This document shows positions 1 to 64,000 of a stretch of 64,000 nucleotides of DNA, in pieces (the stretch's first letter is position 1; the number at the start of each line of letters is the position of its first letter). The position numbers and the translations under genes are program-made. The notes below the pieces were generated by a model. The model was given only the letters and a program-made list of their open reading frames with translations, was not told the DNA's origin and ran no database searches. The DNA comes from Desulfuromonas sp. TF (GTDB taxonomy: Bacteria; Desulfobacterota; Desulfuromonadia; Desulfuromonadales; ATBO01), in NCBI RefSeq assembly GCF_000472285.1, contig NZ_KI421413.1, positions 181,167 through 245,166 of the forward strand, written 5' to 3'.

Positions 1-884
1 TCTTCCACGATGCCGTCCACCGGCACCTTCTCCCCCGGGCGGATGCGCAGCCGGTCCCCCTTACGGACCTCTTCCAGGGGAACGTCTTCCTCGCCGCCGT
101 CTCCTCGAAGGCGTCGGGCGGTTTTCGGCGCCAGGCCGAGCAGGGCGCGGATAGCCGCGCCGGTGCGGCTGCGCGCCCGCAGCTCCAGGACCTGACCGAG
201 AAGAACGAGGGTGACGATCACCGCCGCCGCTTCGAAATAGACCGCCACCTCCCCCGTCTCATCGCGGAAGGAAGGGGGAAAGATTTTCGGGGCGAGGACG
301 GCAACGACGCTGTAGATCCAGGCGACGCCGGTTCCGAGGGCGATCAGGGTGAACATGTTGAGATTGCGGCTGAGCAGGGACTGCCAGCCGCGGACGAAGA
401 AGACCCAGCCGCCCCAGAGGACGACCGGAGTGGCCAGCATGAGCTGAATCCAGGCCGCCGTCCGCGCCGGAATCAGGTGCCCGACCCCCGGGATCATGTG
501 CCCCATGGCGATGACAAAGACGGGAGCGGTAAGGACGACGCTGACGACGAAACGCCGCCGCATGTCCCGGTATTCGTCGCTTTCCTCCTCCCCTGCGGTC
601 GGAAGCAGGGGCTCCAGGTCCATGCCGCAGATGGGGCAGGAGCCCGGCCCCTGCCGCACCACCTCCGGATGCATCGGGCAGGTGTATTCCCTCCCCTGTG
701 CTTCCCTTGTCGTTTCCTCGGCCTCTTGGTCTTTCTCGTCTCGTGACCGCAGGGTGCCCGCCGGGTCTGCAGCGAATTTTCCGCGGCATTTTTCCGAGCA
801 GAAGTAGTACGTCTTTCCCTCCCACTCGGTCGTTGCGGCAGCCTGCTCAGGAGTCACTTCCATTCCGCATACGGGGTCTTTCAT
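1..884 (-). CDS. Copper-type heavy-metal P1B ATPase, N-terminal part (cut by window edge)
   Basis: About 294 codons are visible and the gene continues past the left edge. Translation from the ATG at 884, preceded by GAAAGGAAAT, gives a YHS metal-binding domain (residues 1-45, DPVCGM near the start and FCSEKC). A heavy-metal-binding motif follows at about 67-95 (CPMH then CPICGM), then several membrane helices from about 112. The reading ends at the start of the actuator domain ([10 protein letters not shown]). The phosphorylation DKTG and membrane CPC motifs would lie outside the window, so metal specificity is inferred from the YHS/CopA-like domain order. It lies 22 bases after the VKOR/SPW gene and is probably cotranscribed with it. 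Likely role: Cu(I)/Ag(I) export across the inner membrane. Confidence 0.85.
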
Positions 885-906
885 CGTTCCATTTCCTTTC
901 GCCGGT

Positions 907-2406
907 TCAGCGCACGAACCGGTCCCAGGCTCCGAAGGATTCCCTGATCTTTCCACGAGGGAGGCTGAGAGCGATCACGGCCAGCCCGACCAGCAGATCA
1001 TTGATGCGCCCGGCGCTCGAAGCTCCTGTCAGCAGGAAGGGACATGCCCCCACCGCCAGCCCGACCGCTACGTTCAGGTAACGGCCGACCCGGACCGGTT
1101 CCCCCATGGCGATCACGGAGATGGTGACGATCAGGGCCCCGGAGATGTGCTCGACGTCGGCCATCGGCTTAATCGCCTCGAAAAGGGCCGGCGCTCCCAT
1201 CAGCCAGGCGCCCAGGAGGACCGAGACGAGCAGCGTCCAAGGGAAGGTCATCCCCCAGAGCGAAGCCCGGAAGAGCCGCCACGGTTGCTTCGGGAATTCG
1301 GCGATGGCCGGTGATCGCTCATCCATTTTCCCCTCGACCGTATCTCCTTTCCAGAAGGTGCGCCAGAACGGTTTCCCCTCCCGCTTCGCCTGGACCATGA
1401 ACTGGGACATGGCGATCACCTCATCCACCTGCAAAGGGATCATCGGCAGCATGATCGCGGCGGCCAGCAGGCAGAAGGTGCACCAGTACCCGACCATGAC
1501 GGGCTGTGAGGCAACGAGAAAAATATGAACCAGCCCGAGGGGAATGACGAGGATTCCGAAGAAAGTGACCATCCAGGGCATCGTCCGCCAGCGCCCCTGG
1601 CTCCCCATCCATCCCATGAGGAACTCCATGGTGTAGGCCAGGGCTCCGAGCCCGCCGTCAGAGATGGGGAGGGACTCGGACATCTTGGAGGTCAGGATTT
1701 TGCGGCTTCCCTCCCCGAAGAAGGGGTCCCAGACGTCGGGGAGGTAGCCGAGCTGAAACGCAGCCAGATAGCGCGAGACCAGCCAACCGGCGAAACCCAG
1801 GGAAATCATGATCGATCGCTGCACCCAGGAGGACGGATTGTACGACCAGCCGGGAGGGAGGTCCGGACCCATCTTCATGTAACTGATCATCGCCGGCATG
1901 CCCGGGATGAGGATGGTGAGGGCGATGACCAGCGTCCCGACCAGGGTGCCGTTCAGGTAAGCGAAAGCGTTCGGCGCCCAGAAAAGGAGGGGCGCGGCGT
2001 TCAGCCAGACGCCGACGCCGCAGGCGAGCCAGAGGGCCAGTGGGCGGCCGGGGATGAGCGCTCTCCAGCCGAGGATGATGAGGAGCAGGCCGCTTGCGAA
2101 ATCGCTCCAGGTCATGGCTGAGATCCGGGCGGCGTCGGAGAGCCAGAGTTCGCGCCCTCCGGGAGGCGAGACGACGCCGATCCCGTAAGAAAAGGTGAAG
2201 GGAGCGACCGCTGTCCAGAAGCCGAGGAGGATCAGGGTCCAATAGACCCAGAGGGTCTTGTGGTGATGGTCGGTCAGCATCTGCTGCCGCTGCTCCGACG
2301 ACATGCCATGCCCCTCCCTCCCTTTTTCGCCGTGCTGACCCATGGCCATCGGCCGGCTGACTCCCCGCTTCCCCATTCCGCCGTGTCCGCCTTTTTTCTG
2401 CCCCAC
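907..2406 (-). CDS. VKOR-like / SPW-repeat polytopic membrane protein with His-Gly-Met-rich N-terminus
   Basis: A 499-residue integral membrane protein starting at GTG (2406), with AGGGAGGAAC eight bases upstream. Residues 1-50 are soluble and rich in Gly, His and Met. About ten hydrophobic helices follow from residue 52. A CTFC motif at residues 309-312 in a membrane segment matches the redox CxxC of vitamin K epoxide reductase homologues, and the flanking helices resemble SPW-repeat proteins. The second cysteine pair of classical bacterial VKOR (periplasmic loop) is absent; that loop reads [10 protein letters not shown]. Its position directly upstream of a copper ATPase suggests a role in metal or thiol redox at the envelope, but this is inference from context and no function is proven for this fusion. 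Confidence 0.6.
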
Positions 2407-2521
2407 CCTCTGTTCCTCCCTTAACTTTTCATTTCTGATTTGATTCTATAGTGTTGAGCTTCCGATGCAATCGACGTCCGTCGAACCTTGTCAACCTGCC
2501 GGTGAAGGTTACTATTTCGTT

Positions 2522-4378
2522 ATGGCGGAAAAACAGAAGCACTACAGCAAAATTGCCGATTACGGCCTCATCGGCAACCTGCATTCGGTGGCTCTGGTCG
2601 GGCTCGACGGCTCCATCGACTGGCTGTGCCTCCCCCACCTCGACTCTCCGAGCGTCTTCGGCGCACTCCTCGATTGCCGCCGGGGCGGCCGCTTTGCCGT
2701 GAGGCCACGGGAGCCGTGGGAATCGACAGCAACCTACCTCCCCGACACCAATGTCCTGGTGACCCGTTTCCGTACCAGCGGCGGCATCCTGAGAGTCACC
2801 GACTTCATGCCCGTCACCGCCGAAAGGGAAGAGATCCCCGACGACCGGCACATGCTTTTCCGTCTCCTTGAGGTGGAGCAAGGGCGGGTGGAGTTCGAGG
2901 TCGTCTTCGAACCCCGCTTCGATTACGGACGGGGCGCGACCCGCCTGGAGAGGCGCCCCCAGGGCCTCATCGCAAGGGGAAACGGTGAAAGACTCTCCTT
3001 CTCTGCCACGTTGCCGCTTCGGGTTGAAGGTGACCGGGGATATGCGGCCGGCATCCTTGTGGCCGGCGAGGAAGCCTGCCTGCATCTGCGTTTCGCCAGG
3101 GAGGACCCGGAAGCCGTTGATCTGGATGAGAGTCGAAGATTGCTCGAGGCGACCGTCCGTTTCTGGCGCGGATGGCTGGGCCGCTGCGAGGCGAAACGTC
3201 GGATCGATCCAGGCCCTTACCGGGACCAGGCGATTCGATCCCTCCTCGTCCTCAAGCTTCTCTTCTACGGTCCTACGGGCAGTCTCGCCGCCGCGGCGAC
3301 CACTTCCCTGCCGGAAGAGATCGGCGGTGTCCGTAACTGGGATTACCGGTTCTGCTGGATCAGGGACGCGGCGATGACAGCGGAGATCTTCTGGAAGATG
3401 GGGCACCGGGAGGAACTGAAGGACTACCTAAGCTGGGTGGAGACGGTGATCAGCAGAGGTGACGGAAAAAACCTGGAAATCCTTTATCGCCTCTCGGGGA
3501 ACGCGGCTACGCGGGAGATGGAACTCATGCACCTGGAGGGCTATATGGGCTCGCGGCCGGTGAGGATCGGCAATGCAGCAACCGGCCAGAAACAGCATGG
3601 GATCTATGGGCATCTTATGGCCGGCGCCGAGCTCCTGTCGGCCTCCGGGGAAGAGTTCCCGAAAGAGCTATGGCCTCACATGTGCCGCTACTGTGAGCAT
3701 GTGGTGGAACACTGGCACGAGACGGACGTTTCCATTTGGGAGATGCGGGGACCGCCGCGGCACCATGTTCATTCAAAGGTCATGTGCTGGACCGCCCTGG
3801 ACCGGGGGGTGAAGATCGCCCGCCGCCACGGTTTCGACGGCGCACTGGATAAATGGGAAGCGATCCGGGACGAGATCCGGCGCGAGGTCCTGAATCGGGG
3901 GTGGAGCGAGGGTCGGCAGGCGTTCGTCCTTGCCTACGACTCCGAAGACCTGGACGCCAGCAACCTCATTATTCCCATTGTCGGTTTTCTCCCCTTCGAT
4001 GATCCGCGGGTGCTGGCCACCGTCCGGACCGTTCAGCTGGAATTGGGGAAAGACGGCCTTCTCTACCGTTATCGAGTCGACGACGGCCTGCCCGGCTCGG
4101 AGGGAAGATTTCTCCTCTGCACCTGCTGGCTCATCATCAATCTGGCCCGGCAGGGACGGGTCGCCGAGGCGGAACTCCTTTTGAAACGGCTGCAGGATAC
4201 GGGCAACCACCTTGGCCTCTTCAGCGAGCAGTACGACCCTGACCTTCGGCTGCAGCTCGGCAACTTCCCTCAGGCCTTCACCCATCTCGGCTACCTCCAG
4301 GCGATCTGCGCCATTCAGGAGGAGAAAAGAACTGGAGAAAAAGGGGGGCCCTCAGAAGCCCAGGAACCCATTTATTGA
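2522..4378 (+). CDS. Glycoside hydrolase family 15 (glucoamylase/trehalase-like)
   Basis: 618 residues. The N-terminus (IADYGLIGNLHSVALVG, then DGSIDWLCLP) is the hallmark start of bacterial GH15 proteins and supports the ATG at 2522 over the in-frame ATG at 2465. The (alpha/alpha)6 catalytic domain begins near residue 230. The two expected acidic catalytic residues are visible: Glu407 in the WEMRG stretch and Glu569 in SEQYDP. There is no signal peptide, so it should act in the cytoplasm on alpha-linked glucosides such as maltodextrins or trehalose; the substrate cannot be read from sequence. It is divergent from the VKOR-like gene. A glucan phosphorylase lies 25 kb away in the same window, consistent with glycogen or trehalose turnover. 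Confidence 0.85.
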   Translation: MAEKQKHYSKIADYGLIGNLHSVALVGLDGSIDWLCLPHLDSPSVFGALLDCRRGGRFAVRPREPWESTATYLPDTNVLVTRFRTSGGILRVTDFMPVTAEREEIPDDRHMLFRLLEVEQGRVEFEVVFEPRFDYGRGATRLERRPQGLIARGNGERLSFSATLPLRVEGDRGYAAGILVAGEEACLHLRFAREDPEAVDLDESRRLLEATVRFWRGWLGRCEAKRRIDPGPYRDQAIRSLLVLKLLFYGPTGSLAAAATTSLPEEIGGVRNWDYRFCWIRDAAMTAEIFWKMGHREELKDYLSWVETVISRGDGKNLEILYRLSGNAATREMELMHLEGYMGSRPVRIGNAATGQKQHGIYGHLMAGAELLSASGEEFPKELWPHMCRYCEHVVEHWHETDVSIWEMRGPPRHHVHSKVMCWTALDRGVKIARRHGFDGALDKWEAIRDEIRREVLNRGWSEGRQAFVLAYDSEDLDASNLIIPIVGFLPFDDPRVLATVRTVQLELGKDGLLYRYRVDDGLPGSEGRFLLCTCWLIINLARQGRVAEAELLLKRLQDTGNHLGLFSEQYDPDLRLQLGNFPQAFTHLGYLQAICAIQEEKRTGEKGGPSEAQEPIY

Positions 4379-4453
4379 AGGCCAACCATGTGGATCAACC
4401 GCCTGCTGAGTTGAACGGACGGACCCGAATCTAAAGCTTGTTGAAAAATGCTC

Positions 4454-5125
4454 CTAGTAAAAACCCTTCTTTTTGCGTGAGGTCTTGCCGAGAATCCAAC
4501 CGGCGAGAAGAACCCCGCCGCCGGCGAGGAACCATTTGACGGCGCCGGTGAAGAGTATGTTCTCATTCTCCTCCCGCAGTTGGTCGACCTCACTCGAAAG
4601 CCGGATGCTGAGGGCCTCCAGGCGATCACGTTCGGCTGCCAGTTCCACCACATCGGCCGATTTGGTCTGCAGATCGGCATATTCCGCGCTCACCGTGTCC
4701 AGTTTTTTCTGCAGATCGGCTAAGGCGGCGTCTCCTCCGGCGCGTTCCCTGCGGGTGTTCTCCAGTTCGGTCGTCAGTTCCGCCTGCCGGGTCTCCAGCT
4801 GTTTCATCTTATCCTGAAGCCGCTCCCGCTCTTTCTCGAGGCGGGCGATAACGATCGGCTTCGGCGTTTCGGTGGTGAGAAACTGCTTCTGCACCCAACC
4901 CTCGGTGCCGTCCGGGGTGCGGACGAAGAGGTGACCCTTCTCCCCCTCTTCCAGAATTTCCAGCGGAGTTCCGGCCTTGAGCATTTTCAGTATTTTGTAC
5001 TGATCGCCCTGCCCGGTGCGCAAGGTGATCATCAACTGGTCCGAGACATATTGGGTAGCCGCCAGTGCTTGAGCGGCAGGGAGGATGAAGAGGCCCAACA
5101 ACAAAAAAAGTACAGCTTTTCGCAT
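4454..5125 (-). CDS. SH3 and anchor-domain protein (TIGR04211-like)
   Basis: 223 residues. Residues 1-22 are a signal peptide ending in AQALA. An SH3-type domain follows (about 25-88, with YVSDQLMITLRTGQG and GWVQKQF), then a long coiled coil (about 95-195). The C-terminal end is one membrane helix (about 195-215) and a basic tail (KTSRKKKG). This is the signal-SH3-coiled coil-anchor layout of the TIGR04211 family (YgiM-like). It should be an inner-membrane protein with most of its mass in the periplasm, possibly binding the cell wall; its exact role is unknown. It is a single gene, convergent with the GH15 gene, and I see no clear terminator in the 75 bases between them. Confidence 0.8.
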   Translation of the reverse strand: MRKAVLFLLLGLFILPAAQALAATQYVSDQLMITLRTGQGDQYKILKMLKAGTPLEILEEGEKGHLFVRTPDGTEGWVQKQFLTTETPKPIVIARLEKERERLQDKMKQLETRQAELTTELENTRRERAGGDAALADLQKKLDTVSAEYADLQTKSADVVELAAERDRLEALSIRLSSEVDQLREENENILFTGAVKWFLAGGGVLLAGWILGKTSRKKKGFY

Positions 5126-5385
5126 TCTTTCTCCTTCTCTGGATATTTAATGCCGGCCGGATTCGATCGGCCGCTGCGCCGGCATCCCGGGAGCGGAAAG
5201 TTCCCTGGGTAAATTCGGATGAGCGCAATTATCCCCAAACATCCACTGAAAAATCAACCAAATTAGTTACAATATGAGATCATCAATCCCCCTGTCCTCG
5301 ACGTTTCGCGGGCTCGAAAGTCTGGTAGGAAAGCCCGCCTGATTTCGCGGGCCAGGACCTCACCACCAAGCCACGAGGAGGAACT

Positions 5386-5739
5386 ATGGCTGAGTCAACG
5401 ACCAAATTAACGGTCTCCGGCGGCGACCCTCAGCATCTGGCCGAGATGACCGCTTATCAGCAGGGCTCAGTCGTCAGCCGAACCCTGCTGCAGGACGAAA
5501 GCGGCACCCTCACCGTATTCAGCTTTGATGAAGGACAGGCCCTGTCGGAGCACACCGTGCCATTCAATGCCTTTATCCAGGTCCTGGACGGACAAGCCGA
5601 AATAACCATCGGCGGCAAGCCCTGCCTGGTGAACGCCGGGGAAATCGTGCTGATGCCCGGAGGTATCTCCCACAAAGTGCACGCGATCAAACGTTTTAAA
5701 ATGCTCCTGACAATGTTCAAGACCAAAGTCGGCGGATAA
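5386..5739 (+). CDS. Small cupin-domain protein
   Basis: 117 residues with a strong ribosome site (GAGGAGGAAC) before the ATG at 5386. The sequence is one beta-barrel cupin: motif 1 is degenerate (SEHTVPFNAFIQVLDG) and motif 2 reads GEIVLMPGGISHKV. Only one His of the usual HxH pair is present, so metal binding and catalysis are uncertain. Such small cupins often bind ligands or detoxify small molecules; no specific function can be assigned. It is transcribed alone, towards the FadL-type gene, whose stop codon is 23 bases away. The 260 bases upstream (5126-5385) contain a repeated TTTCGCGGGC word and no other gene that I can see. Confidence 0.75.
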   Translation: MAESTTKLTVSGGDPQHLAEMTAYQQGSVVSRTLLQDESGTLTVFSFDEGQALSEHTVPFNAFIQVLDGQAEITIGGKPCLVNAGEIVLMPGGISHKVHAIKRFKMLLTMFKTKVGG

Positions 5740-5762
5740 CAGGACGAGGAAAGGGAGTGTAA

Positions 5763-7070
5763 CTAGAAGCGATAGCCGGCACTCAGCGCCAGCAGGTAGA
5801 TATCTGCCTGGTATTCCCCGTTCGCCGTGCCCTCCGGCTGCCCGGTCAGGGCCGAGGCCAAGTCGTCGCCAAGTTCATTTTTTTTCCTGCGGTCCTCGTG
5901 GTGCTCCAGACCGAAGGCGCCGGAGATGGTCCACGCACCGCAGCGCAGTTCGCTGCCGATCGTGAAGAGATGCGCGTCGGTATCGGGAATGAGCGGTTCG
6001 AAGGTGCTGCGGGGCACGGCGTTCTGTCCGTAGAGATACCCGGCGTTCAGGGCAATCGCTTCATTGATCTGGTACCGGCCGCCGAGATTATAGGTCCAGG
6101 TGGATTTCCAGTCCCGAGGGATGACCTTTTCGGGCTGGCCGAAGACAGGCGAATCGAACTCTATCCTAAGCTCTTCCGTGGACTCCCAGTCCTCCCAGCG
6201 CACCCCGATTTCGATGATCAGCGGATTAACGACCTGAACGGCAACGCCGGCGGTGGCCTGGGCGGGCAATCGGATGTCGGCATCCCCGCCGGTATCCGGA
6301 AACAGCCCGGTCAGCAGAGGGTTGACGCCACTGAAGTTCACCTCGCCTTCCACATCCACATCGATATGGCTGCGGAAGGTCGCTCCGATGGAAATACGAT
6401 CCGTGGCCTTGAAGAGGGCCCCTACGTTGTACCCGGCGCCCCAGCCGTCCCCTTCAAACTTCTGACCAATGTCGTTGAGGAGGCCTGGCAGATCGGGGAG
6501 CAAGTCTCCGGACTGTGCATCTGCGATGATGTAGGCCGCGGTCTGATTGACCTTGCTTTCCAGGGTGGCGTCGAGATAGAGCACGTTGAGACCGGCAGCC
6601 AGCGAGAAGCGGTCGCTGACCCGGACGGAGATGACCGGGTTGAGGTTCAGGGTGAACACATCGCCCGAAGTCCCCAGGTAGCGCCCCTCGTAATCGTCGC
6701 CCCACTCGGTTGAGAGACCGAAAGGGAAGAAGACGCCGAGCCCAGCGGTGACCGTCTCATTCGCCTGGTGAGTGTAGTAGAAGGTTGATGGGAAGTTCCA
6801 ATCCGATTTGACTTCTTCACTGCCGCCGCTGTCCAGTCTGACCTTGCGGTCGGCGTAGATTCCGGTGGCGCCGATTTCCATCTGCCGGCCGGGCACGTCG
6901 TTGAGCAGCGCAGGGTTGAAGTAGAGCGAGGAGGGTCCGGTCGAATGGGCGACAACCGCGTTGGCCTGGCCGAGAGCGGCCGCGTTCTGGGTAAAGACGC
7001 CGAAACCGGAGGCCAGCGCCGAAACCGGGAACAAAAGAAAGCAGAAAATGCACCAAATTAATTTTGACAT
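5763..7070 (-). CDS. FadL/OMPP1-family outer membrane transport protein
   Basis: 435 residues with a signal peptide (cleavage after ALA near residue 20). The mature start, SGFGVFTQNAAALGQANAV, is the typical FadL N-terminus whose plug segment enters the barrel. The rest shows alternating beta strands and ends in an aromatic residue (LSAGYRF), as outer-membrane barrels do. Family members carry long-chain fatty acids or other hydrophobic compounds such as aromatic hydrocarbons across the outer membrane; the substrate here is not known. It is divergent from the histidine kinase at 7286, and the 215-base spacer should hold both promoters. No neighbouring catabolic genes are visible. Confidence 0.85.
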   Translation of the reverse strand: MSKLIWCIFCFLLFPVSALASGFGVFTQNAAALGQANAVVAHSTGPSSLYFNPALLNDVPGRQMEIGATGIYADRKVRLDSGGSEEVKSDWNFPSTFYYTHQANETVTAGLGVFFPFGLSTEWGDDYEGRYLGTSGDVFTLNLNPVISVRVSDRFSLAAGLNVLYLDATLESKVNQTAAYIIADAQSGDLLPDLPGLLNDIGQKFEGDGWGAGYNVGALFKATDRISIGATFRSHIDVDVEGEVNFSGVNPLLTGLFPDTGGDADIRLPAQATAGVAVQVVNPLIIEIGVRWEDWESTEELRIEFDSPVFGQPEKVIPRDWKSTWTYNLGGRYQINEAIALNAGYLYGQNAVPRSTFEPLIPDTDAHLFTIGSELRCGAWTISGAFGLEHHEDRRKKNELGDDLASALTGQPEGTANGEYQADIYLLALSAGYRF

Positions 7071-7216
7071 ATTTCCTTCCTCAACTGCTTCACGTCCACT
7101 CTCCTATAACCACCCAATAAAACAGCGCCAATGTAGCCCAGCCGTGATCATCGGTCAAGTATCCAGGGATTTCACCTCGCAACGAGTGACAATACTCTTT
7201 CCTCCAACCGCTTTCC

Positions 7217-7225
7217 TGTGATAAT
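7217..7225 (+). promoter_or_regulatory. Candidate extended -10 promoter for the hybrid kinase
   Basis: TGTGATAAT is a good extended -10 element (TGn plus GATAAT) lying 61 bases before the kinase ATG. There is no convincing -35 box at the standard distance, which extended -10 promoters can tolerate. Weak evidence on its own. Confidence 0.35.
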
Positions 7226-7285
7226 CTAGCACTTTCACGGCACCTGTAACCAGACGGTATCCGACTGAAATCCAGGCAGGAAACC

Positions 7286-9865
7286 ATGTCTCCTCGTCCC
7301 GACCATCGGCTTTACAACAGCCGCGTCATTGATACTTATCTCCGCCTGTTGCGAAAATCCTATCCCCAGGTTGAAATTCCGATTCTGCTCGACTACTCCG
7401 GGATGAAACCTTACCAGACAGCCGACCCCGGTCATTGGTTCTCACAGAAGCAGATCGACCGCTTTTATGACAAACTGGTAGAACTGTGCAAGAATCCCGA
7501 TGTTGCACGCGAGGCGGGGCAATACGCCGCTTCGGCCGATGCACTGGGATCTTTCCGTCAGTACGTTCTGGGCATGTTGGGCCCCTCCAGTGCCTTTGCG
7601 TTCATCGGCAAGTCCGCCTCCCGCCTGACCCGTTCGGCTTCGTACACCTCGCGTCGACTCGGTCCCTGTAAAGTCGAGGTAACTGTGCGACCTTACCCCG
7701 GCGTAGAGGAGAGAGAATTCCAGTGCGCCAACCGATTGGGGTGGTTCGAGGCGGCGGTGCGACTATTTGATCAAAAAATGGAAAAAATTGAACACCCTCA
7801 GTGTCTTTTCCGGGGTGATTCGGTTTGCCGATATGTCATCTCCTGGACGAAGCTTCCTTTCACTTTTTGGAAAAAATTACGGAACATAGGACTTCTCAGC
7901 CTCCCTCCGCTCTTTGCGTCCCCCTTCATTTTTTCATCCTTTATTTCTCCCCTTCCCCCTCTTCTGGGAGGGTCGCTGATTGTTTCGCTTCTGGCGCTTT
8001 TTGCTGAGATCGAGGATAAGATCAGGCTCAAAAACCAGGTTGACCAGATCCGTCAAGAAACAGATAAAGCTCTGAACAAGATCAACATGAATCATGACAA
8101 TGCGCTGCTGACCGAAGAGGTTGGCCGCGCCATCAGTCAGGAAACTCACCTGCAATCGATCCTGGAACGCGTGGTGGAGCTGATATCTCAACAGATGAAT
8201 TTTGACCGGGTGATGGTTTTTCTCCCCAACCGGGAACAAACCTGTCTCGAACTTCGTGCAGAGTATGGCTTTTCCGAAAGCAGTCGGGTCCTGCTCCAGG
8301 ATCTTTCACTTCCCATCGATCCTTCCCATCGAGAAAGGCTTGTGGCCAAAGCCTTTTGGGAGCAGGAATCGGTCCTGGTGGAGAATCTGGATGAAATGAA
8401 AGGGGCCTTTTCCCCCGAGGGGTTCCGCCTGATTAAGGAATTGAGAGCAGAATCCTTTCTTTGTTGCCCCATCGTCTGCAACGGCACGTCTCTGGGGATT
8501 CTGGCAGCGGATAAAAATACTGAGAACAACCCCCTTTTACAAACCGACCTGAGTCTGATGGATGGGATTGCCGCCTATATCGGCATCGCCATGAGAAATG
8601 CCGATCTCCTGGCGAACATGGAGAGACAGTTGGCGCAGATCCGGGAAAAGGACGAAGAACTCGCCAGACATCGAGAAAATCTAGAGGAACAGGTCAAAGT
8701 TCGAACGATTCAGCTTCTGGAGGCTTTACGGGTTGCCGAAGCTGCCAGCAATGCCAAAAGTGAGTTCCTGGCCAACATGAGCCATGAAATTCGCACCCCC
8801 ATGACCGTTTTCATGGGAGTTGTCGAACACCTTCTTCAGATCGACACAAATCCCGAACGACATCGCATGCTGGAAATGGCGGATCAGTCGGCCCAGCGCC
8901 TGCTCTCCCTGATCGACGATATCCTCGACCTGTCCCGGATCGAGGCGAGTGGAATAGAGATCGAGGAAAGGGAATTCGAACCTCGAAAATGCGTTGGCGG
9001 TGCGGTGGGCTTGTTCCGCCTCTCCGCCCGGGAGAAGAACCTCCGGCTCGAAATAAAAGTTGCGCCCGACGTCCCTAACAGGGTGCTCGGTGATCCGGAC
9101 AAGCTGGGGCAGGTGCTGATCAACTTGGTCGGGAATGCCCTCAAATTCACCCATGATGGTGAAATCCTGGTCTCCGTTCGCCCTTGCGGCGGCACCCTGG
9201 AGTTCGCGGTGGCCGATACGGGTATCGGCATCCCGCAGGAAAAACAGCATCTGCTTTTTAAGAGTTTCAGCCAGACGGACAACTCTTTTCACCGCCAGTA
9301 CGGCGGCAGCGGACTGGGACTGGCGATATCCAAAGGGCTGGTGGAACTGATGGGAGGGCAGATAGATGTTCTGAGCCGGCAAGGAGAAGGAAGCATCTTT
9401 ACCTTCACCCTTCCTTTAAAGGTCGTTTCCGTAAACAAGAGCGCAGAAACACCTGAAATTCCGCCCGTAGATCCTGTCAGGGAAAGTCGTTCAGCCCGCA
9501 TCCTTTTTGCCGAAGATGATCCCGCAATCCAGGAGTTGGTTAAACTGGTCCTTGTCCGAGGCGGCTGGCAGCCGGAGACCGCAGAGACAGGACGGGAGGC
9601 TTTAGAAAAATGGGGGCGGGAAAAATTCGATCTGATCCTGATGGATCTTCAGATGCCCGAGATGGACGGGATCGAGGCGGCCCGCGAGATCCGCAAAAGG
9701 GAAGCGGAAGAAGGCGGGAAACGCACCTGCATCATCGGCCTGACCGCTCATGCCAGCCGCGAGATCAAAGAGGAATGCCTGACATCAGGAATGGATCAGG
9801 TCCTGACAAAGCCCGTCAAGATAAATGACCTCTTTTCGGCTATCGATGCCGGCCTTTCAGACTGA
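7286..9865 (+). CDS. Hybrid sensor histidine kinase (novel sensor domain, GAF, HisKA, HATPase, receiver)
   Basis: 859 residues, ATG at 7286 with a GGCAGGAAACC leader. Layout: a soluble N-terminal domain of about 190 residues ending in a cysteine-containing CLFRGDSVCRY motif reminiscent of V4R small-molecule-binding domains; a hydrophobic hairpin of two helices (about 196-240); coiled coil; a GAF domain (about 280-440); coiled coil; a HisKA dimerisation helix with His500 in the ANMSHEIRTPM box; an HATPase domain with G boxes (GIGIPQ and GGSGLGLAIS); and a C-terminal receiver with phospho-acceptor Asp787 in LILMDLQMPEMDG. It should sense a small molecule and relay phosphate internally. No partner output regulator is adjacent. 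The identity of the N-terminal domain is inference. Confidence 0.9.
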   Translation: MSPRPDHRLYNSRVIDTYLRLLRKSYPQVEIPILLDYSGMKPYQTADPGHWFSQKQIDRFYDKLVELCKNPDVAREAGQYAASADALGSFRQYVLGMLGPSSAFAFIGKSASRLTRSASYTSRRLGPCKVEVTVRPYPGVEEREFQCANRLGWFEAAVRLFDQKMEKIEHPQCLFRGDSVCRYVISWTKLPFTFWKKLRNIGLLSLPPLFASPFIFSSFISPLPPLLGGSLIVSLLALFAEIEDKIRLKNQVDQIRQETDKALNKINMNHDNALLTEEVGRAISQETHLQSILERVVELISQQMNFDRVMVFLPNREQTCLELRAEYGFSESSRVLLQDLSLPIDPSHRERLVAKAFWEQESVLVENLDEMKGAFSPEGFRLIKELRAESFLCCPIVCNGTSLGILAADKNTENNPLLQTDLSLMDGIAAYIGIAMRNADLLANMERQLAQIREKDEELARHRENLEEQVKVRTIQLLEALRVAEAASNAKSEFLANMSHEIRTPMTVFMGVVEHLLQIDTNPERHRMLEMADQSAQRLLSLIDDILDLSRIEASGIEIEEREFEPRKCVGGAVGLFRLSAREKNLRLEIKVAPDVPNRVLGDPDKLGQVLINLVGNALKFTHDGEILVSVRPCGGTLEFAVADTGIGIPQEKQHLLFKSFSQTDNSFHRQYGGSGLGLAISKGLVELMGGQIDVLSRQGEGSIFTFTLPLKVVSVNKSAETPEIPPVDPVRESRSARILFAEDDPAIQELVKLVLVRGGWQPETAETGREALEKWGREKFDLILMDLQMPEMDGIEAAREIRKREAEEGGKRTCIIGLTAHASREIKEECLTSGMDQVLTKPVKINDLFSAIDAGLSD

Positions 9866-9870
9866 AATCA

Positions 9871-10386
9871 TCATCCGCCGGTTTGAGCTTCTCCGCCTCT
9901 CTGCTTCAGCAGACCCTCAAATTTCCGTTCCATCCCCTTGGTTATTTCCTCATCGCTCGCGCCCGCATTCTTCCACAACAGCGCCAGCATCGCCTGGCCA
10001 TAGCAGATGTTGCAAGAGACTGCATGGTCGTCGTACTTGCCGCCGGTCTTTCCGTCTTTGACAAAGCAGTCCAGCAGGGTTTTGTGCCCCATGGCATCGC
10101 AGAAGCAGTAGCAGGGGATTTTCCGCAACATCTCGGGTTCCTTGACCGCGATCCGGTAACCTGTCTCCACCGGATCGCTGGAGAAGACGAACTTGGGAAA
10201 CCGGAAGGCGTCCCAGTCCTCTTCGGGATACTTCTTCTCCAGCAGGGCCGAAGCTTCCGCGGTCAGATCCTCCATCTTCAATTGAAGGATGCGGTCGAAT
10301 TCCTGCTGGTCGACGGCCACGGCCGGGGCTGCAAGGGCTGCGATCAGCAGTGGGAGACAGACGGTCATCAGTAATTTGCGAATCAT
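9871..10386 (-). CDS. Secreted PCYCGC-motif-type protein
   Basis: 171 residues starting at the ATG at 10386, preceded by CAGGAG. The reading frame is open much further upstream, but that part is out-of-frame cytochrome b sequence. Residues 1-22 are a signal peptide (MIRKLLMTV to APAVAV). The mature protein has the cysteine cluster IPCYCFCDAMGH, then DCF and SCNICYGQA, which matches the PCYCGC-motif family (PF13798-like) of unknown function found in envelope or lipoprotein form. The cysteines and His suggest metal or redox-cofactor binding. It is the last gene of the bc-complex operon, 17 bases after cytochrome b, so it probably helps assemble or serve that complex; this is inferred from position. 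Confidence 0.7.
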   Translation of the reverse strand: MIRKLLMTVCLPLLIAALAAPAVAVDQQEFDRILQLKMEDLTAEASALLEKKYPEEDWDAFRFPKFVFSSDPVETGYRIAVKEPEMLRKIPCYCFCDAMGHKTLLDCFVKDGKTGGKYDDHAVSCNICYGQAMLALLWKNAGASDEEITKGMERKFEGLLKQRGGEAQTGG

Positions 10387-10403
10387 CGGATGCTCCTGTT
10401 CTG

Positions 10404-11450
10404 TTAGGGTGAGAAAGGCCACACAAGGGCCCAGTTCGGGCCCCTCAGCCAGCGGCCGACGATGATAAGGGTAATCTGGCTGAGGAGAAGGAGGATGAAG
10501 AAAATATCCAGCCGGCGGCGGTCGCGAGCGAACCATTGTCCTCCGGAATTCGGGCTGCGGTCTAGCCATGGGACGGAAATCAGGAAAATGGCGATCAGGG
10601 CCGGGGCAACGACGCCGCCGAAGAACGCGGAATGGCTGACCATCTCCTGCAGGCCGACGAAGTACCAGGGGGCCTTGGCCGGATTCGGCGGATGCAGGGG
10701 GTCGGCCCGCTCGGCCAGAGTCGCGGGGAGGACGAGGGCCAGACCGACCAGGGCGGCGAAGGTCAGCAGGGCGACCGCGCCCTCCGCCCGGTAGAGCCAG
10801 GGATCGGTCGGCAGCCGCTCCCTGTCGGCGGCCGGCGGCGCCGCTAGGCCTCCGTCCTTTCGAATGCGCCAGAGATGCAGGGCGGCCAGGACAACGAGGA
10901 GCAACGGGACGGCGCCGGCGTGCAGGGCGAAGGAGCGAAGAAGGGTTTCTCCGCTGACCTCGGTGCCGCCGAGCACGAGGCGCTGGGCCTCGGTGCCGAC
11001 GAGGGGGAAATAGGCCGCGAGGCCGGCGCCGACCTGCGCCGCCCAGTACGAGATCTGGTCCCAGGGAAGGAGATAGCCGGTGAAGTTGGACAGCAGCAGG
11101 AGAAACAGCATGGCCAGGCCGTAGAGCCAGTTCAGGCGCCGCCCCCGGTAGGCGCCGGTGAGAAAGACCCGGGCGAGGTGAAGGACCGCCAGGATAACCA
11201 GGGCGTTGGCGGCGACAAAGTGGAGATTTCGCACCAGCCCTCCGTAATGGAGGGTGGTGGAGATATGCAGGATGCGCTCGTAAGCCTTCTCCTGATCCGG
11301 TACGTAGTAGAGGAACAAAGTGAAGCCGGTCGCCAGCAGCACCCCCAGACAGGTGAGGCTGGCGATTCCCAGCCCGAGGGTGGTCAGGGGATGCACCGTC
11401 CTTTGCCTGATTTGCGGCGGATGGAGATGGTGGAGGAAATTGCGTCTCAT
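10404..11450 (-). CDS. Cytochrome b subunit of a quinol-oxidising bc/b6f-type complex
   Basis: 348 residues with about eight membrane helices. The two b hemes are ligated by two His pairs: LHFVAAN...LHLARV with 13 residues between them and ALHAGAV...LHLWRI with 14. The 13/14 spacing is that of cytochrome b6 rather than mitochondrial-type cytochrome b (13/13). The subunit-IV part is fused at the C-terminus and carries the quinol-site motif as APWYF in place of PEWY. The protein should oxidise menaquinol at the periplasmic side, passing one electron to the Rieske cluster and one through the b hemes. It is part of the operon cytochrome c, Rieske, cytochrome b, PCYCGC protein. Confidence 0.92.
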   Translation of the reverse strand: MRRNFLHHLHPPQIRQRTVHPLTTLGLGIASLTCLGVLLATGFTLFLYYVPDQEKAYERILHISTTLHYGGLVRNLHFVAANALVILAVLHLARVFLTGAYRGRRLNWLYGLAMLFLLLLSNFTGYLLPWDQISYWAAQVGAGLAAYFPLVGTEAQRLVLGGTEVSGETLLRSFALHAGAVPLLLVVLAALHLWRIRKDGGLAAPPAADRERLPTDPWLYRAEGAVALLTFAALVGLALVLPATLAERADPLHPPNPAKAPWYFVGLQEMVSHSAFFGGVVAPALIAIFLISVPWLDRSPNSGGQWFARDRRRLDIFFILLLLSQITLIIVGRWLRGPNWALVWPFSP

Positions 11451-11511
11451 ATCGTCCAGCTTTCAATGCCCGAAGATCAGATTCCAGAGTCCAAAATGAA
11501 GCAGGTTGGGA

Positions 11512-12009
11512 TTAGACCTTGGACCCGGGACTCACGACTCGGGGCTGCTTTTCAAGTTCTACCCACATCGGCTCGGCCCGCTTCTCCCCCGTGTGAATCC
11601 ACACGCGGTCTCCCACTAATCGCACGGCATGCCATGGAAGATCGACCTTGGCCGGACCGCTGAATACTTCTCCCCGCGGACCGAACTCGCTGCCGTGGCA
11701 GGGGCAGAAGAAGCCCTGGTCCATGGTGTTCACCAGGCAGCCCAGGTGCGTGCATCTGAGACTGATGCCGGCGAGGCGATCTCCATCGCGGATGACCGCC
11801 ACCTGCCGCTCCGGAAAGGGGAAGGTCTTCTCGGCGGAGAGTGCGGCGAGGGGCGCAACTTCCGTCCATCGAGCAGAAGAGAATCGTCCGGCCGCCCTCC
11901 AGACGTCGGCCAGAATGCCGGCGAAGGCGGCGAAAGTACTGCCGAGCAGGGTGTAAAGCAATCCCCTACGGAGCCATGCGCGGCGCCCTGGGTTCCGCAA
12001 TTCGTTCAT
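11512..12009 (-). CDS. Rieske [2Fe-2S] subunit of the bc complex
   Basis: 165 residues from the ATG at 12009; an upstream in-frame extension is unlikely because it reads only through cytochrome c coding sequence. The N-terminus has an RRAWLRRG twin-arginine-like stretch and one transmembrane anchor (about 15-35). The cluster-binding boxes are CTHLGC (Cys86, His88) and CPCHGS (Cys102, His105), with Cys91/Cys104 positioned to form the stabilising disulfide. It should carry an electron from quinol to cytochrome c. The 5' end overlaps the cytochrome c gene by 44 bases, which suggests translational coupling. The 3' end contains a GGACCCGGGACT-type repetitive stretch, so the last few residues may be recent additions. 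Confidence 0.92.
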   Translation of the reverse strand: MNELRNPGRRAWLRRGLLYTLLGSTFAAFAGILADVWRAAGRFSSARWTEVAPLAALSAEKTFPFPERQVAVIRDGDRLAGISLRCTHLGCLVNTMDQGFFCPCHGSEFGPRGEVFSGPAKVDLPWHAVRLVGDRVWIHTGEKRAEPMWVELEKQPRVVSPGSKV

Positions 12010-13684
12010 CGAATTCTCCCGAAAAAATCCGAACTCTATCGACGAGCCCCCACAGCTCCGCCGCGGACAGGCGCGAGCCGAAAGACGGCATGGCCGTCCC
12101 GGGCACGCCATCGCGGATTGTCAGTGCCAGCCGGGCATCCGGCATGCCGTCGAAATAAGGATGGTTGGTGAGATTGCGCGGGCGCGGCAAGTAACGCAGG
12201 TGCTCGGGACCTTTGCCGGTGCCTGTCTTACCATGGCAACGGACGCACAACTTCTCATACAGGTTATCGGCTGCCGCCTTGGTCATCGGAGCAACAGGTC
12301 GGCTCGGCGGCGGCGGGATTTCCGTCTTCTCTCCTCTCGGGATGCCGACGAAGGCGGCGAAGACCAGATCGAGAAGCCCTTCGCGTTCCTCGGCATGCAG
12401 GAGACGACCGTAAGGGGGCATGCTCGTCCCCGGTATCCCCTTCTCCACGCTGCGCCTCAGCCGCTCGTCCTCCACGCGCCGGAAGAAAGGAGCATTGCCG
12501 GTGAAGGCGCGGGGGAAACCGGCCAGGTTCGGCTGGATGACCCCGAAGCCGTCTCCCGCTGCCGCATGACAGCGCTGACAGAGAGCCATATACAGGTGCT
12601 TGACGGCCGGCGTCGCCGCACTGTCACCATCCTCGGCCTCGACAGGCTCCGCACCGCCGTGAACATCCTTGACGGGTCCAACGGCCGTGGATGTCAGGAA
12701 GGCGATCAGACGTTTCTCCTCCTCGGCGGGCATCGGGACCGTCGGCATCACCGCGCCCGGGATCTTCCGGCCAGGGCTGGCCATGAAGGCTTTCAGATAT
12801 TCGGTCGAGCGCATATCCCCGATCCAGGTCAGGTCGGGGGCGATGCCGCCGTCCTCCGATCGGAAGCGGTGGCACCCCAGGCACCGCCGTGCGGCCAGGA
12901 CCTCCCCAGCCGGAGGGATGTCCTCCGGAACCGTGATCTTTACCTCCGGCAGGCGAACCTGCCCAGCCTGGACCTGCATCGGAGTGGCATAGAAGGGGTC
13001 CTTCACCCGGCTCTTGAGAAAGAAAGCGATTTCTCTCGCCTGGGTCGCCGAGAGGGGAAAACGCGGCATGATGGAGTTGGGCGGCTCTTTTTTCGGATCG
13101 CGTATCGCCTCGACGATTTCGTCCAGGCCGAGCTGATTCCCGACGTCGCTCAGGTCGGGACCGAAGCGGCCGCCCTGATCTCGCCCGGCAATATGGTGGC
13201 AGGTGTCGCAGGCGCTGGCCGTGAACCGCTCATATCCACGCCAGGCTTTTTCCGCCCCGGGAAGCGGGCTCGGCGGATGGCAACGAAAACAGCTTCCCGG
13301 CAGATCTTTTCCCGCCAGGACCCGGCGCGCCCCCTGTCCCGGCACTCCATGGGAGAGCACCGTGTCCAGGGCCATGCCTTCCCCCAGATGGCATCCGGTG
13401 CAGCCAAGTTTTTCCCGGGAATGAGGAGCGATATCCGGATGCGCCGCTCCGGTGCCAGGTCGTCCCCCCTCGACATGGCAGGTGGTGCAGTGCTCATGGA
13501 CCGGCCGCCCCCCCAGGTTAATGACCATGTCGGCGACCTGATGAACGTGTCCCTGCCGCCAGCCGAAAAAGAGCGCAGTCAGGACGGCTACACCCGCCAG
13601 GCAGGCGGCAGCGAGAAAAAGGTGGTTGAGCCAACTGGGCTCCCGGATAGGCGTGCTTTCGGACATATTGGGCCGCTTTTTCAT
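11966..13684 (-). CDS. Seven-heme membrane-anchored cytochrome c of the bc complex
   Basis: About 572 residues with one N-terminal membrane helix (HLFLAAACLAGVAVL) and the rest periplasmic. Seven CxxCH heme sites are visible: CTTCH, CTGCH, CFRCH, CDTCH, CLGCH, CQRCH and CVRCH. The first four are clustered as in multiheme cytochromes, with HIAGRDQGGRFGPDL following the fourth; the last three sit in class-I-like domains with distal Met motifs such as GTSMPPYG and GTAMPSFG. It is the first gene of the operon with Rieske and cytochrome b and replaces the usual mono-heme c1. It would deliver electrons to periplasmic multiheme carriers. The start is uncertain (ATG at 13756, 13684 or 13666, none with a clear ribosome site); 13684 was chosen as a compromise. 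Confidence 0.88.
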   Translation of the reverse strand: MKKRPNMSESTPIREPSWLNHLFLAAACLAGVAVLTALFFGWRQGHVHQVADMVINLGGRPVHEHCTTCHVEGGRPGTGAAHPDIAPHSREKLGCTGCHLGEGMALDTVLSHGVPGQGARRVLAGKDLPGSCFRCHPPSPLPGAEKAWRGYERFTASACDTCHHIAGRDQGGRFGPDLSDVGNQLGLDEIVEAIRDPKKEPPNSIMPRFPLSATQAREIAFFLKSRVKDPFYATPMQVQAGQVRLPEVKITVPEDIPPAGEVLAARRCLGCHRFRSEDGGIAPDLTWIGDMRSTEYLKAFMASPGRKIPGAVMPTVPMPAEEEKRLIAFLTSTAVGPVKDVHGGAEPVEAEDGDSAATPAVKHLYMALCQRCHAAAGDGFGVIQPNLAGFPRAFTGNAPFFRRVEDERLRRSVEKGIPGTSMPPYGRLLHAEEREGLLDLVFAAFVGIPRGEKTEIPPPPSRPVAPMTKAAADNLYEKLCVRCHGKTGTGKGPEHLRYLPRPRNLTNHPYFDGMPDARLALTIRDGVPGTAMPSFGSRLSAAELWGLVDRVRIFSGEFDERIAEPRAPRMAP

Positions 13685-13852
13685 GGTTCGATACTGGAAG
13701 CCGGTTGAATCGGGCCTATAAATTCTCCGGTGCGGTTGCGGTGTAAGTTCCACCATCCGAGCGGGAAAGTTGCTCGATCCGACCCTTGCAGTTTACCTTT
13801 AATCGACGGTTCATATTCTCAAAAGAGCAGGATTTCCCTTGGGAATCTCGTC

Positions 13853-13896
13853 GAAAACAAAATAGCCGCACGGAAAGGAACCTTCCGCGCGGCTAT
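13853..13896 (-). terminator. Rho-independent terminator after the small lipoprotein gene
   Basis: On the minus strand, arms ATAGCCGC and GCGGCTAT (extended by GGAA/TTCC) close a hairpin followed by TTTTGTTTT. It lies 33 bases after the stop of the lipoprotein gene at 13929. It also separates that gene from the bc operon. Confidence 0.75.
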
Positions 13897-13928
13897 CTCA
13901 ATAGCGACGGGGAAGTCCCGTCAGGTGA

Positions 13929-14075
13929 TCAGTTTCCGCCCGGAGCGTCGAATGCATACCCGCACGCAGGACATTTAATCTCCTGCGTGCTCACCGTCCC
14001 CGTCCCCGTCCCCGCACAGGCCGACAACGTCAACGCAACAAAACCGAGCACCAGAAAACGCATTGTCTTTTTCAT
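13929..14075 (-). CDS. Small lipoprotein with a C-terminal CPxCG half zinc ribbon
   Basis: 48 residues from the ATG at 14075, preceded by a strong ribosome site (GGGAGGTAGAG); a longer frame upstream lacks one. Residues 1-20 form a lipoprotein signal with lipobox LSAC, so the mature protein is only about 29 residues and lipid-anchored at its cysteine. It contains a Gly-Thr repeat (GTGTGTVST) and ends with KCPACGYAF, a single zinc-knuckle-like pair. I do not recognise a named family. It is monocistronic, with its own terminator, upstream of the bc operon on the same strand. Confidence 0.6.
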   Translation of the reverse strand: MKKTMRFLVLGFVALTLSACAGTGTGTVSTQEIKCPACGYAFDAPGGN

Positions 14076-14326
14076 TCCTCTACCTCCCTTCATTGAATCG
14101 GGTGGGATCATTCCACACCTTGAACATAAGAAAATACATATTTTGTGCCAAAAATAAAATCCTTTCATTTTCGGTGAGATACACAATAGCTCGGCAGCGG
14201 TTAATTATCAACTGTTGGATTTTCCACATTTAACTGTTGAAATCTCTACAGATTTTCCCCTCCAGTGAGACAATCCGATTGGTTTAGGAGGGGCTCCGCA
14301 GCTGTTAACTGGTATTGTGGAAAATA

Positions 14327-14353
14327 TTGACTGAGATAAAGGGAAGGTATAAT
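14327..14353 (+). promoter_or_regulatory. Sigma70-type promoter for the methyltransferase gene
   Basis: TTGACT (14327-14332) and a perfect TATAAT (14348-14353) are separated by 15 bases, slightly short of the ideal 17. The implied transcription start is about 30 bases before the GTG start codon. Confidence 0.5.
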
Positions 14354-14392
14354 TCAGAAGCAGATAATGACTTTAAATGATTTGAGGCGCCT

Positions 14393-15019
14393 GTGAACTT
14401 CTACGATAAATACTGCCTGCCGCATCTTGTAAACTGCGCCTGCGGCTTGAAACCGATAGTCAGAATGCGGCAGAAAGTGGTGCCGTTGGCCGAAGGGGAA
14501 GTTCTTGAAGTCGGAATGGGCGGGGCGCTCAACCTCCCCTTTTACGATCCTGACAAGGTCGATCTCATCTGGGGCCTGGAGCCGTCGGAGGGAATGCGCA
14601 GGCTGGCCCGGAAAAACCTGCGGCGGACCTCGATCGATGTCCGATGGATCGCCCTGCCTGCCGGGGAGATCCCGCTGGAGGACGAAAGTGTGGACACCGT
14701 GCTGTTGACCTTCACCCTCTGCAGCATCCCCGACTGGCGTGAGGCCCTGCTGCAGATGCACCGGGTTCTGAAGCCGGAAGGAAGACTCATCTTCTGCGAG
14801 CACGGAGCGGCGCCCGACGAGGTCGTACGCCAATGGCAGGAGCGCCTCACCCCCTCTTGGAAACGAATTGCCGGTGGATGCCACCTCGACCGTCCGATAC
14901 CGGAGTACATCGAAAAGGCGGGGTTCAGGATTGCCCGGATGGAGACAGGCTACTCGCCAGGGGTACCGAAGATCGCAGGGTTCAATTACTGGGGTTCGGC
15001 TGCCAAGGATATCGCCTGA
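14393..15019 (+). CDS. Class I SAM-dependent methyltransferase (UbiE/phospholipid-methyltransferase-like)
   Basis: 208 residues starting at GTG (14393). Motif I for S-adenosylmethionine binding is VLEVGMGGALNLPFY, the acidic ribose-binding residue is in WGLEPSEGM, and the post-motif VLLTFTLCSIPDW and RVLKPEGRLIFCEHG are those of type 11 methyltransferases. The N-terminal FYDKYCLPHLVN resembles a group related to phosphatidylethanolamine N-methyltransferases, but the acceptor cannot be told. There is no signal peptide; it is cytoplasmic. It is monocistronic, with a promoter just upstream and a shared bidirectional terminator behind it. Confidence 0.8.
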   Translation: MNFYDKYCLPHLVNCACGLKPIVRMRQKVVPLAEGEVLEVGMGGALNLPFYDPDKVDLIWGLEPSEGMRRLARKNLRRTSIDVRWIALPAGEIPLEDESVDTVLLTFTLCSIPDWREALLQMHRVLKPEGRLIFCEHGAAPDEVVRQWQERLTPSWKRIAGGCHLDRPIPEYIEKAGFRIARMETGYSPGVPKIAGFNYWGSAAKDIA

Positions 15020-15040
15020 CCCCATCGTCATGCGTCGAAA

Positions 15041-15077
15041 AAAACAAGGGCCGCGGTTCCCTGCGGCCCTTGTTTTT
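15041..15077. terminator. Bidirectional rho-independent terminator
   Basis: AACAAGGGCCGC and GCGGCCCTTGTT form a 12-base-pair stem with a 7-base loop; T runs follow on the plus strand (TTTTTT) and A runs precede it, so it works in both directions. It lies between the convergent methyltransferase gene (plus) and the His/Met-rich protein gene at the end of the cus operon (minus). Confidence 0.9.
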
Positions 15078-15081
15078 TCGA

Positions 15082-15594
15082 TTATTTCACCATGTGCTCG
15101 AAATGATACTGGCGCTTCTCGCCGTCCTTGAGCTTGGTGCCGACCATGAATTCATACTTCCCGGCTTTTTCCAGGACGATATCGGCTCCGAAGTGCCCTT
15201 CCATCCCCATCAGCTTGACGGGACCCATCTCGTTTCCAGCGGGATCCTTGATCTTCACGGCCACGGTCCCTTCGGTAATCTGCTCACCGGCGGCGTCGAC
15301 GAAGGCGACCATGAAGTGGTGGGTCTCCTTCATTCCCATTTTGGCCATGGCTTCCTTGACGTCGTTGAGATGGGCCATGGCCTTGACGCCGTCTTGGGTC
15401 TGCTCGCCGAGCATGACCATGGCACCATGCATTCCCATGCCGCCATGTTCTCCATGTTTCATTCCCTCCATTTTTCCGTGATCCATCCCTTCCTTTTTCC
15501 CGTGGTTTTCATGCTCCATGGCGGCGAAGGCGGCCAGGGGAGCGGCAAGGGCGAACAGGGCTGCGAACAACAGTACGATCGTTTTTCTTTTCAT
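15082..15594 (-). CDS. His/Met-rich periplasmic metal-binding protein of the cus operon
   Basis: 170 residues from the ATG at 15594 (ribosome site GGAGGTAAG). Residues 1-25 are a signal peptide ending AAFA. The next 32 residues are dense in His, Met and Lys (MEHENHG, then repeats of MDHGKMEGMKHGEHGG), which is typical of Cu(I)/Ag(I)-binding tails. The remaining domain (about 65-170) is beta-rich and resembles YtkA/FixH-like folds. It is the fourth gene after cusC, cusB and cusA (62-base gap) and ends at a terminator, so it likely acts as a periplasmic metal chaperone or buffer in place of CusF. It is not a sequence match to CusF, so that equivalence is inference. Confidence 0.7.
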   Translation of the reverse strand: MKRKTIVLLFAALFALAAPLAAFAAMEHENHGKKEGMDHGKMEGMKHGEHGGMGMHGAMVMLGEQTQDGVKAMAHLNDVKEAMAKMGMKETHHFMVAFVDAAGEQITEGTVAVKIKDPAGNEMGPVKLMGMEGHFGADIVLEKAGKYEFMVGTKLKDGEKRQYHFEHMVK

Positions 15595-15656
15595 TGTCTT
15601 ACCTCCGATTCTGTTTTTTTGTCGCGGATGATTCCGCGGTGGATGTTCGATTTTCG

Positions 15657-18600
15657 TCATGCCTGCGTTTCATGCACTTCTCCCTCTTCTATATCCCCCT
15701 CGGCGGTGGGGACGAAGGAGGAGTCCAGTTTACGGCTGCGCCACAGGTAGTAGATGACCGGGTAGACCATCAGTTCCATGATTCCCGAGGTCACCACCCC
15801 GCCGACCATCGGCGCGGCGATGCGCTTCATCACGTCCGCGCCGGCGCCGTGGCTCCACATGATGGGGAGCAGGCCGGCGATGATCACCGAGATGGTCATG
15901 ATCTTGGGGCGGATACGTTTGACCGCCCCGTGGTGGATCGCCTGCCGCAGGTCGCCGCGGGTGAGCATGCGCCCGTTGTCGCCCCACAGCTTGTGGGAAA
16001 GATCGAGATAGAGGAGCATGACCACCCCCGTCTCCGCATCCAGCCCGGCCAAGGCGATCACCCCGACCCAGACGGCCACCGAGGTGTTGTAGTCGAGCAC
16101 ATAGAGGAACCAGAAGGCCCCGACCAGGGAGAACGGCACGGCCAAAAGGACGATCCCCGTTTTGATCAGGCTCTTGGTGTTCATGTAGAGAATGACGAAG
16201 ATGATCAGCACCGTCAGGGGGATGATGACGATGAATCGCTTCTTCGCCTCCTGCATGTATTCGAACTGCCCGCTCCAGACGATGCTGTACCCGGGCGGCA
16301 ATTCGATGGATTCCGCCACCGCCTCCTGCGCCCGCTTCACGTAGGTGCCGATATCGATGCCCTTGATGTCCACGTAGATCCAGGCGGTGCGTCGGGCGTT
16401 TTCGCTCTTGATGCTCGGCGGGCCCTTCTGGATCACGATATCCGCAACCTGGGAGATGGGGATGTGGGTGCCGTTTTTGAGGGGGACGAGAACCCGCTCC
16501 AAAGATTGCAGGTCGTTGCGGTAGTCGCGCTTATAGCGGATGTTGACCGGGTAGCGCTCGAGCCCCTCGACGGTGGTGGTGACGTTCATGCCTCCGATGG
16601 CCGACTGGATGATGTCCTGCACCTCGCCGACGGTGAGCCCGTAGCGGGCGGCGGCTTCTCGGTCGATGACGAAATCGAGGTAATTGCCGCCGGTGACCCG
16701 CTCCGAGTAGGCGGAGAGCGTTCCCGGGACGGTTCGCACCAAGGCTTCGATCTCCTCGCCGATGTCGCTGAGGGTCTTCAGGTCCGGCCCCATGATCTTG
16801 ATGCCGACGGGGGTCTTGATGCCGGTGGAGAGCATGTCGATGCGGGTCTTGATCGGCATCGTCCAGGCGTTGGTGAGCCCCGGGAACTGTATGGCGTTGT
16901 TGAGCCGCTCCTTGAGCTCCTCCACATTGATGGAGCGCTCCTCCGGCCAGAGCCACTCCAGCGGGGCCCGGGCCCATCCGGTCCAGTCCGGCCAGTGCGA
17001 GTAGAAGCGCTCCACCGGGATCTTCCGCCACTCCTCTTCGGGCCTGAGCATGATGGTGGTCTCGATCATGGACAGCGGCGCAGGATCGGTGGCCGTCTCG
17101 GCGCGGCCGATCTTGCCGAAGACGTGGTGTACCTCGGGGAACTCCTTGATGATTTTGTCGGTCTGCTGCAGCAGCTCCCGTGCCTTGGTGATAGAGATTC
17201 CCGGCAGGGTGGTGGGCATGTAGAGCAGGTCCCCTTCGTAGAGGGGCGGCATGAACTCCGAACCCATCTTCGACAGGGGCCAGGCGATGGAGAGGATCAG
17301 CAGCAGAGCCACCAGCAGGGTGGCGCTGCGCCACCTGAGGACGAAATCGACCACCGGGTGATAGATCCGGATGAGAAAGCGGTTGATGGGATTCTCGTCC
17401 TCGGACTTGATCTTTCCGCGGATGAACCAGACCATCAGCACCGGGACGATGGTGACGGAGAGGATCGCCGCCGCCGCCATGGAATAGGTCTTGGTATAGG
17501 CCAGCGGCTTGAACATGCGGCCGGACTGCTCCTGCAGGGCAAAGACGGGAATAAAGGAGACGGTGATCACCAGCAGCGAGTAGAAGAGGGTCGGACCGAC
17601 CTCCACCGCCGAGTCGCGGATGATCTTCCAGTGGGGCTTTTTCCCCTGATAGCGCTCCAGGTGCTTGTGGGCGTTCTCGATCATGATGATCGCCGCGTCG
17701 ATCATCGCCCCGATGGCGATGGCGATTCCGCCCAGGCTCATGATGTTGGCGTTTATCCCCTGGGCATTCATGATCACGAAAGCCATGAGGAGGGCCACCG
17801 GCAGGGTGAAGATCGCCACCAGTGCGCTCGGCAGGTGGAAGAGGAACAGGGCGGTGACCAGGGCCACCACAATGCTCTCCTCCAGCAGCTTCTCCTTGAG
17901 GGTTTCCACCGCTCGCTCGATGAGCCCGGAGCGGTCGTAAACGGTGACGATCTCCACACCCTCGGGAAGCCCGGCCTTGAGCTGTTCCAGTTTCTCCTTG
18001 ACCCGCTCGATGGTGGCCAGGGCGTTCTCGCCGAAACGCATGACGATGATGCCGCCGGCGACTTCTCCCTGTCCGTTGAGTTCGGCGATGCCGCGGCGCA
18101 GCTCCGGTCCGATTTTGACTTCGCCCAGATCGCGCACCAGCACCGGCGTCCCCCGGTTGTCGGTGCCGACGACGACGTTTTCCAGATCCTCCCTTGATTG
18201 GATGTACCCCTTGCCGCGGACCATGAACTCGGTCTCGGCCATCTCGATGAGCCGCCCGCCCACATCGTTGTTGCTGCGCTGGATCGCCGCCTTGATCTGT
18301 GGGATGGTGAAATGATAGGCAAGCAGCCGCACCGGATCGACGGTTATCTGGTACTGCTTGACGTAGCCGCCGATGCTGGCGACCTCCGAAACTCCTTCCA
18401 CGGCGGTCAGTTCATAGCGCAAAAACCAGTCCTGAATCGAGCGCAGCTCCTGCAGGTCGGTCCTCCCGTCACTGACCAGGGCATACTCGTACACCCAGCC
18501 GACGCCGGTGGCATCGGGTCCCAGGGACGGTGTCACCCCTTTCGGCAGTTTGCCCGAAGCGTAGTTCAGATACTCCAGTACCCGGGAGCGGGCCCAGTAG

Positions 18601-18908
18601 ATGTCCGTCCCCTCCTCGAAGATGATATAGACGAAGGAAAAGCCGAAAAAAGAGTAGCCGCGCACCACCTTGGACCCAGGAACCGCCAGCATCTGGGTGG
18701 TCAGGGGATAGGTGACCTGGTCCTCCACCACCTGGGGCGCCTGCCCGGGATATTCGGTGAAGATGATCACCTGCACGTCCGAGAGATCCGGAATGGCGTC
18801 GATCGGCGTCTTGAGCAGGCTATAGATTCCCGCGATGATGACGAAGACCGTCAGCAGAGCGAGCATGAACTTGTTTCGTATGGAGATGTCGATCAATTTT
18901 TCAAGCAT
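15657..18908 (-). CDS. cusA: CusA-type heavy-metal RND efflux pump
   Basis: 1083 residues, the usual length for heavy-metal-efflux RND pumps. Two homologous halves each have six helices and a large periplasmic loop. The segment GGIAIAIGAMIDAAIIMIEN holds the charged proton-relay helix characteristic of the CusA/CzcA subfamily, and the C-terminal half has GLDAETGVVMLLYLDLSH. The pump takes Cu(I)/Ag(I), or possibly other divalent metals, from periplasm or cytoplasm and exports it through the outer-membrane partner. The CusB-like partner and the His/Met-rich protein next door favour monovalent copper/silver. It sits 53 bases downstream of cusB. An 867-codon open frame on the opposite strand is a composition artefact. 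Confidence 0.93.
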   Translation of the reverse strand: MLEKLIDISIRNKFMLALLTVFVIIAGIYSLLKTPIDAIPDLSDVQVIIFTEYPGQAPQVVEDQVTYPLTTQMLAVPGSKVVRGYSFFGFSFVYIIFEEGTDIYWARSRVLEYLNYASGKLPKGVTPSLGPDATGVGWVYEYALVSDGRTDLQELRSIQDWFLRYELTAVEGVSEVASIGGYVKQYQITVDPVRLLAYHFTIPQIKAAIQRSNNDVGGRLIEMAETEFMVRGKGYIQSREDLENVVVGTDNRGTPVLVRDLGEVKIGPELRRGIAELNGQGEVAGGIIVMRFGENALATIERVKEKLEQLKAGLPEGVEIVTVYDRSGLIERAVETLKEKLLEESIVVALVTALFLFHLPSALVAIFTLPVALLMAFVIMNAQGINANIMSLGGIAIAIGAMIDAAIIMIENAHKHLERYQGKKPHWKIIRDSAVEVGPTLFYSLLVITVSFIPVFALQEQSGRMFKPLAYTKTYSMAAAAILSVTIVPVLMVWFIRGKIKSEDENPINRFLIRIYHPVVDFVLRWRSATLLVALLLILSIAWPLSKMGSEFMPPLYEGDLLYMPTTLPGISITKARELLQQTDKIIKEFPEVHHVFGKIGRAETATDPAPLSMIETTIMLRPEEEWRKIPVERFYSHWPDWTGWARAPLEWLWPEERSINVEELKERLNNAIQFPGLTNAWTMPIKTRIDMLSTGIKTPVGIKIMGPDLKTLSDIGEEIEALVRTVPGTLSAYSERVTGGNYLDFVIDREAAARYGLTVGEVQDIIQSAIGGMNVTTTVEGLERYPVNIRYKRDYRNDLQSLERVLVPLKNGTHIPISQVADIVIQKGPPSIKSENARRTAWIYVDIKGIDIGTYVKRAQEAVAESIELPPGYSIVWSGQFEYMQEAKKRFIVIIPLTVLIIFVILYMNTKSLIKTGIVLLAVPFSLVGAFWFLYVLDYNTSVAVWVGVIALAGLDAETGVVMLLYLDLSHKLWGDNGRMLTRGDLRQAIHHGAVKRIRPKIMTISVIIAGLLPIMWSHGAGADVMKRIAAPMVGGVVTSGIMELMVYPVIYYLWRSRKLDSSFVPTAEGDIEEGEVHETQA

Positions 18909-18961
18909 TGCAATCCAATCCTCTGCGACAGGGTGGGCGAGGCGGCGGGTCAGGTACTTTT

Positions 18962-20464
18962 TTACCTGAACAAATCGTCCAGTTTCTCGTCACCCTTTCC
19001 TCCGGCCTCTTCGCCGAAGAGATCGTCAAGGCTTTCACCCTCGTGCCCCTCGTGTGCGGCCGGGGCGGGCTGTTTCGGCTCCATCATCTTGGAGATCGCC
19101 TCACGCAGCTGGCTTTCGGAATCGAGCATGAACTGGGCGGAGGTCACCACCCACTCGCCAGGCAAGAGTCCTTCCTCGACCTGGATATAACCCTTTTCGC
19201 CCCGCAGTCCGGTGCGAATCTGCCGGGGTTCGAACTTGCCGTCGCCGAGAGCGACGAAGACGGTACTTGACTCACCGGTATCCATGACCGCCTCGCTGGG
19301 GATCGCCAGCACATCCTTAACCGTCTGGGCATCGATGAGCACGTTGACATACATGTCCGGTTTCAAGGTGTACTCTGGATTATCCAGAACGATGCGGGCC
19401 TTGACGGTGCGGGTCTTCGCCTCCAGGTAAGGATAGATCTGATCGATCTTTCCCCGGATCGGCTCCCCTCCGTAAGGAAGTTCCACTCTGGCTTCCTGCC
19501 CCACCTTGACCCAGGGCAGTTCATATTCGTAGATGTCGGCATAGATCCAGACGTTAGAGATGTCCGAGATCCTGAACAGCTCCATACCCGCCTGGATGCG
19601 CTGCCCCTCATTGGCCATCTTCAGGGTCACGATGCCGTCGTAGGGGGCATAGAGCGTCATGGACTTCTTCACCTCTCCGGTCTTCCGAAGCCTTTCGATC
19701 TGCCGGTTGGAGATGTCCCAGTAGTTCAGGCGCTTGCGGGAGGACTCAAGAAGGCGCTCCGCTCCCTCGGCGATCTCGGGAAAGGGGCTCTTCTCCAGCC
19801 TGGACTTGTTGTTCAGGGCCAGCAGATACTCTTCCTGCGCGGCGACAAGCTCGGGGCTGTAGATGGAGAGGAGTGGCTGACCTTTTTTGATGAACTGTCC
19901 GGTTTCATTGACATGGAGAGTCTCGATCCATCCGCCGATCTTGGCATTGATCGAAAATTGTCTGGGCTCCTCGTACCCGACCAGGCCGACGGTGCGCACC
20001 GTCCGTTTGAGATCGCGCCGAACCGCCTCGGCTGTGCGGACTCCCATGTTCTGCTGGGTCACCGGGTCGATCCGGATGACCGAACCGCCGGGCGCCTCAT
20101 CCTCGTAGACGGGAACGAGATCCATCCCCATGGGGGATTTGCCCGGCTCGTCGCGGATGTAGGTCGGATCCATCGGCGCCACCCAGTACTTGATTTTGCG
20201 CTCGCCTCCGGCTTGGGCAGTTTTTGCGGCTCCACCGACGGATTTCAACGGAGTCAGGTTCATTCCGCAGATGGGGCAGGTCCCCGGTTCGTCCTGGATA
20301 ACGAAGGGATGCATGCCGCAGGTGTACTGCGCGGCTTCTGCCGGGGCGGCAGCCGTGGTCTCGGAATCCTCCGGAGAAGGAAATTTCTGCAGGGAAAGGG
20401 CTCCCACCACGGCCATGAGAATAACAATGAGCACCAGAAAGAATTTTTCACGTCGGGTCATCAC
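18962..20464 (-). CDS. cusB: CusB-type periplasmic adaptor of the metal efflux system
   Basis: 500 residues. An N-terminal membrane anchor (FFLVLIVILMAVVGALSL) is followed by two metal-binding segments: TCGMHPFV...CPICGMN at about 48-72, and YWVAPMDP...SPMGMDLVPVY. The second is the CusB-specific Met-containing motif. Next come the biotinyl-lipoyl-like, alpha-hairpin and beta-barrel domains of membrane fusion proteins. The C-terminus is acidic and disordered with a repeated LDDLF motif. It bridges CusA and CusC and passes metal to the pump. It lies 14 bases after cusC in one operon. Confidence 0.92.
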   Translation of the reverse strand: MMTRREKFFLVLIVILMAVVGALSLQKFPSPEDSETTAAAPAEAAQYTCGMHPFVIQDEPGTCPICGMNLTPLKSVGGAAKTAQAGGERKIKYWVAPMDPTYIRDEPGKSPMGMDLVPVYEDEAPGGSVIRIDPVTQQNMGVRTAEAVRRDLKRTVRTVGLVGYEEPRQFSINAKIGGWIETLHVNETGQFIKKGQPLLSIYSPELVAAQEEYLLALNNKSRLEKSPFPEIAEGAERLLESSRKRLNYWDISNRQIERLRKTGEVKKSMTLYAPYDGIVTLKMANEGQRIQAGMELFRISDISNVWIYADIYEYELPWVKVGQEARVELPYGGEPIRGKIDQIYPYLEAKTRTVKARIVLDNPEYTLKPDMYVNVLIDAQTVKDVLAIPSEAVMDTGESSTVFVALGDGKFEPRQIRTGLRGEKGYIQVEEGLLPGEWVVTSAQFMLDSESQLREAISKMMEPKQPAPAAHEGHEGESLDDLFGEEAGGKGDEKLDDLFR

Positions 20465-20478
20465 AGATACTCTTCGGA

Positions 20479-21780
20479 TTACGGGTTTACGGGGTTGGAA
20501 TCGGCGGACGGACCCGCAATTCCCACTCCGGACTCAGCCTCGAGCCGGGCCAGGCTTTTTTGGTAATCGGCCTGCACCCGGTAGTATTCCAGGTTGTACC
20601 GATACAAGGTCATCAGGCTGTCCAGGAGGGAGAGAAAATCGACCGATCCGACCTGGTAGGCGCTCACCGATGCCTGGTAGGACTGTCCGGCCTGGGGGAC
20701 GATCCCGGATTCATACAGCCGAAGCAGGTCGCGGTTCTTCTCCATCTGCGCATAGCCGTCGGCGATGTTGAACTCGACCGTGTTGCGAAAATCGTCGTAC
20801 TGACGCAGGGCCATGCGGACTCCCGACTCGGCCTCGGCCACGGCCGCATGCCTTTTCTGCCGGTAGACGGGGAGATTCACGCTGAACTCGAGGCCTACGA
20901 AATCGGTGCCGTCGTCGTTGCGGTTTTTCTCCCGGAACGTATAGGCGGCTCCGACGTTGAAGTCAGGGTAAAAGTTTCTTTTCGCCAGCTGTTTTTCGAC
21001 CCGGTACCGCTCCACCAGCGATTCGTAGGCGGCATACAGGGGTCGCCGGGAGCGGGATTGTTCCAGCAGCGCGTCGAGGGATAGGGTCACTGGCGGAGTC
21101 TCCAGTTCAGTCGGTGTCTCCAGGGGGGAGCCCGTGGGACGGGCAAGGAGGCGGTTGAGGTTTTCCAGAGCGGTGCGGCGCTGCTGCCGCAGGGTGAAGA
21201 GCCGGTCCATGAGTTTTGAACGCTCCACCTGGGCCTTGAGAACGTCCTGCTGCAGACCCTGCCCCACCTCGTAACGAGTTTCCGTCAACCGGGTAAAATC
21301 GTCGAGAAGAGCCATGTTCTTCTCAGTCACCTCGATCCCCCGGTTGTAATAGTAAAGGTTGTACCACCCCTCCCTGACCATGCGACCTAATTGCAGACGG
21401 GCATCGTCGTAAGCAGCACGGTACCACTCGGCCTGCTCCCCGGCGATCTCTCCGCGCAAGGCCAGCTTGCCGGGGAAGGGAAACTTCTGGCTCACCTTGA
21501 AAATCCGGCCGGTCATGGGCGTCTCATCGGCGGCCAGGGAATCGACCGGGAAATTGTTGAACACGATGCCGGCAACGGGATCCTCGAGCGCCTCGACCTG
21601 GGATATCTTCTCGGCATTCATTTCCCAGCGGGCCCGGGCGGCCTGCAGGTCGGGATTGTTGGCCAGGGCCTCCTCCACCAGAGCGTCGAGAACGGCCGGA
21701 GTGTTCTCCGCTGCGGCAGGAGCAATGCCTGTGAAAAAGAGGGCGAGGGCAAGGCACCAGCGTCCGAGTGAAAATTTCAT
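20479..21780 (-). CDS. cusC: TolC-family outer membrane efflux channel (CusC-like)
   Basis: 433 residues from the ATG at 21780, chosen because GGAG lies eight bases upstream and a signal peptide follows directly (KFSLGRWCLALALFF to PAAA). The body is two repeats of the outer-membrane efflux protein domain with long alpha-helical hairpins (for example EEALANNPDLQAARARWE and RLEAESG near the C-terminus). It forms the trimeric outer-membrane exit duct of the tripartite pump. It is the first gene of the minus-strand cusC-cusB-cusA operon. The 288 bases upstream, shared with the divergent peptidase gene, contain a perfect 18-base palindrome but no gene that I trust. Confidence 0.9.
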   Translation of the reverse strand: MKFSLGRWCLALALFFTGIAPAAAENTPAVLDALVEEALANNPDLQAARARWEMNAEKISQVEALEDPVAGIVFNNFPVDSLAADETPMTGRIFKVSQKFPFPGKLALRGEIAGEQAEWYRAAYDDARLQLGRMVREGWYNLYYYNRGIEVTEKNMALLDDFTRLTETRYEVGQGLQQDVLKAQVERSKLMDRLFTLRQQRRTALENLNRLLARPTGSPLETPTELETPPVTLSLDALLEQSRSRRPLYAAYESLVERYRVEKQLAKRNFYPDFNVGAAYTFREKNRNDDGTDFVGLEFSVNLPVYRQKRHAAVAEAESGVRMALRQYDDFRNTVEFNIADGYAQMEKNRDLLRLYESGIVPQAGQSYQASVSAYQVGSVDFLSLLDSLMTLYRYNLEYYRVQADYQKSLARLEAESGVGIAGPSADSNPVNP

Positions 21781-21939
21781 CTGACAACTCCAAAAATGTG
21801 GGAACGACTCATTAATTTGTCCTCCCATTTGATCAAGAATAACGTTACCGATAAAAACAGAATACACGGATCATGCCTAAACGAAAACATGCGGCGAACT
21901 CCATACTTAGACGAACTCGACCTCCAAGACCTCCAGAGA

Positions 21940-21957
21940 CTGTGGAATATCCCACAG
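21940..21957. promoter_or_regulatory. Palindrome in the cusC / M1-peptidase divergent spacer
   Basis: CTGTGG-AATATC-CCACAG is a perfect inverted repeat with 6-base arms, about 160 bases upstream of cusC and 110 bases upstream of the peptidase gene. It has operator-like symmetry, but it matches no operator that I know for copper regulators. Candidate only. Confidence 0.3.
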
Positions 21958-22068
21958 ACGACTCCAAGAATATTCTGCACTTATGTCTACAGGGGCCGTA
22001 CCTCCAACACCATCGCATAACAACCACTCCATCATAAATCCTTTTTCCTTTCAGGTATAATAGGGGGC

Positions 22069-24162
22069 ATGAAAAATCTGTTGGCTCCCATCCTATTTTC
22101 CCTGATTCTCCTGCTGCCCTGGCAAGGGCCGCCGCTTCCCTGCGCGCTCGGCGATACGGGACCGGCCATCCTTCGTCATGACCTGCATGCGATCCTGATC
22201 CCTGGCGAAAAAACACTGCAGGTGACCGACACCCTGACCCTCGCCCCTGCCGGCGAGTCGAGGATTGTCCTATTCCTCGCCGCCGCGTCCCGGATTGAGC
22301 GGGTGCTGATCGAAGGGCAGCCGGCCTCTTATCGTTTCTCAGGGGACCGGCTTACCATCAACCTTCCCCATCCGACGCCGGAGGAGGCCGCCCTGCTCGT
22401 CGAGTACCGAGCCGTCTTCGACGATGTTGTTCCGGACCAGCCCCTGCACAGCGAGGATCCCACCTACGGCGTCGCCGCCGCCATCACTCCCCGGGGGACT
22501 TTCCTCTCCGGCTCCGCCGGCTGGTATCCGCATATCCCCGGCTGCACAGCCCGGTACCGCGTTCGCCTGGAGGCTCCCCGGGGGATGGAAGGGGTCACCT
22601 CGGGCCGCCTGCTCGAACGGGGCGAGGAGGATGGCAGGAGCTTTTCGGTGTGGGAGACGTCCTCTCCCCTTCCCTCCCTCACCCTTGCCGCCGGGCCTTA
22701 TCAGGTCAGCCGCGAGATGGCCGGGAATATACCGGTGTACACCTTTTTCAGCCATGAAAACTCCGCTCTTGCAGCAACTTACCTCAATGCCGCTAAAGAA
22801 TACCTTGAACTCTATCGAGATCTGTTCGGACCCTATCCGTATGAAAAATTCGCCGTCGTGGAAAATTTCTTCCCGACCGGCTACGGGTTTCCCTCCTGGA
22901 CCCTTCTCGGAAGCACCGTGGTTCGTCTCCCCTTCATTGTGGAGACGAGCCTCGGGCACGAGATCGCCCATTCCTGGTGGGGCACCGGCGTCCGGGTCGA
23001 TTATTCCGGAGGGAACTGGTCGGAAGGACTGACGACCTATGTGGCCGATCATCTGTACAAGGAGCGTTCTTCGGCCAAGGAGGGGCGCGAGTACCGGCAG
23101 AAGATACTGCGCGATTACGCCGCCCTGGTCTCATCGGCCGACGACTTCCCGCTTTCCGCTTTCACGGGCCGATCAAGCGCCTCAGACCAGGCGGTCGGAT
23201 ACGGCAAGGCGGCGATGGTCTTTCACATGCTCCGCAGGCAGGTCGGAGATGAAAACTTCTGGACCGGGCTGCGCAAGGCGGCTCAGGAGAACATGTTCCG
23301 GGAGGTATCCTGGAGCGAGCTGATCGATGCCGTCGGTGATTCGGCGGGACAGGACCTCTCCGGATTTTCCCGCCAGTGGGTGCAGCGCGAAGGCGCCCCG
23401 GTTCTGCGCCTGGAAGAGGTGAAGTCTCGGCGCAGCGGAGATCAATGGGTGGTCACAGGGCGTCTGCGGCAGGAGAAGCCGTTCTTCCGACTCTCTGTGC
23501 CGCTGCGCCTTGAAATGGAGGATGATTCCGAGGAATCATCGGTCGATCTGCACGGGGAGTCCTCCCCTTTTAATATTACGGCAGAGGCAGAGCCCCGCCG
23601 CCTGACCGCCGATCCCGGGGTCGATCTCTTTCGTCGGCTCGATCTGGCGGAGATCCCGCCGACGGTGAACGGCATCCGCGGCTCGAAGAACCTCCTTGTG
23701 GTGGTGTCCCGGGCCATTTCGAAGGAGACAGCGACCGCCGCCGCAACCCTGCTGGAGGCCATGCGGCAGAAAGGGGCTCGCCTGGTTCCGGAGAAGAAGG
23801 TCCGAAAGATCGATCTGACCGGCCATGACCTTCTCTTCCTCGGTTTCCCCGCCGATCCGGAGCTGCTGCCGCCCTTGCCGGAGACACTGAGGTGTACCGG
23901 GGAGGCCTGCACGGTCATGGACGAGCGATTCTCCGGCCCCGGGACAGCCCTCTTCGCCGCCTTCGCCCACCCCGCGGGCCCGGACCGGGCGGCGGCGGTC
24001 TTCGCTCCCTTTTCCGCCGAAGCCGCGCATGCGGCGGTCCGGAAGATCCCCCATTACGGCAAGTACAGCTATCTCGTCTTCGATTCAGGGAAAAATCGAC
24101 TCAAGGGGATCTGGCCCGCCGACGAATCCCCCCTCATTCATCATTTTGCGAAAGAGAGATGA
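22069..24162 (+). CDS. M1-like zinc metallopeptidase, exported
   Basis: 697 residues with a signal peptide (MKNLLAPILFSLILLLPW to CALG) and an AGGGGGC ribosome site. The gluzincin motif HEIAH (His297-His301) with the downstream glutamate in WSEGLTTY (Glu319) identifies an M1 aminopeptidase-like catalytic domain. The spacing is 17 residues where typical M1 enzymes have 18. The beta-sandwich N-terminal domain (about 30-200) fits the family; the GAMEN exopeptidase motif is not evident. The C-terminal 200 residues look like a separate alpha/beta domain. It should degrade peptides in the periplasm. The ChaN-type gene follows after 4 bases, so the two are cotranscribed. Confidence 0.8.
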   Translation: MKNLLAPILFSLILLLPWQGPPLPCALGDTGPAILRHDLHAILIPGEKTLQVTDTLTLAPAGESRIVLFLAAASRIERVLIEGQPASYRFSGDRLTINLPHPTPEEAALLVEYRAVFDDVVPDQPLHSEDPTYGVAAAITPRGTFLSGSAGWYPHIPGCTARYRVRLEAPRGMEGVTSGRLLERGEEDGRSFSVWETSSPLPSLTLAAGPYQVSREMAGNIPVYTFFSHENSALAATYLNAAKEYLELYRDLFGPYPYEKFAVVENFFPTGYGFPSWTLLGSTVVRLPFIVETSLGHEIAHSWWGTGVRVDYSGGNWSEGLTTYVADHLYKERSSAKEGREYRQKILRDYAALVSSADDFPLSAFTGRSSASDQAVGYGKAAMVFHMLRRQVGDENFWTGLRKAAQENMFREVSWSELIDAVGDSAGQDLSGFSRQWVQREGAPVLRLEEVKSRRSGDQWVVTGRLRQEKPFFRLSVPLRLEMEDDSEESSVDLHGESSPFNITAEAEPRRLTADPGVDLFRRLDLAEIPPTVNGIRGSKNLLVVVSRAISKETATAAATLLEAMRQKGARLVPEKKVRKIDLTGHDLLFLGFPADPELLPPLPETLRCTGEACTVMDERFSGPGTALFAAFAHPAGPDRAAAVFAPFSAEAAHAAVRKIPHYGKYSYLVFDSGKNRLKGIWPADESPLIHHFAKER

Positions 24163-24166
24163 AACC

Positions 24167-25030
24167 ATGAAGCGCATTCGGATTGTCTCCTTCACCATAT
24201 TGCTGATCGTCGGACTCCATCTGTGGAACACCGCCCCCGCCGACGCCCATATCCTGGCTGTTGCCGATGGGAAAGTCGTCTCTCTCGAAGAAGTGATCGA
24301 TGACCTGAAGGGGGTCCGTCTGGTTTTCATGGGAGAACTCCATGACCATCCGGGCCACCACATGGCTCAACTGCAGGTTATCCGAGCGCTCCACGACGCG
24401 GGAGTTCCCGTAGCCATCGGGCTGGAGATGTTCCGAACCGACAGCCAGAAGGCGCTTGATATGTGGGTGGAGGGCAGGATCTCTGAGAGGAGATTTTTAA
24501 GGACATATTTCGACAACTGGAGCATGTGGCCCGAGTACCGGGAGATCTTTCATGAAGCGAGGGGAAGGAAGATCCCCATGGTGGGGCTGAACATTTCCCG
24601 GAAGATCACCCAGCAGGTCGCCCGCAGCGGATTCGCATCCCTCTCGCCGAAGGAGGTGGGACAGCTGCCGGGGAAGGTGCGCTGCGATGTCGACCAGGAA
24701 TACAAAGAGTACATACGCCGGGTTCTCGGCGGCCACGCACACAACAACTCCACCTTCGACAACTTCTGCGAGGCGCAACTGCTCTGGGACACGGTCATGG
24801 CTGACGCCCTGCTCGGCTTTCTCGCAACGCACCCGGAACACACCGTCGTGGTGCTGACCGGAAGCGGCCACGCATGGAAATACGGCATTCCTGAGCAGAT
24901 CAGGCGGGAAGCCGAGGTCCCTTACCGGGTGCTGCTGCCGGAAATCCCCGGCCGGGTTGAGGCCGGGAGCATTACCGCGGCGGAGACCGACTATCTCATG
25001 CTGGGGCTGGAGGAGGCGCCGCTGCATTAG
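24167..25030 (+). CDS. ChaN-family (haem-binding uptake, Tiki-like) protein
   Basis: 287 residues from the ATG at 24167, four bases after the peptidase stop. Residues 1-26 are a signal or anchor segment (IRIVSFTILLIVGLHLW). The PF04187 signature follows: VFMGELHDHPGHHMAQL near the N-terminus, GLEMFRTDSQ, and VVVLTGSGHAWKYGIP near the C-terminus. ChaN of Campylobacter is an iron-regulated haem-binding lipoprotein, and related folds include Tiki/TraB metalloproteases. Whether this copy binds haem or cleaves peptides cannot be decided from sequence. It directly abuts the convergent gspB gene: the two stop codons touch with no base between. Confidence 0.8.
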   Translation: MKRIRIVSFTILLIVGLHLWNTAPADAHILAVADGKVVSLEEVIDDLKGVRLVFMGELHDHPGHHMAQLQVIRALHDAGVPVAIGLEMFRTDSQKALDMWVEGRISERRFLRTYFDNWSMWPEYREIFHEARGRKIPMVGLNISRKITQQVARSGFASLSPKEVGQLPGKVRCDVDQEYKEYIRRVLGGHAHNNSTFDNFCEAQLLWDTVMADALLGFLATHPEHTVVVLTGSGHAWKYGIPEQIRREAEVPYRVLLPEIPGRVEAGSITAAETDYLMLGLEEAPLH

Positions 25031-25681
25031 TTATCTAGCTGAGACGGGCCCGTCCAGCAGCACATCAAAACTCCGGCCGGAGTAATTGAAGCGCACCCGG
25101 TCTTCGGAGATCTCCACGACCCTGGCCCCCGCAATCACCGTTCCCTCCATGACGGGCAAATCGTTGATCACCGCAAGCCGGCTTTCCCGATCCTCTTGAA
25201 AGGCGATTCCAGTCAGCGTGAGAGCCGGCAGGGGGTCGACGATTTCTTTCACAACGGGACTCGGGGCGGGCGCCGTCTTCATCGGCTCCGGGGCGGCCTT
25301 CGGCTCTGCGGACAAGACCGGCCCGACAGGGATTTTCGTCGGAGATTTCCTTGCGGCGGCCGTCGGTTGCGCAGGAGCGCTGACAGCCTGGAGGGGGTTC
25401 TTCTGCTCGGAGGAAGAAACCGCGGGGGCTCTGTGTGCCGGCGGCATTTCGTGAATCGCCTGAGTCTGCGGCGGCTCCGGAAATTCGGTCTTCCCCATCA
25501 GAATATAGCCGGCCAGGGCGAAAGCGAGGACGAGGACCGCGACGGACGCGAAGGTCATCCAGGGGAAGGTCTTTCGCCGGGGCCCGCTTTTCAGGATATC
25601 CCGGGCGATATCGGTTGTGCCTTCCCGGCTGCGGGATTTCTCCTCCTCCAACTTTCGCAGGGCTTTCAGTATCGAACTCAC
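25031..25681 (-). CDS. gspB: GspB-like general secretion pathway protein
   Basis: 216 residues. The N-terminus (MSSILKALRKLEEEKSR) is the conserved cytoplasmic start of GspB/ExeB proteins, followed by one membrane helix (about 43-65), a Pro/Ala-rich periplasmic linker (about 70-140), and a C-terminal domain with ALTLTGIAFQED and GTVIAGARVVEIS, the PilP/GspC-like HR fold. In the type II secretion system ExeA-ExeB helps insert the secretin ring through peptidoglycan. It overlaps gspA by 4 bases and is translated with it. No other gsp genes lie in the window. Confidence 0.8.
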   Translation of the reverse strand: MSSILKALRKLEEEKSRSREGTTDIARDILKSGPRRKTFPWMTFASVAVLVLAFALAGYILMGKTEFPEPPQTQAIHEMPPAHRAPAVSSSEQKNPLQAVSAPAQPTAAARKSPTKIPVGPVLSAEPKAAPEPMKTAPAPSPVVKEIVDPLPALTLTGIAFQEDRESRLAVINDLPVMEGTVIAGARVVEISEDRVRFNYSGRSFDVLLDGPVSAR

Positions 25682-27390
25682 TCTTCTCCTCCCGGCCGGG
25701 GGGCGCCCATGGTCGGCGATGACTCCTCGGCGACTTCCTGATACAGAGCGATCAGGGTCTGCGGCCCCACCTTGCCGTCGGCGATGAGTCCCCGCTCGGC
25801 CTGGAACTGCTTCACGGCCTCAATCGTGGCGGCATCATACCGGCCGCTCGCCTGCCGTTCATAGACCCCCGCCGCCTTCAGCAGCCCCTGCAGGCGGCTG
25901 ATCTCCTCACCGGCGTCTCCCGGAAACGTCTTCGAGGGGAGATCCCTGTAATTCTTCCATACCAGGTAAGCGCGCCCTCCCCAGAGGAGACGGAGCGATT
26001 CCAGCTCCAGCCATTCGCCCTCCTCCGGAGCGGGAGCGATACGGGCCCTTCCCCCTTCCACCCGGGTAAGGGCCAGGTACCGGTGCCCCGATTCGCCGGG
26101 AAGGGAGATCTGCAGCAGAGCCGGGGTATCGAGGTGAACCAGTTCTTCCAGAGTGCCCCGGAAGCCGGAGAGCCGGAGGCTTCGCGAGTCGCAGGCTTTC
26201 TGCAGCCCGAAGGGGACGTCCAGACCGCTTTCGACAAGCTCAGTCTCGACTTTCCAGAGAGCGGCCAGAGTATTAAAAGCCCTGGCGGATACCACTCGTT
26301 CATCGGTTTCGGCAAGTTTCCGGCACAGGAGATCGGGATCCAACGGCGAATGCGGTTCGGGAGAGCTTTCGGGCGCGGGCGCGGCCACGACCGCGGGAGG
26401 CGAGGAGGAAGGAGAAGGAGGCTCCGGCAGGAGAGCCAGATATCCGCCCAGGACCGGAACGGCCAGGGAGACGAAGACGGCAATCGATCTGGGCACCGCA
26501 GCCAGGGTGTCGCCCAAAAAAGGGATGGCGAGAAGCAGGCAGCCCAGCACCGCCGCCAGCCGCCGAAGGCCGGTATTTTTAGAGGACTGCCGCCTCAGCT
26601 CCCGAATGGCGGAGGAGACCGTCGCAGCTGAAACTTCCCTGGCATCATCGGCGTAGGCGCTCAGCAGGGCGCGGTCGCAGACGATGTTGATCAGCCGGGG
26701 CAGGCCTCCCGAATAGCGGAAGATCTTCTTCACCGCCCCGGGCGTGAAGAGGGTTCCTTTCCCCCCCGCCACCTCGAGCCGGTGGCGGATATAGGCTCGG
26801 GCATCCTCGAAATCCATGGATCGCAGATGGTAGCGAACCGTAATCCGCTGGTTCAACTGCCGCAACTCGGGACGCGAGAGTTTTTTTTCGAGTTCCGGCT
26901 GGCCGACCAGCACGATCTGGATCAGCTTGTCCGTCTCCGTCTCCAGATTGGAAAGCAGGCGAATCTGTTCCAGAATTCCCGGCTCCAGGTTCTGTGCTTC
27001 ATCGATGACCAGCACCACGGTTCGGCCGGCGGTGTTTTCCTGCAGGAGGAAGAAGTTGAGCGCCGACAGCATCTCATCGATGGTCGCTCCGGCGCAGGGG
27101 ATGCCGAACTCGTGATGGATGCTGCGCAGAAGTTCGGGAGCGGAAAGGCTGGGGTTGAAGATGAAGGCCAGACGGTAGGCGTCGTCTCCGAGCTGGCTCA
27201 ACAGGGTCCGCAGCACCGTGGTTTTGCCGGTTCCGACCTCCCCCGTCACCTCGATGAAACCGCAATGGCTGCGAATGCCGTAGAGCAGGTGGGCAAAAAC
27301 CTCCTTATGATTCTTGCTCAAGAAGATGAAGCGCGGATTTGGGGTGATAGAGAAGGGCTTTTCCTTGAAACCAAAAAATTCGCGATACAT
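25678..27390 (-). CDS. gspA: GspA/ExeA-like AAA ATPase with C39-like and peptidoglycan-binding domains
   Basis: 570 residues from the ATG at 27390; an earlier ATG at 27402 is possible. The ExeA start (MYREFFGFKEKPFSITPNPR) leads into an AAA+ ATPase with Walker A GEVGTGKT at residues 50-57 and Walker B VVLVIDEAQN. A membrane segment lies near 300-330, followed by a Pro-rich linker, a degenerate C39-peptidase-like domain (HRYLALTRVEGG) and a C-terminal PG_binding_1 domain (LQGLLKAAGVYER to GKVGPQTLIALYQ). It couples ATP hydrolysis in the cytoplasm to cell-wall binding in the periplasm and, with GspB, localises the secretin. The C39-like domain lacks an obvious catalytic Cys, so it is probably structural. 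Confidence 0.85.
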   Translation of the reverse strand: MYREFFGFKEKPFSITPNPRFIFLSKNHKEVFAHLLYGIRSHCGFIEVTGEVGTGKTTVLRTLLSQLGDDAYRLAFIFNPSLSAPELLRSIHHEFGIPCAGATIDEMLSALNFFLLQENTAGRTVVLVIDEAQNLEPGILEQIRLLSNLETETDKLIQIVLVGQPELEKKLSRPELRQLNQRITVRYHLRSMDFEDARAYIRHRLEVAGGKGTLFTPGAVKKIFRYSGGLPRLINIVCDRALLSAYADDAREVSAATVSSAIRELRRQSSKNTGLRRLAAVLGCLLLAIPFLGDTLAAVPRSIAVFVSLAVPVLGGYLALLPEPPSPSSSPPAVVAAPAPESSPEPHSPLDPDLLCRKLAETDERVVSARAFNTLAALWKVETELVESGLDVPFGLQKACDSRSLRLSGFRGTLEELVHLDTPALLQISLPGESGHRYLALTRVEGGRARIAPAPEEGEWLELESLRLLWGGRAYLVWKNYRDLPSKTFPGDAGEEISRLQGLLKAAGVYERQASGRYDAATIEAVKQFQAERGLIADGKVGPQTLIALYQEVAEESSPTMGAPRPGGEE

Positions 27391-27462
27391 GAAGCGCGCC
27401 ATCCTCTCGACAGGCAGAACCGAAAAGCATTCTTTAAATGTTCCACAGATTCGGCACAAAGT

Positions 27463-27532
27463 CCAGTCCCCGGTCCAAATCCCGGACCTTCGACCGTGGA
27501 CCGGAGCCTTGGTCCAACGATCCTGGACCTAC
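27463..27532. repeat. Cluster of GG(A/T)CC words in an intergenic stretch
   Basis: Five GGTCC or GGACC pentamers occur within about 70 bases between gspA and the glucan phosphorylase gene. The stretch looks like a decayed tandem or inverted repeat rather than coding sequence. A related GGACCCGGGACT stretch lies at the 3' end of the Rieske gene (about 11,518-11,535). Confidence 0.4.
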
Positions 27533-27601
27533 CCATCGGCAGAATAGCTGGTATCCTTTAGATTTTAAAAATCAAATCATAGAGAAGAGGTGCGCGAATC
27601 C

Positions 27602-29314
27602 ATGAGCGACTGGAAAGAGTTCACCCGGGAAAACAAAATCGCCTACTTTTCGATGGAAATCGGACTGACGGCCGAAATCCCCACCTACAGCGGAGGTCTC
27701 GGCATCCTGGCGGGCGACACCATCAAGAGCGCGGCGGACCTGAGATTGCCCATGGTCGCCATCACCCTCGCCTACCGGAAGGGATACTTCTCGCAGAAAA
27801 TCGGGCCCGACGGATGGCAGGAAGAATATCCCGTCGAGTGGAAACCCGAATCGCTCATGGAGCTTTTGCCGAACAAGACCCTGGTTACCATCGAGGCCCG
27901 AGATGTCAAGATTCAGGCGTGGTTGTACCGGGTAAAAAGCCCCACCGGCGGAGAGGTGCCGGTCCTCTTTCTGGATACCGACATCCCCGGCAATGCCGAT
28001 GAGGACCGTCATCTCACAGATCAGCTGTACGGCGGAGACCGGGCATACCGCCTGAAGCAGGAAATGATCCTCGGCATAGGCGGCGCCCGCATTCTCGATG
28101 TTCTCGGGTTCTCCGTCCGCAAATACCACATGAACGAAGGTCACGCCAGCCTGTTGACCCTGGAACTTCTCGACCGTACGCGCCGGCCGGTGGAGGACAC
28201 GTGGGATGAAAGATTCCTCTGGGACACCAACTGGGTGGCGCAGCGTTGCGTTTTCACCACCCATACGCCGGTTGAGGCGGGGCATGACCACTTCTCCTAC
28301 GAACTGGTCCAGCAAGTCCTGGGCGAAATGATCCCTATCGCCATGCTGAAGGATCTGGCCGGCAAGGACGAGTTGAACATGACCATGCTGGCCCTGAGGC
28401 TGAGCCGGTTCGTCAACGGGGTGGCCAAGAAGCACGGCGAGATATCCCGCACGCTGTTCCCCGGCTTCGAGATCCATGCCATCACCAACGGCATTCACCC
28501 CTTTACCTGGGCCTCCCCCTATTTCGTCCATCTTTACGACCAATATCTTCCCGGCTGGGCCAACGAGCCCGAACTGCTGGTGCGGGTCGACAATATCCCC
28601 GACGAGGAGATATGGGACGCCCATTACGGAGCCAAGTCCTACCTGTTTCAGTACATCGAAGAAGACACCGGGGTGAAGCTCGATTCCGGCATCCTGACTC
28701 TCGGTTTCGCCCGGCGGGCCACGGCCTACAAACGGGGGGACCTGATTTTCAGCGACATCGAGCGCCTGCTCAAGATCGGCGAGGGAAGGCTTCAGCTGGT
28801 TTTCGCCGGCAAATCACATCCGAAGGACATCACCGGGAAAAAACTCATCCAGAAGATCGTCAGCCATATCGCCCCCCTCCGGGACAAGATCAAAGTCGTC
28901 TACCTTGAGAACTACAACATGGATGTGGCCTGTCGGGTCATCCCCGGCGTCGATCTGTGGCTGAACAATCCCCTGCGCCCCCTGGAAGCCTCGGGAACCA
29001 GCGGAATGAAGGCGGCCCTCAACGGAGTGCCCAACTTCAGCGTCCTGGACGGTTGGTGGATCGAGGGGCACATCGAAGGAATCACAGGCTGGTCCATCGG
29101 ACCTCCGCCGACAGAGTCGTCGCTCGACGCGAATCGTTCGGGAGAGGATGTCGTCGACCTGTACAACAAGCTGGAGCACATCATAATCCCCCTTTACTAC
29201 GACAACCGACCGGGATGGATCAAGGTGATGAAGAACGCCATCGGCAAGAATGCCTACTACTTCAATACCCACGTGATGATGCGGCGATATGTGACGGAGG
29301 CTTATCTGCGGTGA
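27602..29314 (+). CDS. glgP: Alpha-glucan phosphorylase (short GH/GT35 type)
   Basis: 570 residues from the ATG at 27602 (AGAGAAGAGG upstream; a GTG at 27590 is an alternative). The N-terminus YFSMEIGLTAEIPTYSGGLG is the glucan phosphorylase active-site segment. The pyridoxal-phosphate region near the end, EASGTSGMKAALNGVPNFS, contains the PLP lysine environment of the alpha-glucan phosphorylase family. The length fits the compact bacterial/archaeal type. It releases glucose 1-phosphate from glycogen or maltodextrin in the cytoplasm. It is monocistronic in this window, and its stop codon faces a small convergent membrane-protein gene four bases away. Confidence 0.9.
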   Translation: MSDWKEFTRENKIAYFSMEIGLTAEIPTYSGGLGILAGDTIKSAADLRLPMVAITLAYRKGYFSQKIGPDGWQEEYPVEWKPESLMELLPNKTLVTIEARDVKIQAWLYRVKSPTGGEVPVLFLDTDIPGNADEDRHLTDQLYGGDRAYRLKQEMILGIGGARILDVLGFSVRKYHMNEGHASLLTLELLDRTRRPVEDTWDERFLWDTNWVAQRCVFTTHTPVEAGHDHFSYELVQQVLGEMIPIAMLKDLAGKDELNMTMLALRLSRFVNGVAKKHGEISRTLFPGFEIHAITNGIHPFTWASPYFVHLYDQYLPGWANEPELLVRVDNIPDEEIWDAHYGAKSYLFQYIEEDTGVKLDSGILTLGFARRATAYKRGDLIFSDIERLLKIGEGRLQLVFAGKSHPKDITGKKLIQKIVSHIAPLRDKIKVVYLENYNMDVACRVIPGVDLWLNNPLRPLEASGTSGMKAALNGVPNFSVLDGWWIEGHIEGITGWSIGPPPTESSLDANRSGEDVVDLYNKLEHIIIPLYYDNRPGWIKVMKNAIGKNAYYFNTHVMMRRYVTEAYLR

Positions 29315-29318
29315 TCTG

Positions 29319-29492
29319 TCAATGGTACTCCTGATCCGGCCCCGGTCCCGGTTTCATCATGGCAATGATCAGCAGCGCAAAGGGGCCGATCAGCAGGCCG
29401 ATGACGACCCAGAACACGACATTTCTGTTCTTGCCCTTGGCCAGAGAAGCGGCGGCCGCTCCGAATATGAGCCAGGCGATGAAAAATTCCAT
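29319..29492 (-). CDS. 57-residue two-helix membrane protein
   Basis: Start ATG at 29492 with AAAAGGAG six bases upstream, which supports real translation. The peptide begins MEFFIAWLIFGAAAASL, a first membrane helix, then a short basic loop (AKGKNRN), a second helix (VVFWVVIGLLIGPFALLII) and a Gly-Pro tail ending DQEYH. This is the layout of many small inner-membrane proteins; I do not recognise a family. It sits between convergent glgP and tesB, downstream of tesB on the same strand, with a stem-loop repeat between them. Confidence 0.65.
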   Translation of the reverse strand: MEFFIAWLIFGAAAASLAKGKNRNVVFWVVIGLLIGPFALLIIAMMKPGPGPDQEYH

Positions 29493-29513
29493 GAAGTCTC
29501 CTTTTAAAAGGGT

Positions 29514-29548
29514 TTTATAGGCCCGATAAGTCCGGTTGGACCTATAAA
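29514..29548. repeat. Stem-loop repeat, copy A (overlaps tesB stop)
   Basis: TTTATAGGCCC and GGACCTATAAA form an imperfect inverted repeat around a 13-base loop containing AAGTCC. The right arm supplies the TAG stop codon of tesB. A close copy lies at 30436-30464. Confidence 0.6.
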
Positions 29549-30408
29549 GCTTTTCTCAGGCGGATCAGCCCTTCCTGCGCCACCGAGGCGACCAGTCGAC
29601 CGTCACGGGTAAAGATGCTGCCCCGTCCGAGGCCTCGTCCGGCACTGGCGCTGGGGCTGTCCATGGCATAGAGGAGCCAGTCGTCCATGCGGAAAGAGCG
29701 GTGGAACCACATGGCGTGGTCAAGACTGAGGGCCTGTACCTCGGGATTGAAAAAGGAGAGTCCGTGAGGGTACAGGGCCGTGCCGAGCAGGGTGAAGTCG
29801 GAGGCGTAGGCGAGCATCGCCTGGTGAAGCGCCGGATCGTCCGGGAGCGCTCCGACGGTGCGCAGCCATACCTGCCGCTGCGGAGGGCGGCGCTCGGGAT
29901 TTAAGAGGTCCCGCGGCCGCACCGGGCGCAGTTCGATGGGACGCTCGGCCGTCAGCGCGTCTCGGCGATTTTCGGGCAGCTGGTCCGCTATCTGCCGGTA
30001 CAGCTCGGAGCCCGAAGGCAGCCCCTCCGGACCCGGGACATCGGGCATGGCCGCATGGTGGTCCAGCCCCTCCTCGTCGACCTGGAAGGAGACCGCCATG
30101 TTGAAGATCGCCCGCCCGTGCTGCACGGCCACCACCCTCCGGGTGGCGAAGCTGCGCCCGTCGCGGATCCGTTCGACCTCGTAGACGATCGGGGCCTGCG
30201 GGTCGCCGGCGAGCAGAAAATAGGCATGCAGCGAATGGGCTCGGCGGCCCTCAACGGTGGCATCCGCGGCCAGCAGCGCCTGACCGAGGACCTGCCCGCC
30301 GAAGACGGATTTGCCACCCACCGACCGGCTCTCGCCGCGGAATCGGTCATTCCCCAAAGGTTCGAGGGTGAGATGGTCGAGCAGGTCCTTCAGGAGATTA
30401 TCTTTCAT
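29542..30408 (-). CDS. tesB: Acyl-CoA thioesterase II
   Basis: 288 residues, ATG at 30408 with AAGGAC upstream; a longer frame exists but has no ribosome site. It is a double-hotdog protein: the first hotdog contains FGGQVLGQALLAA and the second LDHAMWFHRSFRMDDWLLY, with the catalytic Asp of the TesB type in the latter. It hydrolyses medium- to long-chain acyl-CoA to free acid and CoA in the cytoplasm. The upstream gene on the same strand is the DUF364 protein, 52 bases away; copies of a stem-loop repeat mark the 3' ends of both genes. Confidence 0.92.
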   Translation of the reverse strand: MKDNLLKDLLDHLTLEPLGNDRFRGESRSVGGKSVFGGQVLGQALLAADATVEGRRAHSLHAYFLLAGDPQAPIVYEVERIRDGRSFATRRVVAVQHGRAIFNMAVSFQVDEEGLDHHAAMPDVPGPEGLPSGSELYRQIADQLPENRRDALTAERPIELRPVRPRDLLNPERRPPQRQVWLRTVGALPDDPALHQAMLAYASDFTLLGTALYPHGLSFFNPEVQALSLDHAMWFHRSFRMDDWLLYAMDSPSASAGRGLGRGSIFTRDGRLVASVAQEGLIRLRKAL

Positions 30409-30435
30409 CGGAGTGTCCTTGTTTAGTTTTTCAAT

Positions 30436-30464
30436 ATAGGTCCTACAAGTCCTATTGGACCTAT
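30436..30464. repeat. Stem-loop repeat, copy B (overlaps DUF364 gene stop)
   Basis: ATAGGTCC and GGACCTAT are perfect 8-base arms around a 13-base loop (TACAAGTCCTATT). The right arm supplies the TAG stop codon of the DUF364 gene. It shares the loop word AAGTCC and the TTGGACCTAT arm with copy A. Confidence 0.65.
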
Positions 30465-31288
30465 GCTTTGAGAGGTGCCCCCTCATACCGTTCAGCCTGA
30501 AAGCACAGCTTCTGAGTCGCTGCTCCCCATCGCTTCCGTTCCGCTATCAGCTGCAACAGAAGCATTCCATCATGGATAAAGCGACCACCCAACACGTGAA
30601 CACCCCGCGCAAACAGGGGGTCGGGAAAATATCCGGCCGTCGGCCCCAACAACGAGATGTGTTCGGCAGCATTGCACTGTTGCAACACATCGTCAAGGGT
30701 ATCGTTCAGAAGAGTCGTACCGGTGCAAAGCACTTTATTGCAGGTATTCAACTCGGTGACGTCGAGAGTCACATGCAGATTCGGGTAGCGCTCGACCAAC
30801 TGCTCGTTTTTTTCCACGATGACGAGTTCCGCCTGACTGTTGCGCATATATTTCAGCAGCGGAGGAAAAAAACCGACCATCCCCACGCGGTCGCCATCCT
30901 CGATATTCATCAGTCCGAGGGAGTCTGTCGCGGCGCCGGGCGTGCAGTTTGCGATACGCATTACATGCTGACAGATGGCGTTGATGGCAGCGAGCCCCAG
31001 CATGTTTTGCAGGGGGTCGGCCCCGCTGAAACTTTCCGCATACTGCTCGGGGCGGACGCCGACAAACGATTGAGGCTTTAAAGCCCGGTAGTCCTCTGCA
31101 CCGCTGTCTGGCAGCAGCACATAGCTGATCCCCCCTGCCCCGCCTTCGAGCGCCATGGCCATGAACTCGCAGTCCTTGGGTTGGCCGCCTTCATAAAAGG
31201 GCGGGAAGACGATGCCGGCGATCTTCGGGATTTGAAAGCGTGAGGCGAGCCCCAGTGCCATATCCCGTACTTCAGTCATGATCCTCAT
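30461..31288 (-). CDS. DUF364/DUF4213 putative heavy-metal-chelation protein
   Basis: 275 residues, ATG at 31288 (AAGGAG upstream; a second ATG lies three codons on). The C-terminal domain has the PF04016 (DUF364) signature: DRVGMVGFFPPLLKYM, then LCTGTTLLNDTLDDVL and LLGPTAGYFPDPLFARGVHVLGG. The N-terminal part fits DUF4213, an enolase-N-like fold. Family members sit near metal or molybdenum metabolism genes and are proposed to bind metals through conserved Cys/Thr; the biochemical role is unproven. It is cytoplasmic, likely cotranscribed with tesB on the same strand, and has no metal transporter as immediate neighbour. Confidence 0.75.
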   Translation of the reverse strand: MRIMTEVRDMALGLASRFQIPKIAGIVFPPFYEGGQPKDCEFMAMALEGGAGGISYVLLPDSGAEDYRALKPQSFVGVRPEQYAESFSGADPLQNMLGLAAINAICQHVMRIANCTPGAATDSLGLMNIEDGDRVGMVGFFPPLLKYMRNSQAELVIVEKNEQLVERYPNLHVTLDVTELNTCNKVLCTGTTLLNDTLDDVLQQCNAAEHISLLGPTAGYFPDPLFARGVHVLGGRFIHDGMLLLQLIAERKRWGAATQKLCFQAERYEGAPLKA

Positions 31289-31434
31289 CGTTTGTAACTC
31301 CTTGATTTCGGATACTGCTTCAGTGCCGCTTCCTCATCCATCCGGGCACGGCATGTACAAAGACAACCAATAATTCCCAGCCGACGGATTATCGGGCAGC
31401 TAGCTGCCCCCCTTCCAGAGCTGAGCCCGCCAAT

Positions 31435-31764
31435 TTACAGCGAATCAAGCAGCTTGTAATACTCCTGGAGAGTGCGGAGGGACTCCATCGTGGTCAGGTA
31501 CAAGAACCAGCTGAGAAGAAGGATTCCGATCGTGAGTCCGACTTTCCACACCAGCGCAGTTTTTGGCCGCCACCAGAGCAAAGGCAGCGCCAGAGGACCC
31601 ACGCAGGCGAGTGCGATGACAATGGAGGATGTCCGGAAATGCCAGGGAAGCTTTTCTTCTGCAAGGCGGGGGCGTTTGGAGACATCCAGGAACTCACCGC
31701 AGTGTTTACACTTTATGGCGGCGTCCTGGATTTCTTCAGCGCAGCAGGGGCAGCTTTTCATCAT
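31435..31764 (-). CDS. Zinc-ribbon membrane protein
   Basis: 109 residues. The N-terminus is a compact zinc ribbon with two CxxC pairs (CPCCAEEIQDAAIKCKHCGEF), followed by two hydrophobic helices (about 48-68 and 74-93) and a short tail. The first codon may be either of two adjacent ATGs. Such zinc_ribbon plus membrane proteins are widespread and uncharacterised. It is transcribed alone. The 146 bases downstream (31289-31434) show no gene. Confidence 0.65.
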   Translation of the reverse strand: MMKSCPCCAEEIQDAAIKCKHCGEFLDVSKRPRLAEEKLPWHFRTSSIVIALACVGPLALPLLWWRPKTALVWKVGLTIGILLLSWFLYLTTMESLRTLQEYYKLLDSL

Positions 31765-32112
31765 TCAGCTCTCTTGTTAAAACGAATGAAGAACATGGCA
31801 GACTCCATCGTCTATGTCCCCTCGTAATTATCGGCCGCTGAGAAATCAGCCTTGGGCCATTCTTTTCAGATGTCGAACGAGATGAGATCCTCAAGCAAGT
31901 GTGTCTTTCCCGATTGCGTTCTCAAGATGATAATAAAAAACCGCCCCGTCCCACAGGGCGGCAAGCGGTTTCATCGATTATTACTAGATCCTCCGGTAAA
32001 CAAACATCCGACCCTCCCGGATATCACAAAAAAGAATGTCCCAAGATACCGGCAGGGTCGCGGAATGTCAATGTTCAAAGGCGGGCCAAAGTCCCTGTCC
32101 AGCTCTCCAAAC
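31765..32112. other. Non-coding stretch with one terminator
   Basis: About 350 bases between two minus-strand genes. Apart from the hairpin at 31935-31961 I see no gene, repeat or clear promoter; open frames here have no ribosome site and no recognisable sequence. Confidence 0.5.
31935..31961 (-). terminator. Rho-independent terminator
   Basis: On the minus strand CCGCCC and GGGCGG close a GC-rich hairpin that is followed directly by TTTTTT. It lies 150 bases after the stop of the SHOCT-type lipoprotein gene and most likely ends that transcript. Confidence 0.75.
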
Positions 32113-32346
32113 CTACTGAAGCAACGAGCGCTTCTCGATCTCCTCCTTCCGGCGCTCGTATTCATCCTGGGAAATCTTCCCGGCCTCGCGTTCCTCTTTC
32201 AGATCCTCCATAGCCTTGTCCGCCTGCCACTCGTACGCGGCGCCCGCCCCAACCGCTCCGACGGCCGCCCCGCCAGCCACTTCCTTGCTGCACCCCGTGA
32301 GCGCCAGACTCAGACTCAGGGCCACCAGAATCAGCAGTTTATACAT
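32113..32346 (-). CDS. Small lipoprotein with Gly-zipper and SHOCT-like C-terminus
   Basis: 77 residues, ATG at 32346 with AAAGGAG upstream. A lipoprotein signal ends at the lipobox LTGC (Cys19). A Gly/Ala-rich stretch (AGGAAVGAVGAGAAY) resembles a glycine zipper, and the C-terminal helix (LKEEREAGKISQDEYERRK) is a SHOCT-type short C-terminal domain. It is probably an envelope lipoprotein; function unknown. It is divergent from the lexA cassette, and its -10 box lies in the shared 145-base spacer, so the two may be coregulated. Confidence 0.7.
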   Translation of the reverse strand: MYKLLILVALSLSLALTGCSKEVAGGAAVGAVGAGAAYEWQADKAMEDLKEEREAGKISQDEYERRKEEIEKRSLLQ

Positions 32347-32389
32347 AAGGTTTTCTCCTTTCTTTGTCTTATTTTTCAGCCTCTTAACT

Positions 32390-32421
32390 ATTATAAATAT
32401 CCCGATTTAATGCGAAGTCAA
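32390..32421 (-). promoter_or_regulatory. Candidate promoter of the SHOCT lipoprotein gene
   Basis: Reading the minus strand, TATAAT (32390-32395) is a perfect -10, and TTGACT (32416-32421) lies 20 bases upstream, longer than ideal. The -10 is convincing and the -35 is doubtful. Confidence 0.4.
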
Positions 32422-32438
32422 TGGCCCAAGGTCTCCTC

Positions 32439-32467
32439 TTGACTTACGCAAAACTTACGCATATGCT
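32439..32467 (+). promoter_or_regulatory. Sigma70 promoter of the lexA-imuB-dnaE2 cassette
   Basis: TTGACT (32439-32444), a 17-base spacer, and TATGCT (32462-32467). The spacing is ideal, and the implied start point lies about 18 bases before the lexA ATG. The spacer is almost wholly occupied by a direct repeat, so a bound repressor would block RNA polymerase. Confidence 0.65.
32443..32461 (+). promoter_or_regulatory. Direct repeat CTTACGCA-aaa-CTTACGCA, candidate LexA operator
   Basis: Two exact 8-base copies (32443-32450 and 32454-32461) spaced by 11 bases lie between the -35 and -10 boxes of the cassette promoter. LexA2-type repressors next to dnaE2 cassettes often bind sites unlike the E. 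coli SOS box, and autoregulation is expected. Assignment as the operator is inferred from position. Confidence 0.45.
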
Positions 32468-32491
32468 TTCTTATCACTGACGGAGGATGCC

Positions 32492-33094
32492 ATGAGCCCC
32501 ATCACGCCCAAACAGAAGAAAATTCTTGAATTCATTCGTTCCCACGCCGAACGCGAGGGGTATCCCCCCTCTCAGCAGGAGATCGCCCGGGCCTTCGGGT
32601 TCCGCTCCCTGGGGACGGTTCAGAACTACCTGGTGCGCCTTGAGCGCGAGGGGCTGCTGAGCCGGCAGTGGAACGCCCGGCGCGGCATGCGGGTACTGCG
32701 CCCCGAAGGGCGGGGGCTGGAGCTCCCGCTGGCCGGGACCGTTGCCGCCGGTCGGCCGATCGAGGCGGTGGAGACCCCGGACACCATCGAGGTGCCCGCG
32801 TCCATGGTCGGCGCCGGGGAGAACTTCGTCCTGCGCGTGCAAGGCGATTCGATGGTGGGCGACGGCATCCTGGACGGGGACTTCGTCGTGGTGCGCAAGC
32901 AGGCCGCGGCCGAAAACGGCCAGACCGTGGTCGCCCTCATCCGGGGCGAGGCCACGGTCAAGCGCCTCCAGCGCAAGGGAGGACGGATCGAGCTGCACCC
33001 GGCCAACCCGGCCATGCAGCCGATCATGGTGGAGGGGGAGGAGAGCTTTCGCATCGAAGGGGTGGTGGTGGGGGTCATCCGCCACTGCCTGTAG
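32492..33094 (+). CDS. lexA: LexA-type SOS repressor of the mutagenesis cassette
   Basis: 200 residues, GGAGG eight bases before the ATG. An N-terminal winged helix-turn-helix (about 1-65; TPKQKKILEFI, PPSQQEIARAFGF, LVRLEREGLL) binds DNA. The S24 peptidase domain has the self-cleavage bond Ala81-Gly82 in LPLAGTVAAG and the catalytic pair Ser120 (QGDSM) and Lys157 (ATVKR). RecA filaments on damaged DNA would trigger autocleavage. It is first in a three-gene cassette, with imuB starting 3 bases after its stop. The recognition helix differs from E. coli LexA, in line with a different operator. A second, housekeeping LexA probably exists elsewhere in the genome. Confidence 0.92.
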   Translation: MSPITPKQKKILEFIRSHAEREGYPPSQQEIARAFGFRSLGTVQNYLVRLEREGLLSRQWNARRGMRVLRPEGRGLELPLAGTVAAGRPIEAVETPDTIEVPASMVGAGENFVLRVQGDSMVGDGILDGDFVVVRKQAAAENGQTVVALIRGEATVKRLQRKGGRIELHPANPAMQPIMVEGEESFRIEGVVVGVIRHCL

Positions 33095-33097
33095 ATC

Positions 33098-34264
33098 ATG
33101 GAACGCGATGTGCTGCATCTCTATATCCCCGCTTTCCCCATCGCCCTGGCGCGGGTGGGGGACGCCTCCCTGCGCGGGCGCCCGGCGGCCGTCGCTCCCG
33201 GCCATTCGGACCGGGCGCTGCTTCAGTGCATCTCCAAAGAGGCCGCGGCGGATGGGGTCTGCGAGGGGATGCCGGTCTACCGGGCCCGCCGCCTCTGCCC
33301 CGACCTGACCCTCCTTTCCCCCGACCCCGAACTGCTCGCCAAAGGGACGCGCTCCCTCCTGGAGATTTCCAGCGCCTACAGTCCGGTGACGGAGCCCTCC
33401 GCCGGGGGGCGGCTTTTTCTCGACCTCACCGGCTGCCGCCGCCTGCTGGGAGGGGGGAGAGACGCGGCGGCGCGCCTGGAGAGGGAGATCGCCGCGCGGC
33501 TGCGCCTGCAGGGGGCGGTGGGGGTCGCCGGCAACAAGCTGGTGTCGCGCATCGCCTCGGGGTACCTGGATAAGCCGGGGGTCTGCGACGTGCTGCGGGG
33601 GGCCGAGCGCACCTTCATCGCCCCGATGCCGGTCTCGGTTCTCCCCGGCATCGGCGCCGCCCGGGAGTCGGTTCTGATGCGGGATCTCAACCTGCGCCGC
33701 GTCGAAGAGGTCGCCGGCCTCTCCGTGGCCCAACTGCGCCTCGCCTTCGGCCCCTTCGCCCCCGTGCTGCACCAGCGGGCCTGCGGAATCGACCCCTCTC
33801 CCGTGCAGCCGCCGCGGCGCACCCCGGAGATCGCCGAGGAAGCCTTTCCGGAGGCGGAGGAAAACGACGACCGGATTCTGCTGGCCGCGCTGTGCCGCCT
33901 GGCGGAGGGGTGCGGCCTGCGCCTGCGCCGCCTCGGAAAGGAGACCGGCCGTCTTGCCCTCACCCTGACCTATGCCGATGGCGTTGTCGAGCGGGGGACG
34001 GCCGCCCTTCCCTTTCCCCTCTGCCGCGACCTCCCCTTGCTTGCTGCCGTCGAGAGGCTGTTCTACCGGACCTGCAGGCGCCGCGTGCGCCTCAAAGGGA
34101 TGCGCCTTGTCTGCGATCGTCTCGCCTGCGGGAACCGGCAGATGGACCTGTTCTCCCCGGCCGGCGAGCCGGTGGCCCATCAGGAGGCGCTGCAGGAGGC
34201 GCTGGACCGGCTGCGGACCGCATACGGCAGGGACACTGTGCGCTGGGGGCGCAGCTTCGGATAA
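33098..34264 (+). CDS. imuB: ImuB-like inactive Y-family polymerase
   Basis: 388 residues, a Y-family fold by palm/finger/thumb pattern (CRRLLGGGRDAAARLEREIAA; MPVSVLPGIGAARESVL is the thumb HhH). The catalytic carboxylates are missing: motif I, normally DMDxFF, reads YIPAFP, and the SxDE of motif III reads SAGGRLFLDL. This is the mark of ImuB, a non-catalytic bridge between the beta clamp and DnaE2. A clamp-binding motif QMDLF is present at residues 348-352. The C-terminal ImuA-NT-binding extension of long ImuB proteins is absent, and no imuA gene is in the cassette. Translation is probably coupled to lexA. Confidence 0.82.
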   Translation: MERDVLHLYIPAFPIALARVGDASLRGRPAAVAPGHSDRALLQCISKEAAADGVCEGMPVYRARRLCPDLTLLSPDPELLAKGTRSLLEISSAYSPVTEPSAGGRLFLDLTGCRRLLGGGRDAAARLEREIAARLRLQGAVGVAGNKLVSRIASGYLDKPGVCDVLRGAERTFIAPMPVSVLPGIGAARESVLMRDLNLRRVEEVAGLSVAQLRLAFGPFAPVLHQRACGIDPSPVQPPRRTPEIAEEAFPEAEENDDRILLAALCRLAEGCGLRLRRLGKETGRLALTLTYADGVVERGTAALPFPLCRDLPLLAAVERLFYRTCRRRVRLKGMRLVCDRLACGNRQMDLFSPAGEPVAHQEALQEALDRLRTAYGRDTVRWGRSFG

Positions 34265-34280
34265 AAAACTTAAAAATTTT

Positions 34281-34356
34281 ATCCGCAGATTAACGCAGAT
34301 TCAGGCCTTAAGCCAAAACCAGAAGTTTATCTACGTAAATCTGCGTAATCTGTGGA
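34281..34356. repeat. Inverted repeat between imuB and dnaE2
   Basis: The left arm contains CGCAGATTAACGCAGATT (34281-34301) and the right arm AATCTGCGTAATCTGTGGA (34338-34356), nearly its reverse complement, around a 36-base loop. Within each arm the word CAGATT is itself repeated. It splits the cassette between its second and third genes and resembles a dispersed palindromic element. Confidence 0.6.
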
Positions 34357-34370
34357 AAAGAAGATTTTTG

Positions 34371-37300
34371 ATGAACTTCACCCATCTCCACGTCCACTCC
34401 TCCTTCTCCCCCCAATGGGGAGTGCGCCCGGTGGAGGATCTCTGCGCCGCTGCCCGCGCCCAGGGAGCCGGACGGCTCGCCCTCACCGATCGCAACGGCC
34501 TCTACGGCATCCCCCGTTTCCTGGATGTCGCCCGGGCCGCGGGACTGGCGCCGATCATCGGGGCGGAAGCGGTCGCCGGCACGAATCGGGCGGTCCTCCT
34601 GGCGCGCGACGAGGAGGGGTACGCCGATCTCTGCCGCCTTCTCTCCGATCTGCACTGCCGCCGCGACTTCGATCTTCCCCGCGCCCTGGCGGAGCGCCGG
34701 CGCGGGCTGATCGTTCTCACCGACGACCCCGCCGTCCTGACACCCCTGCGCCGGAACTCCCGGGAGAGGCTCTTCGTCGAGCTCTCCCCCGGCCACGGGA
34801 TGCACCACGCGCTGGCCCTGGCAAAGGAGATGGACCTCCCTCCCGTGGCCACTGCCCGGGCGACGCTCCTCGAACCGGAGGATTTCGAGCTCCACCGGGT
34901 GTTGCGCGCCATTGCGCTGAATACCAAACTCTCCCGCCTGCGGCCGGAGGAGACCGCCCGCGAGGGGGACCTGCTGCTGTCGCCGCAGCAGGTCGCCGAC
35001 TTTTTCCCCCACTGCCCCGAGGCCCTGGAGAACGCCGCCCGCATCGCCGATGCCTGCCGGACCGACTGGGAGTTTTCCGCGACCATCTTCCCGGCCTTCC
35101 GGGGCAAGTCGGACCAGGAGGCCAGCGTCGAACTGGAGGAGCGGGCCCGGGAAGGGGTACGGCGGCGCTACGGCGGAATCGACGACCGGGCCGAGGAGAG
35201 GCTGCAAAAAGAGCTGGCGATCATCACAGAGAAGGGCTTCGCCCATTACTTCCTGGTGGTGGAGGAGATCGCCCGGCAGTCGCCGCGCACCTGCGGCAGG
35301 GGGAGCGCCGCAGCCTCCCTGGTCGCCTACGCCCTGGGAATCACCCACGTCGATCCCCTGCGCCACAACCTCTTCTTCGAACGCTTCCTCAATTCCGGCC
35401 GGGTCGACCCCCCCGACATCGACATTGATTTTCCCTGGGACGAGCGCGACGCCGTCCTCGATTTCGCCTTCGCCCGCTACGGCTCGCGGCGGGCGGCAAT
35501 GGTGGCCAATCAGGTGGGGTTCAAGGGACGGGCGGCGGTGCGCGAGGTGGCCAAGGTCTTCGGGATGCCCGAGAACGAGATCAAATCCGTCACCTACCGC
35601 ATCTCCGGCTACTGGAAGGCGGATCAGACCTCCGCCGCGGTCGGGCGCCACCCTCTCTTCCGGGGGGAGGATCTGGGCGAAGACTGGCAGAAGATCCTGC
35701 GCCTGGCCGGACGTCTGAACGGTCAGCTTCGCCATCTCTCCCTGCACTGCGGCGGCCTGGTGGTCGTTCCCAACGAGATCCGCCGCTACGTGCCGGTGGA
35801 GATTTCGGCCAAGGGGCTGCCGATGATCCAGTGGGAAAAGGACCAAGCCGAGGCCGCCGGACTGGTCAAGATCGACATCCTCGGCAACCGATCCCTGGCT
35901 GTGATCCGCGACGCCCTGGAGGCGGTCGAAAAAAACACCGGCCGAAGGATCGACTACGCCTCCTGGCGGCCGCTGGAGGACGCCAAGACCTGCCGCCTGC
36001 TGCGCTCCGGCGAGACGATGGGGTGCTTCTATATCGAGTCGCCGGCGACCCGGCAGCTCCTGAAGAAGATGTGGTCGGGCTATCCGGACGGGTATGGGGG
36101 CGACCTCTTCGAGCTCCTGGTTATGGCCTCATCCATCATCCGCCCCGCGGCCAACGCCTTCATCCGCGAGTTCGTCGCCCGTCTGCGGGGCAAAACCTGG
36201 CGGCCGCTGCACCCGCTGCTGGCGGATGTGCTCGCCGAGACCTACGGCATCGCCATCTACCAGGAGCAGATCACCCAGATGGCCATGGCACTGGCCGGCT
36301 TCTCCGCCTACGAGGGGGACCAGCTGCGCAAGATCATCAGCAAGAAGCACAAGGAGAAGAAGCTCGCCGACTACCGGCAGAGATTCATGGCCGGAGGAGG
36401 ACAAAAAGGGGTTCCGGAAGAGGTCCTGGCGAGGGTGTGGGAGCAGATTCTCTCCTTTGCCGGATACTCCTTCTGCAAGCCCCATTCGGCCTCCTACGCC
36501 CTGGTGAGCAGCAAGTCGGCCTGGCTCAAGGCCAACTACCCCGCCGAATTCACGGCGGCGGTCATCTCCAACCAGGGGGGCTACTACTCCGCCCTCGCCT
36601 ACGTCTCCGAGGCCCGCCGCATGGGGCTGAAGGTGCTGCCGCCGGACATCAATAAAAGCGATTATCCCTACACCGGCGCCGGGGATTCGCTGCGCGTCGG
36701 CCTGATGCAGCTCCAGGGACTCGCCCGCAAGGCCGCCGATATGCTTCTAGAGGAGCGCCGCAAAAGGGGGGACTACGGGAGCTTTCAGGATTTCCTGCGC
36801 CGGGTTCCCATCGACCCGGCCGACGCCATGCTGCTGGTCAAGGGGGGATGTTTCGACGCCCTGGAGGGGCGGCAAAGGCGGCCGGCCCTGCTGTGGGAGC
36901 TGCTGGCGGCCCGGAGGCGGTTCGACCAGGGGGGAAGCGGCCTTCTCTTCGACGAGGGCGCCGCCGACCTCCCCTCCCCGCCTCCTTACGACGATGCGGC
37001 GGTCCTGCGTCAGGAGGTGGAAACCTCGGGGATGCTCCTCTCCTGCCATCCCCTGCTGCTCCACCGCCGGGAGATGGATCGGGCCAGACCGGTGCGGGGC
37101 GACGAGATGCACGGCTGGGCGGGACGCTACGTCACCATGATCGGCTGGTGGGTGACGGCCAAGACGGTGCAGGACAAGGACGGACGCCCGATGGAGTTCG
37201 TCTCCTTCGAGGATACGAGCGCCATCTTCGACGCGACCTTCTTTCCCAAGGCCTATGAGCGCTTCTGCCGGAAGCTGACCCGGCACCGCCCCTATGTGCT

Positions 37301-37376
37301 GAAAGGAAAGGTGGAGATGGAGTTCGGAGTGGCGACCCTCACCGTCGAATGGGTCGATTTTCTGCCGGGTGAATGA
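34371..37376 (+). CDS. dnaE2: Error-prone DNA polymerase III alpha subunit, DnaE2 type
   Basis: 1001 residues from the ATG at 34371; longer in-frame sequence upstream is out-of-frame imuB. The order is PHP domain (HLHVHSSFS at residues 5-13), polymerase palm with the catalytic aspartates in PDIDIDF (Asp349, Asp351, Asp353), fingers (GYSFCKPHSASYALVS), and C-terminal HhH and OB domains. The length is about 150 residues shorter than replicative DnaE and it ends at the OB fold without the tau-binding tail, as in DnaE2/ImuC. With ImuB it performs mutagenic translesion synthesis after DNA damage. A 106-base gap holding an inverted repeat separates it from imuB. Confidence 0.9.
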   Translation: MNFTHLHVHSSFSPQWGVRPVEDLCAAARAQGAGRLALTDRNGLYGIPRFLDVARAAGLAPIIGAEAVAGTNRAVLLARDEEGYADLCRLLSDLHCRRDFDLPRALAERRRGLIVLTDDPAVLTPLRRNSRERLFVELSPGHGMHHALALAKEMDLPPVATARATLLEPEDFELHRVLRAIALNTKLSRLRPEETAREGDLLLSPQQVADFFPHCPEALENAARIADACRTDWEFSATIFPAFRGKSDQEASVELEERAREGVRRRYGGIDDRAEERLQKELAIITEKGFAHYFLVVEEIARQSPRTCGRGSAAASLVAYALGITHVDPLRHNLFFERFLNSGRVDPPDIDIDFPWDERDAVLDFAFARYGSRRAAMVANQVGFKGRAAVREVAKVFGMPENEIKSVTYRISGYWKADQTSAAVGRHPLFRGEDLGEDWQKILRLAGRLNGQLRHLSLHCGGLVVVPNEIRRYVPVEISAKGLPMIQWEKDQAEAAGLVKIDILGNRSLAVIRDALEAVEKNTGRRIDYASWRPLEDAKTCRLLRSGETMGCFYIESPATRQLLKKMWSGYPDGYGGDLFELLVMASSIIRPAANAFIREFVARLRGKTWRPLHPLLADVLAETYGIAIYQEQITQMAMALAGFSAYEGDQLRKIISKKHKEKKLADYRQRFMAGGGQKGVPEEVLARVWEQILSFAGYSFCKPHSASYALVSSKSAWLKANYPAEFTAAVISNQGGYYSALAYVSEARRMGLKVLPPDINKSDYPYTGAGDSLRVGLMQLQGLARKAADMLLEERRKRGDYGSFQDFLRRVPIDPADAMLLVKGGCFDALEGRQRRPALLWELLAARRRFDQGGSGLLFDEGAADLPSPPPYDDAAVLRQEVETSGMLLSCHPLLLHRREMDRARPVRGDEMHGWAGRYVTMIGWWVTAKTVQDKDGRPMEFVSFEDTSAIFDATFFPKAYERFCRKLTRHRPYVLKGKVEMEFGVATLTVEWVDFLPGE

Positions 37377-37420
37377 AGTGCGTTTCGGAGAACGGCTGCC
37401 TCCTGCCCCTTCAGGGGATA

Positions 37421-37457
37421 AAAAACAACAAGGGCCTGCCGTCTCTGGCAGGCCCTT
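37421..37457. terminator. Terminator of tRNA-Arg and of dnaE2
   Basis: AAGGGCCTGCC and GGCAGGCCCTT form an 11-base-pair perfect stem with a 6-base loop. On the minus strand it is followed by TTGTTGTTTTTT, ending the tRNA-Arg transcript; on the plus strand the T-rich GATTTATTT gives weaker termination after dnaE2. Confidence 0.85.
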
Positions 37458-37465
37458 GATTTATT

Positions 37466-37542
37466 TGGCGGCCCCGGCGCGATTCGAACGCACGACCTAC
37501 CGCTTAGGAGGCGGTTGCTCTATCCTGCTGAGCTACGGGGCC
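37466..37542 (-). tRNA. tRNA-Arg (anticodon CCU)
   Basis: 77 bases that fold as a cloverleaf: acceptor GGCCCCG/CGGGGCC, D arm GCTC...GAGC, anticodon stem ACCGC/GCGGT with loop CTCCTAA, and T loop TTCGAATC. The CCA end is encoded. The anticodon CCU reads AGG, a rare arginine codon in GC-rich genomes. It has its own promoter and terminator. Confidence 0.95.
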
Positions 37543-37555
37543 GGAGGGGGAGATA

Positions 37556-37584
37556 TGTATATCCCATGAATCGGATTTTTACAA
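37556..37584 (-). promoter_or_regulatory. Sigma70 promoter of tRNA-Arg
   Basis: On the minus strand TTGTAA (37579-37584) and TATACA (37556-37561) are 17 bases apart, placing the start point just before the tRNA 5' end at 37542. Confidence 0.6.
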
Positions 37585-37605
37585 GGGGTATAAAGTGCCT
37601 GAACT

Positions 37606-38121
<516 letters not shown>

Positions 38122-38162
38122 AACTGTTTCCTCCAGAATCCGGGCCGGGCTGTAGAGCCCCT

Positions 38163-39158
38163 TTACGATCTGCCGCCTTCCCGCGGGATTTCCCGGAAGG
38201 CATCCTTCTCTTCCATGATCTTGCGCAACTTGTCCAGACTTTTCGCCTCTATCTGCCGGATACGCTCCCTGGTCACTCCGAAACGTCTGCCGATGGTGTC
38301 AAGGGTCTGGGGTTCACGGTCATCCAGGCCGAAACGCAGGGTGAGAATTTCGCGCTCATTTTCGCTAAGCGATTCCAGCCATTCAGAGACATGAGCGAAC
38401 TTGTCCAGCCCTTCGATCAGGGTGGAAGGGTCGAGGGCGTTTGCGTCCTCGATCGTGTCGATGAGGCTGTAATCGCTGTTTTCCCCCATGGGATGTTCGA
38501 TGGAATATGTTTTTTTGACCAGGACCATGAGACGGCGAACGTAGGCGGGTTCAACCCCCATCGCCTCGGCCACGTCGTCGACCAGCGGCTCGCCTTTGGA
38601 CTTGTGCACCAGTTCTCGGCTGATTTTGATCAACTTGTTGATATCGTCGGAAACATGGACAGGAAGACGAATCGTGCGGCTCTGATTGACCAGAGCTCTC
38701 TCGATCGACTGCCGGATCCACCAGGTCGCGTAAGTGGAGAAGCGGCATTCCTTGCTGAGCTTGAATCTTTCCACCGCCTTGATGAGGCCCATGTTCCCTT
38801 CCTCAATCAGATCGAGAAAAGGCAGTCCGCGATTCATGTAGCGTTTGGCGATCTTGACCACCAGACGAAGGTTCGACTCGATCATGCGCGCCCTCGCCGC
38901 CATGTCTCCCGTGGCGATACGTCGGGCCAGATCTCTTTCCTGTTCGGCGGTCAGGAGCGTGGTCTTCTGAATTTCTTTCAGATAGAGTTTGATCGCGTCA
39001 TCCGAATGGGTGTCGTAATCAGCCTCCCGTTCCTTTTCCTCCTCTTCTTCGGCATCCTCGTCGGTATCGGCATCGGTCTCGGCCAGATCGTCGGCGCTGA
39101 GGTCGAGCTCATTTTCGTCGAAATCAATGTCATCGTAATCGCTAAGAAAGTCATCCAT
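38163..39158 (-). CDS. rpoS: RNA polymerase sigma factor RpoS
   Basis: 331 residues from the ATG at 39158 ([10 protein letters not shown]); the frame is open for another 670 bases upstream but that is antisense to nlpD. An acidic N-terminus with a long Glu/Asp run (about 15-50) precedes region 1.2 ([20 protein letters not shown]), region 2 with the -10-binding helix ([36 protein letters not shown]), region 3 and region 4 ([28 protein letters not shown]). The gene order nlpD-rpoS supports RpoS over other group 2 sigma factors. It controls stationary-phase and stress genes. Confidence 0.93.
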
Positions 39159-39222
39159 ACGCGGGAGTCCCTCCGCTGGGGTTGGAAGATAATGACCCCT
39201 GAAGTCTAAGAGATAGGGGGAA

Positions 39223-39954
39223 TCAAGGCAAGTAAAAAATCGGATCGACAGCCTCCTTGCCGTGGCGGATTTCAAAATGCAGCCGCGGACTGGAGTCTCC
39301 GGGAGGTGCTCCGGAAAGGGCGATGCGCTCCGATTTGCCGACAAAAGCGCCGGCCTCCACCAGATTTTTCTCGTTAAAACCGTAAACGGTGAAAAAAGAA
39401 TCCTCGTGTTTGAGGATAATGAGATTCCCATAACCGCTGATCCCGTTGCCGCTATAAATGACCTTTCCGGCAGCGGCGGATAAAACAGGGGTCCCGCGCC
39501 GGGCGGCAATCTCAATTCCCTTGGTCGGAGTCGCGGATTTCGAGGTGAACTTCTTGAGAATGTCCCCCTGAAGCGGCCAGGCAAATTTACCCCGGTAGGA
39601 AACCTGAGGATTGGATTTGCTGGCATTGGATACGGATGGTTTTGCGGCCGTCGGAGCGGAAGGCGGGATGGTCTTCGTCGACGGCGGTGGGGGTGCGGCG
39701 GTTTTGGCTTTCGGCTCGGATGGTATCGTTTTCGTTCGTTCGACGCCGGGGATGTAGAGCTTCTGGCCAACCGCAAGCCGTGTAGGATCGCTGATGCCGT
39801 TGAGTCGTGCCAGGTACTGTTCGTCGACACCGTAGGTCCGGCCGATCCGATACAGGGTCTGACCTTCCTGGACTACATGATAGACGCCCCTTGGTGGCGG
39901 GCAACCAGCTAAAAAGGCGGCAAGGACGATCGTGGCCAGAATCCGAAGAGCCAT
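39223..39954 (-). CDS. nlpD: NlpD-like LysM/M23 lipoprotein
   Basis: 243 residues. A lipoprotein signal with lipobox LAGC is followed by a LysM domain (about 25-70; YHVVQEGQTLYRIGRTYGV), a Pro/Lys-rich linker, and a C-terminal LytM/M23 domain (about 120-243). The M23 zinc-site residues are degenerate: the first HxxxD motif reads GIEIAARRG, although LHFEIRHG remains. This is how E. coli NlpD looks, an activator of the amidase AmiC and not an enzyme. The gene lies directly upstream of rpoS, as in gammaproteobacteria. Confidence 0.9.
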   Translation of the reverse strand: MALRILATIVLAAFLAGCPPPRGVYHVVQEGQTLYRIGRTYGVDEQYLARLNGISDPTRLAVGQKLYIPGVERTKTIPSEPKAKTAAPPPPSTKTIPPSAPTAAKPSVSNASKSNPQVSYRGKFAWPLQGDILKKFTSKSATPTKGIEIAARRGTPVLSAAAGKVIYSGNGISGYGNLIILKHEDSFFTVYGFNEKNLVEAGAFVGKSERIALSGAPPGDSSPRLHFEIRHGKEAVDPIFYLP

Positions 39955-40076
39955 AAAGCGTTCCTGTCGGAGAAAAATGAATCAGGATATGCGCGGCAGT
40001 TGTACGGTAACGGAATTCATGCCCGTCCGTCAATCCATCTCGGCGCTTCGGCCCGTATAGTCCGACAGGAACCCAG

Positions 40077-40670
40077 TCAGAAAAGATATTTTACAACCAC
40101 GAATCCGCCGATGAGCAGGGCCATGAATACGATGGTCAGGATATTGAAATACTTCTCGAAGAATTCCCTCATCGCAGGTCCCCAGCGATGAATGATCCAG
40201 GCGACCAGGAAAAATCTCAGGCTTCGACCGATGGCCGATGCCAGGAGAAATACGGCAAAATTGACTTTGAAGACGCCTGCCCCGATGGTGATGACCTTAT
40301 AAGGTATGGGCGTAAAACCGGCTGTGAAAACGACCCAGAAGTCATAGGTGATGAAAAGCTGTTGAACCCGATCGAAAACCTGTTCCGTGAAGCCTGGAAC
40401 ATAAAGGTAGAAGAAGTTGTCCACGGCCTGCCATAAACCGACGCCGATGCCGTATCCGGCCATTCCCCCGAGAACCGAACCGATGGAAGCAATCAGGGCG
40501 AAGTGAAAAGAACGCAGGGGCACGGAAATGCAGAGAGCCAGGAGAAGAACATCCGGTGGGATCGGGAAAAAGGAAGATTCGGCAAAGGCAAGTAAAAAAA
40601 GCGCCAGGCCGCCATAAGGGGTGACAGCCCAGTGCAGAACCCAGTCATAGAGACGTCTGAGCAGGTTCAC
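40077..40670 (-). CDS. YqaA-type VTT/SNARE-associated membrane protein
   Basis: 197 residues with four to five membrane helices. Landmarks are [16 protein letters not shown], a Gly-rich segment ([13 protein letters not shown]), and [22 protein letters not shown], all typical of the YqaA/DedA (VTT) superfamily whose members include lipid scramblases and flippases. It is an inner-membrane protein whose substrate is not known. Its start overlaps the pcm stop by 4 bases, so the genes are translated together; nlpD follows after 122 bases. Confidence 0.85.
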
Positions 40671-41323
40671 GCCTTTCCCTCCTCCTCCGACCAGCCGTGT
40701 CTGCCCAGAAGTGGAACGAAACGGCAGTCGGCCAGCTCTTCTTCCATGCAGCCGCTGTCGGAGCAGGTGAATCGCTTGAGGACCTGTCCTCCCCGGCTTC
40801 CCACCGGAATGACCAGCCGCCCATCCGGCGCCAGTTGGGCGAAATACTCATCGGGAACGGAAGGCGCTCCGGCGGTGACCATGATGGCGTCGAAGGGAGC
40901 TTCCTCCGCCCATCCCGTAGTGCCGTCGCTGACCTTGATGTTGACATTGTGACACCCCAGGGAGTTCAGGACCCGGCGCGCCCGGCGGGCCAGATCGGGG
41001 ATTCGCTCAACAGTGTAGACCCGCGACGCAATCCGGGAGAGGATGGCGGACTGATAACCGGAGCCCGTACCGATTTCGAGCACCCTCTCCCCTCCCTTGA
41101 GCCGGAGGGCCTGGGTCATCAGACCGACGATATAGGGCTGGGATATGGTCTGTTTATCACCGATGGGGAGGGGAAAGTCGCTGTAGGCCTGACTCTGAAA
41201 AGCTTCTTCGACGAAAAGGTGACGGGGGGTCTGGAGCATGGCTTCGAGAACAAGGGGGTCACTGACTCCCCGGGCCTTGACTTGACGTTCGACCATGATG
41301 CGCCGGGCGATGGAAAAATCCAT
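40667..41323 (-). CDS. pcm: Protein-L-isoaspartate O-methyltransferase
   Basis: 218 residues. The SAM-binding motif is [16 protein letters not shown]; the conserved [19 protein letters not shown] loop and [16 protein letters not shown] are Pcm signatures. It methylates damaged isoaspartyl residues to start protein repair. The start is 3 bases after the surE stop and its end overlaps the yqaA-like gene, so surE-pcm-yqaA form a tight cluster. Confidence 0.96.
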
Positions 41324-41326
41324 GGG

Positions 41327-42106
41327 CTATTCTTCCCCGCCCTGCTTCATGAGGGAATTCCCAATTTTCTCCAGGCTCCAGGCTGTCAGGTCATCAAAGG
41401 AGCGATAATTTGTCAGATCGATATGCAGGGGAGTGACCGAAATGTACTGGTCGTGCACGGCATGAAAGTCGGTCCCCTCAACGTTCTGGAATCCAAGTTC
41501 ACCGCCTCCGAGCCAGTAGTATTTCCGCCCCCGAGGGTCGACGTTTTCCACGACGACATCTCCGTACATCCTTTTTCCCTGTCGCGTCAGACGGACGCCA
41601 CGCGGCGTGCCGGCGGGAATATTGACGTTGAGAAAAGTATCGGGCGGCAGACCGCGCCGCAGGACCTCTTCCGCAAGAGTGGCTGCGAAACGGGCCGCTA
41701 TCTCAAAATTGGCCGCTGTGAAGGGACCTGATTCCAGCGAAATCGCAAAAGCGGGAACACCCATGAGGGTCGATTCGAGAGCCGCCGCCACCGTTCCGGA
41801 ATAGGTGATATCATCGCCGAGGTTGCCCCCCCGGTTGATGCCGGAGACGACAAGCTGGGGCCGCTCGGGAAACAATCCGTGAATCCCCAGGTTTACGCAA
41901 TCGGTGGGAGTTCCGTCCACGGCGAAAAAACCCGGACGAATTTCCTCCGCTCTCAAGGGAGAGTGAAGGGTCATGGAATGTCCGGCGGCGCTTCGTTCCC
42001 GGTCGGGAGCCACCACGATGACTCGCCCGATCTCTGCAAGTTTCTCGGCAAGGACACCGATACCGGGAGTATGGATGCCGTCGTCATTGGTGACAAGAAT
42101 CAGCAA
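41327..42106 (-). CDS. surE: 5'/3'-nucleotidase SurE
   Basis: 259 residues, ATG at 42106. The N-terminal ILVTNDDGIHTPGI, VVAPDRERSAAGHSMTL and VVSGINRGGNLGDDITYSGTV are the metal- and phosphate-binding motifs of SurE. It dephosphorylates nucleoside monophosphates under stress. The surE-pcm-nlpD-rpoS order is the same as in E. coli. Confidence 0.97.
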   Translation of the reverse strand: MLILVTNDDGIHTPGIGVLAEKLAEIGRVIVVAPDRERSAAGHSMTLHSPLRAEEIRPGFFAVDGTPTDCVNLGIHGLFPERPQLVVSGINRGGNLGDDITYSGTVAAALESTLMGVPAFAISLESGPFTAANFEIAARFAATLAEEVLRRGLPPDTFLNVNIPAGTPRGVRLTRQGKRMYGDVVVENVDPRGRKYYWLGGGELGFQNVEGTDFHAVHDQYISVTPLHIDLTNYRSFDDLTAWSLEKIGNSLMKQGGEE

Positions 42107-42153
42107 GGAGGCCTCGAAAAGGAAAGGTGGTGAGAAGGACAGGACCTGTTGCT

Positions 42154-42516
42154 TCAGGGAAGGGTTTCGAGAGACTTCCGGAGCCTGAGAAGGTCATCGT
42201 GCAACTCGGCCAGAAGGATTTGTTCATGGTTGGGGGTCAAAGAAAGCGCGAGCTGATCTTCTGCTTCCACAGATGATTCACGGAGTTTCTTCCTCGCACC
42301 GGCGATAGTGAACCCCTGCTTGTACAGAAGGTCCTTAAGTCGCATCACCAGCTCGATATCCTTGCGGCTAAACAGGCGTTGCTTCGTGCGACTCTTGACC
42401 GGCCGAAAGGAGCCGAACTCAGACTCCCAGTAGCGAAGCACATGCGGCTTCACCCCCGTCAACTCAGAGACTTCACCGATTTTAAAGTAAAGTTTATCCG
42501 GGATCTGGACATCCAT
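42154..42516 (-). CDS. MerR-family transcriptional regulator
   Basis: 120 residues. The N-terminal winged helix ([22 protein letters not shown]) is MerR type, with a basic wing ([19 protein letters not shown]) and a short coiled-coil C-terminus. No conserved metal-binding cysteines are present at the C-terminus, so it is not a metal sensor of the MerR/CueR kind. It matches the short MerR proteins that follow ihfA in many proteobacteria. Target genes are unknown. It is translated 33 bases after ihfA. Confidence 0.88.
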
Positions 42517-42549
42517 GGTTCACGCGAACCTGATGAAATCGAGGGCTGC

Positions 42550-42831
42550 CTACTCCTCGTCATTAATGGCGGCCTTCAAGACCTGACTCGGCTTGAAGGT
42601 AAGAATGCGGCGCGAGGTGATTTCTATTTCCTCGCCCGTCTGGGGATTGCGGCCACGCCTGGTGGCCTTTTCCTTCACCACGAAGTTGCCAAAACCGGCG
42701 ATTTTGATCTTTTCACCCTCTTCCAGGGTGGATTTGATCAGGTCGAAGACCGTCTCGACAATTTCAGCGGATTCCTTTTTGGAAAAACCGGTTTTCAGAT
42801 AAACATTCTCGATAAGGTCCGCCTTGGTCAT
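42550..42831 (-). CDS. ihfA: Integration host factor alpha subunit
   Basis: 93 residues from the ATG at 42831 (GGAGGTGGT upstream). The bacterial DNA-binding signature GFGNFVVKEKATRRGRNPQTGEEI is complete. The partner would be IhfB, encoded elsewhere. Placement right after pheT is the IhfA context. It bends DNA, and affects sigma54-dependent promoters among others. It has its own promoter upstream in the pheT spacer. Confidence 0.93.
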   Translation of the reverse strand: MTKADLIENVYLKTGFSKKESAEIVETVFDLIKSTLEEGEKIKIAGFGNFVVKEKATRRGRNPQTGEEIEITSRRILTFKPSQVLKAAINDEE

Positions 42832-42876
42832 ACCACCTCCGCATAAAATGAACACAGGTCCTTGAATTTACAGGTT

Positions 42877-42905
42877 TTTATATCACATGAATTTTGGAAT
42901 GGCAA
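42877..42905 (-). promoter_or_regulatory. Sigma70 promoter of ihfA
   Basis: On the minus strand TTGCCA (42900-42905), 17 bases, and TATAAA (42877-42882) with TG just upstream. It sits between the pheT stop and the ihfA start, allowing ihfA to be expressed apart from pheST. Confidence 0.6.
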
Positions 42906-42914
42906 CCAATTTTT

Positions 42915-45329
42915 TTAGCGGGTTTCAGCACCGAGTTTTTCCACGAGCGCCTGCACCATTTTGCCGTGCACCAGATTGATTTCTTCGTCGGTCAAGGTCT
43001 TCTCCGGACTGCGATAACGGATCCTGACAGCCAGACTTTTCTTCCCCTCCGGAATCCCTTGCCCGCGGTAAAGGTCGAACAAAACCACATCTTCCACATA
43101 ACGGCCCTTAATGTCGGCAAGGACATCAAAGACCTGCCGGGCGACAATCTCTTCATCAAGAAGAAAGGCGCTGTCCCGGTAGACATCAGGAAAGCGGGAA
43201 AGAGGCTTGAAACCGCTGAAAGCCACTGAGGCGGCTAACAGCTCCTCGAAGTCGAGGTCGAAAGCATAAAGGGGGGTATCGATATCGTATGCTTCCAGAA
43301 CATTGGGGTGGATTTCTCCCAAGGTGCCAAGGATCCGATCTCCCTGGAGCAGGGTACACGATTTTCCGGGGTGGAGAAAAGATTCGCTTCGCCCGGCGTC
43401 CCAGACAACGTCTGAAATCCGGAAGGAATCAAGGAGATTTTCCACGGTCCCCTTCAGGTCGAAGAAGTCGACTGCCTGCTGGTCCTGGGCCCATCCTTCT
43501 GGCTCCCGGCGACCGCACCTCACCGCGGTAAGACGCAATCCTTCTCGGGGCAGTTCCTCCTGGTCGATCGGATGAAAAACCGGGCGCAACTCGAACAGGG
43601 CCAGGTCGCGACTACGGTAAGCCAGATTGCGGGCCGCCGTCTCCAGCACACTGGGCACCAGGCTGGTGCGCATGACCGCCTGCTCCTCGGTGAGGGGATT
43701 TAGAATCGGCACGGTGCGCCGGCGGTAATCGTCCGCATCCAGGCGGAGGCGGTCCCAGGCGGCTGAGGCAATGAAGGAATAATTGACTATTTCGGAAAAT
43801 CCTGCAGTCACCATGGCATTTCGAGCACAGGTCACCTGCCGCTGATGTCCTGTCGGCCGATGGCAGATGGCGCGTCCCACGGGCATGGTGGAAGGAATCC
43901 GGTCATATCCGTTGAGCCGTGCGACCTCTTCGATGAGATCGATTTCACGCTCCAGGTCGGGACGGAAGGTGGGCACCGAAACATAAAGCGCTTCATCGAT
44001 CCGATCGCCGGCCGGTTCGACATCGAGACCGATGGAACGCAGCAGGCGCTGAATCTCCAGGGTTTCAAGCTTGAGCCCGAGAATGTCGTTGGTGCGGCGG
44101 GTAGTGATGGTCACCTTTCTTTCCGACACCGTCCGGGGATAAACGTCAATACAGCCCTTCGCGACAGTGCCGCCGGCAACCTCCTGAATCAGGGCCGTCG
44201 CCCGGTTGAGCGCCACCGGAACCATGTTGACGTCGGCGCCTCGTTCGAACCGGTGAGACGATTCAGTGTGGATGCCGAGCCGCTTGCCGGTACGGCGGAT
44301 GGAGGTGGGATTGAAGTAGGCGCTCTCCAGGAGGATATCGACGGTGTCGGGCTGCACTTCGGAGTTTTCGCCACCCATGATGCCTGCAAGGGCGACCGGC
44401 CCCTCCGCATCGCATATCACCAGATCCTCACGGCCGAGCAGGCGCTTCTGGCTGTCCAAGGTGGAGAATTCAGTCCCCTCGGAGGCTCTTTTTACCACGA
44501 TTCGCCGGCCCCGCAGGAGGTTGAAATCAAAGGCATGCAGAGGGTGACCGAGTTCCATGAGGACATAATTGGTGACATCGACCACATTATTGATCGAGCG
44601 CATTCCCACGGATTCGAGACGACGCACCAGCCATTCGGGAGAGGGTCCGATGGTCACCCCCTGGATCAGGCGAGCGGCATAGCGGGGGCAAAATTCCGGC
44701 TCTTCGACGACAACGGAGGTCGCCTCCCCGATCGGCGGTCCATCCTCCCTTGGGCTCACCCGAGGAAGCTTTACCGGAGACCCCACCATGGCGGCAACTT
44801 CGCGAGCCACCCCGAGGATGCTCAGGCAGTCCGGGCGGTTGGGGGTGAGGCCGAGTTCGTAGCGTACATCCTTCAGGCCGAGAGCCTCAAAAACAGGGAG
44901 TCCCGGGGAAAGACCTTCAGGAAGAATCAGAATTCCCTCCGAGTCTTCAGCGAATCCGAGTTCCTTCTCTGAACAGAGCATCCCCATCGAAAGCTGGCCA
45001 CGGATTTTGGACTTCTTGATCTTGAAATCACCCGGAAGGACGCTGCCGACCTGAGCCAGGGCAACCAGATCTCCGGCACGATGGTTCTTCGCTCCACAGA
45101 CGACCTGAACGGTATCACCGCCAGTTTCGACCTGACAGAGGGTCAGGCGATCGGCATCGGGATGTGGATCGACCGAGACCAGACGCGCGACGATGACGCT
45201 GTCCAGCCCTTCACCGAGCTTTTCCATGGCGTCGACTTCCAGCCCTGCCATGGTCAGGCGGTGGGAAAGATCTTCCGGAGCAAGGTCGAAATCGACAAAT
45301 TCCTTGAGCCAGCGTTGGGTAACGATCAT
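42915..45329 (-). CDS. pheT: Phenylalanine-tRNA ligase beta subunit
   Basis: 804 residues, the standard length. The order is an N-terminal EMAP/tRNA-binding domain (about 40-150; VCGAKNHRAGD), B3/B4 editing domain, B5 domain, class II core-like domain, and a C-terminal FDX-anticodon-binding domain (FSGFKPLSRFPDVYRD). With PheS it forms the (alpha beta)2 enzyme that charges tRNA-Phe. It lies 60 bases after pheS. Confidence 0.97.
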   Translation of the reverse strand: MIVTQRWLKEFVDFDLAPEDLSHRLTMAGLEVDAMEKLGEGLDSVIVARLVSVDPHPDADRLTLCQVETGGDTVQVVCGAKNHRAGDLVALAQVGSVLPGDFKIKKSKIRGQLSMGMLCSEKELGFAEDSEGILILPEGLSPGLPVFEALGLKDVRYELGLTPNRPDCLSILGVAREVAAMVGSPVKLPRVSPREDGPPIGEATSVVVEEPEFCPRYAARLIQGVTIGPSPEWLVRRLESVGMRSINNVVDVTNYVLMELGHPLHAFDFNLLRGRRIVVKRASEGTEFSTLDSQKRLLGREDLVICDAEGPVALAGIMGGENSEVQPDTVDILLESAYFNPTSIRRTGKRLGIHTESSHRFERGADVNMVPVALNRATALIQEVAGGTVAKGCIDVYPRTVSERKVTITTRRTNDILGLKLETLEIQRLLRSIGLDVEPAGDRIDEALYVSVPTFRPDLEREIDLIEEVARLNGYDRIPSTMPVGRAICHRPTGHQRQVTCARNAMVTAGFSEIVNYSFIASAAWDRLRLDADDYRRRTVPILNPLTEEQAVMRTSLVPSVLETAARNLAYRSRDLALFELRPVFHPIDQEELPREGLRLTAVRCGRREPEGWAQDQQAVDFFDLKGTVENLLDSFRISDVVWDAGRSESFLHPGKSCTLLQGDRILGTLGEIHPNVLEAYDIDTPLYAFDLDFEELLAASVAFSGFKPLSRFPDVYRDSAFLLDEEIVARQVFDVLADIKGRYVEDVVLFDLYRGQGIPEGKKSLAVRIRYRSPEKTLTDEEINLVHGKMVQALVEKLGAETR

Positions 45330-45389
45330 AAATCCAGATCCTCTATCAGCAGAAAGGCCTCAACAGCCTGCAGGCTAGTTGTTTTTCCT

Positions 45390-46406
45390 TCAGAATTGTC
45401 TCAGGAAACGAAGGTCGTTTTCGAAAAACAGACGCAGATCGCTGACCCCGTATTTGAGCATGGCGAGGCGTTCGAGGCCGACTCCGAAGGCGAAACCGCT
45501 GTACACTTCGGGGTCGTAGTTGACCGACTTGAAGACCTCTGGATCGATCATGCCGCTGCCGAGGATTTCCAGCCACCCGGACTGCTTGCAGACCCTGCAT
45601 CCCGTGCCGCCGCAGATGACACATTGTATATCCACTTCGGCGCTCGGCTCAGTGAAGGGGAAAAAGGAAGGACGGAAACGGATTCCTACCTTTTCACTGA
45701 AAAACTGGGTCACAAAGGCGGTGAGAATGCCCTTGAGGTCGCCAAAGGTTACATGCTTGTCCACCAGGAACCCCTCGACCTGATGAAACATCGGACTGTG
45801 AGTCAGGTCGGAATCCCGGCGATATACGGTGCCGGGAGCGATGACCCTTACCGGCGGCGCATGCCGGAGCATGGTTCGAATCTGCACGGGCGAGGTGTGC
45901 GTTCGAAGAACCACGTCCTCCGTTATGTAAAAAGTATCCTGCATGTCCCGGGCGGGATGGTCTTTGGGAATGTTGAGAGCTTCGAAATTATAGAAATCCT
46001 TTTCAACTTCGGGGCCCTCAGCGACGCCGAAACCCAGCGCGGCGAAGATCTCAACAACCTCCTCGGTGACAAGGGTGATCGGATGCTTCGAGCCGGCAAA
46101 GACGCGCCGCCCGGGAAGCGTGATGTCAATGCGTTCCCTGGCGAGACGGCGGGAAATCTCCGCTTCGCGGACAACAGCGAGGCGGCTGTCGAACAGATTC
46201 TCTAATTCTTCCTTGACGCGGTTGGCCAGAGCGCCGATCACCGGACGTTCCTCCGCGGAGAGCTGACCCATTCCCTTCATGAGGCCGGTCAGTTCCCCTT
46301 TTTTTCCGAGAAACCGAACCCTTACTTCCTGCAGCGCGGCTTCGCTGTCGGTCTGTGCCATGGCTGCGGTCGCCGTGCGCGACATCTCTTCCAGTCTGTC
46401 CTTCAT
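45390..46406 (-). CDS. pheS: Phenylalanine-tRNA ligase alpha subunit
   Basis: 338 residues from the ATG at 46406; the open frame extends to 46508 but through two hairpins and without a ribosome site. An N-terminal coiled coil (1-85) binds tRNA; class II motif 2 is FHQVEGFLVDKHVTFGDLKG and motif 3 is GFAFGVGLERLAML. It activates phenylalanine. Two terminator-like hairpins separate it from rplT, which suggests attenuation or separate regulation. Confidence 0.97.
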   Translation of the reverse strand: MKDRLEEMSRTATAAMAQTDSEAALQEVRVRFLGKKGELTGLMKGMGQLSAEERPVIGALANRVKEELENLFDSRLAVVREAEISRRLARERIDITLPGRRVFAGSKHPITLVTEEVVEIFAALGFGVAEGPEVEKDFYNFEALNIPKDHPARDMQDTFYITEDVVLRTHTSPVQIRTMLRHAPPVRVIAPGTVYRRDSDLTHSPMFHQVEGFLVDKHVTFGDLKGILTAFVTQFFSEKVGIRFRPSFFPFTEPSAEVDIQCVICGGTGCRVCKQSGWLEILGSGMIDPEVFKSVNYDPEVYSGFAFGVGLERLAMLKYGVSDLRLFFENDLRFLRQF

Positions 46407-46427
46407 GAGTATCCCGAATCGTCGGTT

Positions 46428-46461
46428 AAAAAACAGCATGGAAGCCGTCGGGCTTCCATGC
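46428..46461 (-). terminator. Second terminator-like hairpin in the pheS leader
   Basis: GCATGGAAGCC and GGCTTCCATGC make an 11-base-pair stem with loop CGAC on the minus strand, followed by GTTTTTT. It lies only 22 bases before the pheS ATG, so it must act as an attenuator or be read through for pheS to be expressed from upstream. Confidence 0.8.
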
Positions 46462-46480
46462 ACTGCGGTGAATCTCGCAC

Positions 46481-46516
46481 AAAAAAAGAGATGAGGAGGG
46501 GCCCTCATCTCTTTTT
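46481..46516 (-). terminator. Terminator after rplT
   Basis: AAAAGAGATGAGG and CCTCATCTCTTTT form a 13-base-pair stem, followed on the minus strand by TTTTTTT. It ends 13 bases after the rplT stop and closes the infC-rpmI-rplT part of the operon at least partially. Confidence 0.85.
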
Positions 46517-46528
46517 GTTTCTGAGATC

Positions 46529-46885
46529 TTACTGAAGCCGGGCCTTGGCCTTGTCGACAATGGCGCTGAATCCGCCGGGATCGACGACGGCCACTTGAGC
46601 CAGGATCTTTCGATCCAATCCGATTTCGGCTTTTTTCAGGCCATGAACCAGACGGCTGTAGGAGAGCCCGTTTTCCCGGGCGGCGGCATTGATCCTTGCG
46701 ATCCAGAGAGCCCGGAAATCCCTCTTCTTGACCTTGCGGTCGCGATAAGCGTAATTCAGGGCCCGGTCTACCGCTTCCGTCGCACTGCGGAAAAGTTTGC
46801 CGCGTGCCCCCCTGTACCCTTTGGCCAGTTTGAGAACCTTGTTTCTTCTGCGTCTCGCTTTGAATCCTCTTTTTGCTCTCGGCAT
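46529..46885 (-). CDS. rplT: 50S ribosomal protein L20
   Basis: 118 residues. The basic N-terminus [20 protein letters not shown] and the [17 protein letters not shown] segment are L20 signatures. It binds 23S rRNA early in assembly and in many bacteria represses its own operon. It lies 105 bases after rpmI. Confidence 0.98.
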
Positions 46886-46990
46886 GTGTTACTCCTTCTG
46901 ATGTTAAATATGCGGATGGATTCCGCAGCCGGATCTGAAGGGGGAGACATTTTCCCCTCAGTTCACGGACTTGAGCCGAGCCGGATGAAC

Positions 46991-47188
46991 CTACATGTAG
47001 GGAATCAAACGGCTGATGTTCTTTTCATCCACCTTGGCCACAAGGGTTCCCTGGCGAAGATCACGCTTGCGCTTGGTAGTTTTCTTGGTCAGGATGTGAC
47101 TGGTGAACGCCTTATTACGGCGAACTTTGCCGGTGCCGGTCTTGCGAAAACGCTTGGCGGCGCCGCGATTAGTTTTTATTTTGGGCAT
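46991..47188 (-). CDS. rpmI: 50S ribosomal protein L35
   Basis: 65 residues from the ATG at 47188 ([20 protein letters not shown], with GGAGATGGGT upstream). It is the middle gene of infC-rpmI-rplT, 77 bases after infC. Confidence 0.98.
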
Positions 47189-47265
47189 GACCCATCTCCT
47201 TCGTTTTAAATGCACCGCCAAGGCAGAATCCAAGACGGTTACAGACAGCTACCGGTTACAGACAG

Positions 47266-47781
47266 CTACTTCTTCAGCGGGCCGACGACCATGGTCATGA
47301 AGCGTCCGGACATGCTGGGGAATGACTCGACAACCCCGAGATCCTTGACCTCTTCTGCCATCCGCTGAAGAAGTCTGCGGCCAAACTCGGGGTGGGTTAC
47401 CTCGCGGCCACGGAACATCACCGTCATCTTGACCTTGTTGCCCTCTTCAAGGAAGCGGCGGGCATTCCTGAGCTTGACCTGGAAATCGTGCTCCTCTGTT
47501 TTGGGGCGCATCTTGACTTCCTTGAGCTCGACCCGGGCTGTTTTTTTCTTGGCTTCGGCAGCCCGCTTGCTCTGTTGATACTTGAACTTGCCGTAATCCA
47601 TGATCCGGCAAACGGGCGGAACCGCATTGGGTGAAACTTCGACGAGATCGAGACCGCGCTCTGCGGCGGCAGCTAACGCCTCGTTCAGCCCCATGACTCC
47701 GAGCTGCCCCCCCTCGTCATCGACGACCCGGACTTCGCGGGCTCGAATAGCGCGATTAATGTTGGTCTCTTGCTTAGCTAT
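47266..47781 (-). CDS. infC: Translation initiation factor IF-3 (ATA start codon)
   Basis: 171 residues. The ribosome site AGGAGG is followed after seven bases by ATA, then GCT AAG CAA (AKQETNINRAIRAREVR, the normal IF-3 N-terminus). The only upstream in-frame start, a GTG at 47811, lies before the ribosome site and inside thrS. A non-AUG start is the rule for infC because IF-3 rejects such codons and so limits its own synthesis; ATA is an uncommon variant. The N-domain covers about 1-75, and the C-domain has FLEEGNKVKMTVMFRGRE. It keeps ribosomal subunits apart and checks start codons. Confidence 0.95.
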   Translation of the reverse strand: MAKQETNINRAIRAREVRVVDDEGGQLGVMGLNEALAAAAERGLDLVEVSPNAVPPVCRIMDYGKFKYQQSKRAAEAKKKTARVELKEVKMRPKTEEHDFQVKLRNARRFLEEGNKVKMTVMFRGREVTHPEFGRRLLQRMAEEVKDLGVVESFPSMSGRFMTMVVGPLKK

Positions 47782-47792
47782 GGTGCCACCTC

Positions 47793-49712
47793 CTAGTGGT
47801 ATTGCCTGCACTCGTCCTGGATGAACCGAACGAAATCGGCAGGGGTCATCGGCTCAAGGTTCTTTCCGGAGCGATGGCGCGGAGCAACGGTTCCGTCTTC
47901 CATCTCCCGGTCGCCGATCACCAGCATATAAGGAATCTTCTCGACCTGGGCCTCGCGAATTTTGAAACCGAGTTTTTCGTTGCGAAGGTCCTGCTGGACA
48001 CGGACTCCTTCGGCGCGCAATTCCTTGAAGACTCGTTCGGCATATTCGGCCTGATTATCGGTCACATTGACAACGATAGCCTGAATCGGAGAGATCCAAA
48101 GAGGAAAATTCCCTGCGTAATGTTCGATCAGAACACCAATGAAGCGTTCAATGGCACCGAGAATGACCCGATGAACCATGACGGGACGGTGTTTTTCTCC
48201 GTCGCTGCCTATATAAGTGAGATCAAAACGCTCAGGCAGGGTAAAATCGCACTGGATTGTAGCACACTGCCATCTCCTGTCAAGGGCGTCCTTGAGCTTG
48301 ATGTCGATCTTTGGCCCGTAAAAAGCGCCGTCGCCTTCGTTGATCTCGAAAGGCAGACCGGAATCCTTGAGAGTGTTCAACAGGGCGTCCGTCGCGCGCT
48401 TCCAATCCTCATCGCTGCCGATCGATTTCTCGGGTCGGGTGGAAATCTCCATCTCGTATTCGAAGCCGAAAATCCCCATGACTTCCCGTACGAACTGAAG
48501 TACCCCCTTGATCTCAGCATCGAGCTGATCCGGAGTGCAGAGGATATGGGCATCGTCCTGGGTAAATCCACGTACCCTCAGAAGTCCGTGGAGCACGCCG
48601 GACTTCTCGTGGCGATGAACGGTCCCCAATTCGAAATAGCGCAGCGGCAGGTCGCGATAGGAGCGGATCCGGGATTTGTAGATCAGCATATGGGCGAGGC
48701 AGTTCATCGGCTTGATGCCGTAGCTCTGCTCTTCGACCTCGGTGAAGTACATGTTCTCGCGGTAGTTCTCGTAATGCCCTGAAGTTTTCCACAGATCCGT
48801 ACGCAGGATCTGCGGCCCCATGACGATGTCGTAACCCCTCTTGAGGTGTTCGCGGCGCTCGAAGTCCTCGAGGATGGTGCGCAGCAGAGCGCCTTTGGGA
48901 TGCCAGATCACCAGTCCAGCCCCGGCTTCCTCGCTGAAGGAGAAAAGGTCGAGCTCTTTCCCCAGTTTGCGATGATCGCGCTTTTTGGCTTCTTCGAGTT
49001 TTTGAAGATAGCCCTTCAGTTCCTTTTTATCCGGGAAGGCCGTCGCGTAGATGCGCTGCAGCATGGCGTTCTTTTCATCGCCGCGCCAGTAGGCGCCGGC
49101 CACGCTGGTGAGCTTGAACGCCTTGAGCAGGCCCGTGGACGGCAGGTGCGGACCACGGCACAGATCGAGGAAGTCCCCCTGCCGGTAAACGGAGACCGTT
49201 TGGTTGGGGAGGTCCTGAATGAGCTGCACCTTGAAGTCTTCCCCCATATCCCGGAACAGGGCGATGGCCCTATCCCGACTCATCTCCTGGCGTTCGATAG
49301 GAAGATCGGCCCGGGCCAGCTCTTCCATCTTTTTTTCGATGAGATCGAACTCTTCGGGGGTGAATTTATGTTTTTCGCTGTAAAAATCGTAGTAGAAGCC
49401 GTTTTCGATCGCCGGACCGATGGTGACCTGAACATCCTTTCCGAACAGCCCCTTGACAGCGTGAGCCATCAGGTGAGCCGCCGAATGACGGTAAACGTCA
49501 AGCCCTTCCCGGGTGGAGAGAGTGACGAGCTCAAGGCGGGCGTCGTTCTCGATCGGCTTTGTGCCGTCCACCAACTCCCCGTCGAGTCTGGCCGCCACGG
49601 TCTGGCGCGCAAGCCGCTCGCCAATGGAGCGGGCCACCTCGAGGGGAGTCGTCCCTTTGGGATATTCCTTCAGGGAGCCGTCCGGCAGTTCAACGTGGAC
49701 CAGGGTCATCAT
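47793..49712 (-). CDS. thrS: Threonine-tRNA ligase
   Basis: 639 residues, full length. The order is TGS domain (1-62; [21 protein letters not shown]), editing domain with HxxxH ([14 protein letters not shown]) and the class II core with zinc ligands in [15 protein letters not shown] and MVHRVILG, then the anticodon-binding domain. It is the first gene of thrS-infC-rpmI-rplT; infC starts 11 bases after its stop. The start is one of two adjacent ATGs after GGAG. Only 14 bases separate it from a terminator-like hairpin. Confidence 0.97.
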
Positions 49713-49726
49713 TTACTCCGCGAATG

Positions 49727-49750
49727 AAAAGAGGCATCCGGGGATGCCTC
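49727..49750 (-). terminator. Hairpin between tRNA-Val and thrS
   Basis: GAGGCATCC and GGATGCCTC form a perfect 9-base-pair stem with a 2-base loop, then TTTT on the minus strand. It is placed 30 bases after tRNA-Val and 15 bases before thrS, so it can terminate the tRNA transcript or attenuate thrS. Confidence 0.7.
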
Positions 49751-49779
49751 CATCAATAATAACGGTTGTCGGATAATTT

Positions 49780-49854
<75 letters not shown>

Positions 49855-49874
49855 ACAACCGTAACGCGGTGTAA

Positions 49875-49904
49875 CTTGTATCAAAAGCCCACGAGTGATG
49901 TCAA
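49875..49904 (-). promoter_or_regulatory. Promoter of tRNA-Val (and possibly thrS)
   Basis: On the minus strand a perfect TTGACA (49899-49904) and TACAAG with an upstream TGA (extended -10; 49875-49880) are 18 bases apart. A GC-rich discriminator (ACACCGCG) follows, as in stringently controlled stable-RNA promoters. Confidence 0.65.
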
Positions 49905-50009
49905 GCACTTTTACTGGAAAATCAATTTTTTTGCAGCCGTCCCTCCGTCTATTTTCCACCCACCCCGACGGCAACGGGTTGAAAGGACCACACCCTCCAG
50001 GGGAAGCCT

Positions 50010-51320
50010 TTACAGCAGTTCGCTCTCGATCCGGATGAGGCGGCTCTTTTCCCTCACCATATCCAGAGCGTCGATCTCATCCAGGGCCGAGCGGACGCTG
50101 ACCTCTTTCGCCTCATGGGTCATCAGGACGATGGGAACCGCCTCTTCTTCATGCCGCTCTGGCTGGATCATGGAAGCGATGCTGATGTCGTGTCGACCGA
50201 GAACTCCGGCGATCTGCGCCAGGACTCCTGGCTTGTCCACCGTAGTGAAACGCAGGTAATACTGGCTGACGATCTCGTCCATGGGCTTGATGGAAAGACG
50301 GCCGATGTGTTCGGGGCAGTAAGCCATGGCCGGCGTGCGGACCGCAGCTCCGGATCGCAGATTGCGGGCGATGGCCATGACATCTCCCATGACCGCGCTG
50401 GCGGTGGCATTCATTCCGGCTCCAGCGCCGTAAAGCATGACCGGCCCGACGAAGTCACCCACCAGGCGCACTGCATTGAAGGCACCGTCGACATCGGCCA
50501 GGGGATAATGGAGGGGGATCATGGTGGGATGAACCCGGGCCTCGATGCGTCCTCCGTCTTCCTTGCTGATGGCCAGGAGCTTGATCTTGTAGCCGAAATC
50601 CTTGGCGAACCGGATATCCGCGGCGGAAATGCCGCTGATCCCCTCCGTATAGATTTCCTCGAATTTGACTCTGGTTCCGAAACAGAGTGAAATGAGAAGA
50701 GCCAGCTTGTGAGCCGTATCGATCCCTTCGATATCGAAGGTGGGATCGGCCTCGGCAAATCCCAGAGACTGAGCGTCCTTGAGAACAACGGAAAAATCAT
50801 CCCCGTCGTTGGACATGCGTGAGAGAATGTAGTTGCATGTGCCGTTGAGAATGGCAAAGATGCTCCCGAAGCGATTGGCGCAGAGATTCTCCTTGATGGA
50901 GGATATGACCGGGATGCCACCGCCTACCGCCGCTTCGAAAAAGACATCCACCCTCTTCTCGGCAGCGGCGGCGTAAATCTCCTCGCCGTGCAGGGCGAGC
51001 AGAGCCTTGTTGGCGGTGACCACATGCTTCCCCTGCTCGATGGCCTTGAGCACAAAGGTGCGGGCCGGCTCATACCCTCCGATCAATTCGATGACGACAT
51101 CGATGTCGGGTGCGGAAACCACATCTTCGGCCCGGGTAGTGAGCAAGTCGGCATCGACGGAAACGCCTCGATCCGTGGTGATATCCAGATCGGCGATACG
51201 AGCGAGGACCAGGCGAGCTCCGAGACGCTCCTCGATAAGCCGGGCATTATCCTGAAATATCTTTACGACGCCGGTACCGATCGTACCGAATCCGAGCAGG
51301 CCAATCCTGATTTCTTTCAT
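50010..51320 (-). CDS. hom: Homoserine dehydrogenase
   Basis: 436 residues. The NAD(P)-binding start is RIGLLGFGTIGTGVVKI; the catalytic domain has GTCNYILSRM and GFAEADPTFDIEGIDTAHK; a C-terminal ACT domain (about 350-430; YYLRFTTVDKPGVLAQIAGVL) gives allosteric control, usually by threonine. It reduces aspartate semialdehyde to homoserine for threonine and methionine synthesis. It follows the M17N gene by 41 bases. The 155 bases downstream hold the tRNA-Val promoter and no gene. Confidence 0.97.
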   Translation of the reverse strand: MKEIRIGLLGFGTIGTGVVKIFQDNARLIEERLGARLVLARIADLDITTDRGVSVDADLLTTRAEDVVSAPDIDVVIELIGGYEPARTFVLKAIEQGKHVVTANKALLALHGEEIYAAAAEKRVDVFFEAAVGGGIPVISSIKENLCANRFGSIFAILNGTCNYILSRMSNDGDDFSVVLKDAQSLGFAEADPTFDIEGIDTAHKLALLISLCFGTRVKFEEIYTEGISGISAADIRFAKDFGYKIKLLAISKEDGGRIEARVHPTMIPLHYPLADVDGAFNAVRLVGDFVGPVMLYGAGAGMNATASAVMGDVMAIARNLRSGAAVRTPAMAYCPEHIGRLSIKPMDEIVSQYYLRFTTVDKPGVLAQIAGVLGRHDISIASMIQPERHEEEAVPIVLMTHEAKEVSVRSALDEIDALDMVREKSRLIRIESELL

Positions 51321-51361
51321 GTCATCCCCTTGCTTAAAGGTATCGGGTCAATTGTATTGAT

Positions 51362-51853
51362 TCATTTCGGGACCTGGCGAGAGCACCTTCTGAATTCGGC
51401 ATTCTGAGCGAAGAAGGTGAGTCGGCAATCGGGTCGACGGCCCTCCATTGCCTTGAGAGCTGCCGTCATCATCTCCCCGAGGTCCGATTTTTCCATACCC
51501 GCCAGGGAATCCAGGCAAAAGGTGATCCGGTTGAGCCCAGCATCGCGGCATGTATACAGAAAATGCCGAAACAACCCCTCAACGGTTTCCCGTCCGAGAC
51601 CTTTGCGGCTTCCTCCGCCGATGAAAAGAACCCAGTCCGCGGCCAGTTTTCCGTTGTTGAGCACCAGAACGTGTTCTCCCGCCCTACCCCGAGCCTTTCC
51701 TTTGAGCAGCAGATCGGTCAGCAGACCATTCAGACGCCAGTCCAGCAGGGCGGCAGGTCCGAGAAGGGGACGCTCGTCTTCGAAAAAGAGCGCAGCCACC
51801 GCATCTCCGTCAATCCGGTCAGCCGGGAAATCGAGAACCTGGAAACTGCTCAT
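51362..51853 (-). CDS. Stand-alone peptidase M17 N-terminal (macro-like) domain protein
   Basis: 163 residues. The sequence DRIDGDAVAALFFEDERPL, GPAALLDWRLNGLLTDLL and VLVLNNGKLAADWVLFIGGGSR resembles the N-terminal domain of leucyl aminopeptidase (M17), a macro-domain-like fold, but the catalytic C-terminal domain is missing. It therefore cannot be a peptidase. The family role is unknown; binding of nucleotide or DNA is conceivable by analogy with PepA. It overlaps nusB by 4 bases, so it is translated with the riboflavin-nusB genes. Confidence 0.7.
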   Translation of the reverse strand: MSSFQVLDFPADRIDGDAVAALFFEDERPLLGPAALLDWRLNGLLTDLLLKGKARGRAGEHVLVLNNGKLAADWVLFIGGGSRKGLGRETVEGLFRHFLYTCRDAGLNRITFCLDSLAGMEKSDLGEMMTAALKAMEGRRPDCRLTFFAQNAEFRRCSRQVPK

Positions 51854-52323
51854 TGGGTCAATTGTGTGCGGGTACGGGAGACCTTGTCGAGGATGCCGTT
51901 GATAAAGGCGGGCGTATCCTTTGTGCCGAAGCGCTTGCCGATTTCAATGGCTTCATTGATCACCACGCTGGAAGGGACTTCCGTCTGATAGAGAAGTTCG
52001 AAGACGGCCATCCGCAAAAGGGACAGATCGACCCGAGCCATTCGGTCGAGAGCCCAGTTGGTGGAATGTTCTTCGATGGCCGCATCGATTTTCTCCAGGT
52101 GCTCTGCCACTCCCAGAACCAGCCCATCGGCAAAACGGCGCACCTCGGCGGGAATTGGCCGGTCGACCTCATCGCAGGGCTCGCCGAGGATATCCTCTTT
52201 GAAGCGGAAGCTCCGCCAGAAATCTTCCAGAACCTCGTCGATCGTCTCGGCATTCTGGTCCTGCAGTCCATAGATGATTTTGAGGGCCAACTCCCGCCCC
52301 CGGCGCCTTGTACCTTTGCTCAT
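51850..52323 (-). CDS. nusB: Transcription antitermination factor NusB
   Basis: 157 residues. The N-terminal RRRGRELALKIIYGLQ and C-terminal LLRMAVFELLYQTEVPSSVVINEAIEIGKRFG are NusB signatures. With NusE (S10) it binds boxA RNA for rRNA antitermination. It lies 8 bases after ribH. Confidence 0.97.
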   Translation of the reverse strand: MSKGTRRRGRELALKIIYGLQDQNAETIDEVLEDFWRSFRFKEDILGEPCDEVDRPIPAEVRRFADGLVLGVAEHLEKIDAAIEEHSTNWALDRMARVDLSLLRMAVFELLYQTEVPSSVVINEAIEIGKRFGTKDTPAFINGILDKVSRTRTQLTQ

Positions 52324-52331
52324 GGGGTTTC

Positions 52332-52796
52332 CTACAGGGCCTTGCAGAGGTTGACCATTTCGATGGCGGTGACGGCGGCTTCGAACCCCTTGTTCCCAGC
52401 TTTGCTTCCGGCCCGTTCGACGGCCTGCTCGATATTGTCGGTGGTCAGCACCCCGAAAGCGACGGGAATTCCAGCTTCAAGGCTCACGGAGGCGATACCC
52501 TTGGAGACTTCCGAACTGACATAATCGAAGTGTGGAGTCGCCCCCCGGATGACGGCTCCGAGGCAGATGACGGCGTCAAAGCGCCCAGACTCAACCATCT
52601 TTTTGGCGATCAGGGGAATTTCAAAAGCTCCCGGCACACGAACGAGCTGGATATCCTTCTCATCGGCGCCGTGCCGCACCAGCGCGTCCAGAGCCCCCTC
52701 CACCAGTCGATCGCAGATGAAGCTGTTGAACCGACTGACGGCCAGACCGAACTTGAGCCCTTTTGCGTCCAGTTTTCCTTCGATGGTCTTGGTCAT
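52332..52796 (-). CDS. ribH: 6,7-dimethyl-8-ribityllumazine synthase
   Basis: 154 residues. The motifs [30 protein letters not shown] and [16 protein letters not shown] are complete. It condenses the ribityl pyrimidine with dihydroxybutanone phosphate as the penultimate step of riboflavin synthesis. It lies 30 bases after ribBA. Confidence 0.98.
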
Positions 52797-52826
52797 TTGG
52801 AATCCCTCCCGGATTCAAGGCAAAAA

Positions 52827-54032
52827 CTACAGGTTCTCGAGCAGATGCCCCATCTTTTCGCGCTTGGTCTTGAGATATTTGATGTTGCACTGGTTGGCTT
52901 CGATTTCGATGGACACCCGCTCCGTGATCTCCAGCCCATATCCCTGAAGGCCGACGATCTTTTTGGGATTGTTCGTCATCAAACGGATTTGGCGTACGCC
53001 AAGCTCGGCAAGGATCTGGGCCCCGATGCCGTAGTCGCGAAGGTCTGCCTGAAAGCCGAGCACCTCGTTGGCCTCAACGGTGTCATGACCGCAATCCTGG
53101 AGGGCGTAGGCCTTGAGCTTGTTGACCAGTCCGATCCCTCGCCCCTCCTGACGCATGTAAAGAATGACCCCGGAACCGGCCTCGGCGATCTGGCACATCG
53201 CGGCATGGAGCTGATCCCCGCAATCGCAGCGCTGGGAGCCGAAGACGTCTCCGGTCAGGCATTCGGAATGAACCCGTACGAGAACCGGCTTTTCGGGATC
53301 GATCTCGCCTTTGACCAGAGCCAGATGCTGTGCGTTGTCCACGTCGTTTTCATAGGCAATGGCCCTGAAATCGCCGCCAAAGGGAGTGGGCAGAACGGTT
53401 TCGGCTGCCCGCCGCACCAGCAGTTCCTTACGCATGCGGTAGGCCACCAGGTCGGCAATGGAGATGGTCTTCAGGCCGTGCTTTTCGCCAAATTTCATCA
53501 ACTGCGGCATCCGGGCCATGGTGCCGTCGTCGTTCATGATTTCGCAGATGACCCCGGCCGGTTTCAATCCCGCAAGCCGGGACAGGTCGACCGATCCTTC
53601 GGTCTGCCCGGCCCGCACCAGCACCCCGCCCTTCTTCGCCCGCAGGGGGAAGACATGACCGGGGCGGGCCAGATCTTTCGCCGTGGTGTCGTCGGCCAGT
53701 GCGACCTGAATCGTCCGCGAGCGGTCTGCGGCCGAAATCCCGGTGGTGACACCCCTTCGTGCTTCAATGGAAATGGTGAAGGCTGTACCGAAAGAGGAGG
53801 AATTTTCCCTGACCATCAGAGGAAGATCGAGAAAATCGGCGCGCTCCTCGGTGAGCGACAGGCAGATCAGTCCCCGTCCTTCCTTGGCCATGAAATTGAT
53901 CGCTTCCGGGGTGATCAGTTCAGCGGCCATGGCGAGATCCCCTTCATTCTCACGGTCCTCGTCGTCGACCAGGATGACCATTTTCCCCTGGCGGATGTCT
54001 TCCAGCGCTGCTTCTATCTTGGCAATCGGCAT
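52827..54032 (-). CDS. ribBA: Bifunctional DHBP synthase / GTP cyclohydrolase II
   Basis: 401 residues. The N-terminal half is 3,4-dihydroxy-2-butanone 4-phosphate synthase ([17 protein letters not shown]). The C-terminal half is GTP cyclohydrolase II with zinc cysteines in [15 protein letters not shown] and the REGRGIGL motif. It makes both precursors of riboflavin. Confidence 0.97.
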
Positions 54033-54065
54033 TATAATCGCGTCCTTTCGTGACCCATGACTATG

Positions 54066-54716
54066 TCACAGAAATCCATGCTTGGCAAGAAAATCGAGGC
54101 TCAAGGGCCTCTTCTCGGGGCCCTGTTCGCGGCCTCCCATCAGCCGTTCCACATATTTGCCGATGATGTCCACTTCAATGTTCACCCGGGCGCCCACGCT
54201 CTTTTCCTTCAGCGTGGTCATCTCCAGGGTATGGGGTATGACCGCGACCGAAAAAGTCTGGTCTGAAACGGCATTGACCGTCAGACTGATCCCGTCGATG
54301 GCCACCGACCCCTTCTCCACCAGGTACCGGTCGACGGCTTCCGGGAGGGCGAAGGTGAAGCGAATGGCGTTGGCATCCCGTCTCCGTTCAGTAATGGTTG
54401 CGAGGGCATCGACATGGCCGCTGACCAGGTGGCCGCCGAGGCGGTCCGAGAGCCGCAGCGCCCGCTCCAGGTTGACTCTGGCTCCGGGGGCGAGCCCTCC
54501 CAGACTCGTACGATCGAGGGTTTCGGGTGATACGTCCGCGGAAAAAACCCCTCCGCCGAAGGAAACCACCGTCAGGCAGATGCCGTTGACGGCAATGCTC
54601 TCACCGAGTTGCAGCTCGGACATGGGAATGCCCGTGGCTACAGTGAGCCGGATGCTTTCGGCTCCCTGGCGGAATTCGCGGACCGTTCCGAGGTCTTCGA
54701 TCAGGCCGGTGAACAT
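54066..54716 (-). CDS. ribE: Riboflavin synthase, alpha subunit
   Basis: 216 residues in two lumazine-binding repeats: MFTGLIEDLGTV...GICLTVVSFGGG and a second with GSVAIDGISLTVNAVSD. It dismutates two lumazines to riboflavin. It overlaps the ribD stop by 16 bases. Confidence 0.97.
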   Translation of the reverse strand: MFTGLIEDLGTVREFRQGAESIRLTVATGIPMSELQLGESIAVNGICLTVVSFGGGVFSADVSPETLDRTSLGGLAPGARVNLERALRLSDRLGGHLVSGHVDALATITERRRDANAIRFTFALPEAVDRYLVEKGSVAIDGISLTVNAVSDQTFSVAVIPHTLEMTTLKEKSVGARVNIEVDIIGKYVERLMGGREQGPEKRPLSLDFLAKHGFL

Positions 54717-55825
54717 TTTCCAACCTCCCCTTCGATCAGAACATCATCGGCAAACCGTCTGACAAAGATGTCGCTGAGCCGCAGAGCATCGGCGATTCGT
54801 GTCGCACCCCGGCCGGCAAAAAGCCCCTTGCCGTCATCCCCGCCGATCAGAACCGGCGCGATGAAGATCATCACCCGGTCGATCAGTCCGGCTTGCAGAA
54901 GGGAAGAGCCGAGTTCACTCCCCCCCTCCAGCAGCACGCTCTGAATTCCCCGCGCTCCCAGTTCCGTCATCAGCTCTGCCGGGTCGACGCGACCGTTCTT
55001 TTCACTTATCTGTAGAACTTCGACACCCCTTTCCTCAAGGCGGGCGACTTTGTCCGGCGGCGCAGCCCGGGTCGTGGCAATGAGAGTGGCTGCCTCCGAA
55101 GGCACGGACAAAACCGTCGCCTTCTCGGAAATGCGCAGCCTGGAGTCGACCACGATGCGCAGGGGATCCCGTCCACCGTCCGGGAGACGGGTGGTAAGGC
55201 GGGGGTTGTCATCCAGGACGGTGCCGATACCCACCATGACGGCGTCAACTCGGTCGCGAAGGCGATGGACATGCTCCCGGCTGCCGGGACCGGAAATCCA
55301 CTTGGAATCGCCGGATGAAGTGGCGGTCTTTCCGTCCAGGGTCATGGCGGATTTGAGGATAACGAAAGGAAGACCGGTGGTGATGTGTTTAGCGAAAGGG
55401 GCGATCAGGCGCCGGCATTCGGATTCCAGGATTCCGACCTGCACCGGTATCCCGGCCCCCTGAAGGCCGGTGATCCCCTGCCCCTCCACCAGCGGGTTGG
55501 GGTCCCGGGTTCCGATGAATACCCTTCTGATTCCTGCGCCGATAACCGCCTCGACGCAGGGGCCGGTCCTGCCCTGGTGGGAACAGGGCTCGAGGGTGAC
55601 GTAAAGGTCCGCGCCGCGCGCCTTTTCCCCAGCCTGGCGCAGGGCGAAGATTTCGGCATGGGGCTGACCGGCCTGTGGATGGAAACCTTCGCCGACGATG
55701 GCCCCGTCACGCACGACGACCGCTCCGACGGGAGGATTGGGGCGGGTGCGTCCCTCGGCTCTTCTTCCCAGCTCCAGAGCCCGGACCATGTAATCTTCTG
55801 TTAACCGCATCACATCTTTTGCCAT
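54701..55825 (-). CDS. ribD: Bifunctional deaminase/reductase RibD
   Basis: 374 residues from the ATG at 55825 (the ATG at 55810 is an alternative; neither has a strong ribosome site). The N-terminal zinc deaminase has HAEIFAL and PCSHQGRTGPC; the C-terminal reductase begins with LPFVILKSAMTLDGK. It carries out steps two and three of riboflavin synthesis. It is first of the ribD-ribE-ribBA-ribH series. I see no FMN riboswitch upstream; nrdR ends 31 bases before it. Confidence 0.95.
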   Translation of the reverse strand: MAKDVMRLTEDYMVRALELGRRAEGRTRPNPPVGAVVVRDGAIVGEGFHPQAGQPHAEIFALRQAGEKARGADLYVTLEPCSHQGRTGPCVEAVIGAGIRRVFIGTRDPNPLVEGQGITGLQGAGIPVQVGILESECRRLIAPFAKHITTGLPFVILKSAMTLDGKTATSSGDSKWISGPGSREHVHRLRDRVDAVMVGIGTVLDDNPRLTTRLPDGGRDPLRIVVDSRLRISEKATVLSVPSEAATLIATTRAAPPDKVARLEERGVEVLQISEKNGRVDPAELMTELGARGIQSVLLEGGSELGSSLLQAGLIDRVMIFIAPVLIGGDDGKGLFAGRGATRIADALRLSDIFVRRFADDVLIEGEVGKCSPA

Positions 55826-55856
55826 GGCATTGCGAGACGGAACCGGCCGAACCGGT

Positions 55857-56330
55857 TCAGGGCCGCCCCTTCCCCTCATCCTTGGCCAGTATTTCCTTGA
55901 GCTCGGCCATGAACTCGTTGATGTCTTTAAACTGACGATATACTGAAGCAAAACGTACGTAGGCGACCTCATCGATATCGTGCAGGGCCTCCATCACCGC
56001 CTTGCCGATCCTGCTCGCCTCAATTTCCTTTTCACCGCTCTCCTGAAGCGTGACTTCAAGGCGGTCGACCATTTTTTCAATGGTGGCGATGGACACCGGC
56101 CGTTTTTCACAGGCCCGCTGCATGCCGGAAATAATCTTCTGGCGGTCGAAGGGTTCCCTGCGTCCGTCTTTTTTCACCACCAGGGGAAGAGTTTCCTCCA
56201 CCCTCTCATACGTGGTGAAGCGACGCTCGCAGTCCACGCACTCCCGGCGGCGCCTGATATTGTTTCCTTCCCTGCCCAGGCGGGAATCGATCACCTTTGT
56301 ATCGGCAAAACCACAGAAGGGGCACTTCAT
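55857..56330 (-). CDS. nrdR: Transcriptional repressor NrdR
   Basis: 157 residues. An N-terminal zinc ribbon ([30 protein letters not shown]) is followed by an ATP-cone ([20 protein letters not shown]). It represses ribonucleotide reductase genes when dATP is high. It overlaps comEB by 4 bases. Confidence 0.97.
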
Positions 56331-56803
56331 GGCGCGTTCTCCGCGTTCAGGGTCGACTGGTCACCAAAGGAGCAGACCTCAATGGACGACTCGCCGAGCA
56401 TCTCAAGGGAAAGCTCATCCGGATATCCTTCGAGATAGACGATCCTCCGGACTCCCGAATTGATAATCATTTTAGAGCAGATGATGCAGGGAGAGTTGGT
56501 GCAGTAGAGAGTCGCTTCGGCTATGTTGACGCCGTGTTTAGCCGCCTGGATGATGGCGTTCTGTTCGGCATGAAGTCCCCGGCATAATTCATGGCGTTCC
56601 CCTGAAGGGACATTCAGCTTCTGCCGCAGGCAGCCGACCTCGCTGCAATGCGTTATACCCGAGGGAGTCCCGTTGTAGCCGGTAGCCAGAATGTTCTTGT
56701 CCTTAACCAGCACGGCGCCTACCTGACGGCGCAGGCAGGTCGAGCGCCTGGCCACCAGGCGGGCGATATCCATGAAATATTCTTCCCAGGAAGGTCGGTT
56801 CAT
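56327..56803 (-). CDS. comEB: dCMP/cytidine deaminase family protein
   Basis: 158 residues. The zinc site is HAEQNAI with PCIICSKMI, and [20 protein letters not shown] is the dCMP-deaminase pattern. It deaminates dCMP to dUMP for dTTP synthesis. It overlaps glyA and nrdR by 4 bases each, so the three are translationally coupled. Confidence 0.93.
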
Positions 56804-58050
56804 TTCAGACGATGTGCATACAGGGGGAATTTACGGCAAAGCTCCTTCACCTCGTTGCGGATGAGGGCCAATTCCGCTTCGTTGCCGACGTTCTGAAGAG
56901 CCCGGCCGATCCACGTGGCCACCGTCTCCATCTCTTCTTCCTTAAGGCCGCGGCTGGTGGTTGCAGGTGTGCCGATACGGAAACCGCTGGTCACAAAAGG
57001 CGAACGGGTGTCGAAAGGGACCGCATTCTTGTTCACCGTTATTCCTGCCATCTCCAGGGTCTCTTCCGCCATCTTCCCGGTGATTTCACTCCCCGAAAGG
57101 TCGACAAGCATGAGGTGATTATCCGTACCTCCGGAAACCAGATTGAAGCCCCGCCGCATCAGTCCGTCAGCCAGTGCTCTGGCGTTCTTTACCACCTGGA
57201 GGGCGTAACCCTTGAATTCGGGTTCCAGTGCTTCCTTGAAAGCCACAGCCTTGGCGGCGATGACGTGCATCAGCGGTCCGCCCTGAATGCCGGGAAAGAT
57301 GTTGCTGTTCAGCTTTTTAGCGAACTCTTCGCGGCACAGAATCATCCCGCCGCGGGGGCCTCTCAAGGTTTTATGGGTGGTCGTGGTAACGAATTCCGCG
57401 TGTGGGACCGGACTGGGGTGAACTCCCGCCGCTACCAGGCCGGCGATGTGCGCCATGTCGACCATCACCATGGCGCCAACCTTGTCGGCGATGCGCCGGA
57501 AGGCTTCGAAATCGATGGTGCGCGGATAGGCGCTGGCTCCGACCACGATCAGCTTGGGCTTGTGTTCCTCGGCAAGACGCTCCGCCTCTTCGTAATCGAT
57601 GATTCCGGTTTCCTTTTTCACCCCGTAAGGGAGGATGTTGAAGAGTTTGCCAGAGAAATTGACGGGAGATCCATGGGTGAGATGGCCGCCATGGGCCAGA
57701 TTCATCCCGAGCACCGTATCACCGGGCTGACAGACGGAAAAATAGACCGCCATATTCGCCTGTGACCCGGAATGAGGCTGCACATTGACGTGTTCGGCGC
57801 CGAAGAGCTCTTTGGCACGATCAATGGCCAGCTGTTCGGCCACATCGACGAATTCACAGCCGCCGTAATAGCGTTTGCCGGGATACCCTTCGGCATACTT
57901 GTTGGTCAGTACCGACCCCTGCGCCTCGAGCACCCGTTCGCTGACAAAGTTTTCCGAAGCGATGAATTCCAGACTGTATTCCTGGCGTTCCGTCTCCCGA
58001 CGGATAGCGGCGGCGATTTCAGGATCGAACTGCTTGAGGGTCTCGGACAT
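56800..58050 (-). CDS. glyA: Serine hydroxymethyltransferase
   Basis: 416 residues from the ATG at 58050 (GGAGG ten bases upstream). The PLP lysine is in [13 protein letters not shown], and the N-terminal [21 protein letters not shown] is characteristic. It interconverts serine and glycine and makes methylene-THF, which pairs with the neighbouring dCMP deaminase in thymidylate supply. Confidence 0.98.
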
Positions 58051-58102
58051 CTTGTTCAAACCTCCTCAGGGAACGGGTCAGGTAATGGTATACGATTCTT
58101 TG

Positions 58103-58137
58103 GAAAAAGGAAAGGCAGGCACGAGGCCTGCCCTTCC
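58103..58137 (-). terminator. Terminator between rpiB and glyA
   Basis: On the minus strand GGAAGGGCAGGC and GCCTGCCTTTCC (one G-T wobble) close a 5-base loop, then TTTTTCC. It lies 13 bases after rpiB and splits the fab-rpiB transcript from the glyA group. Confidence 0.85.
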
Positions 58138-58149
58138 GGAGCGGGAGGA

Positions 58150-58605
58150 TCAGAGCTCTCCGTCCCGGATCTTCTGTTCGATCTGGGAGATCTTATCCAG
58201 TCGCCCCTGGTGTCGTCCCCCTTCAAAGGCCGTCTCCAGCCAGGTTTGAACCATGGCGCAGGCCTGTTCCGGTTTCAGCACCCTGCCGCCCATGACGATG
58301 ACATTGGCGTTGTTGTGTTCCTTGGACATGCGGGCGGTGAACTCGTCGGTGATCAGGGCGGCGCGAATTCCGGGAAACTTGTTGGCGGCAATGGACATGC
58401 CGATGCCGGTGCCGCAGATCAGTATTCCATTTTCGGCTTCTCCCCGAGTCAGGGCGACAGCCAGCTTTTCGGCAAAATCGGGGTAGTCCACGGAATTACT
58501 GTTCATGGTCCCCAGATCACGGACTTCGATGCGTCTGTCTTCGAGAAAAGACTTGATCGCGTCCTTCAGTTCCAGGCCGCCGTGGTCACTGGCAATAATG
58601 AACAT
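58150..58605 (-). CDS. rpiB: Ribose 5-phosphate isomerase B
   Basis: 151 residues from the ATG at 58605 (MFIIASDHGGLELKDAIKSF). The active-site cysteine is in ILICGTGIGMSIAANK, and the SKEHNNANVIVMGGR segment is conserved. It interconverts ribose 5-phosphate and ribulose 5-phosphate. It starts 4 bases after the fabF stop. Confidence 0.97.
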   Translation of the reverse strand: MFIIASDHGGLELKDAIKSFLEDRRIEVRDLGTMNSNSVDYPDFAEKLAVALTRGEAENGILICGTGIGMSIAANKFPGIRAALITDEFTARMSKEHNNANVIVMGGRVLKPEQACAMVQTWLETAFEGGRHQGRLDKISQIEQKIRDGEL

Positions 58606-58609
58606 CGGA

Positions 58610-59842
58610 TCAGACTTTCCTGAAGAGCAGGGTGGCGTTGGTGCCGCCAAAACCGAGCGAATTGGACATGGCCACCCGCACCTCGGTCTGGCGCGCCTCG
58701 TTGGGCACATAGTCGAGATCGCAGTCGGGATCCGGATCGACATAGTTGATGGTCGGCGGAACCGCGCCGCGATCCATCGCCAGGAGGCAGTAAACCGCCT
58801 CGAACCCACCAGCGGCCCCAAGCCCGTGCCCGGTCATGCCCTTGGTGGAGCTGACCATGACCTTCTTTGCGTGATTGCCCAGAACGGTCTTGATGGCCAT
58901 CGTCTCGAACCGGTCGTTGAAAGGCGTGGAGGTGCCGTGGGCGTTGATATAGTCGACTTCGGCGGCGTCGATCCCCGCACCCGCGAGAGCCATCTTCATG
59001 CACCGGGCGGCGCCCTCCCCTTCGGGCGCAGGGGCCGTAAGGTGATAGGCATCTCCGGTCAGGCCGTATCCGACAACTTCGCCGTAGATTTTGGCGCCTC
59101 GCTTTTTGGCCGACTCGTATTCCTCGAGAATGACGATGCCAGCCCCCTCGGCCATGACGAATCCGTCCCGTCCCATATCGAAGGGGCGGCTGGCTGCGGT
59201 GGGGTCATCATTTCGGGTGGAGAGTGCCTTCATGACGTTGAAGCCGCCGATGGCCAGGGGCGTTATGGTCGATTCGGCGCCGCCGGCAATCATCGCATCG
59301 GCGTCGCCGCGCTGGATCATGCGGTAGGCGTCCCCGATGGAGTGCGTCCCGGTGGCACAGGCGGAGACGGATGATAGATTGGGGCCCTTGGCGCCGTGTT
59401 TGATCGAGATCTGGCCCGGCGCGAGATTGATGATCAGCATCGGAATGAAGAAAGGGGAGATTTTCTTGTATCCGCCTTCGAGCATCGCCTTATGATATTT
59501 CTCGATGGTCGGCAAACCGCCAAGCCCCGATCCGACCAGAACGCCTACCCGTTCGGCATTCTCATCAGTGATCTGCAGACCGGAATCCTTCATAGCCAGA
59601 TCGGCCGCTCCCATGGCGTACTGAATAAAGAGGTCCATCTTCTTGAGCTCTTTTTTCTCGATGAACTCTTCCGCGTTGAAATCCTTGACCTCGGCGGCAA
59701 TCTGAGTCGGCAGTTCCGAAGCATCAAAACGAGTAATCGGGCCAATACCCGATTGGCCTCGCATCAAGGCATCCCAGTTCTTTTGCACGCCGGTTCCAAG
59801 AGGTGAAACCACGCCGACGCCAGTTACGACGACTCTACGCAT
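58610..59842 (-). CDS. fabF: Beta-ketoacyl-ACP synthase II
   Basis: 410 residues from the ATG at 59842 (GGAGGAAAT upstream). The Cys-His-His triad is in [25 protein letters not shown] and [13 protein letters not shown]. It elongates acyl-ACP with malonyl-ACP. It is separated from acpP by 159 bases that include a perfect hairpin. Confidence 0.97.
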
Positions 59843-59962
59843 ATATTTCCTCCGCAAGGGATCTGATCCGTTTCCAGCTATCTATGTCTAACTGTCGAGG
59901 CCGGTGAATCACTTCCGCCCGCCGGACATTGAGTTTGCAAATTCGGTAGTAAGACAAAATAC

Positions 59963-59989
59963 GGGAGGAGGAAATAATTTCCTCCTCCC
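59963..59989 (-). terminator. Perfect 12-base-pair hairpin after acpP
   Basis: GGGAGGAGGAAA and TTTCCTCCTCCC around a 3-base loop, then GTATTTTGTC on the minus strand. The T tract is short, so termination is probably partial. It lies 12 bases after the acpP stop and may set acpP above fabF in expression. Confidence 0.65.
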
Positions 59990-60001
59990 CATGGAAAAAC
60001 T

Positions 60002-60235
60002 TCAGGAATTTTCAGTGATGTAGGTGATGGCGTCCTGAACGGTCTGGATCTTTTCCGCGTCTTCGTCGGAGATCTCGATATCGAACTCCTCTTCGAGCGC
60101 CATTACGAGTTCGACGGTGTCGAGAGAATCGGCGCCGAGATCGTCCATGAAAGCCGCCTCATTGGTCACCTGACCTTCGTCAACGCCAAGTTGTTCCGCC
60201 ACAATCTGCTTAACTCTTTCTTCAATCGAAGCCAT
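60002..60235 (-). CDS. acpP: Acyl carrier protein
   Basis: 77 residues from the ATG at 60235 (GGAGGTGA upstream). The phosphopantetheine serine is in [20 protein letters not shown], and the protein is strongly acidic. It carries growing acyl chains. Confidence 0.98.
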
Positions 60236-60292
60236 TTGCTTCACCTCCTGTGTATGATGTTACGGCCGATCGGAGATCGGACAGTGAGAAAC

Positions 60293-61027
60293 CTACATGT
60301 ACATGCCGCCGTTGACTGCCAGCACCTGCCCGGTGATGTAACCGGAGGCCTCGGTGGCAAGGAAAATGACGGCATTAGCGATATCTTCGGGTCCACCCAG
60401 GCGCTCCATGGGGATCTGGGAGGAGAGTTCCTGGCGGGCCTTCTCCGGAAGAGCGTCAGTCATGGCCGTGGCGATGAATCCGGGAGCCACGGCATTGACG
60501 GTCACGTTTCGGCGGGCCAGTTCACGGGCGTTCGATTTGGTCAGACCGATAAGGCCGGCCTTGCTGGCGCAGTAGTTTGCCTGCCCGGCGTTCCCCATCT
60601 GCCCGACGATGGAGGCGATATTGATAATCCGGCCGTAACGCTGCTTGCTCATGATCTTGGCAGCGGAACGGGTGCAGAGGAAGGCGCCTTTGAGATTGAC
60701 GTTCAGAACCGCATCCCATTGCTCATCCTTCATCCGCAGCAGAAGGGCATCCTGGGTGATGCCGGCGTTGTTGACCAGAATGTCCACCTGAGAAAAGGCT
60801 TTGAGAGCTTCTTCGAAAATCCGCTCTACATCGGCGGAGTCCGTGACGTTCCCCTGGACGGCGATCGCCTCCGTGCCGCTGGCCTTGAGTTCGGCGACAA
60901 ATTGCTCCGTGGCCTGCATATCGAGATCCACCGCAACGATTCGGGCTCCCCGGGCAGCCAGAGCTTCGGTGATGCTTCGACCGATGCCGCGGGAAGCCCC
61001 GGTTACAATAGCCACTCTATTTTCCAT
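60293..61027 (-). CDS. fabG: 3-oxoacyl-ACP reductase
   Basis: 244 residues from the ATG at 61027 (AAAGGAG nine bases upstream; ATG at 61036 is also possible). It is a short-chain dehydrogenase with cofactor motif TGASRGIGRSI, NNAGITQDALL, and catalytic YCASK in ANYCASKAGLIG. It reduces beta-ketoacyl-ACP with NADPH. Confidence 0.97.
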   Translation of the reverse strand: MENRVAIVTGASRGIGRSITEALAARGARIVAVDLDMQATEQFVAELKASGTEAIAVQGNVTDSADVERIFEEALKAFSQVDILVNNAGITQDALLLRMKDEQWDAVLNVNLKGAFLCTRSAAKIMSKQRYGRIINIASIVGQMGNAGQANYCASKAGLIGLTKSNARELARRNVTVNAVAPGFIATAMTDALPEKARQELSSQIPMERLGGPEDIANAVIFLATEASGYITGQVLAVNGGMYM

Positions 61028-61074
61028 AGCAGACATCTCCTTTGATTCAGAAATCACGAGAAAAGTATAACGAA

Positions 61075-61995
61075 CTACGCCTTAAGAGACCTCAGGCCGG
61101 CCACATCTGAAAAGCTCTGCGCCTCAACTTCTTTGTCGATGCGCTTGACGAGTCCAGCCAGGACTTTTCCGGGCCCGATTTCGATGAACCGCTTAACCCC
61201 CAACCCGACCATGGCACGAACCGATTCATCCCAGCGGACCGGCGAACTCACCTGAGTGACGAGAAGATCCTTGACCCTGGAGGCATCGGCGTTGGGAACG
61301 GCCTCGACATTGCTGATTACGGGGATGTTCAAGGGGTTTACCGCAATACTCTCGAGCACTTCCTTGAGCCGTTCTCCGGCCGGAACCATGAGGGAACAAT
61401 GAAAGGGCGCGCTTACCGGGAGCGGAAGAGCCCTTTTGGCCCCCTTGGCCTTGGCCAGATCAATGGCCCTTTCGACGGCATCGGCATGGCCGGCGATCAC
61501 CACCTGACCGGGGCTGTTGAAATTGGCGGGTGAAACCACCTTCCCCTGTGCGGCTTCTCGGCAGACATCCTCGAGAGGTGCACCGTCGAGACCGATAATA
61601 GCCGCCATGGCTCCCTCCCCGACCGGCACCGCCTCCTGCATGAAGGCGCCCCGCTTACGGACGACGCGCACGGCATCGGCAAAGGAGAGCGCGCCGGCTC
61701 CGACCAGGGCCGAGTATTCCCCGAGGGAATGACCGGCGGCAAAGGCGGGAGCAAAACCGGTTTCCTGCTCGATCACCCTGAGAGCGGCGATGCTGACCGT
61801 CAGTATCGCCGGTTGGGTGTTCGTGGTCAGTTTGAGATCCTCTTCGGGGCCATCGAAGCAGAGAGAAGCCAGATCGAAGCCCAGGCTGTCGTTCGCCTCT
61901 TCGAAGAGCTGTTTCGCCACGGAAAAGTTGTCCGCCAGATCCTTGCCCATGCCGGCATACTGAGAACCCTGGCCGGGAAAAACAAAACCGATCAT
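61075..61995 (-). CDS. fabD: Malonyl-CoA:ACP transacylase
   Basis: 306 residues. The GQGSQYAGMGKDL start and nucleophile serine in GHSLGEYSAL are typical. It loads malonyl groups on ACP. The start follows fabH by 27 bases. Confidence 0.97.
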   Translation of the reverse strand: MIGFVFPGQGSQYAGMGKDLADNFSVAKQLFEEANDSLGFDLASLCFDGPEEDLKLTTNTQPAILTVSIAALRVIEQETGFAPAFAAGHSLGEYSALVGAGALSFADAVRVVRKRGAFMQEAVPVGEGAMAAIIGLDGAPLEDVCREAAQGKVVSPANFNSPGQVVIAGHADAVERAIDLAKAKGAKRALPLPVSAPFHCSLMVPAGERLKEVLESIAVNPLNIPVISNVEAVPNADASRVKDLLVTQVSSPVRWDESVRAMVGLGVKRFIEIGPGKVLAGLVKRIDKEVEAQSFSDVAGLRSLKA

Positions 61996-62022
61996 GAAAT
62001 CAAAAGCTCCTCAAAGTAATGA

Positions 62023-63003
62023 TTACCAGCGAATAAGGGCTGAAGCCCAGGTGAAACCACCGCCAAAGGCATCAAAGAGAATGATGTCCCCTTCCTTGAT
62101 CATGCCCTTGCGGTTGGCTTCGTCAAGAGCTATGGGGATGGAGGCTCCGGAAGTGTTCCCGAAACGGTCGACATTGATGTAGACCTGCTCATCGGAGAAA
62201 CCCAGCCTTTTAGCCGTGGCCTCCAGTATGCGCCGGTTGGCCTGATGGGGAATGAACAGGTCGATGTCAGAAGTAGACATGCCGTTGGCTTCGATGGCTT
62301 CAACCGCCACTTCATGCAAGGAGCGAACCGCCACCTTGAAAACTTCGTTGCCCTGCATTTTCAGAAAGGGAAGACGATCCTTTATGCCTCCATCGGAAGC
62401 GGGAAATCGCGAGCCGAATCCAGGCTGGTGGAGAAGCTCCCAAAAGGAACCGTCGGCATGCAGATGTGTGGAAAGAACGCCGCTATCCCCCTCCTGCCCT
62501 TCCAGAACCACCGCCCCGGCTCCGTCGCCGAAAAGAACACAGGTGTTGCGATCCTGCCAGTCGACGATCCGCGAGAGAATCTCGGCGCCGATAACCAGGG
62601 CCTTCTTGCTCGCCCCCGTCTCGATACGCTTGACGGCGCAGTCGAGGGCATAGACGAACCCGCTGCAGGCAGCCGAAACGTCGAAAGCCGCACACCCTCT
62701 GATACCAAGGTTATTCTGAACAAGGCAGGCTGTGGCAGGCCAGGGGAAATCTCCGGTGATCGTCCCGACGACGATGAGATCGATTTCCTGCGGGTCGACG
62801 CCGGCCATGGCTAAAGCCTGGCGCGCCGCCGCGGTGGCCAGATCCGAGGTGAACTCGCCTTCGGCTGCCAGGTGACGCTCGCGAATGCCGGTCCGGGTGA
62901 CTATCCATTCATCGGACGTATCGACCATCTCTTCCAGATCGGAATTGGTGAGGATTCTTTCAGGTATGCAGGATCCGGTCCCTATGATGCGTGCTCTTTT
63001 CAA
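62023..63003 (-). CDS. fabH: Beta-ketoacyl-ACP synthase III
   Basis: 326 residues. The active-site Cys is in DVSAACSGFVYALDCA, His in DLFIPHQANRRI, and Asn in FGNTSGASIPIAL. It starts fatty-acid synthesis from acyl-CoA and malonyl-ACP. It lies 10 bases after plsX. Confidence 0.97.
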   Translation of the reverse strand: MKRARIIGTGSCIPERILTNSDLEEMVDTSDEWIVTRTGIRERHLAAEGEFTSDLATAAARQALAMAGVDPQEIDLIVVGTITGDFPWPATACLVQNNLGIRGCAAFDVSAACSGFVYALDCAVKRIETGASKKALVIGAEILSRIVDWQDRNTCVLFGDGAGAVVLEGQEGDSGVLSTHLHADGSFWELLHQPGFGSRFPASDGGIKDRLPFLKMQGNEVFKVAVRSLHEVAVEAIEANGMSTSDIDLFIPHQANRRILEATAKRLGFSDEQVYINVDRFGNTSGASIPIALDEANRKGMIKEGDIILFDAFGGGFTWASALIRW

Positions 63004-63013
63004 AAGTACTCCT

Positions 63014-64000
63014 CTAAACGGGCATTTCGCCCTGCCGATTTCCGTCAGGCTTCTCGGGTAACGACTTCAAGGTCGGTTCACCGGTATCCTCCTGGAGCAG
63101 AACGGCAAGTTTTTCATTCACCTTTTTGGCAACGTTCTCGTGAGCCTGATGCACGGCATTCATAATGGCGCGAGAGTTGGAGCCACCGTGACAGATCATA
63201 GCGGTGCCTGCAATGCCGAGCAACGGAGCGCCGCCATATTCGGCGTAATCGACCTTTTTCTTGAAGGCTCGAAAGGCGGAACGAGCCAGGAAATACCCTA
63301 ATTTGGCCATGAACCGTTGGCTGATCTCCCTGCGCAGCATGGTTCCAATACCATCTGCGAGACCTTCGGCGACCTTGAGAACGACATTACCGACAAAACC
63401 GTCACAGACCACCACGTCGGCAGATCCATTAAATACGTCCCGACCTTCGATGTACCCGACGTAATTGAAAGACGAGCCCTTGAGGAGACGGTGGGCTTCC
63501 CGGGTCAGATCGTTCCCCTTGCTTTCTTCCTCGCCATTGGACAGAAGTCCGACCCTGGGGCTCTTCTTGCCGAGGACATGACGGGCATAGACTGAGCCCA
63601 TGAGTGCGAACTGAGCCAGATGGGAGGGTTTGCAATCCACATTGCCTCCCACATCGAGAACCAGCGTCTGATCCTTGAGGTTGGGCATGATGGTAGCAAT
63701 TGCCGGACGGTCGATCCCCCGTATACGCTTCAGAACCACCATGCCCGCAGCCATGGTCGCTCCGGAGTTTCCGGCACTGACTACTGCCTGGGCCTCCCCT
63801 TTTGCGGCCAGTTCGAAAGCCACCCGAATCGAGGAGTCTTTTTTCTTCCGAACGGCATCGGATGGCGAATCGTGCATCCCCACCACTTCACTGGCGTGAT
63901 GAATGGTGATCACCAATCCGTCGGTGCGGTGTTTGCAAAGCTCTTCTTCGATCCGTTTGCGGTCGCCGACCAGAATGACAGCAATGCCCCAACGCCGGGC
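63014..64000 (-). CDS. plsX: Phosphate acyltransferase PlsX (5' end outside the window)
   Basis: 329 codons are visible and the frame runs to the right edge, so the first residues (the MDAMGGD start) are missing. Conserved blocks are [30 protein letters not shown] and [13 protein letters not shown]. PlsX makes acyl-phosphate from acyl-ACP for phospholipid synthesis. An internal GTG at 63916 is not the true start because coding continues upstream ([14 protein letters not shown]). It leads the plsX-fabHDG-acpP-fabF series. Confidence 0.96.

Follow-up and report, generated by a model that had tools for sequence, protein, structure and literature searches.

The window analysed here is a stretch of 64,000 nucleotides from Desulfuromonas sp. 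TF (G000 in our survey), and positions 9871-13684 of its minus strand hold a four-gene operon that runs from a cytochrome c through a Rieske protein and a cytochrome b to a protein of the PCYCGC family (Table 1). Its genes either overlap or are separated by gaps of 17-61 bp. We take the four genes as one unit, since a hairpin with a T-rich tail lies on the upstream side, between the operon and a small gene (14186-13929), and the downstream neighbour (7286-9865), a hybrid histidine kinase, is convergent to the operon. A scan for consensus promoters yielded no hits beyond those expected by chance, and a site for a copper regulator could not be established. A first-pass annotation of this DNA had reported this gene set with seven CxxCH motifs, a histidine spacing of 13/14, an APWY motif and the PCYCGC protein, all of which we confirm with exactly these end coordinates.

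Table 1. Features of the operon and of its genomic context (positions in the window)
Feature	Position	Strand	Basis
Heptaheme membrane-anchored c-type cytochrome, candidate c subunit of the bc complex	11966..13684	-	PF13442 x3, PF00034; seven CxxCH
Rieske [2Fe-2S] protein	11512..12009	-	PF00355 38.7 bits; CTHLGC...CPCHGS
Cytochrome b, b6 and subunit IV fused	10404..11450	-	PF00033 134.6 bits, PF00032 30.6 bits
PCYCGC / CYCXC family periplasmic protein (predicted), 171 aa	9871..10386	-	PF13798 60.9 bits
CYCFC motif (Cys92, Cys94, Cys96)	10099..10113	-	three Cys invariant in 28 aligned sequences
C-terminal CNIC motif (Cys125, Cys128)	10003..10014	-	selenocysteine at first Cys in some homologues
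Hairpin with T-rich tail, probable terminator of the upstream small gene	13850..13896	-	by eye; absent from the consensus scan list
Met/His-rich secreted protein, candidate metal-binding (context)	15082..15660	-	no Pfam match
CusA, Cu/Ag-type RND efflux pump (context)	15657..18908	-	PF00873 776 bits; 54% identical to E. coli CusA
CusB-like membrane fusion protein, heavy-metal-binding domain (context)	18962..20464	-	PF16576, PF19335
CusC-like outer-membrane efflux protein (context)	20479..21867	-	PF02321

The heptaheme protein has 572 residues, with CxxCH at residues 66, 95, 132, 159, 268, 369 and 480 and a single N-terminal transmembrane helix as read by eye; its start may lie a few codons downstream of 13684, and its AlphaFold2 model (pLDDT 47) was discarded. 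There is no c1-type gene within the operon, and therefore the heptaheme protein is the only candidate for the c subunit, which supports the earlier proposal that it stands in place of c1. The evidence speaks neither for nor against the further suggestion that this subunit could pass electrons directly to periplasmic wires. Cytochrome b (348 residues) carries its heme-ligand histidines at 77/91 and 177/192, with 13 and 14 residues between them as in b6, and its Qo-site motif is APWY at residue 260, a variant of the canonical PEWY; both the four histidines and APWY are invariant in 15 aligned sequences. The 13/14 spacing in two helices and the CTHLGC...CPCHG motif of the Rieske protein in the same operon place the complex in the bc superfamily. 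On aligning the heptaheme proteins, all seven heme sites were found in 16 of 17 sequences and six in the other. As the heme sites are conserved and many families have the same set of four genes, the operon is not due to chance. We also considered whether the operon serves heme-copper oxidases and set this aside, because the distribution of COX1 is not decisive: of 13 operon genomes 11 have it, G018 and G033 lack it, and it is common in other genomes.

The Geobacter Ext complex is a near relative of this cytochrome b, and its extHIJKLMNOPQS cluster includes a Rieske protein (extO), a cytochrome b (extP), extQ and multiheme cytochromes (PMC5877670, PMC2825233). Both clusters thus bring together a Rieske protein, a b6-type cytochrome b and multiheme c. 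Membership in the Ext complex was rejected, as the cytochrome b scores 214.8, 89.8 and 28.4 bits against the ExtP, ExtQ and ExtS equivalogs (NF040969, NF040970 and NF040971), for which the cut-offs are 290, 150 and 100 bits. Unlike Ext, the operon has b6 and subunit IV fused, a PCYCGC gene in place of ExtH-ExtL, and one heptaheme c with class-I-like domains as against 4-, 5-, 10- and 12-heme proteins. The host genome has a separate and closer Ext-like cytochrome b (L061). In the actinobacterial cytochrome bcc the diheme QcrC, a multiheme class-I-type c protein, replaces c1; it has two hemes as against seven here, and the cytochrome b of the window falls below the QcrB-type cut-off. It may be noted that the host genome has a third Rieske/cytochrome b set with a five-heme cytochrome (L140, 1422-8833), which adjoins large molybdopterin-type and NrfD-like genes (names taken from the translations).

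The last gene of the operon encodes a full match to PF13798 (cut-off 25 bits) with the CYCxC motif and the conserved cysteine pattern of the PCYCGC / CYCXC (seleno)protein family OS_HP4 (PMC13188914), although it scores 64.2 bits against a cut-off of 90 for the CYCXC equivalog of OS_HP4 (NF041379). The family record gives no function, and the members found in bc operons form a clade of their own. By eye the protein has an N-terminal signal peptide; it has no further transmembrane helix and no heme motif. Eight Cys/His positions are invariant in the alignment. Its AlphaFold2 model is all-helical (pLDDT 87), and a Foldseek search of the model against the PDB gave no match at E <= 0.001, which is not proof of a new fold; with VIA-align the best Z was 2.9 and no CcmH chain was among the fold matches, so that the fold searches are uninformative. 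We found no sequence relative in the PDB and none in the viral contigs searched.

Some homologues of this protein carry selenocysteine at the first position of the C-terminal motif, where the window protein has a cysteine (Cys125). An in-frame UGA is present there in L068, inside a bc operon, and at the same position in L103, L117, L122, L123, L124, L126, L129, L131, L132, L136 and L139, and by alignment in L138. Hairpins are possible after the UGA in the homologues that were folded, and the genome of L068 encodes SelB (400 bits). These cases agree with PMC13188914, which lists PF13798 among the UxxC selenoprotein families, and the selenocysteine position points to a redox-active or metal-binding thiol at this site. 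In Thermomicrobium roseum the annotated PCYCGC gene (L173, NC_011961.1, 573004-573450) ends with a TGA exactly at the selenocysteine position, past which the frame continues into the conserved C-terminus and then a hairpin; this is probably a missed selenoprotein.

A resemblance to CcmH was seen on profile comparison. With hhalign, 28 PCYCGC proteins against nine CcmH proteins gave a probability of 84.4% (E 7e-6, 57 columns), in which the CYCxC cluster is paired with the CxCxC of CcmH along with the helices that follow. The same comparison gave 21% for reversed CcmH, at most 6.5% for 30 column shuffles and at most 3% for 43 unrelated families. Since the Pfam model of CcmH (PF03918) has zero matches among the 28 proteins even at E 10, we call the protein CcmH-like and not CcmH, and at this moderate hhalign probability it looks distantly related to CcmH. 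CcmH/CycL, which belongs to system I, is likewise helical, with a CxCxC-type cluster followed by a GKxxxEIxxxxxxKYG-like helix pair, and both proteins recur in cytochrome maturation clusters. Thus in G152, a genome of the same phylum, one reading frame (L104, 6462-7565) joins a CcmH-like stretch (23.6 bits, cut-off 25), a DUF1573 domain and a PCYCGC domain (78.6 bits), and it sits downstream of ccm genes, with CcmF and CcmA-C identified by their translations. In several families the PCYCGC gene lies between Rnf genes and genes of the TPR, ResB, CcsA-type, TlpA-like and CcdA-like kinds (representatives checked with Pfam); a copper pump was not found near these Rnf/system II clusters. The PCYCGC protein differs from CcmH/CycL in having the extra His101 and His121 and the C-terminal CxxC, in lacking a C-terminal transmembrane helix, and in a host that uses system II. 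The last is a probable assignment: CcmH was not found in the host genome and ResB is present, and for the same reason a CcmH-like step is not obviously needed there.

The first-pass annotation had asked for a survey of PCYCGC and bc operons in related genomes, and the linkage recurs. We searched 98 genomes of the order, using the NF041379 model for PCYCGC and our own profile for the heptaheme protein; many of these are MAGs with short contigs, and the neighbourhoods come from six-frame calls and not from curated annotation. PCYCGC was found in 19 of the 98 genomes, the heptaheme protein in 17 and both in 16. Hence PCYCGC is present in 16 of the 17 heptaheme genomes as against 3 of the other 81 (Fisher p = 1.7e-14, uncorrected for relatedness but spanning many families), and the one heptaheme gene without it (G046) is at a contig end. 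On dividing the 17 heptaheme loci by layout, 13 have an intact operon in which PCYCGC immediately follows cytochrome b, and two (G020 and G046) are truncated by the end of a contig; among the loci uncut by contig ends, PCYCGC adjoins the bc operon in 14 of 15. The operon is also present in two genomes outside the class but within the phylum (L114, L119) and in a Myxococcota MAG (L068), the latter with PCYCGC as the first gene. The distances between PCYCGC proteins correlate with the corresponding distances for the heptaheme protein (r = 0.84) and for cytochrome b (r = 0.82), with Mantel p = 0.0002, and in the tree the PCYCGC proteins of bc operons fall in one clade (100/98), which also includes a few from loci that lack the operon. 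In G020 a five-heme protein follows PCYCGC (L047, 970-2820), on a contig that begins just ahead of the PCYCGC gene.

In most genomes the surroundings of the operon relate to copper export. Upstream of it in the window lies cusCBA (15657-21867), whose CusA retains the Met triad M573/M623/M672 that marks Cu/Ag-type pumps, as well as M391, M403, D405, E412, M486 and M1009. The Met/His-rich protein listed beside it is similar to one that is encoded close to PCYCGC in L131 (E 1.5e-6). In 9 of the 17 genomes (G000, G012, G013, G015, G019, G024, G036, G046 and G050) a Cu-type CusA lies no more than about 11 kb from the heptaheme gene, as against a pump this near in some 3% of genomes by chance (our estimate, for a genome of 3.5 Mb with about five pumps from the wider family). 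Four more have Cu+-ATPase genes near the heptaheme locus (G018, G033, G039 and, as a fragment, G009), and the CPC, YN and MxxSS motifs are present in the Cu+-ATPases checked. The likeness to the CusCFBA copper/silver efflux system extends to L059, where the gene ahead of cusCBA, in a position like that of cusF, is PCYCGC; this is a likeness to CusF in gene position, with no sequence relation known. PCYCGC genes on plasmids outside the phylum have similar company: in Burkholderia multivorans and Paraburkholderia an RND pump, a copper-binding protein and DsbD (with a multicopper oxidase and HiPIP also in the Paraburkholderia island), on a B. contaminans plasmid cueR, a petA-type Rieske gene, a multicopper oxidase and HiPIP, on an Exiguobacterium plasmid CopD, a heavy-metal ATPase and a multicopper oxidase, and on a Paenibacillus plasmid a heavy-metal ATPase and an ArsR regulator. 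The Priestia and Thermomicrobium copies have no copper context at their loci, and several plasmid and Acidobacteria copies have neither copper nor maturation context. A shared neighbourhood is by itself no proof of a common function. In the B. contaminans island (L175, 3717-4337) two genes separate the petA-type Rieske gene from PCYCGC, and this locus is a second, independent association of Rieske, PCYCGC and copper genes. Beyond cusCBA in the window (22069-25030) are genes for an M1 peptidase and a ChaN heme-binding protein, and the same pair follows PCYCGC in L043, L045 and L052.

The reading that we prefer, at somewhat short of an even chance, is that three genes of the operon code for a quinol:cytochrome c oxidoreductase of the Rieske/cytochrome b type whose c subunit has seven hemes, and the fourth for a periplasmic CcmH-like thiol/Cu(I)-handling factor that would protect heme attachment. 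We infer the periplasmic location of the PCYCGC protein, its thiol and Cu(I) activity, the heptaheme protein as its client and the service of the complex under copper stress. Copper in the periplasm disturbs the assembly of cytochrome c (Durand 2015, as cited in PMC6247083 and PMC7558416), and CcmH acts as a reductant of CxxCH in apocytochrome c (PMC3884852); we combine these two precedents in proposing a thiol/Cu(I)-handling role. As a CcmH-like, Cys/His-rich thiol protein placed where copper handling meets cytochrome c maturation, PCYCGC may hold the CxxCH thiols of apocytochrome c in the reduced state and clear of Cu(I), or may scavenge the Cu(I) that blocks heme attachment, and a client with seven heme sites could then be built in a copper-rich periplasm. 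The heptaheme bc subunit would be its usual client in copper islands. The assembly part of the assembly or redox role suggested earlier thus belongs to the best-supported reading, given the resemblance to CcmH, the fusion and the occurrence in maturation clusters; membership of the complex is not supported.

A role for PCYCGC as a structural or redox subunit of the bc complex, which the earlier note allowed, would suit its place as the conserved final gene of the operon and its correlated divergence with the genes of the complex. The G039 locus is degraded, with the heptaheme gene cut to four hemes and the Rieske frame running into the C-terminus of cytochrome b, from which truncation and joining by deletions we conclude that the complex is lost; yet its PCYCGC (L048) keeps all conserved cysteines, with a Cu+-ATPase gene about 115 bp further on. 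In G062 the bc operon is intact but the sole PCYCGC gene is elsewhere, directly upstream of cusCBA (L059), and in G007, G054 and G072 PCYCGC is present and the heptaheme gene was not found. Being retained where the complex is lost, PCYCGC is not an obligate subunit, and with neither a transmembrane helix beyond the signal peptide nor a heme motif, a subunit role is very unlikely.

The same loci suit a protein that, in the manner of CusF, would act as a periplasmic Cu(I) chaperone or buffer for CusCBA or CopA, with the bc operon sharing its metal-stress island without being its client: PCYCGC immediately precedes cusCBA in L059 and L070, where bc genes are absent, it stays intact beside the Cu+-ATPase where the bc genes are broken (L048), it occurs in plasmid copper or heavy-metal islands, and it has eight invariant Cys/His positions. 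We consider this rather unlikely, as it leaves unexplained both the CcmH-like fusion with the maturation clusters and the co-diverging position as last gene of the bc operon in most genomes; further, selenocysteine in the CxxC suggests thiol redox chemistry over plain binding, though the protein may bind as well, and the islands of Burkholderia come with a copper-binding protein of their own. Less probable still is a dedicated maturation factor, a CcmH-like reductant for the heptaheme protein with no copper role, where the copper genes would reflect shared regulation or a hot spot of gene acquisition. The controlled hhalign similarity, the fusion, the maturation clusters, the seven heme sites of the partner and the system II clusters without copper pumps all favour it, whereas the copper context recurs in separate PCYCGC clades and in several phyla, and PCYCGC is kept in genomes without the heptaheme gene.

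The thiol/Cu(I)-handling reading may be widened to a copper-stress respiratory module, in which the copper islands of metal reducers carry their own heptaheme bc complex and a CcmH-like Cu/thiol protein (a selenoprotein in some) that lets heme attach despite copper, as a copper-linked maturation factor that occurs with systems I and II; we put this forward tentatively, as rather doubtful. PF13798 is widespread and has no assigned function; its members here come from Bacillota, Pseudomonadota, Thermomicrobia, Acidobacteriota, Desulfobacterota and Myxococcota, and the link to CcmH and copper gives this orphan family a concrete, testable role. If true, the known toxicity of copper to cytochrome c assembly would be tied to a specific protective protein. 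The operon also adds a variant of the bc complex with a seven-heme c subunit. At 907-2406 of the window, at a distance of 7 kb from PCYCGC, lies the gene for a VKOR and SPW-repeat protein, possibly a disulfide-forming membrane protein.
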